Shown: positions 1 through 24,725 of the stretch, piece by piece | Numbering within the stretch: the stretch's first letter is position 1 | Layout of the letters: each line of letters begins with the position of its first letter | Origin: a virus | Reading direction: 5' to 3' (one strand) | DNA: 24,725 nt | IMG/VR virus record: IMGVR_UViG_3300028829_000619 | Location: 1-24,725 of that record | The notes under the pieces: model-generated | Told to the model about the DNA's origin: nothing | The model's input: only the letters and a program-made list of their open reading frames with translations | Databases searched by the model: none | Translations under genes and position numbers: made by a program

Positions 1-20
1 ATATAGAGTTGTGTTTTCAT
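1..20 (-). CDS. Start of an unidentified gene, cut by the window edge
   Basis: An ATG at 18-20 on the minus strand opens a frame reading M-K-T-Q-L-Y before the window ends. It begins one base after the stop codon of the small membrane protein gene, which is the tight spacing used throughout this phage. Six codons say nothing about function. The call rests on position alone. Confidence 0.35.
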
Positions 21-21
21 C

Positions 22-183
22 TTATAGTTGTTCCGTGATTAGCCAAATTATTTTAAATAATAGAAATACACCAAACGCTTGTACGTGTAATTCTGTACTT
101 GTAAACATACAAGAGAATGCACAAAAGCATCCTGCAAGAAAATACAAAACTGCAAGTACGTTTTGATGTTTTCTAATATCCAT
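22..183 (-). CDS. Small two-helix membrane protein, holin-like candidate
   Basis: A 53-residue frame starts MDIRKHQNVLAVLY and ends LFKIIWLITEQL. Two hydrophobic stretches, about residues 8-28 and 34-51, are separated by a short polar turn (STELH), so it should sit in the membrane as a hairpin. Its ATG overlaps the stop of the upstream 81-residue gene by one base (TAATG), which suggests translational coupling and supports it as a real gene. A small membrane protein at the end of a virion gene block suggests a holin, but no family is recognised, and it could be another small phage membrane protein. The three cysteines in or beside the first helix are unusual. Confidence 0.6.
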   Translation of the reverse strand: MDIRKHQNVLAVLYFLAGCFCAFSCMFTSTELHVQAFGVFLLFKIIWLITEQL

Positions 184-428
184 TATTCCACAGGTATTGG
201 CTCACTCCATTCTGGCGTTTGCATAAGTGCCAAAGTTTCTTCGTGTGTTAATATTTGTAAAGGAAGTACACTACCATCAGCTATAAAAGTTGGTGTGTTT
301 GTGTATTTAATTACAAATTCAAGTCCATCTAAACTTATTCTAACCGTGTTTTCGTTAGATTCTTCAACCTGTGAAAAGTCGATGTTTAAAATATCTCCTA
401 TTGATAGTATTGCGTATGTTAAATTCAT
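183..428 (-). CDS. Unknown 81-residue late protein
   Basis: The frame starts MNLTYAILSIGDILNIDFSQ and ends in an acidic, proline-containing tail (PEWSEPIPVE). It lies 8 bases after the LamG-domain gene and shares one base with the next gene. The alternating hydrophobic and polar pattern (TVRISLDGLEFVIKY) predicts a small beta-rich fold. There is no signal peptide or membrane segment. Its place at the end of the fibre block suggests a fibre-associated, accessory or lysis-linked role, but I do not recognise the family. Confidence 0.7.
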   Translation of the reverse strand: MNLTYAILSIGDILNIDFSQVEESNENTVRISLDGLEFVIKYTNTPTFIADGSVLPLQILTHEETLALMQTPEWSEPIPVE

Positions 429-436
429 TTTATTTT

Positions 437-1219
437 TTATGTTGGTACATCGGTTGAGAATGTACTAAAGTTTTGCATTGTTCCATCGTTGCCACCACTT
501 CCATTATCTGTTAAAGTTGGTACAGTATCTCCATCGCCACAACGATACCAAGATAAAGGACTCAATGAAGTTAAATCAGTTGGACTTGATGTAATAGTAC
601 TTAAATTTGCAGTTTCATCACTATAAAACAATGAAGCTTCATCAATTAATCCTTTAAATCCAAAGCTTAAACTTATAATTCTACCGAATGAACTAAAAGT
701 AAATGTTCTTGTACTTGATATTGGCGCACCAAATGTATTACCATCTAAATATAATTGAACAGAGTTAGAGGAGTTTCTTATTAGTGTAAAATTTGACCAA
801 GTGTTTTGTGGTATATTATTGCCACCACTTTCATTAATTGTATATTGTGTGCCATTTAGTTTTAATATTACTTGAGTATTTGACACGAGCTTAATATAGC
901 TTGAATTATTATTGTAGCAACCCCATATAAAGCACTCTGTATTTACATTAAATCCACCCGTAAATTTAAACCAATAACTAAAGGTAAAAACTCCATTTCT
1001 ACTTACTTGAGTAAAAATAACTCTATCGTCAATTCCACCAAGCTCTATTGATTTGGTATTAGGAAAACTTGGTGTTGCTCCTGCTCCTGTTAAGTTGGTT
1101 TCTGGACTCCAACTATCTGCACTAACTTCGCCAAAATCTATTGTATTATTTGTTGGTGCTTTACCGAATCCATTGGTATTATTTACTGCTGCTTGTCCCC
1201 AATCTATTGTGTTTGCCAT
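437..1219 (-). CDS. LamG/concanavalin A-like virion protein, probable receptor-binding or decoration protein
   Basis: This 260-residue protein has two parts. Residues 3-35 hold three copies of an 11-residue repeat of the form N-T-x-(D/G)-(W/F)-G, of a kind I know from Flavobacterium phage structural proteins. From about residue 55 there is a jelly-roll pattern typical of LamG/ConA-like lectin domains: FTFSYWFKF, then NTWSNFTLIR, then VQLYLDGNTFG, then GLIDEASLFYSDE. The end, SWYRCGDGDT followed by LTDNGSGGNDG, recurs in marine phage structural proteins. LamG domains often bind glycans, so host surface or capsule binding is likely. The gene lies 2 bases after the fibre-like gene. Position and domain agree on a virion surface role; fibre versus decoration cannot be decided here. 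Confidence 0.7.
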   Translation of the reverse strand: MANTIDWGQAAVNNTNGFGKAPTNNTIDFGEVSADSWSPETNLTGAGATPSFPNTKSIELGGIDDRVIFTQVSRNGVFTFSYWFKFTGGFNVNTECFIWGCYNNNSSYIKLVSNTQVILKLNGTQYTINESGGNNIPQNTWSNFTLIRNSSNSVQLYLDGNTFGAPISSTRTFTFSSFGRIISLSFGFKGLIDEASLFYSDETANLSTITSSPTDLTSLSPLSWYRCGDGDTVPTLTDNGSGGNDGTMQNFSTFSTDVPT

Positions 1220-1221
1220 TT

Positions 1222-2079
1222 TTAATAAGTTTTATGTAATACAAAGTTCGCACTATGTATTTCGTCTTGTGTTTTAGCTTGTCCCCATTCTGCCGTAATA
1301 TCTAAAGTATTAGCAACCGTTGTATCAAAAGTTTCAACATCTTGGAATACATAACCCTCTAAACCTCCTGTGTTTCGTGTATATGCAAAATTTCCATTAG
1401 TACAAATACTTCCACTTGCACCAATTGCTGCTATTGTAAAGTCTATTTCACATTCCCAACCCAATGTAGTAGTAGGACTTAAAGAAATAGTTCCTGTTGT
1501 TGCTAATACCGTTGCACCACTCTTTATTCTAATTGTTATATTGTCGCCATTCTGTGCTGAAATTTCGCCACCAATTTTGGCGTGGTATGAATCGCCAACA
1601 ACAAAGTGGTCTGCTGGAATTGATAAACTACCTACTCCACTTCCTACAATACTTGTTTCTGTTGTTGTGTTGGTTAGTGTTGCACCTTGTACCGTTTGTG
1701 CATATAGTCCTGTCGTTGGTTGATTAAAAGATAAATTGCCTGCACCATCCGTTTTAAGAACTTGTCCAACCGTTCCATCTGCCGTTGGAAATGAATAAGC
1801 ATTATTAAAGCTTATAACATCAGCAGCACTAATTTTTAATACATCTGCACCACTATTTTGAAAAGCCAAGTAAACACCGTTTAAATCTACAGTACGATTA
1901 CCTCTAATTGTTCCATCTACAAGGTAAATATTATCTCCTGCAATTGCGGCTATTTCCAAACCTGTTATTTTCTTGGATACATAACCACCTGAACCATCAG
2001 ATTCTGCAATAACAAATAAATCTGTGTTTGCTAAATTAGCACTCTTTGCCGTTAGGTCGCTTATCTTTATTTCTGCCAT
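1222..2079 (-). CDS. Tail fibre-like structural protein
   Basis: The 285-residue product begins MAEIKISDLTAKSANLANTD, a short N-terminal motif often seen in phage fibre and baseplate proteins where a strand-rich head precedes repeats. Around residues 95-118 it has TADGTVGQVLKTDGAGNLSF, the turn-rich repeat common in fibre shafts. The second half is beta-rich with many Thr, Ser and Gly residues (VVGDSYHAKIGGEIS, then NITIRIKSGATVLATTG). It ends in a short hydrophilic tail, NFVLHKTY. It sits between the connector block and the LamG protein. Fibre or fibre-base is the best call; the exact location in the particle is inferred. Its first 44 bases overlap a small alternative-frame gene. Confidence 0.6.
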   Translation of the reverse strand: MAEIKISDLTAKSANLANTDLFVIAESDGSGGYVSKKITGLEIAAIAGDNIYLVDGTIRGNRTVDLNGVYLAFQNSGADVLKISAADVISFNNAYSFPTADGTVGQVLKTDGAGNLSFNQPTTGLYAQTVQGATLTNTTTETSIVGSGVGSLSIPADHFVVGDSYHAKIGGEISAQNGDNITIRIKSGATVLATTGTISLSPTTTLGWECEIDFTIAAIGASGSICTNGNFAYTRNTGGLEGYVFQDVETFDTTVANTLDITAEWGQAKTQDEIHSANFVLHKTY

Positions 2080-2146
2080 TTTTTATCTTGTTAAAATACT
2101 TTTCTAACTTCCTTATATTCTCCGCCTTAACTCTATATTTCTTCAT
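2036..2146 (-). CDS. Small basic protein (36 residues) bridging two genes
   Basis: The frame reads MKKYRVKAENIRKLEKYFNK and so on, ending RPNGKEC. Its ATG overlaps the TGA of the upstream connector-like gene in the classic ATGA arrangement, and it runs 44 bases into the fibre-like gene in a different frame. The N-terminal part is a lysine-rich amphipathic helix, quite unlike the Thr/Ser-rich fibre frame it overlaps. It fills an otherwise empty 63-base gap, and this phage leaves few gaps. There is no recognised family; the coupling and the gap filling are the evidence. Confidence 0.45.
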   Translation of the reverse strand: MKKYRVKAENIRKLEKYFNKIKNGRNKDKRPNGKEC

Positions 2147-2643
2147 AATACCCAACCTGTTACATCTGTGTCTTGATTAGGATACATATCTGGAGATTGA
2201 TTATTGTAATACTCTGGAAATAAATTACTATTATTTATAACGTAATCAATAAATCTTTCTTTGTAATGCATAGCCGTTTGGCGTTGTTTCTCCATTAAGA
2301 AATCTACCTCTTCTTTGCTTACTGATTCCGAGTTTTCTGCTCCGTGTTTATATACTCCTTTGTTGGCGATTGTATAAGCAGCGTGAGGGTAGTATTCCAC
2401 CATAGCGAAATGGATTAAACAGGGCTTAATATAATCGGTTAGAAGCGTTAAATATGGGTCTGTTAATGTATCTGCTATTATGTCTGCTTGTATCTTTTCT
2501 AATAACCTTGTTCCTGTCATTTGTTGAATATGAATATCCTGCGATATTGAAACGTACTGAATAAACTTATCAGTATCTACTCCACCATTTACAGAAGTAA
2601 ATCGAACTACGTCATCTCGTGTTATTAATAGTGCTTTTGCCAT
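2143..2643 (-). CDS. Probable head-tail connector (adaptor) protein
   Basis: This 166-residue, mainly helical protein follows the portal gene by 3 bases. It begins MAKALLITRDDVVRFTSVNG and contains DKFIQYVSISQDIHIQQMTG, a helix-turn-helix pattern like the head completion adaptors (HK97 gp6-type fold) that sit below the portal. I associate this sequence type with a connector-like family (DUF6712, from memory) common in Bacteroidota phages. The middle (KPCLIHFAMVEYYPHAAYTI) is a long hydrophobic helix. The end (YNNQSPDMYPNQDTD) is polar and probably flexible. The role as a ring between portal and tail is inferred from length, predicted fold and position next to the portal. Confidence 0.5.
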   Translation of the reverse strand: MAKALLITRDDVVRFTSVNGGVDTDKFIQYVSISQDIHIQQMTGTRLLEKIQADIIADTLTDPYLTLLTDYIKPCLIHFAMVEYYPHAAYTIANKGVYKHGAENSESVSKEEVDFLMEKQRQTAMHYKERFIDYVINNSNLFPEYYNNQSPDMYPNQDTDVTGWVL

Positions 2644-2646
2644 ATC

Positions 2647-4518
2647 TTATCCTTTGTAATTTGGGTGATGTCCGTTATCTGGCATATCCTTTGGAGCTAT
2701 CTTAGAATCTTTGTTTCCAGATGGATTTGGTTTGTAGCTCTGTGGTATGTTTGTAACTTCTTGTGAACTGCTCAATGCCTTATCCTCATAGTACGTTCCA
2801 TCTTTCTTTTTCTTTAAGCGATAGAGTTGCTCACTCCAATAATGTCCACAATTAACTCCACCTTTAAATCGGAACAAACTATAATTCTGTCCCTTATGCC
2901 CTAACTTATTATTGACACCTTGAAATGAAGCCATATCAATATCTTCTTTTCTGTATACTACTCCACTATTGGTTCTTTGCATCATTTTAACGCAAAAATC
3001 TCTACTATTTCCAGAGTTATACTTCTGTGCGTATCTGTATCTTACTTTGTAGATTGATTTGTCTAAATAGCTTTGTCTACTTGGAAAGCTTTTTATTACA
3101 TCTGCAAACTTCTGTAAGGTGCTTTTATTCTTTGATTCTGTTTGTTTTATCCAAGTATCTAAATCCGTGTTTTGGTCATCGTATTCTCTCTCTTCTATTA
3201 ACTCATATATATCGCTAATCTCTTCGCCCTCTAATTTGTCAAGTATATGCTCTCCCTCTGTATCTGTAAAGTCTTTATTAAGGTTTACATCTTGTGGTAT
3301 TTGGCTTGTTTTAAGACCCACTAAAGCTCGTATCTCATCTTGTGACATATTTTCAAGCACCTTGTTAGCAACTAATGGAGATAAAGAGTTTAAAGCGTTC
3401 ATTGTATTTTCTGCTTCATCCGTTTTAGTTAAGTCTCCATCTGCCGTTAACGGTTGTAACTCCTCAAAGAATAAATCCAAAGTGATATCATTGTAAGCTA
3501 ATATATCATTAAATGAATCTATTAACATTTGCCTCATTGGGTTGATGACCATATTTTGAAAAAGTATATAGCTATTCTTTAATTCATCGGCATTAGAACT
3601 AAAGCCATTTTGTGACGCTATTCCAAATAATAACGGCGATGTTATTTGATGCCCTAACATTACTTTTCTTAAACACTCTTCTGCAAGAGTTGAATACAAG
3701 TCTGGTGCATCATTTACAGGCATTGAATCTACCGTTGTTTTGCTATCTTGATTGTTATTAAAAGAAATTATAACTTTCTCTCCAGATGTTCCTGTTAATT
3801 GGTTTAATACCTTTGATTTGATTAATTGCTGCTGCTCCTCACTTGGTGAGCCATTGTTAAAATTAATTACAGCCCTTGAACTGAATCCATTATTGACCTC
3901 GTTAATAAGGTATTCGCTAATTGATTCCTCTAAAGTGCAGTACGGTGTCGCTCCAACGTAATCTGGTAGTGCGTAGTATTTTAATCCTACTGAATATGGC
4001 TTAACCATATACAACTCTAAAGCATCATTTGAGCATCCAAAAGCACTAATTCTTTTTGGTTGGTATCTTTTTGTATCGCTCCAGTCATCCGAATAATAGT
4101 ATGCTTCGATTTTTCCCTCTTCGTTGCACTTTTCGGCTCTTAAAAGTTGCACAGGTATATGCTCAACTTGTGCTATCTTCTTTCTATCCTTAGTGTAGAT
4201 TACTTGCATAGCACATTGTCCTAACATTTTTAAGTCAGTACATAAATGCCTTACAGATTGTTTGCTAAATAGCGACATCATAGCAGCGTACTCTGACGGC
4301 TTTTTAGATGCGTTGGTAGCACTTAACCCCTTTCCGTAAATTAAACGGCTTACGTTGTTTATAATGGCGTTATTCGTGGTGCTATTAGTATAACAATCTA
4401 TTAAGAATCCATAATAATCATTTGAGCTTCCAAATTCAACCCAATTTTCTCGCTTTGCTTCCTTAATAACTGGTGGCTCATAAGCTGCCAATTCTAAAAT
4501 ATGTATGTCTTTACTCAT
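2647..4518 (-). CDS. Portal protein with a C-terminal head-morphogenesis-like extension
   Basis: This 623-residue protein would form the dodecameric ring at the DNA-packaging vertex. The portal core spans about residues 20-400: NNAIINNVSRLIYGKGLS near residue 50, the wing with QVEHIPVQLLRAEKC, the clip region, and the stem/crown with SPLLFGIASQNGFSSNADEL. The end is unusual. Residues 501-570 carry SRDFCVKMM, YRKEDI, LGHKGQNYSLFRFKGGVNC and HYWSEQLYRL, a Cys/His-containing module that I recall from separate minor head or MuF-like proteins of Bacteroidota phages. The last 50 residues are polar (PNPSGNKDSKIAPKDMPDNG). The gene overlaps its upstream neighbour by 8 bases. The portal assignment is strong; the extension's function is inferred. 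Confidence 0.85.
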   Translation of the reverse strand: MSKDIHILELAAYEPPVIKEAKRENWVEFGSSNDYYGFLIDCYTNSTTNNAIINNVSRLIYGKGLSATNASKKPSEYAAMMSLFSKQSVRHLCTDLKMLGQCAMQVIYTKDRKKIAQVEHIPVQLLRAEKCNEEGKIEAYYYSDDWSDTKRYQPKRISAFGCSNDALELYMVKPYSVGLKYYALPDYVGATPYCTLEESISEYLINEVNNGFSSRAVINFNNGSPSEEQQQLIKSKVLNQLTGTSGEKVIISFNNNQDSKTTVDSMPVNDAPDLYSTLAEECLRKVMLGHQITSPLLFGIASQNGFSSNADELKNSYILFQNMVINPMRQMLIDSFNDILAYNDITLDLFFEELQPLTADGDLTKTDEAENTMNALNSLSPLVANKVLENMSQDEIRALVGLKTSQIPQDVNLNKDFTDTEGEHILDKLEGEEISDIYELIEEREYDDQNTDLDTWIKQTESKNKSTLQKFADVIKSFPSRQSYLDKSIYKVRYRYAQKYNSGNSRDFCVKMMQRTNSGVVYRKEDIDMASFQGVNNKLGHKGQNYSLFRFKGGVNCGHYWSEQLYRLKKKKDGTYYEDKALSSSQEVTNIPQSYKPNPSGNKDSKIAPKDMPDNGHHPNYKG

Positions 4519-4843
4519 AAATTATAAATTCATTGTTTGATGGTCTACTTGTAAACTGCCCATCATTTACAGAATACGTTGCCACAGGTTGATTCGTACA
4601 AAAGATTCTATCCAAGTGTACTATATCAGTTCCGTTTTTAATTACAAGGTTATAAAAATGATTCTGCTTAATATCAAAGATAGCACTAATTGTATCATAG
4701 TAGTCTCCATTCGTGTTTACGTCTATTGTGACTTGCACCTCTGTATTGGTTTGGTCATCAGTAATAAACATACTATCATACGTTTGGCTTCTTGGTATAA
4801 AGCTAAATGTTTGTTGTGTCCCTATTTCTTGTAATATAATCAT
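4511..4843 (-). CDS. Unknown beta-rich structural protein upstream of the portal
   Basis: This is a 110-residue protein with alternating beta strands (VQVTIDVNTNGDYYDTISAI, then NHFYNLVIKNGTDIVHLD) ending in SRPSNNEFIIYE. I have seen similar short proteins in flavobacterial phage structural blocks, without an assigned role. It overlaps the portal start by 8 bases, so the two are probably co-translated. It is the first gene after a strong terminator, and its ATG directly abuts the conserved TTTAGTTATTATAGTAG leader, so it probably opens a separate late transcript. A small neck or decoration protein would fit but is a guess. Confidence 0.6.
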   Translation of the reverse strand: MIILQEIGTQQTFSFIPRSQTYDSMFITDDQTNTEVQVTIDVNTNGDYYDTISAIFDIKQNHFYNLVIKNGTDIVHLDRIFCTNQPVATYSVNDGQFTSRPSNNEFIIYE

Positions 4844-4860
4844 CTACTATAATAACTAAA
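4844..4860 (-). promoter_or_regulatory. Conserved late-gene leader motif, copy A
   Basis: On the minus strand this reads TTTAGTTATTATAGTAG and is followed at once by ATG. The same 17 bases occur at 7263-7279, 15 of them at 8553-8567, and a core TTTAGTTATTA at 16268-16278. This copy follows a terminator, so a new transcript must start close by. The preceding bases (TATTTTAG) resemble the TAnnTTTG promoter element with a defect, which would give a very short leader. It could instead act at translation. Confidence 0.5.
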
Positions 4861-4899
4861 ATAGTGATTTTTTGTTGCCCTTTTGAAATCTAAGGCAAT

Positions 4900-4924
4900 A
4901 AAAAAGGCACTCCGAAAAGTGCCT
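4900..4924 (-). terminator. Intrinsic terminator after the tail tube-like gene
   Basis: On the minus strand a perfect 7-base stem AGGCACT/AGTGCCT closes a six-base loop TTTCGG and runs directly into six T residues. The stem arms are 4905-4911 and 4918-4924. It lies 30 bases after the stop of the gene ending at 4955. The plus strand has no T tract after the hairpin, so it should work for minus-strand transcripts only. Confidence 0.85.
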
Positions 4925-4954
4925 CTTGTTATGAAAGGAATATAAGAAAGATTC

Positions 4955-5536
4955 TTAGTTAGTTACTATTACTGCATCAGTTGCTGACCCATCTGCAAAA
5001 GCCGTAGCTAATTCTGCCTCTGTTGAACAATCAATGAATAATGGTGGTAGCTCCTCTTCAGCCATAAAGGTGAGTTGATAGCCGTTGAAATCTCCAAGAG
5101 CAGCTCCAGTCCCAATAGTACCAGCGCTTACGTCGCACCCTTGAGCAAATCCGAGCATGAAAAATTGGTCAGTCATAGACCTTGCAATGATTCTTGGTCT
5201 TCCGTAAGAAAGTAGCTTCACTTGTTTGTGTGTAACTACGTCTTGACGCTTTAAATTAACAACTAATTCTTGACCAAAAAATGTTGTTCCATTATCTCTG
5301 GATGCATTGATGGTTGTATTCAAGGCATTAGCCGTTGACTTTAATTCGTATTTGTACATTGATAAAGCAGATGCAGGAGTCCAAGTTACTAATTGGTCTT
5401 CTTCTCCAGGTGTGCCTGTGTCAAATGTAGCATTATCTTCGTTCAAATCGTCGAAGTTGATTATATAGATTGCCTTGAGACCGCTTACGCTGTCCTTGCA
5501 CTCCTCAACTCTTCCGTGTGTGATATCGCAACTCAT
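4955..5536 (-). CDS. Probable major tail tube protein
   Basis: The 193-residue product begins MSCDITHGRVEECKDSVSGL and has the motif GTTFFGQELVVNLKRQD, then a helix, then LLSYGRPRIIARSMTDQFFM, and finally GALGDFNGYQLTFMA-like beta strands (residues 145-160). This order of beta-sandwich strands around one helix resembles tail tube proteins of long-tailed phages, and I know similar sequences from Bacteroidota siphophages next to the capsid gene. An alternative is a head decoration protein. It follows the capsid gene after a 69-base gap with a hairpin and is followed by a strong terminator, which fits a highly expressed virion protein. The N-terminal cysteine pair (Cys3, Cys13) is notable. Confidence 0.5.
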   Translation of the reverse strand: MSCDITHGRVEECKDSVSGLKAIYIINFDDLNEDNATFDTGTPGEEDQLVTWTPASALSMYKYELKSTANALNTTINASRDNGTTFFGQELVVNLKRQDVVTHKQVKLLSYGRPRIIARSMTDQFFMLGFAQGCDVSAGTIGTGAALGDFNGYQLTFMAEEELPPLFIDCSTEAELATAFADGSATDAVIVTN

Positions 5537-5567
5537 TGTTTTTTAGTGTTTTATAAGTTTATACTTA

Positions 5568-5590
5568 AACCCCTACTTAACATAGGGGTT
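5568..5590 (-). other. Hairpin between capsid and tail tube-like genes
   Basis: A perfect 8-base inverted repeat (AACCCCTA/TAGGGGTT) encloses a 7-base loop. It lies 15 bases after the capsid stop. On the minus strand it is followed by TTAAGTATAAAC, which lacks a continuous T run, so it is at best a weak terminator. It may instead stabilise the 3' end of capsid mRNA or reduce read-through so that capsid exceeds the downstream product. Confidence 0.6.
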
Positions 5591-5605
5591 AGTTAATTAG
5601 TCTTC

Positions 5606-6580
5606 TTAGTTTACTGCGTTTGTGATTCCGTATGTTACGATATCATCTACGATTGCGTACTGCGCTCCTGCGGACATTCTCATGATTACTCTCGCGTTGT
5701 TGCTTCCGTCAAGGTCTGACATGTCAAGCAACTTAACTTCCTGTAAATCAGATTGTAACGAGCATCCAAAGAACAAGTTTGACTTGTTAGTTGCGATTGC
5801 AGTTCCATTTGCCAATCCATTTGCAACAAAGATTTTAACTCCGTCAAAAGCTAAATCTTGTCCCATTCCGTACCAAAGTGTACCTTTGTTGTCTACACCA
5901 TTTGCACCTGCATTGTTAGCGATAGAGCCAAATCCACCTAAAGCACGAACATAAGCACGAGCCATATCTTGTGAAAGATAGATGAATAAATCTTCGCTTC
6001 CGTAAACGCTTGATGGTAAAGCATCAACAATTTTTCCAAGCTCATCAATGATAGTCGTAGCAGATGCTGCAACTCCAGCGATTTCTTGTGCTGCTGGTAA
6101 GCCAGCGTCTAAAGCTACTTGAGTAACGATTCCGTCATACTCTCCAGAATTATTTTTGTCTCCTCTCCAGAAGTTTACTTCATTTCTTGCAGCTACTTTT
6201 TCTGCTACATATCCAATCATGTAATCTTCGAAAGATTTTGGCAATACATCAAAAGATGAATAGCCTTGCTCAACGCCTTGCCATGTGTTATGGAAGTCAA
6301 GCTTACACAATTCAAGATTTACTTGTAGGTCTTTAACCTCAAGTACTCTCTCTGTCAATGTGATAGCATCGTCAGTTCTTGTAAAGTCGCAAGATGCGTC
6401 AGAAAGAACGTCAGTTAATGCCATCTTCTGCATTACTTGTTTAAATTTAATGTTAGGTAGAATCTCTACTCCACCCTTTTCGATAGTTGGTGCGCTTAAT
6501 AAAGCTGCCGCCACGTACTTACCAGCGAATTCGCCTGCGTAAGTCGTTGTAATTGAGGTAATTGAACCACTTGTTGCCAT
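5606..6580 (-). CDS. Major capsid protein, HK97 fold
   Basis: This 324-residue protein lies directly after the scaffold gene. It has the expected arrangement for an HK97-type shell protein without a cleaved delta domain: a short N-arm (MATSGSITSITTTYAGEFAG), then E-loop and spine-helix sequence (SSFDVLPKSFEDYMIGYVAEK at about residues 108-128, then ARNEVNFWRGD), then the A domain with DLFIYLSQDMARAYVRAL near residue 205. The C-terminal part (SNLFFGCSLQSDLQEVKLLD, then ARVIMRMSAGAQYAIVDDIV) is the usual end of this family in Bacteroidota phages. The GC content looks slightly higher and the codons more regular than in neighbouring genes, as expected for an abundant product. No start conflict: 11 bases separate it from the scaffold stop. 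Confidence 0.85.
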   Translation of the reverse strand: MATSGSITSITTTYAGEFAGKYVAAALLSAPTIEKGGVEILPNIKFKQVMQKMALTDVLSDASCDFTRTDDAITLTERVLEVKDLQVNLELCKLDFHNTWQGVEQGYSSFDVLPKSFEDYMIGYVAEKVAARNEVNFWRGDKNNSGEYDGIVTQVALDAGLPAAQEIAGVAASATTIIDELGKIVDALPSSVYGSEDLFIYLSQDMARAYVRALGGFGSIANNAGANGVDNKGTLWYGMGQDLAFDGVKIFVANGLANGTAIATNKSNLFFGCSLQSDLQEVKLLDMSDLDGSNNARVIMRMSAGAQYAIVDDIVTYGITNAVN

Positions 6581-6591
6581 AATATAATTAT

Positions 6592-7242
6592 TTATTTATT
6601 TAATTTTTCAAAGATTGAATCCATTGTAGAACGTTTTCTTTTAGAGCTAAATTTAAATACCTCTTTTTCTTCTACGTTTTCTGGATTGTGTGTTATTGGT
6701 TTAGTTGCTGCTTCATTTTCTTCCGTTTTTACGTCAGATAATTCCACAACCTCTTCTTTGTTTTCTACCTTTTCAGTTTTGTTTTTAGATAACAATTCAA
6801 CTTCTGCTTTTAACTCTTCGTTTTCCTTTTTTAAAGCTTCGATTTCAGTAAAGAAAGTTTCCTTAACAATTGATTCCACCGTTTTTTTAACTGGCTTCTT
6901 TTCTTCTGTTGCCATTTCTTCCTCTTTCTCCTCGTATCCAGCTTCCTCTTCTTTTACTTCTTTTTCTTCTTCTTTTTTCTCCTCTTCGGCTTCCTCTTCT
7001 GCTTTTACTTCTGCAATGATTCCCTCTTCTTTTACGATAAGCAAAGTTCCATCTTCCATTTTATACTCCCCAACAGGTAAAGCAATTTTCTGCTCATCTT
7101 CTGTTACGATAAAAATTTCTGCTTCTGCTTCAAAAGAATCTGCTTCAACTATTGTTACTCCATCCTCAAGCTTTCTTTGCTCAAGTTCGATTTGCATTCC
7201 AAGTAATTCTCTTACTTTATTCAAAACTGTGTTTGTGTTCAT
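6592..7242 (-). CDS. Capsid scaffolding protein
   Basis: The 216-residue product starts MNTNTVLNKVRELLG. Residues 25-78 form a beta-rich stretch (EDGVTIVEADSFEAEAEIF, then LPVGEYKMEDGTLLIV). Residues 80-118 are almost entirely Glu and Lys. Residues 125-158 are a predicted coiled coil (FFTEIEALKKENEELKAEVE), and the end is basic (KFSSKRKRSTMDSIFEKLNK), as expected for a capsid-binding helix. It sits directly before the capsid gene and after the protease, the classic scaffold position. I chose this start although the frame is open for 60 more codons upstream, because those codons overlap the Cys-rich gene and encode an unrelated hydrophobic stretch. Confidence 0.75.
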   Translation of the reverse strand: MNTNTVLNKVRELLGMQIELEQRKLEDGVTIVEADSFEAEAEIFIVTEDEQKIALPVGEYKMEDGTLLIVKEEGIIAEVKAEEEAEEEKKEEEKEVKEEEAGYEEKEEEMATEEKKPVKKTVESIVKETFFTEIEALKKENEELKAEVELLSKNKTEKVENKEEVVELSDVKTEENEAATKPITHNPENVEEKEVFKFSSKRKRSTMDSIFEKLNK

Positions 7243-7262
7243 TGTGATATAATTTAAGTTAT

Positions 7263-7279
7263 CTACTATAATAACTAAA
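7263..7279 (-). promoter_or_regulatory. Conserved late-gene leader motif, copy B
   Basis: The same 17 bases as copy A (TTTAGTTATTATAGTAG), here 20 bases upstream of the scaffold start instead of touching it. The longer spacing argues that the element works before translation, for instance as part of a promoter, and not as a ribosome binding site. It lies inside the 3' part of neither neighbour except for a possible upstream extension of the scaffold frame, which I rejected. Confidence 0.5.
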
Positions 7280-7318
7280 TAATTAAGTATCTGTTTCCTT
7301 TTTGCCTTGTATTGCTTA

Positions 7319-7681
7319 TCAGTTGGCGTTTTGGCAATCTGTACAATCAGAGTATAAAGTGAAAGAATTAACGTGTAAGCCACTTGAATTAATAGTAGAT
7401 GAGATAGTATAGCATCCATCATAATTGCTATTGTGAAACCTTAAATAATAGACTGCACCAATATTTAATGTTCCCTCGTGTATATGTATGTTTCTTTCTA
7501 CACTTGAACTGCAATGTTGTACCTTATATTTTGATGCTCCAACCTCTACCTGTTCGCCTGTGATATTGCCTATTCCTTGCGCCCATAAGCCACCATCACA
7601 ACAATCTTGCGAATATGTTTGCCCATCTTTACAAAGACAGGCACGTTTGCCTCCTAATCTTCCCGTTCTACTTTTTTTCAA
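7319..7681 (-). CDS. Cysteine-rich virion-associated protein, function unknown
   Basis: This is a 120-residue protein. The N-terminus is basic and cysteine-rich: KKSRTGRLGGKRACLCKDG, then YSQDCCDGGLWAQGIGNI. A beta-rich domain follows and the end carries DCTDCQNAN. I recognise the opening (ACLC, CCDG, WAQGIG) from several flavobacterial phages, where it occurs at the start of structural proteins, but know no function. Its first 14 bases overlap the end of the protease gene. The paired cysteines could bind metal or form disulfides. A role in the head is suggested only by its place between protease and scaffold. Confidence 0.65.
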   Translation of the reverse strand: MKKSRTGRLGGKRACLCKDGQTYSQDCCDGGLWAQGIGNITGEQVEVGASKYKVQHCSSSVERNIHIHEGTLNIGAVYYLRFHNSNYDGCYTISSTINSSGLHVNSFTLYSDCTDCQNAN

Positions 7682-8552
7682 TTTCTTTCAATTTAGATTC
7701 TGCCCAACGCTTACCAGCTTTACCACCCCAAAGTAAGTAACTAATATATCCACAATCTTGTTGGTCTCCTTTCTCGTAATACACTTCTGCACGGCTTAAA
7801 TAAGAGTACATTCTTTTTATTGTATCTACGCTTACGGCTTCTTTGTTTGCTAATTGTTGCGCTCTTACCTTACCGACTTGTGTTGCACACTTGTTGTTTA
7901 CTTTCTTATTTAACTCTATGCCTCTTTTAGCGTTGTTGCTTACTGCTTGTGGATAGTCTGCATAACTTTCTGCTTTGATGTCTAAAAGGTCTTTTAAAGC
8001 TTCTATTATTTCTTCCTTTTGGTCATTGCGTTTTCCCATCTCATATCGGTCTGCAAAATATCCTTCAATACTGAAGCCCTTAACCTCTCCAGATTTTGCT
8101 TTGGCATATAGTTCTTCGTCATCTATTTTAGCCGATACCATCCAAGTTCCTACAGGTACATCCATGCCATATAGCGCAGTCTTGTCCTTGTCCGTGTTTT
8201 CAACAATCCAACTCTCTACTATAGTCACTCCATTAATCTTGTCCTTATGCTCAAACGTTGCGTTTTGATGGTTGGACTTTTTAAAGAATAATTCACTTGC
8301 TTTGCGTACCGTATCTTGTGAGAAATAAATATAGTACTCCTCATTCTTTTCATTGCGTCTATAGATGCTCTTGTCTGGAATAAGCGCAGCACCCATAAGA
8401 ATACGCTTTTCAGAGTCTATCTCTTTAAGTTGTAATTCGTGTTTATTTAGTGCAACGAAGTTACTTTCGATGGCTGGTTGCTCTACTAAACTGATGGCTT
8501 CTATTCCAGAAGTTTCGTCTGATTCGTCTGTAATTAATTCGATTATCTTCAT
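7668..8552 (-). CDS. XkdF-like prohead protease with a C-terminal extra domain
   Basis: Residues 1-175 match the XkdF-like prohead serine protease pattern: SLVEQPAIESNFVALNK near the start, ILMGAALIPDKSIYR, NATFEH with the likely catalytic His102, then GTWMVSAKI, and VKGFSIEGYF with the likely nucleophile Ser161. It would cleave scaffold and other head proteins during maturation. Residues 195-292 are a second module: YADYPQAVSNNAKR, GKVRAQQLANKEAVS, DTIKRMYSYLSR, CGYISYLLWGGKAGKRWA. I know this module from many phage protease fusions, where it is conserved but without a proven role. Its ATG partly merges with the leader motif copy C. The protease call is firm in family terms; activity is inferred. 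Confidence 0.8.
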   Translation of the reverse strand: MKIIELITDESDETSGIEAISLVEQPAIESNFVALNKHELQLKEIDSEKRILMGAALIPDKSIYRRNEKNEEYYIYFSQDTVRKASELFFKKSNHQNATFEHKDKINGVTIVESWIVENTDKDKTALYGMDVPVGTWMVSAKIDDEELYAKAKSGEVKGFSIEGYFADRYEMGKRNDQKEEIIEALKDLLDIKAESYADYPQAVSNNAKRGIELNKKVNNKCATQVGKVRAQQLANKEAVSVDTIKRMYSYLSRAEVYYEKGDQQDCGYISYLLWGGKAGKRWAESKLKEIEKK

Positions 8553-8567
8553 ACTATAATAACTAAA
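8553..8567 (-). promoter_or_regulatory. Conserved late-gene leader motif, copy C
   Basis: TTTAGTTATTATAGT on the minus strand, running straight into the ATG of the protease gene. Fifteen bases match copies A and B. It follows closely on the likely original end of the tape measure frame (8574), so little other intergenic sequence is present and the conservation cannot be explained by coding. Confidence 0.5.
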
Positions 8568-8573
8568 AAAGGT

Positions 8574-8642
8574 TTAAAGTGTTGCGTTTTGAACTCTGTT
8601 TCTATCTAATGCTTGGTTTGTAGTTACCTCTCCACTCACTAC
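8574..8642 (-). pseudogene. Out-of-frame remnant of the tape measure C-terminus
   Basis: In the -1 frame relative to the tape measure gene, these 23 codons read VVSGEVTTNQ, continue with ALDRN and end RVQNATL plus a stop. I know this ending as the usual C-terminus of tape measure proteins in Bacteroidota phages. The annotated frame instead leaves the family pattern after QIAQLQQ and ends with CSEWRGNYKPSIR. Adding two bases near 8642 would join both parts in one frame (QAYVVSGEV). A 2-base deletion, real or from sequencing, explains this best. Confidence 0.7.
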
Positions 8643-10842
8643 AAGCCTGTTGAAGTTGTGCGATTTGATTTATGCCACTATCTCCGACCACGTTGAAGCT
8701 TGGTGCAACTGCTTCGCCACCTCCTGCTCCACCTATATCTGTCGGACTATCTACACCTCCACCACCTGTGAATTGTTGTGATGCAATACTCGCTATTTGA
8801 GCAGCTCCTGCAATTCCAATACCAACTGCATTAGCTATCCTTAAACTCTGTGTAGGTGTAAAGTCAGTAGTCTCTGCAAATACCTTTGTAATCGCTTGTG
8901 CCGTGTTTATAGTTGCTTGTGCTATACCTACTGCCTTTTGAACTTGAAACGCTCTCTTCTGTTGCTTTTCATTTCCTTTAGCAAATAATGCAGCGATATC
9001 ATTAATAGCACTTAAGCCACCTTGTACAACGCTTATTTTATAATCTTGTAATGCTTTAGCGTCTGCCTTTGCTTTGTCATCTCTAACCTTTTGCGCTGCA
9101 TCTCTTTCCTTGTCATATTTTAAATATATTTCATTTTCTGCATTTAATCTGGCTATCTCTATTTCTAACAATGCGTCTGCATTTCCTTGAGCTGCTTCTT
9201 CTAATGCAAAATATTTATCCTGTACTGCTCTTAATTCTCTTTCTTCATCTGATAAAGTGTTTTCATAGTTCTGTTCTTCTATCTCTGCAATGGTATCTAA
9301 AAAGTCGTTGTTTTGCTTGGCAATATTTTCAAGTCTTTTCTTTTCTCTATCTCTTTCTATTTTATCATATTTCTCTCTGATTTTTGCTTCAGATTGCTCC
9401 TGTTGTTCGGTGTATAAATCGTTAAGTTCCTTACGTTCTTTTGCAGTTAGCTTCGTGTTTTTCTTGGTGTCCTCTTGTAGTCTTCTAAACTTATCACGGT
9501 TAATTTCAAGGTCTTTTTCTATGCCATCTTCCATTAAAGAATTTTCAATGTCTTCTATTTTTCTGGCAGCGTTTAATCTTTCTTTTGCATAATCTTTATA
9601 ATTACTTATTCTTTCTGTATTGGTTTGAGCGTCGAATACTCTTAACTTCCTTTCTTGCTCTTCTACAAATCTAACATTTGCTTTTTGTAGGTTTCTCGCT
9701 ATTCCTGCTGTAATGGTATTATTCTTTTCGGCTAATATCGCCCGTTTTTCTGCTAGCTTCTCCTCCTCTTTGGCTAGTTCTATAGATTCAAGTAGTTTTT
9801 GTCTTTTTATAGCCGTTGTTTTTTTACCTTGAGCCTCAAGCATTTCAATCTCGTCGTCTAAAGCTTTTTGCCTTACTCTTGACGCGTTCCTAACATCTTC
9901 TGACTGCTGAGACAAAGCCTTACTTTCCTCAAAATACCTCTTCATTTTAGCCTTATGTATCGCATCGGCTTTTTTATCCTCTTCACTTGCTATAACTCCT
10001 AAAGCCTGCAACCCTTTTGTAGCCGCTTTTATAGTCAGAATTAAAGGTGCAAAAGCTATCATTAACGCTTTTGTAACTACACTCCCATCCTTAAAACCTT
10101 TGTTTACATCGGATAAAACTTCTTGAATTTTTTCAAAATTTGCTATTAACATTCCAACCCCTACAACTATAGCACCGATACCTGTACTAATCAATGCCAG
10201 TCTAAATAACTTCATAGCAGTAGTTGCTCCTCCTGTTACAAAAGTGTAGGCAACAGTTACAGCAGATAAAGCCTTCATTCTTGCTGCTTTCAGTAATAAG
10301 AGAGCAGAACTTTCTTTCTCAAAAGCCGTAGCTATTTGATTCACAGAATTCATCAAGGTTTGGGCAGCCATTAACTTAACCATTGTTTCCCTTAACTTCT
10401 CACTCTCTACACCAGACAAAGCCATAGCAGATTGAACTGCTCCAAAGGCAGCCACACCTGTACCAACTAATTGGAGCGCACCTTGTAGATTCTTTTGGTC
10501 ATCTGCAAGTCTTTTAGTTTCGTTCTGAATATCAATGTATCTATCTCTTAATTCAGACGCTTTCTTTAATGCCTCTTGACCTACTGGTGTTTCTCTTCCA
10601 GCACTTAATGCTATAGATTGATAAGCTTGTATTTGCTTATTCATATCTCTTACATTCAGAGGTGTTTCCTTAACTATTTTGTTAATGTCAGATAATTGCT
10701 TTTCGTAAGAATCGCCACTTTTTAGAACGGCATCATATTGCTTCTTTGTGCTTCCAATAGCTTTATTGTAGTCTTTAGTATCTTTAGTAGCTTCCTTTGT
10801 GTTACTATTGATTTTTATATTGATAGTCTTATTTTCTGCCAT
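8602..10842 (-). CDS. Tape measure protein (C-terminus frame-disrupted)
   Basis: The 746-residue product sets tail length and helps DNA entry. It begins MAENKTINIKINSNTKEATK, the usual beta-strand start of this family. About residues 125-260 hold hydrophobic, membrane-compatible segments (LVGTGVAAFGAVQSAMAL, then ISTGIGAIVVGVGMLIANF). Residues 300-610 are long, highly charged coiled coil (for example KLAEKRAILAEKNN, then KKRLENIAKQ). Residues 640-720 are alanine-rich with AVGIAQATINTAQAITKVF and a Gly-rich linker. As given, it ends about 20 residues after VVGDSGINQIAQLQQ in a sequence that does not fit the family. The length suggests a siphovirus with a medium tail. The start overlaps the 58-residue gene by 14 bases. 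Confidence 0.85.
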   Translation of the reverse strand: MAENKTINIKINSNTKEATKDTKDYNKAIGSTKKQYDAVLKSGDSYEKQLSDINKIVKETPLNVRDMNKQIQAYQSIALSAGRETPVGQEALKKASELRDRYIDIQNETKRLADDQKNLQGALQLVGTGVAAFGAVQSAMALSGVESEKLRETMVKLMAAQTLMNSVNQIATAFEKESSALLLLKAARMKALSAVTVAYTFVTGGATTAMKLFRLALISTGIGAIVVGVGMLIANFEKIQEVLSDVNKGFKDGSVVTKALMIAFAPLILTIKAATKGLQALGVIASEEDKKADAIHKAKMKRYFEESKALSQQSEDVRNASRVRQKALDDEIEMLEAQGKKTTAIKRQKLLESIELAKEEEKLAEKRAILAEKNNTITAGIARNLQKANVRFVEEQERKLRVFDAQTNTERISNYKDYAKERLNAARKIEDIENSLMEDGIEKDLEINRDKFRRLQEDTKKNTKLTAKERKELNDLYTEQQEQSEAKIREKYDKIERDREKKRLENIAKQNNDFLDTIAEIEEQNYENTLSDEERELRAVQDKYFALEEAAQGNADALLEIEIARLNAENEIYLKYDKERDAAQKVRDDKAKADAKALQDYKISVVQGGLSAINDIAALFAKGNEKQQKRAFQVQKAVGIAQATINTAQAITKVFAETTDFTPTQSLRIANAVGIGIAGAAQIASIASQQFTGGGGVDSPTDIGGAGGGEAVAPSFNVVGDSGINQIAQLQQACSEWRGNYKPSIR

Positions 10843-11005
10843 TGGTATCTGCTTTTAATTTCTTTAACATTTGTTCACGTTTCTTCTGCTTGTAAATCGC
10901 CTTAACCCCTGTTTCATAACTATACAATCCTTTCGCTATTTGCACGTTCTCTGATGCTTCATAGAAGTCATTTAATGCCAATAAGTCTACTATGTTCTTT
11001 ATCAT
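10829..11005 (-). CDS. Small 58-residue protein before the tape measure
   Basis: The frame starts MIKNIVDLLALNDFYEASEN and ends KLKADTNGRK. Its ATG overlaps the stop of the upstream tail gene by one base (TAATG) and its last 14 bases overlap the tape measure start. The sequence is helical and has a strongly basic C-terminal half (YKQKKREQMLKKLK). It fills the whole 162-base gap between two large tail genes. Short proteins just before the tape measure often help tape measure folding, but this one is not a recognised chaperone, so the role is open. Confidence 0.7.
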   Translation of the reverse strand: MIKNIVDLLALNDFYEASENVQIAKGLYSYETGVKAIYKQKKREQMLKKLKADTNGRK

Positions 11006-13455
11006 TATGGTTGTTGTTGGATAAATATTTGGTTGCTTGTTTGTGTTCCGTTACTGAATGTATAGGTAACAACTAAAGTGTATACTGCTAAATTGCCCTC
11101 TTCTGTTCTTACTCTATCTGCAAGGTCTTCCGTGTTTATGTAGTCTAAATCGTCTTCGGTTTTTAATATCGTTGTAGATGTAGGATTCTCTGGAATACAT
11201 ACCTCAATCGTACCCTCACTTGTCAAAGTGCTTGGTGTAATCGTTACACTTGGATTGCTACAAGTTACATCTGCTTGTACTACTCCATTTGGAAATAATA
11301 TTCTAACATCTAAACATTGATTTTGAAAGTCTGGTAGTAATGGCTCATTGGGTAAGCTTCCATTACCTATGCCGATAACAGGTCTAAAATCATTTATTAA
11401 AACTAAATCTACATCGCCAGTATTGAGATTAGATTTCATTGATTCAATAATGTATCTTTTATCTCTAATAACTACCCTGTCATTTAAACGAAGATTAGTA
11501 AGTAAACTTACAGGTAGATTCGTTTTTACGGTTGTTCTTCTGTTCTTTAAATTGTACAGATTAAGTAAATAAGGACTATAATAAACACTAAACAAAGTAT
11601 TTAGATTTACCAAATTAGTTAAGGTGCTTACTTCTGCGTTAAAGTTTAAAGTAAAATCGCTATTGTTTACCGTTACATCTTGTCCAAATGGCAGATATGT
11701 ATTAATAGTGCTTGTACTTGTTCCATCATAATATTTAAATGCACACGTTTTATTGTCATACATATACAATAGCATCGGTTTAGGGACGTATGTATTAAGG
11801 TCTTTGTCTATTGTGAAACCAACTTGTAAATCCGTGTTAGTGAATTTAGTCATTAACATATTCTCAAATGGTTGCTTTATTTTATACTCGCCACCATCAT
11901 AATTAAATGTACTAACTGCATCGCCATATTCTCGGCTAAATAAATCCCTAAAATTGTTGTTTAATATATTTTGACTTTGCTCATATTCAAATGATATTGA
12001 TTTATATAGCTTAACTCTATCAATCTTTATGCTTTTTATATCCGTGTATTCCGTGATGTTTATAACTGCACCTTTCGCATACCAATCGTCTAACGGCTCA
12101 ACTTGAAACACACCCTCTGCAATTCCATAGCAAGTTAAATTAAACTCCTTTAAAACGCCTGTAAAGAACTCTGATACTTTCATATCTGGCAAGTAATTTA
12201 ATACAGATATGTTTCCCTCAATTAATAATGGTGTAGTTCCCTTTGCGTAATATGTATTTATACCATCTACTTCAGAGCCAAAAGAATCTAAATACACCCA
12301 TTCTTGGCTATATATTATTTCAATTTCAATATTTATTTGCTCACTTGCTCTGACTCTAAAAGAATATGTTTGTTGTTCTAAATTAATATCGTTTAAGTCA
12401 TTAGATATTTGAGTGATTATTGCATTGCCTGTAAATTGTGAACTATCATAAGTTATTTGAAGAACACCATTTAAAATTACATCAATGTAATATGTTGCCG
12501 TGATGACATCTAAACCATAGGTGTTAATATTTACCTTATGCCTCAAACTAAAGAAGCTCATATTAGATGGGCTGCTTGGAACGGCTTGATTAAATGGTAT
12601 ATAACCATAGGTTAAGCTATTATCTGATAATGTAAAGTAATCAGTATAAACCTCTGGAGGTGTTATTGCAGTTCCTAATACAAAAGCACTCTGTCCTCCT
12701 GTGTCTAATTCTAAATCGAATGTTTCTGTTAAGTATTCAAAGTTGTTTTTATTTTGACAATACAAGAAACAATTTTGAAAACGCTTATCTGTTAAAAAAG
12801 TTCCCTCAAATGTTACTCCGTATCTACCTTGAATAGCACCAAATAAAGCAGCGATACGAATAGCAGGAAATAATTCTGTGTAATTAATTTGACTGCTACC
12901 AGTTGGCGAAATATCATTTACCCCACCATCTTGATACGTTAAATATCTTTGTGCTATTAATGGATAGCGTATAACATAATTTGTTGCGCCATCAGTTATT
13001 CTATTTTCTATTTCTGTCCCTGTATATTCGTGTGAATATATGCCTACTAAATCCAAGTTTTGTAGCTTCTCTTCTCCAAACTTATCTTTTAGACTTGTAA
13101 TATCTCCGTAAAAAGTAATCTGATACGAATACGCTTGATTGTTTTTTACTTCCGATTTTTCAAGACTTATTTTTCCACGCCTAAATGTTGTTAAGTCTAT
13201 TTCAATGTAAGCATCTCTTCTGATGTTGTGGTCAAAAATTGTGCTAACATCTTGAATATCTCCAATATCACTATTGTAGAAATGCTTAAATATAGCATCA
13301 TTCTTTGGTGTACTCGGAACACTAAATGATTGGCTAAAGTCGGTAAATACTTTGCTAATATCTTGGATATCTTGCTGCTTACTTGTAACGCTAATTATTT
13401 CGTCTTTGAATAAATCAAGTCTTTGTCCCTCTATGTATACTTGTACTGTTCTCAT
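11005..13455 (-). CDS. Large tail tip/baseplate protein
   Basis: This 816-residue protein begins MRTVQVYIEGQRLDLFKDE, followed by QDISKVFTDFSQSFSVPSTP. I recognise this as a conserved opening of large tail proteins in Bacteroidota siphophages, which probably occupy the distal-tail or hub position. The middle (about residues 100-480) is mixed beta sequence, with KVSEFFTGVLKEFNLTCYGI near residue 430. From about residue 700 it has Ig-like beta sequence (NPSVTITPSTLTSEGTIEVC) that may be exposed. The stop and start codons of neighbouring genes touch or overlap it on both sides. It is encoded before the tape measure in transcription order, whereas most siphophages encode tail-tip proteins after it. 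Confidence 0.6.
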   Translation of the reverse strand: MRTVQVYIEGQRLDLFKDEIISVTSKQQDIQDISKVFTDFSQSFSVPSTPKNDAIFKHFYNSDIGDIQDVSTIFDHNIRRDAYIEIDLTTFRRGKISLEKSEVKNNQAYSYQITFYGDITSLKDKFGEEKLQNLDLVGIYSHEYTGTEIENRITDGATNYVIRYPLIAQRYLTYQDGGVNDISPTGSSQINYTELFPAIRIAALFGAIQGRYGVTFEGTFLTDKRFQNCFLYCQNKNNFEYLTETFDLELDTGGQSAFVLGTAITPPEVYTDYFTLSDNSLTYGYIPFNQAVPSSPSNMSFFSLRHKVNINTYGLDVITATYYIDVILNGVLQITYDSSQFTGNAIITQISNDLNDINLEQQTYSFRVRASEQINIEIEIIYSQEWVYLDSFGSEVDGINTYYAKGTTPLLIEGNISVLNYLPDMKVSEFFTGVLKEFNLTCYGIAEGVFQVEPLDDWYAKGAVINITEYTDIKSIKIDRVKLYKSISFEYEQSQNILNNNFRDLFSREYGDAVSTFNYDGGEYKIKQPFENMLMTKFTNTDLQVGFTIDKDLNTYVPKPMLLYMYDNKTCAFKYYDGTSTSTINTYLPFGQDVTVNNSDFTLNFNAEVSTLTNLVNLNTLFSVYYSPYLLNLYNLKNRRTTVKTNLPVSLLTNLRLNDRVVIRDKRYIIESMKSNLNTGDVDLVLINDFRPVIGIGNGSLPNEPLLPDFQNQCLDVRILFPNGVVQADVTCSNPSVTITPSTLTSEGTIEVCIPENPTSTTILKTEDDLDYINTEDLADRVRTEEGNLAVYTLVVTYTFSNGTQTSNQIFIQQQP

Positions 13456-14543
13456 TATACAACCGTACTAATTAAATCGTAAGCAAAATCAAACTCCAAT
13501 TCGTAGTTAATCATTCCGTTGTTTATGCCTACTTGTTTCTCTAAAGATTTTGTTTTAACTTTTACAGGTAAATAGTCTGTGTTATATTCTGGGTCTAACA
13601 AATGTATCTTTTCGCTTAACATCATTTCTTGGATGTATTCTCCATACAAATCATTTACCCATCCTGTATTAAGTTTTATTGATTCTGTTGCATTAATATT
13701 AAATTCTTTTATCTGTCCCTCGTTAGTTGGAAAAAATGGTAGTACACTTGGATTGAATTTGTATTCATTCGTTTTGACGCTGATGTTTCTTTTCTTAACT
13801 TTTTGAAAGAATATCCTTGCCCAGCTTCCGTAACGATTTAAAAAGTCTACTGCTACAGGCGAATACTTCGGCTCACATTGTGGCACAAAGTAACCTGTCC
13901 ATCTTACACCACTTCCACCTATTAGCCATTCCACTTTATTCCCATCTTGTAAATAAGGCAAATACACTCGTGAAAATGTTTTCATTCCTGCCGTTGTAGC
14001 CGTTACCGTATGTGTTGCTCCTGTATTCGTGTTTGTGTATCTTATGGCATCTGCTATTTCCATTGTTACATCAAAGCTGCCAGCCATATTAATAGGCGTT
14101 GTAGAAAACAAGCTCCCATCATAATTATAAAAATATGTTCCCTCTGTTAAAAGCACAGTAGAACTAACTGCATTAAATCCATCGCTATAATAAGCAAAGC
14201 CATCCATAAAGTCCCCAGATGTACTTGCCAAAGCATCTAATACATAAGTGCCACCGATTAGATTATAAACGTCAACGTGGTAATTCACTTTGTAGTCCGT
14301 GTTGATGTCTGCATCATAAGTATTATACAGATTTTGCCACGTTGTAAACGTATAGTATTCTCTAACATAAGGCGAAAGATTATAAAAAGTTTTCGTGTTG
14401 TTAGAAGCTGGAATTAATTTTGAAAGTGTATATTGTGGACTTGCTGGCTGGCTTCCAGTATTCCACAAATATAATTCTATTTTGCTTCCTGTTTGTGTAG
14501 CATCGTCTACCTCTATTATGTAAGGACTTCTTGATAAATTCAT
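13455..14543 (-). CDS. Tail structural protein, 362 residues
   Basis: The product begins MNLSRSPYIIEVDDATQTGS and has a mostly beta composition rich in Tyr, Thr and Asn. Recognisable stretches are TFYNLSPYVREYYTF near residue 55 and KVEWLIGGSGVRWTGYFVPQ near residue 210, followed by CEPKYSPVAVDFLNRYGSW. I know this type as a partner encoded beside the 816-residue tail protein in flavobacterial phages, where it is usually left unnamed. The gene shares one base with that gene and overlaps the upstream gene by four bases (ATGA). A tail-tip or adhesin-supporting role is likely from context only. Confidence 0.55.
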   Translation of the reverse strand: MNLSRSPYIIEVDDATQTGSKIELYLWNTGSQPASPQYTLSKLIPASNNTKTFYNLSPYVREYYTFTTWQNLYNTYDADINTDYKVNYHVDVYNLIGGTYVLDALASTSGDFMDGFAYYSDGFNAVSSTVLLTEGTYFYNYDGSLFSTTPINMAGSFDVTMEIADAIRYTNTNTGATHTVTATTAGMKTFSRVYLPYLQDGNKVEWLIGGSGVRWTGYFVPQCEPKYSPVAVDFLNRYGSWARIFFQKVKKRNISVKTNEYKFNPSVLPFFPTNEGQIKEFNINATESIKLNTGWVNDLYGEYIQEMMLSEKIHLLDPEYNTDYLPVKVKTKSLEKQVGINNGMINYELEFDFAYDLISTVV

Positions 14544-15067
14544 TTTAGTTTTTTAAAGTTTTCGTCTGTGATTGTATTGAATAAGTTCACCATATCCAAA
14601 GCGTATTTCTCTGTCACTTCTTTAGGTAGCTTTCTATAATATTTTTCAAATGGTTTAGTAAAGAACATACTTGGTTTAATTCCTTTATTCCAGATGCTCC
14701 GTATTATTGTTCTTGCCGTTTGCTCATAGCTTAAGAATCTACCTGTTTCCTTATCTCTAAATTGAAACTTCTTCCTTTGCACCCATTGATTGATGCCTTT
14801 TGTCAATCCACCACTTTCTCCACTACCTGTACCAAATCTATAGCCACTTAAACTCTTGCCACTCTTTACACCCTTAACCCCTCTGTCTTGAAACCATCCG
14901 TACCCTTTCATTTGAAAAGTTATCTGTACACTATTAGGCGATTCTTTTACATAAGATTTTAAGCTATTTGCAAGTGTGCCAGTATCTCTTGGCAGACCTT
15001 GTTTAGCTTCCTTTATAACCTTATCTCTAAAGTCATCTAATAACTTTTGTACTTCGCCTTTCTTCAT
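14540..15067 (-). CDS. HK97 gp10-like head-tail joining/neck protein
   Basis: The 175-residue protein has the hallmark opening of gp10-type proteins: an amphipathic helix, then LPRDTGTLANSLKSYV (about residues 25-40), then a strand pair ending in YGWFQDRGVKG near residue 70. This DTGxLxxS and W-x-x-x-RG pattern is typical of the minor tail/neck family. The second half, with FRDKETGRFLSYEQTARTI and a helical end rich in Lys, is larger than in HK97. It overlaps the upstream gene by one base. It probably lies at the tail top, where it helps joining to the head. The family call is from motifs; function is by analogy. Confidence 0.6.
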   Translation of the reverse strand: MKKGEVQKLLDDFRDKVIKEAKQGLPRDTGTLANSLKSYVKESPNSVQITFQMKGYGWFQDRGVKGVKSGKSLSGYRFGTGSGESGGLTKGINQWVQRKKFQFRDKETGRFLSYEQTARTIIRSIWNKGIKPSMFFTKPFEKYYRKLPKEVTEKYALDMVNLFNTITDENFKKLK

Positions 15068-15519
15068 TAGCAGATAGTCATATCATTAGGTATTAATATA
15101 TCACAGGTCAACGTCCATCCTGTTAGGTTGTTTTCCATTCGTTCAGTAAATGGCTCACACGTTGGCGTACCATCCACTTGAAAGGCATCTGTATATAAGT
15201 CTCCTCTTCTTAACAACTCATAGCATCTGTTAAGAACTGCTAACATAGTATTGAGTACATAAAGCTCGTTATTGTTGCCATCAAACTTATCTGTGGTTTC
15301 GTCTTTTGATACGTTCACAATATCCATTGCCAAGATGCTTAAATTGTATCTAATCACGTTATTCTCAAAGGTTGCCGTATTGACTATGATATGCACTAAA
15401 GGAAATATAGTCTGCTTATTTAGGTCAACGTCAAAAATGTCGCCTTGTGATACGGTGGATATTAATTCATCGCTTTCAAAGTGTGTTCGTAATTTGTCTA
15501 TTATATCGAAGTAGTTCAT
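15067..15519 (-). CDS. Probable tail completion/terminator protein
   Basis: The 150-residue product begins MNYFDIIDKLRTHFESDELI and continues with beta-strand sequence FPLVHIIVNTATFENNVIRY, then a helix (ELYVLNTMLAVLNRCYELLR), and ends LTGWTLTCDILIPNDMTIC. An N-terminal helix followed by a beta sheet crossed by a helix is the general layout of tail terminator proteins (lambda gpU-like), which cap the tail tube and bind the neck. The position between the gp10-like gene and the assembly chaperone agrees. The final PNDMTIC is conserved among related proteins I know. No catalytic motif is present. Confidence 0.5.
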   Translation of the reverse strand: MNYFDIIDKLRTHFESDELISTVSQGDIFDVDLNKQTIFPLVHIIVNTATFENNVIRYNLSILAMDIVNVSKDETTDKFDGNNNELYVLNTMLAVLNRCYELLRRGDLYTDAFQVDGTPTCEPFTERMENNLTGWTLTCDILIPNDMTIC

Positions 15520-15522
15520 AGT

Positions 15523-16257
15523 TTATCTTTTCATTTTTCTGTTAAGCTCTCTGGCTTCAATTTCGTTTTTTTCTTTTTCGAATGTGAGATAGGTAAGACA
15601 TTGAGATAGTTGAAGTTTTGTAACTGCATCAATGATAGATGCTTGAGTACCATTTCCATTTTTTGCCAAATTGAACTCTTTCGTTGAACTCATTGAGTTG
15701 GTCATTATCTTCGTCTGTTTCTGTAAATAGTTGAGCGTATCGTTTAGTAATTCTTTCGCGATATCGTAAAAAAAAACACTTGATGCTATGGCAATATCTA
15801 AAGGTGCGAACTTCATCAGTTCTTGCATATCTTCATTCGGCTCGTAGTCTATTATGGAATACTTGTCCTTATACTGCTCTTTAATTGGTCTGAACATTAC
15901 TGCCATCGCCTTGTGGTATGTTTTCCAATCCTGTAAGTTGTGCTCTATGTCTACGTACTCTCCAAAGCTTATATTCTCCAGGTTAGGAATGAATCCAAAA
16001 GTAAACTCTCCCAATTTAAAGTGACGTCTTAATTTTGGCTTCTGTTTAAATACCTCTGTGAAATGTACTATCAATTCATTTAAGTCTTTTAGCTGAATGT
16101 TCATAACTTCCTTGAGTTCTATGCCACAAAATATCTGTATCATTTTCTGTGCTATAAATTCTTCATCATTGCTCTTATCTTGCATATCAATATACTTTTG
16201 ATAACGAGTTAATGGTATCTCACTTAAATTTGTTGGTATTGTTATATCTATCTTCAT
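15523..16257 (-). CDS. Probable tail assembly chaperone, with a split reading frame
   Basis: Residues 1-180 resemble a family found near the tape measure in Bacteroidota phages: MKIDITIPTNLSEIPLTRYQ, FGFIPNLENISFGEYVDIEH near 88-107, KTYHKAMAVMFRPIKEQY near 112-129, and SSVFFYDIAKELLNDTLNYL at 159-178. Beyond residue 185 the frame looks composite. It contains a low-complexity stretch with KNGNGTQ and then CLTYLTFEKEKNEIEAREL, which I associate with a second protein type. That type's preceding part, FGKKWKWYSSIYH, appears here in the -1 frame (15629-15673). A run of nine U residues (15768-15776) lies upstream in a phase that allows a -1 slip. A chaperone role is inferred from family and context. 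The start follows the conserved leader motif by 3 bases. Confidence 0.5.
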   Translation of the reverse strand: MKIDITIPTNLSEIPLTRYQKYIDMQDKSNDEEFIAQKMIQIFCGIELKEVMNIQLKDLNELIVHFTEVFKQKPKLRRHFKLGEFTFGFIPNLENISFGEYVDIEHNLQDWKTYHKAMAVMFRPIKEQYKDKYSIIDYEPNEDMQELMKFAPLDIAIASSVFFYDIAKELLNDTLNYLQKQTKIMTNSMSSTKEFNLAKNGNGTQASIIDAVTKLQLSQCLTYLTFEKEKNEIEARELNRKMKR

Positions 16258-16260
16258 CTT

Positions 16261-16278
16261 CTTATATTAATAACTAAA
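16261..16278 (-). promoter_or_regulatory. Late-gene leader motif, divergent copy D
   Basis: On the minus strand this reads TTTAGTTATTAATATAAG and ends 4 bases before the next ATG. The first 11 bases match the three other copies; the rest diverges. An AAACACGAAT copy lies directly upstream (16280-16289). The site separates the terminase genes from the tail block, a natural place for a late promoter. Confidence 0.4.
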
Positions 16279-16302
16279 TATTCGTGTTTTTGTTATCCGT
16301 AG

Positions 16303-17469
16303 CTACATTATAGAATAGCTTCCATAATTCTTATTTAACCCTAATGTATCCATCTCGTGATAGCGTACTGCATCCAATCCATGATTGAAATTATCAATGG
16401 GTTTGTTTAGTCGCTTACCTGTTTTATCAGTATCCCAACAATATGAACGAAGTTCTTTAATTAGGTTTGTGCTGCTCTTTGTTACCAGATAATCTTGCCT
16501 TTGCATTACATCTATTCCATAGTTGATAGAATCCTTTCCTTTGGTTGCACCCTTTATAAGCACTCCGTGTTTCTCTCTGCGTATTTCTTCAATGCTTTTA
16601 GGCTCTGCACTATCTGCTACTATTGGAACGCTTACAGGCAATATTTTAGCGATGTCAGAATTCAGCAGTTTCGTTTGGTATGCTAACTCGTTTAATATCC
16701 TTTGGTTATTATAGGTGTATATCTCAATAATTGCCGTTGGGTCTGCCGAATATCCGAAGTCAAGTCCTATGCCTATCAATCTCGCTTCCTCTGGTATTTT
16801 ATCAATGATTGTATAGTTGGTAAATACTGCTCCTTGCAATTGACCGATTTTGCCCTCTCCATAAACACGCCACCAATTGTCCCAATAAGTGCTTGTCTTT
16901 GCTTTTAAGCGATTCTTTTCTATTTGTTGTACAATACCCTCGTCAAGTCCTTGATTGTCCTTGTACGTTAAGATAATGAAGTCTGCATCTGATTCGTGTT
17001 TTAGTTCGGTGTGTACCCAAAACTCATTAGCTGGATTAAAATCTAAATAAACTTCCTTTCGTGTTCTGATTGCCATCTCATTGTAAGCATCAAAGGTTAT
17101 ATTGTTGCACTCATTAATATACAGAATATCTCTTCTTGCTCCTCTTAACTTGCTTGAGTCATCTGCACTAAAGAACTCAATAAAACTACCATTAGCAAAG
17201 TCATAACGTAAATGGCTCTTGTTATATCTGTCATCAAAGTATCTATTCGTCCACTTCATAATCTTCAAGAAGTCCCTTAATGCCCCTCTTCTTAAATGTG
17301 GTATTGATTCGGCTACTACGCTAATCTCAAGGCTGGGTGTATCTGCTGCTTTGTGTATAAGGATAGGCAAGATACCAAACGTCTTACCAGCACTTGTGCC
17401 ACCTTGTATAATTTTGATTCGTTTTTTTAACGCTAATATCTTATCTATTGCCGTTGTCCTCTTTAACAT
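16303..17469 (-). CDS. terL: Terminase large subunit
   Basis: The 388-residue packaging motor has all expected parts. The ATPase has Walker A GGTSAGKT at 23-30, Walker B ILYINE at 115-120 with catalytic Glu120, and the coupling motif YLDFNPANEFW at 141-151. The nuclease (RNase H-like) has GLDFGYSADPTA with Asp237, VADSAEP with Asp286, and NHGLDAVRY with Asp366, a full set of three acidic residues. The arrangement resembles the PBSX/phage terminase 3 group. It cuts and pumps genomic DNA into the prohead through the portal. It overlaps the small subunit gene by 29 bases. The 388-residue length is slightly short for the group but nothing essential is missing. Confidence 0.92.
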   Translation of the reverse strand: MLKRTTAIDKILALKKRIKIIQGGTSAGKTFGILPILIHKAADTPSLEISVVAESIPHLRRGALRDFLKIMKWTNRYFDDRYNKSHLRYDFANGSFIEFFSADDSSKLRGARRDILYINECNNITFDAYNEMAIRTRKEVYLDFNPANEFWVHTELKHESDADFIILTYKDNQGLDEGIVQQIEKNRLKAKTSTYWDNWWRVYGEGKIGQLQGAVFTNYTIIDKIPEEARLIGIGLDFGYSADPTAIIEIYTYNNQRILNELAYQTKLLNSDIAKILPVSVPIVADSAEPKSIEEIRREKHGVLIKGATKGKDSINYGIDVMQRQDYLVTKSSTNLIKELRSYCWDTDKTGKRLNKPIDNFNHGLDAVRYHEMDTLGLNKNYGSYSIM

Positions 17470-17773
17470 CTGGGAATAAAGGTTGCTCTATATTGGTTTG
17501 TTCTATCTGTTGTACAGGCGCGCCATAAGCACTATCTAAAAGCTTTTGGTATGCCATTGCATCTCCTGTTCTTGCTTTCTTGATTAAAGCCAATGTCATT
17601 AAGTCCTCTTGGCTCATTATCTCATTATCTCCTGTTAACGGATTCTTTAAGTCTTGTTCTACTGATAGCCACTTCTTTGCTACCGTGCTTCTGTTCTTAC
17701 TTCCCTTTGGTCTGCCTTTAGGATTACCAGATTGCCCTTTCTCGTATGGTATTAAGTTTTCTTCGTTAGCCAT
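17441..17773 (-). CDS. Terminase small subunit-like, DUF5681-type DNA-binding protein
   Basis: The 110-residue protein begins MANEENLIPYEKGQSGNPKG and continues RPKGSKNRST, the DUF5681 signature, a basic AT-hook-like element (about residues 12-28). A helical part follows, with EDLMTLALIKKARTGDAMAY and QKLLDSAYGAP, and a short acidic tail. It lies directly before the large subunit gene, overlapping it, which is the usual small-subunit place; DUF5681 proteins often take that position in Bacteroidota and proteobacterial phages. It would recognise the packaging site. The start lies 2 bases after the stop of the TET/JBP-like gene, so packaging and DNA modification are in one transcript. Confidence 0.7.
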   Translation of the reverse strand: MANEENLIPYEKGQSGNPKGRPKGSKNRSTVAKKWLSVEQDLKNPLTGDNEIMSQEDLMTLALIKKARTGDAMAYQKLLDSAYGAPVQQIEQTNIEQPLFPDVKEDNGNR

Positions 17774-17775
17774 AA

Positions 17776-18570
17776 TTAAATTCCTTTAAATGCTTTTAAT
17801 GGATAAAATATTAAACTGTTTCTGTATCCTCCCTCGTGGGTTGGAATTATTGGTGTTACTCCGTGTATGTTTTTCCAAGCTGGGTAAACTAATATTGAAT
17901 TATCCTGTTGCCCTATAGTTATGTCATAGTCTGGTACGTGCAAATCTCCTCCCCTTGAATTGTTGCGCTTACATATAATGACGTTAACTGCGCCCTTAAT
18001 GTTTCCTGTGTCCCTGTGAAAAGGTGCTGAAATATTATAATTACTAATAGAGCTGGTAAACAAATTACCAAATCTCCACTTCTTATCTACGTCTTCAAAT
18101 AGCTTTGTTTGTGCCTTATATTGTTTAGGCATTATTTCCTTTATTAATTGTTCACTTTCTTTAGCTAACATCAACATCGCTTTTATAAATGTTTGGGCAG
18201 ACTTAACCGAATGAACGCTGGATATGGTTGGATATGGTCTGCGCATATGTGGCTTCGGTGGTACACCGCCTAATATAGCACTCATTTGAGTAACCAATTC
18301 AACATTGGCTTTTGCTCTTTCAGCCTTATCTTTTTTACTACCTTGAGGACCTCTGCTCATCTCTGTTTTTGGTACATTGTTACTGTTAAATTCTTTGTTT
18401 GCAATATTAGCTAATTTACACATCGCATCAGTCATCTGCGTCATATAAAAACCAACAGGCTCACCGTCTAAATAAAAGATGCTATCTTCAATGATATTCG
18501 GTTCTTTGTATTCGCATTTATTACCTATCTTTACATTGTGATTTACTTCCTGTAATATAACTTTTTCCAT
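17776..18570 (-). CDS. TET/JBP-type 2-oxoglutarate/Fe(II) dioxygenase, predicted DNA base hydroxylase
   Basis: The 264-residue protein ends in a double-stranded beta-helix dioxygenase core. SAPFHRDTGN gives the iron-binding H185-x-D187 pair. GGDLHVPDYDITIG is the characteristic central strand pair. HGVTP gives the distal iron ligand His236, and YRNSLIFYP gives Arg250 for 2-oxoglutarate. This order and spacing, with RGGxL and a nearby Arg, fit the TET/JBP family better than AlkB or prolyl hydroxylases. The N-terminal 150 residues are helical, without recognised motifs apart from PTISSVHSVKSAQTF. Such enzymes hydroxylate the methyl group of 5-methylpyrimidines in DNA. The gene overlaps the glycosyltransferase by 28 bases. 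No cytosine methyltransferase lies in this window. Confidence 0.75.
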   Translation of the reverse strand: MEKVILQEVNHNVKIGNKCEYKEPNIIEDSIFYLDGEPVGFYMTQMTDAMCKLANIANKEFNSNNVPKTEMSRGPQGSKKDKAERAKANVELVTQMSAILGGVPPKPHMRRPYPTISSVHSVKSAQTFIKAMLMLAKESEQLIKEIMPKQYKAQTKLFEDVDKKWRFGNLFTSSISNYNISAPFHRDTGNIKGAVNVIICKRNNSRGGDLHVPDYDITIGQQDNSILVYPAWKNIHGVTPIIPTHEGGYRNSLIFYPLKAFKGI

Positions 18571-19376
18571 TCCTTTATCTGTTTTGGGTTGTTAAACCTA
18601 ATTTGTAGTTCTGCTTTTGGGTGGCAATTCTTTTTTACTTTGTATCTAAAAAAATTAGGGTATTTACGCATTAAATATGCGCAGTCTATAATTTTACGTT
18701 TGACACGTTCATTATAAGTTCCAATCCCACCCTTCTCATAATGTCCTGCTATTGGCTTTATAAAGCTATTGATGAGTACTGCATTGTTTTGTATTAATTG
18801 TTCTGCACAATAGCCAAAATCCTCCATAGCTTCAAGTTTTTTGTCGTATTTAATGCCATTGTATTTAATAGCAACTGCTTTAGATATGACATACCCAACT
18901 GATTTATACTTGCGATTATTAAAATAATAATTATCAACGGATGAAAAACCAATGTATTGTGCATTTATTTTTTCAGCTATATCAATGTCTTGTTTTAATA
19001 ATATCAAAAATTCATTTGCATTTATTTTTTGGTTATAGTCCTTTTGAGTTATATTTTTACTTGTAACATCTATTTTTTTTTGCTGGTAATATTTATCTAT
19101 TACTTTTTTGAATCCACTTATATTATCATCTAATGAAATGTACCACTCATTAAATTGAGCTAAATGATTAGTTATATAATTTCGTTGGTTTGTAATACCT
19201 TTAGGCACATTGGTTACAATTATGTCTTTTTCCTTTACTCTACCGTGTTTTAAATATTCGCTTTTACATTTTTCTGTATGTAATAGCACCTTATAGGAAA
19301 TATTACAACTGTCTAAATACAATGATGTTTTTATTGTATTTGCACGATTGTATGATGGGATATATATTGGTATCAT
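18543..19376 (-). CDS. TET-associated glycosyltransferase (TAGT-like), predicted to modify DNA bases
   Basis: This 277-residue GT-A-type enzyme opens MIPIYIPSYNRANTIKT (residues 1-17), the classic nucleotide-sugar binding strand and loop. Around residues 58-70 is PKGITNQRNYITN, and at 77-89 NEWYISLDDNISG, with the DD pair (83-84) as the metal/sugar-nucleotide motif. AMEDFGYC near residue 183 may give the catalytic acid. I recognise this set as the TAGT family, known from comparative genomics to pair with phage TET/JBP oxygenases and to add sugars to hydroxymethylated bases. It overlaps both neighbours (4 and 28 bases). The A/T-richness and Lys/Asn-rich composition are more extreme than in neighbours, a possible sign of separate acquisition. 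Substrate and sugar are unknown. Confidence 0.75.
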   Translation of the reverse strand: MIPIYIPSYNRANTIKTSLYLDSCNISYKVLLHTEKCKSEYLKHGRVKEKDIIVTNVPKGITNQRNYITNHLAQFNEWYISLDDNISGFKKVIDKYYQQKKIDVTSKNITQKDYNQKINANEFLILLKQDIDIAEKINAQYIGFSSVDNYYFNNRKYKSVGYVISKAVAIKYNGIKYDKKLEAMEDFGYCAEQLIQNNAVLINSFIKPIAGHYEKGGIGTYNERVKRKIIDCAYLMRKYPNFFRYKVKKNCHPKAELQIRFNNPKQIKEWKKLYYRK

Positions 19377-19939
19377 ATTTCCCTAAACGCTTGTAATGTT
19401 ATCCAGCCCACATCTTTACCTTCTTTTCTTGCTTCGCTTATAAGCTTAAAGGCTTCGTCATAATGTTCTGCCTCAAATTCTATTTGTATTGCCCTTTTAA
19501 CATTGCCAGTCATATCGTCTAATTCGGCTGCTAAATCCTCATCGTCTAATATACTGTAATCAATATCTTCCTCTGGTTGCCATACATCTAAACCCCAATC
19601 ATTCAGCTCTGGTGTTTCAAAGTTGTTTGCTATTTCGTCCCAATCCCATTCTCCAAATCCTACATTGTCCTTAATGATAAATTCTCTTTGTTGTTTCTCT
19701 GTAAGTTTATCTGCTTGTATTATATGAACTTCTTTTAATCCAGCCTCTTGACAAGCTCTTAATCTCATATTGCCACCAAGCACAATATTATCTTTGTCAA
19801 CTACTATTGGACGTATTTCTAACATCTCTGGAAACTCCTTAATTGACTTTACTAATTTCTTGAACTTATCGTCTTTAATTAGTCTTGGGTTGTTAGGGTT
19901 ATTCTTTATCTTCCCTATCTTTACTTTCTCTGTTTTCAT
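19373..19939 (-). CDS. ParB N-terminal-domain (Srx-like fold) protein
   Basis: The 188-residue protein begins MKTEKVKIGKIKNNPNNPRL and has the ParB-like signature at about residues 40-66: IRPIVVDKDNIVLGGNMRLRACQ, with the GGxxR motif and Arg pair of this nucleotide-binding fold. Next come KEVHIIQADKLTEKQQREF and FGEWDWDEIANNF, typical for the phage version often seen near terminases and DNA-modification genes. The last third is a helical domain (AEHYDEAFKLISEARKEGKD). ParB-type domains can bind or cleave nucleotides or DNA. Position in the TAGT-TET cassette suggests a role in directing or checking base modification. It overlaps the glycosyltransferase by 4 bases (ATGA). Confidence 0.75.
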   Translation of the reverse strand: MKTEKVKIGKIKNNPNNPRLIKDDKFKKLVKSIKEFPEMLEIRPIVVDKDNIVLGGNMRLRACQEAGLKEVHIIQADKLTEKQQREFIIKDNVGFGEWDWDEIANNFETPELNDWGLDVWQPEEDIDYSILDDEDLAAELDDMTGNVKRAIQIEFEAEHYDEAFKLISEARKEGKDVGWITLQAFREI

Positions 19940-20066
19940 TTGTTATTGTTATGTGATTCGTGTTTTCATAGCATACCTCAACATCAGCACCAGAATCTAA
20001 AAACCTTGCCTGTATTTCTTTGATTCTTTTCTTATGTCTTATTGGATGCCCTACTATCTTAATCAT
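19899..20066 (-). CDS. Small 55-residue protein opening the modification cassette
   Basis: The frame begins MIKIVGHPIRHKKRIKEIQA and ends SKDREDKE. It overlaps the upstream gene by 8 bases and the ParB-like gene by 41, and it fills what would otherwise be a 119-base gap. GHPxRH followed by a basic helix and a beta-like stretch (ADVEVCYENTNHITIT) recalls the N-terminus of some phage glycosyltransferases, so it could be a truncated remnant of one. That is a weak resemblance. It holds one copy of the AAACACGAAT motif. Real translation is likely from the tight fit, function unknown. Confidence 0.55.
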   Translation of the reverse strand: MIKIVGHPIRHKKRIKEIQARFLDSGADVEVCYENTNHITITNENRESKDREDKE

Positions 20067-20478
20067 TATATGCTTCGTGAACTTTACGCATCTTGTTTAC
20101 TATATCTCTAATGCAGCTCTTACAAGTTGTATCTCCTTGCTTTGCATTAAATACTCTGTTGTATATAGTGAATAGTTTTCTTTTGCCACTTGGTCTATAT
20201 GTACCACCTTGAGCAAAGAAGTCTGATAGCCATTCGTATTCTGCTTCAGTAAGGCAATTCGTGTTTCTGTACCTCCATATCTTGTTCAAAGATTCCTTTC
20301 GTTTATCACACCCACAATCTTCTCCTGCTAACCATTCAACTGCTTTCTTTATGCCTGTAGCTTCTGTTATCTTTTCAATGGTGTCTCCTAATCCCTCGCT
20401 GGGTTGTTGCTTCTTCCAATCTTTGTACTCCTTAGACCTTTTGTCTAATCCTAAATAGTATTCCGTGTTTTTCTCCAT
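20059..20478 (-). CDS. Unknown cysteine-containing protein of Bacteroidota phages
   Basis: This 139-residue protein has the stretch GLGDTIEKITEATGIKKAVE (residues 30-49), followed by GEDCGCDKRKESLNK, a pattern I know from many Bacteroidota phages without a proven role. Further cysteines (NTNCLTEAEYEW, then TTCKSCIRDIVNKM) form a second possible metal site. The central YEWLSDFFAQGGTYRPSGKR may be a small nucleic-acid-binding part. It lies 3 bases after the sigma-like gene and before the modification cassette. A DNA- or RNA-binding accessory role is plausible, not shown. Confidence 0.65.
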   Translation of the reverse strand: MEKNTEYYLGLDKRSKEYKDWKKQQPSEGLGDTIEKITEATGIKKAVEWLAGEDCGCDKRKESLNKIWRYRNTNCLTEAEYEWLSDFFAQGGTYRPSGKRKLFTIYNRVFNAKQGDTTCKSCIRDIVNKMRKVHEAYND

Positions 20479-20481
20479 TAG

Positions 20482-21015
20482 TTATATTTTTTCGTAATCC
20501 TCGTTTATATAATCCTCGTAATCCTCTGCACAATTATCTCTTAATCTTTGTTTGCAGTATTTAATTGTACTGAATATACTTTTAGTTCCTATCTTGGTTT
20601 CCTTTGATGCCTCTCTAAAACTCCATTCCTTGTCTCTATATAACTTGAATAAACCTTTATCGTACCAATGCCAAGAATCCATCTCTTCAGATAGCTTTGC
20701 TTCCAGTAAATATTCTGCTTCTTTTTTTGATATGTAATCGTATTCAACGGTAAGGTGCTTAATCTCGTCTAAATCTACCTTTTGATGTTTTTGTCTTTCC
20801 ATACATAAGCTTTTAAAGATGTTTCTTAACGTCCAATAAATGTATGGCTTATTTACCTCTCCGTCTTTATGTAGTATCTTGCTTACATCTCCGTATTTAT
20901 GTAGCCTCAAATACATCTCTTGCACTATATCTTCTGCGTAAACATCTTCGCCATAGCTTCGGACTATCCTTAAATAGTCTTCGTGATATTTAGCGACTTC
21001 TGTTAGCCATTTCAT
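20482..21015 (-). CDS. Phage sigma-70-like (ECF-type) transcription factor
   Basis: The 177-residue protein has two sigma-like regions. Region 2 is at about residues 15-80: SYGEDVYAEDIVQEMYLRLH, then YIYWTLRNIFKSLCMERQK. Region 4 is at about residues 120-165: LFKLYRDKEWSFREASKETK and SIFSTIKYCKQRLRD, a helix-turn-helix. The acidic end (DYEDYINEDYEKI) is typical of this phage group. It would redirect host RNA polymerase to phage promoters. It is the first gene of the middle/late transcript and has a well-formed host-type promoter upstream, as expected for a gene switching on later ones. The TTTAGTTATTA sites are candidate targets. Region 4 could also be a plain DNA-binding domain. Confidence 0.65.
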   Translation of the reverse strand: MKWLTEVAKYHEDYLRIVRSYGEDVYAEDIVQEMYLRLHKYGDVSKILHKDGEVNKPYIYWTLRNIFKSLCMERQKHQKVDLDEIKHLTVEYDYISKKEAEYLLEAKLSEEMDSWHWYDKGLFKLYRDKEWSFREASKETKIGTKSIFSTIKYCKQRLRDNCAEDYEDYINEDYEKI

Positions 21016-21030
21016 TGATTAGTATCTAAG

Positions 21031-21062
21031 CAAATGTAGTGATTATTTTTTAACACTATAAA
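21031..21062 (-). promoter_or_regulatory. Bacteroidota-type promoter for the sigma-factor operon
   Basis: On the minus strand TACATTTG (21031-21038) matches the TAnnTTTG element exactly. Twenty bases upstream is TTTA (21059-21062), one base from the TTTG -33 consensus. The ATG of the sigma-like gene starts 16 bases downstream of the -7 element. The match, spacing and location after a terminator and a non-coding stretch make this likely. Confidence 0.65.
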
Positions 21063-21337
21063 GACGAAGTTTTAAACTGATAGTTGTTGATAACTAATGA
21101 TTTTTGTCGTAGTCCACTTTAAACCATAACTTTTTTATCTCTATCTCTTTATATATGGGCATTAAATCAACAGAATAAAATTGCTTATCTTATTTTTTAC
21201 CCAATTCTTTACCCAATTATTCCCCTAATTTTTTGATAGATAATGATATTAAATGACTTGACAAAAAGTGTCAATAGAAACAACTTACTATAAAACCATT
21301 GTTTACCTTTACCTTACCTTTAGAGAAAGTAAACAAC
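21063..21337. other. Non-coding regulatory or origin-like region
   Basis: This stretch between the recombination operon and the sigma operon has no frame longer than 22 codons on the minus strand. It is very AT-rich. It contains a 17-base dyad TTGACA-N5-TGTCAA at 21258-21274, two direct repeats of TTTACCCAATT at 21196-21206 and 21208-21218, an inverted pair GTTTAC/GTAAAC at 21301-21306 and 21329-21334, and TTAGTTAT (21090-21097), which shares its sequence with the late leader motif. The combination suggests operators or a replication origin, without proof. Confidence 0.45.
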
Positions 21338-21365
21338 AAAAAAAAGCCACCTGTTAAGATGGCTT
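21338..21365 (-). terminator. Intrinsic terminator of the recombination operon
   Basis: On the minus strand AAGCCATCT pairs with AGGTGGCTT (one G-U pair) around a four-base loop, followed by a run of T residues. It starts 22 bases after the SSB-like stop. The opposite strand has a mismatch instead of the G-U pair and no T run, so it is directional. Confidence 0.85.
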
Positions 21366-21387
21366 CCTCATACAAATTAATCGCTAC

Positions 21388-21651
21388 TTAAAATGGTAGG
21401 TCATCCGATGTTGACCTCATAGCTTCTTTTGCCTTGTTATCGGCTTGTGTTCCCCCTTGCTCTACTTCTGCTTGATAAGGTGCGCTAAACTTTGCGCTAA
21501 AATACTTCTTTCCGTTCTTTGATTCGTTTACCCAAAGTGCTACTTCTTTCTCCACACCATCAATAAGTGCCTTGCCTTTGTAATCTGGTTGTGAATCCGT
21601 TTTTTTGTAGTCGTTCTTAAAGATTGCTCCTGTGTTGTTTTTCTGTTCCAT
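21388..21651 (-). CDS. Single-strand DNA-binding-like protein
   Basis: This 87-residue protein begins MEQKNNTGAIFKNDYKKTDS and has an OB-like strand pattern: DYKGKALIDGVEKEVALWVN, then GKKYFSAKFSAPY. It ends with a flexible acidic tail closing in DDLPF, the same type of tip by which bacterial SSB proteins recruit partners. It lies last in an operon with an ERF annealing protein and a YqaJ exonuclease, where an SSB-like partner is expected. It is shorter than bacterial SSB, and the family is the small phage type with NxTGALFKN starts. No catalytic residues. Confidence 0.6.
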   Translation of the reverse strand: MEQKNNTGAIFKNDYKKTDSQPDYKGKALIDGVEKEVALWVNESKNGKKYFSAKFSAPYQAEVEQGGTQADNKAKEAMRSTSDDLPF

Positions 21652-21654
21652 AAC

Positions 21655-21807
21655 TTATTTATTCATTATTTTATTTAATATATACTCACTTACTTTCATC
21701 TCATTCTTTTTAGCCAATTTCTTGATTATTAGCTTTTCTCTTCTTGTGGCTCTTATTGTTATAAGCTCACTCTTTGATTCGTTTACTGATAATTTACGTC
21801 TGCCCAT
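21655..21807 (-). CDS. Ribbon-helix-helix (Arc/MetJ-type) small DNA-binding protein
   Basis: The 50-residue frame begins MGRRKLSVNESKSELITIRA and continues with REKLIIKKLAKKNEMKVSEY, ending ILNKIMNK. A beta strand (ELITIRAT) followed by two helices, the second starting at MKVSEYI, is the ribbon-helix-helix layout. The ATG lies 14 bases inside the end of the exonuclease gene, and the stop is 3 bases before the SSB-like start. It could act as the repressor of its own operon: a perfect dyad overlaps the operon promoter at 23279-23294. Confidence 0.7.
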   Translation of the reverse strand: MGRRKLSVNESKSELITIRATRREKLIIKKLAKKNEMKVSEYILNKIMNK

Positions 21808-22471
21808 CTATTAATGTTTTATAATATTCTCTACATTCTTTTATCCTATCGTAGATGGCTTTAACAACGTCTTTGTTATATCTTACTTCAAACGTTTTGA
21901 TTCGTTTTTCTGCTGGTATATGGTCAAAATTGTGTTTGGCTTCTACTTCTTGGCGTAGTTCTTCAGACTCATCTATTAAATGATTCTTCCAATGCTCTCT
22001 TCTTATTTCATCCTCAACGATTTCATCTGGTGTATTGATTAAACAATATGCAAGAACTGATTTACGTTTGTTACAGAGCGCCATATAGCCCTGTAATTGA
22101 TAATAGTAGTCTTTGTTTGGTATATCTTCAGCAAAGAATGGAAACGTTGTTGCATCATAACTACTCTTCACGTCTAAAAGTATGTTATCCGTGTTTACGT
22201 CTGGAGTACCTGTTAGAAAATCATTGTTAAAATGTTCTTCGTTTTTATACATAAATCCATAATCTAATACCTCTTGTGCTAAATCAATAGATTCACGTTC
22301 TACAAGATTTCCTTTGTCGGTGTAACGGCTTGAAAATTCTTTTCGTATTCCGTACATCTCTTCTATTGCAAGTTCCTGTAAGTAGGTTTTGCAAGTCTTA
22401 CTCAATACTTCAGACTTGCTTCTGCTATTGGTCATTATTTTGCCAAGTGCTGAACATCTAATCTTTAGCAT
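21794..22471 (-). CDS. YqaJ-like phage exonuclease (PD-(D/E)XK)
   Basis: The 225-residue nuclease contains MLKIRCSALGKIM at the start and the core motif at about residues 85-130: FLTGTPDVNTDNILLDVKSS, with Asp and the E/D-x-K pair (LLDVKSS). Then YYYQLQGYMAL provides the conserved Gln. This is the YqaJ/lambda-exo-like pattern. Such nucleases resect double-strand ends to give single strands for an annealing protein. It lies one base after the ERF gene, its natural partner in phage recombination systems. The C-terminal half is helical and charged. Confidence 0.75.
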   Translation of the reverse strand: MLKIRCSALGKIMTNSRSKSEVLSKTCKTYLQELAIEEMYGIRKEFSSRYTDKGNLVERESIDLAQEVLDYGFMYKNEEHFNNDFLTGTPDVNTDNILLDVKSSYDATTFPFFAEDIPNKDYYYQLQGYMALCNKRKSVLAYCLINTPDEIVEDEIRREHWKNHLIDESEELRQEVEAKHNFDHIPAEKRIKTFEVRYNKDVVKAIYDRIKECREYYKTLIDGQT

Positions 22472-22472
22472 C

Positions 22473-22997
22473 TTATAGTTGTTTGAGTTGTGCTGGGGTT
22501 AATGCCCATTCGTTTTTTAGACGTTCCAGAGTATATCTCTTGTCATCAATAGCAACTAAAGCTTCTTTAAATCTGTCATTTGACATCTTTGGTTTAGATG
22601 CTTGTTTATCGTGCTTATTAGTAGCATCACTATCTTTTGTGTCATCTATCAAAAATAAGCCGTTTAATGCATACTTCCGAGCATAGCTACTGCTACTTCC
22701 AAATGCCTGTGCTATATCCATTCCTTTACGGTTTGGGTCTATACCAGCTTGTGCCTTTACTATCTGCACTTTATCGCCATCTGTTAGCATTGCAGTTGCT
22801 TCTACATACATATACCCAGCAGCTTCTTTAACCTCATCAGACAGACTTAATACCAATCCGTTGAGGTGTGGCTTAACGGCTAACATAATGTCCTCACAGG
22901 AACGATATTTATAATTGCCAAATTTGTTAAATTGGTTCTTTGGAGCTTTTAACTCTTGCTGGATTTTCGCCAGTCTTTTGAATAGTGTTTCTTTCAT
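22473..22997 (-). CDS. ERF-family single-strand annealing recombinase
   Basis: The 174-residue protein has the ERF signature: KNQFNKFGNYKYRSCEDIM at about residues 20-38 and AFGSSSSYARKYALNGLFLI at about 98-117, followed by DDTKDSDATN. It anneals complementary single strands for phage recombination and repair. The C-terminal part (ERLKNEWALTPAQLKQL) is short and may bind an SSB or exonuclease partner. It follows the 82-residue gene after 14 bases and precedes the YqaJ-like exonuclease by one base. Confidence 0.85.
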   Translation of the reverse strand: MKETLFKRLAKIQQELKAPKNQFNKFGNYKYRSCEDIMLAVKPHLNGLVLSLSDEVKEAAGYMYVEATAMLTDGDKVQIVKAQAGIDPNRKGMDIAQAFGSSSSYARKYALNGLFLIDDTKDSDATNKHDKQASKPKMSNDRFKEALVAIDDKRYTLERLKNEWALTPAQLKQL

Positions 22998-23011
22998 AAC
23001 GTGTTTATTTA

Positions 23012-23260
23012 TTATTTTGTAAAAATTATTACTTCCTTAAATTTGTTTTTTGTCGTGTAAAATCCTACACCTTTCCATTCATATGAAATATGTAAATCCT
23101 CACTCTCTTTAAATTTGTCATATTTGTTTATCCAATATTCTTTAGGCTTTGGCTCAATCTTAGTAATAATAGCTTTTTGAAAACCGTATCCATAAGGATT
23201 ATCTATTTTTAAAATGTCTCCAACTTTTAAATTTTTTGCTACCTGTGATTCTTGTTTCAT
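23012..23260 (-). CDS. Unknown 82-residue protein, first gene of the recombination operon
   Basis: The protein begins MKQESQVAKNLKVGDILKID and ends KEVIIFTK. It reads as a small beta-barrel: VGDILKIDNPYGYGFQKAII is a common opening of SH3-like or hypervariable barrels, with lysine-rich loops. It starts 29 bases after the -7 element of a strong host-type promoter, so it is probably expressed early. I recognise no family. Binding of RNA, DNA or a host protein would fit. Confidence 0.65.
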   Translation of the reverse strand: MKQESQVAKNLKVGDILKIDNPYGYGFQKAIITKIEPKPKEYWINKYDKFKESEDLHISYEWKGVGFYTTKNKFKEVIIFTK

Positions 23261-23278
23261 TTTTAAGTGTTTTAATTA

Positions 23279-23294
23279 ATTTGTATACACAAAT
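23279..23294. promoter_or_regulatory. Operator-like dyad at the early promoter
   Basis: ATTTGT and ACAAAT are perfect inverted arms separated by four bases. The dyad covers part of the -7 element at 23290-23297, a typical site for a repressor. The ribbon-helix-helix protein of the same operon is a candidate binder. Confidence 0.45.
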
Positions 23295-23319
23295 ATAATA
23301 CTTTATTTTGTTTATACAA
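23290..23319 (-). promoter_or_regulatory. Bacteroidota-type promoter of the recombination operon
   Basis: On the minus strand TTG (23317-23319), then 19 bases, then TATATTTG (23290-23297) match the -33/-7 pattern of Bacteroidota housekeeping promoters. The first ATG is 29 bases downstream. It lies between a stop codon at 23333 and the 82-residue gene. Confidence 0.7.
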
Positions 23320-23332
23320 CTATAAAATGAAA

Positions 23333-23734
23333 TTATTTTAACATTTTTTTTATATCCCAATGTTTTCCTAGTAGATTCATCGCCTTTCCAATCGTTAATT
23401 GATAGTCTGGCTTTCTCCAAAATCCACAATAATACAAGGCAGTTAATTCACAATCTTGCAGTATTATAGTTTCTGTATCATTACATTGGTGTTCTCCTTT
23501 TAATATAATTGCTTTGCCTTTACGTTGCCAACAATCTACTATCCTTTTAAGTAGTAACCTTTGACCTTTTGGTATGCTATGACCTTTACGCTTTATTTCA
23601 AATAATATTAAATGCTCATTATCGAACTCCAGAACTGCATCTATATCGCTTGGGTGTATATCTTTCCATTCTGCACCTACAAAATCAATAGCCTGTTTAA
23701 CTTGATTCGTGTTTCTAATCAATCCCTCTGACAT
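23333..23734 (-). CDS. Small PD-(D/E)XK-like nuclease, VRR-NUC/resolvase-type
   Basis: The 133-residue protein has the motif HPSDIDAVLEFDNEHLILFE followed by IKRKG (residues 27-51): an Asp, then Glu-x-Lys (EIK), the active-site layout of PD-(D/E)XK nucleases. Next comes PKGQRLLLKRIVDCW, a helix like that of small Holliday-junction or structure-specific nucleases. The end (TIGKAMNLLGKHWD) is helical. Similar short proteins are frequent in Bacteroidota phages near NinG and recombination genes. It overlaps the NinG-like gene by 20 bases. Whether it cuts branched DNA or is a restriction-like protein is not clear. Confidence 0.55.
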   Translation of the reverse strand: MSEGLIRNTNQVKQAIDFVGAEWKDIHPSDIDAVLEFDNEHLILFEIKRKGHSIPKGQRLLLKRIVDCWQRKGKAIILKGEHQCNDTETIILQDCELTALYYCGFWRKPDYQLTIGKAMNLLGKHWDIKKMLK

Positions 23735-24257
23735 CTTTCTTTTTTTGTTTATAGGTTTCTATTATATCTTTCAATTCTTCTCTTGTATACTTTCTTATTT
23801 TGTGTGCTTCTTCGTGTAGTTTTATTAATTCTTGGCCACCTATTCGTTTTTCTATACCGATTTGATAGTTTAGTAAATCGCCACTTTTATCTTTGTTGCA
23901 CGGTCTACTGCATTGTGCGTGAACATTAAACTCCGAAAATCTAACACTACCAAATCCACCTGCCGAAAAATAATGGCCTGCATCTATATTTCCTTTGCGT
24001 AATACTTTGCCACAAGATATACACGGATAACCTTTTGCCTCATCTCTTGCTCTTATGTATGCGTTAAAGTATACCTGTGCTTTTTTAGTTAAGCTTTGTA
24101 CGGTTTCAAGTTCTTCTTTTAGTCGTTTTTTTTCTTTCTTCCAGTTCTTGACCTTTGCAGTTTCTACCCATACCTTGACGCAATCACTTTTAAAGCAATA
24201 CTTTTGATTAAAATGTTTTACTTCAAATTTCTCTTTGCAGTTTTTACATCGTGGCAT
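23715..24257 (-). CDS. ninG: NinG/Rap-family recombination endonuclease
   Basis: The 180-residue protein follows the lambda NinG (Rap) pattern. A zinc-binding start has MPRCKNCKEKFEVKHFNQKY with C-x2-C and further cysteines. A basic coiled part follows, then KKAQVYFNAYIRARDEAKGY, PCISCGKV, and the HNH-like core GNIDAGHYFSAGGFGSVRF, NVHAQCSRPCNKDKSG. The end has RIGGQELIKLHEEAHK. NinG resolves recombination intermediates in lambda. It starts with TAATG overlap to the preceding frame and sits before the nuclease and ERF/YqaJ genes, making a full recombination module. Confidence 0.85.
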   Translation of the reverse strand: MPRCKNCKEKFEVKHFNQKYCFKSDCVKVWVETAKVKNWKKEKKRLKEELETVQSLTKKAQVYFNAYIRARDEAKGYPCISCGKVLRKGNIDAGHYFSAGGFGSVRFSEFNVHAQCSRPCNKDKSGDLLNYQIGIEKRIGGQELIKLHEEAHKIRKYTREELKDIIETYKQKKKDVRGID

Positions 24258-24550
24258 TATATACCCTCTTTTAAATTTTCTACTAAAATGTTTAGCTTTT
24301 CTAATTCGTGTTTTTGTTCACTTATAACCATCTGTAAACGTAAATTACTTTTGCATTCTAAAAGATATTGGTCTTCAAACTGCATAAACACGGATTGAAA
24401 ATGACTGATGTCTTCAAGTGAATCTAACATAGAATTAATTAAGTCTTTACGTTCTGGATGTTTTTCCTGTAACTCCTCTATACTACTTGTAAACTTTATA
24501 ATAGTTGTTTGTAAGTTTATCTTTGCTTTTAATATTTCTAAAGTATCAAT
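24257..24550 (-). CDS. Unknown helical protein, apparently starting at ATT
   Basis: An open frame of 97 codons ends at the TAATG junction with ninG. It begins ATT-GAT-ACT directly after the stop codon of the upstream gene; the first ATG is at codon 41 (24428-24430). The translated sequence is a helical, coherent protein: DTLEILKAKINLQTTIIKF, then EELQEKHPERKDLINSM, then DISHFQSVFMQFEDQYLLE, ending LEKLNILVENLKEGI. I know similar proteins from flavobacterial phages that begin MxTLEILKAK, so the ATT stands where their ATG would be. Either ATT is used, the ATG has mutated, or only the shorter 57-residue form is made. Function unknown. Confidence 0.6.
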   Translation of the reverse strand: MDTLEILKAKINLQTTIIKFTSSIEELQEKHPERKDLINSMLDSLEDISHFQSVFMQFEDQYLLECKSNLRLQMVISEQKHELEKLNILVENLKEGI

Positions 24551-24725
24551 TTATTCGTGTTTTGGTTGTGCATAAATCTTGTTATAAACATTAGGTGCTG
24601 GATGGTCTTGCTCATAATATAAGAACTTTTCTTTATCAAACCATAATTCAAGTTGGCCTATGTTACCAACTGAACGTGGCTTAATCTTATTAAAGTTTAT
24701 TATTGCTTGGTTGTAGCTTAAATCT
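24551..24725 (-). CDS. C-terminus of a possible replicative helicase/RecA-like ATPase (partial)
   Basis: The last 57 residues of a protein whose start is outside the window: SYNQAIINFNKIKPRSVGNI, then GQLELWFDKEKFLYYEQ, ending IYAQPKHE. The pattern NKIKPRSVGNIGQLELWFD resembles the end of DnaB-type helicase domains, where a basic arginine-finger region precedes a final strand and a short tail. The fit is suggestive only. The position before recombination genes would suit a replication protein. Confidence 0.3.
   Translation of the reverse strand, partial: DLSYNQAIINFNKIKPRSVGNIGQLELWFDKEKFLYYEQDHPAPNVYNKIYAQPKHE

Follow-up and report, generated by a model that had tools for sequence, protein, structure and literature searches.

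A phage ParB, TAGT and TET/JBP gene cassette predicted to hypermodify thymine in DNA, and the exchange of its middle gene

What would a phage make with a TET/JBP dioxygenase and a TAGT-type glycosyltransferase that are encoded together behind a ParB-like gene and next to the terminase, and on which DNA base would these enzymes act? Decorated bases, glycosylated ones among them, protect phage DNA, and the original prediction for this locus was a DNA hypermodification cassette yielding an oxidized, glycosylated pyrimidine. The window analyzed here, a stretch of 24,725 bases, is the entire record IMGVR_UViG_3300028829_000619. Protein families and predicted folds supported a TET/JBP and TAGT cassette of this type, and the gene partners of the TET clade made thymine a better candidate substrate than 5-methylcytosine (5mC). 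Between ParB and TET lies a slot whose gene is exchanged among relatives, a point absent from the earlier description.

Genes of the cassette and their neighbors

The cassette is composed of three open reading frames on the minus strand (Table 1). The ParB and TAGT genes overlap by 4 bases and the TAGT and TET genes by 28, and a gap of 2 bases separates TET from the terminase pair downstream; coordinates, overlaps and spacing were all exactly as predicted. In 1000 first-order Markov simulations of the cassette stretch the longest open reading frame never exceeded 135 aa, and thus the three are not of chance length.

Table 1. Positions in the window of the cassette genes, their catalytic codons and adjacent features
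Feature	Position	Strand	Basis
Large terminase subunit	16303..17469	-	Pfam
DUF5681 protein, probable small terminase subunit	17441..17773	-	Pfam DUF5681 and position before terL
TET/JBP 2-oxoglutarate Fe(II) dioxygenase, 264 aa	17776..18570	-	Pfam Tet_JBP, predicted structure
R250 codon, expected 2-oxoglutarate-binding arginine	17821..17823	-	Invariant, 29 sequences
H236 codon, third iron ligand	17863..17865	-	Invariant, 29 sequences
H185-R-D187 codons, HxD iron ligands	18010..18018	-	H185 and D187 invariant, 29 sequences
Approximate block replaced relative to sister phage L002	18500..19390	-	DNA similarity at chance level inside
Slot gene, divergent TAGT-type GT-A glycosyltransferase, 277 aa	18543..19376	-	Pfam, PHROG, model
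D84-D85 codons in SLDDN, GT-A metal/nucleotide-sugar DxD-type motif	19122..19127	-	Conservation
ParB_N-domain protein, 188 aa, first cassette gene	19373..19939	-	Pfam ParB_N; stop and next start overlap by 4 bases

Profile searches placed two of the three proteins above the Pfam cut-offs of their predicted families, Tet_JBP at 42.1 bits (cut-off 34.9, E 6.7e-11) and ParB_N at 32.9 bits (cut-off 26.3, E 7e-08), whereas TAGT (PF20691) reached 24.1 bits on the slot protein, below its cut-off of 27.5 (E 3.8e-05), and was backed by a match to PHROG 842 (3.2e-10), annotated as T-even beta-glucosyl-HMC-alpha-glucosyltransferase. A relative of the slot protein (L006) scored 59.6 bits with Pfam TAGT, above the cut-off.

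The catalytic residues of TET were evaluated in an alignment of 29 relatives, actinophages among them, in which N190, five residues past H185, is also invariant. We take this position to be that of the base-contacting asparagine of TET2, and thus N190 does not separate thymine from 5mC substrates. An AlphaFold2 model, built from an alignment with three rows from annotated phage records left out, had a pLDDT of 76 with some weak spots, and the top 21 Foldseek matches to it in the PDB were TET2, NgTet1 and CcTet (best E 5e-7, probability 1.0). The protein is predicted to have a double-stranded beta-helix fold like that of TET2 and NgTet1, in agreement with its earlier designation as a beta-helix dioxygenase. 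TM-scores of the TET and TAGT models against the PDB were moderate (0.5-0.6), which backs the fold class and not structural detail. A direct PDB sequence search with the TET protein returned chance matches only, and a profile search reached TET2, weakly. The name "queuine tRNA-ribosyltransferase" (PHROG 6059 and some RefSeq entries) was dropped, domain and fold being those of TET. TET/JBP genes in several public records, including L082 (NC_020847.1) at 17129-17914 and actinophage relatives, bear this label or a DpdA-like one, which looks like propagated misannotation.

Among 28 TAGTs from the slot, D84 is invariant and D85 is conserved in more than 90%. The AlphaFold2 model of the window TAGT (pLDDT 81) found the WrtF fucosyltransferase as its top PDB match (E 2e-4, probability 1.0, TM 0.5), and a GT-A fold with the acidic metal/sugar-nucleotide motif is predicted. 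A PDB profile search with the TAGT found no match, and thus the glycosyltransferase assignment rests on families and fold; a tblastn search of cultured phages with it also found none. The ParB protein carries the GGxxR motif as GGNMR, and no HTH was found in it by Pfam. For the ParB-like gene of phage MED4-184 (L082 15790-16431), which matched the cassette ParB profile, an existing "DNA methylase" annotation was unsupported.

The small terminase call made originally has position and DUF5681 as its basis, and the large terminase is clear by Pfam. DNA modification must precede packaging, and a terminase frequently, although not universally, adjoins the cassette in the relatives and in actinophages. 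A functional tie to packaging, which had been raised as a possibility, was unsupported: eight annotated genes separate cassette and terL in Pelagibacter phage HTVC112P, and thus no mechanistic link is claimed. The closest cultured-phage relatives of the window TerL, at 53% identity, are from Flavobacterium psychrophilum phages, which lack the cassette beside terL; one metagenome-assembled genome (MAG) contig with the TAGT version carries the label Flavobacteriaceae, and the host is probably a flavobacterium. Elsewhere in the window are a recombination module (21388-22997) of SSB-like, RecE-like exonuclease and ERF annealing proteins and, upstream of the cassette at 20482-21015, a weak match to sigma-70 region 2 (E 0.0015, under the cut-off).

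Exchange of the slot gene in related phages

Comparison with sister phage L002 revealed protein identities of 97% for ParB, 91% for TET, 94% for TerS and 98% for TerL, but 29% for TAGT, and DNA similarity is lost only in the slot, from the end of ParB to the first TET codons, with flanks about 90-98% identical. In a further pair, L171 with an FkbM slot and L202 with a TAGT slot, nucleotide identity is 96% in ParB and 91% in TET; it ends where ParB stops and returns where TET starts. These two pairwise cases are firm evidence for exchange of the slot. The nearest relatives of the window TAGT (67-75% identical) are for the most part neighbors of TETs with just 48-53% identity to that of the window, although three of these TETs reach 63-71%, and thus the slot gene has its own history. 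On a quick TET tree 26 changes of slot label were counted, or 27 when the label of the outgroup was included, whereas shuffled labels gave a mean of 37. Thinning of the tree by label inflates the observed count, and starred branches force fewer changes.

A census of the slot was assembled from the best 80 of 513 TET relatives in a viral-contig scan and from two more scans with divergent TETs, giving 200 TET loci from IMG/VR and phages after removal of duplicate contigs. Of these, 178 have ParB upstream of TET, and in 20 of the remaining 22 the sequence starts too near TET for ParB to be judged. Slot counts, which mirror the loci returned by the scans and not natural abundance, were 105 of 178 for an FkbM O-methyltransferase, 50 for TAGT, 11 for a kinase with an amino acid:DNA transferase (ADDT), 3 for another glycosyltransferase-like gene and 1 for FkbM with ADDT, FAD and kinase genes, and 8 slots were empty. 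The 11 kinase and ADDT slots divide into 6 simple ones, 4 with a glutamine amidotransferase, of which three carry a GNAT as well, and 1 with an FAD gene, and kinase and ADDT thus occur together in 12 loci in total. MAG contigs yielded nothing in a first scan and four contigs in a later profile scan.

The FkbM slot proteins of L004 and L082 match TIGR01444 with scores of 54.1 and 58.5 (cut-off 37.7), and in the FkbM family of the slot E72-P73 and K149/D151-I-E-G are conserved, in keeping with a SAM motif. A third glycosyltransferase-like slot gene, in L023, had no Pfam, PHROG or NCBIfam match and, read by eye, would in our reading be a GT-B enzyme. In L350 (5075-6004, a betaproteobacterium MAG contig) the ParB-TET interval holds an unrelated 309-aa gene that is also glycosyltransferase-like by eye. 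Richer slots in L020 (4899-7189), L096 and L097 contain a glutamine amidotransferase, a GNAT acetyltransferase, an ADDT and a P-loop kinase, followed by TET, which suggests an acylated or amidated thymine hypermodification. In L174, L156, L125 and L352 (an Oscillatoria MAG contig) ParB abuts or overlaps TET, and an empty slot predicts an undecorated hydroxymethyl base.

The slot enzymes are closely linked to TET. With an FkbM profile, relatives (the closer ones, the best 80 of 402) were found directly upstream of TET in 79 of 80 loci, and in the remaining one the two are separated by ADDT, FAD and kinase genes. TAGT relatives adjoin a TET in 63 of 65 loci, with one at a distance of 67 bases and one at a contig end, and none of the 65 was demonstrably without TET. 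At 67-75% identity to the window TAGT, relatives occupy the ParB-TET interval in 11 of 12 loci, the twelfth being cut on the ParB side. HTVC112P, with the order ParB-TET-FkbM and a TET from a distant branch, provides an independent case of linkage.

Predicted chemistry, substrate and alternatives

We consider it likely that the cassette oxidizes thymine in DNA and then glycosylates it, with an exchangeable slot for the second step. With 2-oxoglutarate, iron and oxygen, TET/JBP would hydroxylate the thymine methyl group in DNA to 5-hydroxymethyluracil (5hmdU), and the TAGT-type GT-A enzyme would transfer a sugar from a nucleotide-sugar to the 5hmdU hydroxyl, forming a base J-like nucleotide. 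Gene content, folds, conserved catalytic residues, linkage and the exchange of the slot at gene borders were observed directly, whereas we infer both reactions, the choice of thymine, the nature of the sugar, what ParB does and what the modification is for. ParB, the constant partner, is a probable recruiter or spreader of TET on phage DNA, and the modified base may shield that DNA against host nucleases. Relatives would decorate the same hydroxyl differently, probably with a methyl group by FkbM and with amino acid-derived groups by kinase and ADDT. Exchange of the slot at gene borders would fit escape from modification-specific defenses. Defenses aimed at particular decorations exist; in T4 a glucosyltransferase pair aids escape from a stereospecific DNA glycosylase, and solitary TAGT homologues of unknown role have been noted (PMC13216743).

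Thymine is the better guess for the substrate, as judged from the partners of the TET clade, since the same clade is paired elsewhere with enzymes of the 5hmdU pathway, namely ADDTs and P-loop kinases. Among the slot ADDTs several pass the Pfam ADDT model (those of L062 and L119 had no Pfam match), and one that passes matches Ackermannviridae, of which ViI has DNA with a 5hmdU-derived base (PMC6449724). Slot kinases resemble actinophage 5hmU kinases in a moderate profile match (hhalign probability 92) and did not match Pfam Ploopntkinase3. In the actinophage relatives the operon reads ParB-TET-ADDT-kinase-terminase, and that of Tonitrus was proposed as a thymidine hypermodification system (PMC11955845). 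Neither a 5hmdU kinase nor an ADDT was found by Pfam or PHROG in the window cassette or its scanned neighbors. The thymidylate synthase family was found in none of 39 records, many of them partial, nor in the window, and thus no phage route to 5hmdUMP through this family was seen.

It is unlikely, in our estimation, that TET instead oxidizes 5mC supplied by a C5-methyltransferase of the host or by an unseen one of the phage, with TAGT then glycosylating 5-hydroxymethylcytosine (5hmC). The PDB fold neighbors of TET, the nearest solved folds, are mainly 5mC dioxygenases, which speaks against thymine, and some phage TETs reportedly act on 5mC, a finding attributed to Burke et al. in 2021. T-even TAGTs work on glucosylated 5hmC (PMC13216743), and a C5-methyltransferase is present in 7 of 47 records, two of which have kinase/ADDT slots (L020, L119). 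However, the other 40 records are without one, an absence that is weak in the incomplete records, which are the majority, and carries weight for HTVC112P, Prince and Wooper, whose genomes are complete and in which none was found. No member of the C5-cytosine methyltransferase family was found in the window either, as originally stated. The general absence of these enzymes and the pairing of the clade with thymidine-type ADDT and kinase genes both favor thymine, for which no methyltransferase would be needed.

That TET acts on DNA with an unrelated passenger in the middle position, such as a glycosyltransferase for surface structures or a methyltransferase of metabolism, appears very improbable: the GT and FkbM families are broad and slot contents vary, but slot TAGT and FkbM relatives nearly always adjoin a TET, the HTVC112P FkbM does so beside a distant TET in a different gene order, and both TAGT and ADDT are families that modify DNA. 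Least credible is modification of a different base (e.g., N6-methyladenine, as CcTet can act on) or of just a few sites to which ParB directs the enzymes, close to where packaging begins. The constancy of ParB, the nearby terminase and the CcTet structures with 6mA DNA among the fold matches would suit it, whereas the ADDT/kinase association indicates 5hmdU and terminase adjacency is not universal. Oxidation and glycosylation of thymine remains the preferred reading.

Relation to known systems and meaning

Cassettes of TET/JBP with TAGT, and TET-based thymidine operons, are already known kinds. The actinophage thymidine hypermodification operon (Tonitrus, PMC11955845; also Prince and Wooper) likewise has ParB followed by a homologous TET (25-27% identical over its length) before the terminase, but places ADDT/aGPT-PPlase and 5hmU kinase genes after TET, whereas in the window ParB and TET flank a glycosyltransferase. 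The kinetoplastid base J pathway (JBP1/JBP2 and JGT) would be analogous in thymine hydroxylation by TET/JBP followed by glycosylation; it is eukaryotic and uses JGT, whereas the window is from a phage, with a predicted GT-A enzyme that probably belongs to the TAGT family of T-even phages and a predicted product. The T-even TAGT (the T2/T6 second glucosyltransferase, PF20691) would share its glycosyltransferase family and GT-A fold with the window protein, but acts on glucosylated 5hmC, to which it attaches a second sugar, whereas the window cassette showed no alpha- or beta-GT and the acceptor would come from TET. Prochlorococcus phages MED4-184, MED4-117 and P-HS2 have TETs about 50% identical and the order ParB-slot-TET-small gene-terL (read in MED4-184), with an FkbM methyltransferase in the slot instead of TAGT. 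HTVC112P is a further cultured phage with a ParB, TET and FkbM cluster, differing in its distant-branch TET, in the slot gene after TET and in the remote terL.

A provisional literature search found no description of whole-chemistry exchange at one slot nor of the FkbM version, and a search on FkbM and phage DNA modification found nothing relevant; both features seem, provisionally, to be new within these known kinds. We propose tentatively, as quite possible, that a conserved phage TET makes a 5hmdU platform and that a one-position slot, recombined at gene borders, switches the chemistry of the final base. The FkbM version, the commonest sampled, would then yield 5-methoxymethyl-deoxyuridine, which we do not know as a described DNA base, and the window version a prokaryotic base J-like nucleotide. 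The idea is testable now, since FkbM versions are present in cultured Prochlorococcus and Pelagibacter phages. If it is right, one oxidized base underlies many phage DNA disguises and a single-gene swap changes the disguise, and nature would offer a collection of almost identical phages whose main difference is the decorating enzyme, of use for finding new DNA-modifying enzymes, possibly including a DNA-base O-methyltransferase, and the host defenses that select them.
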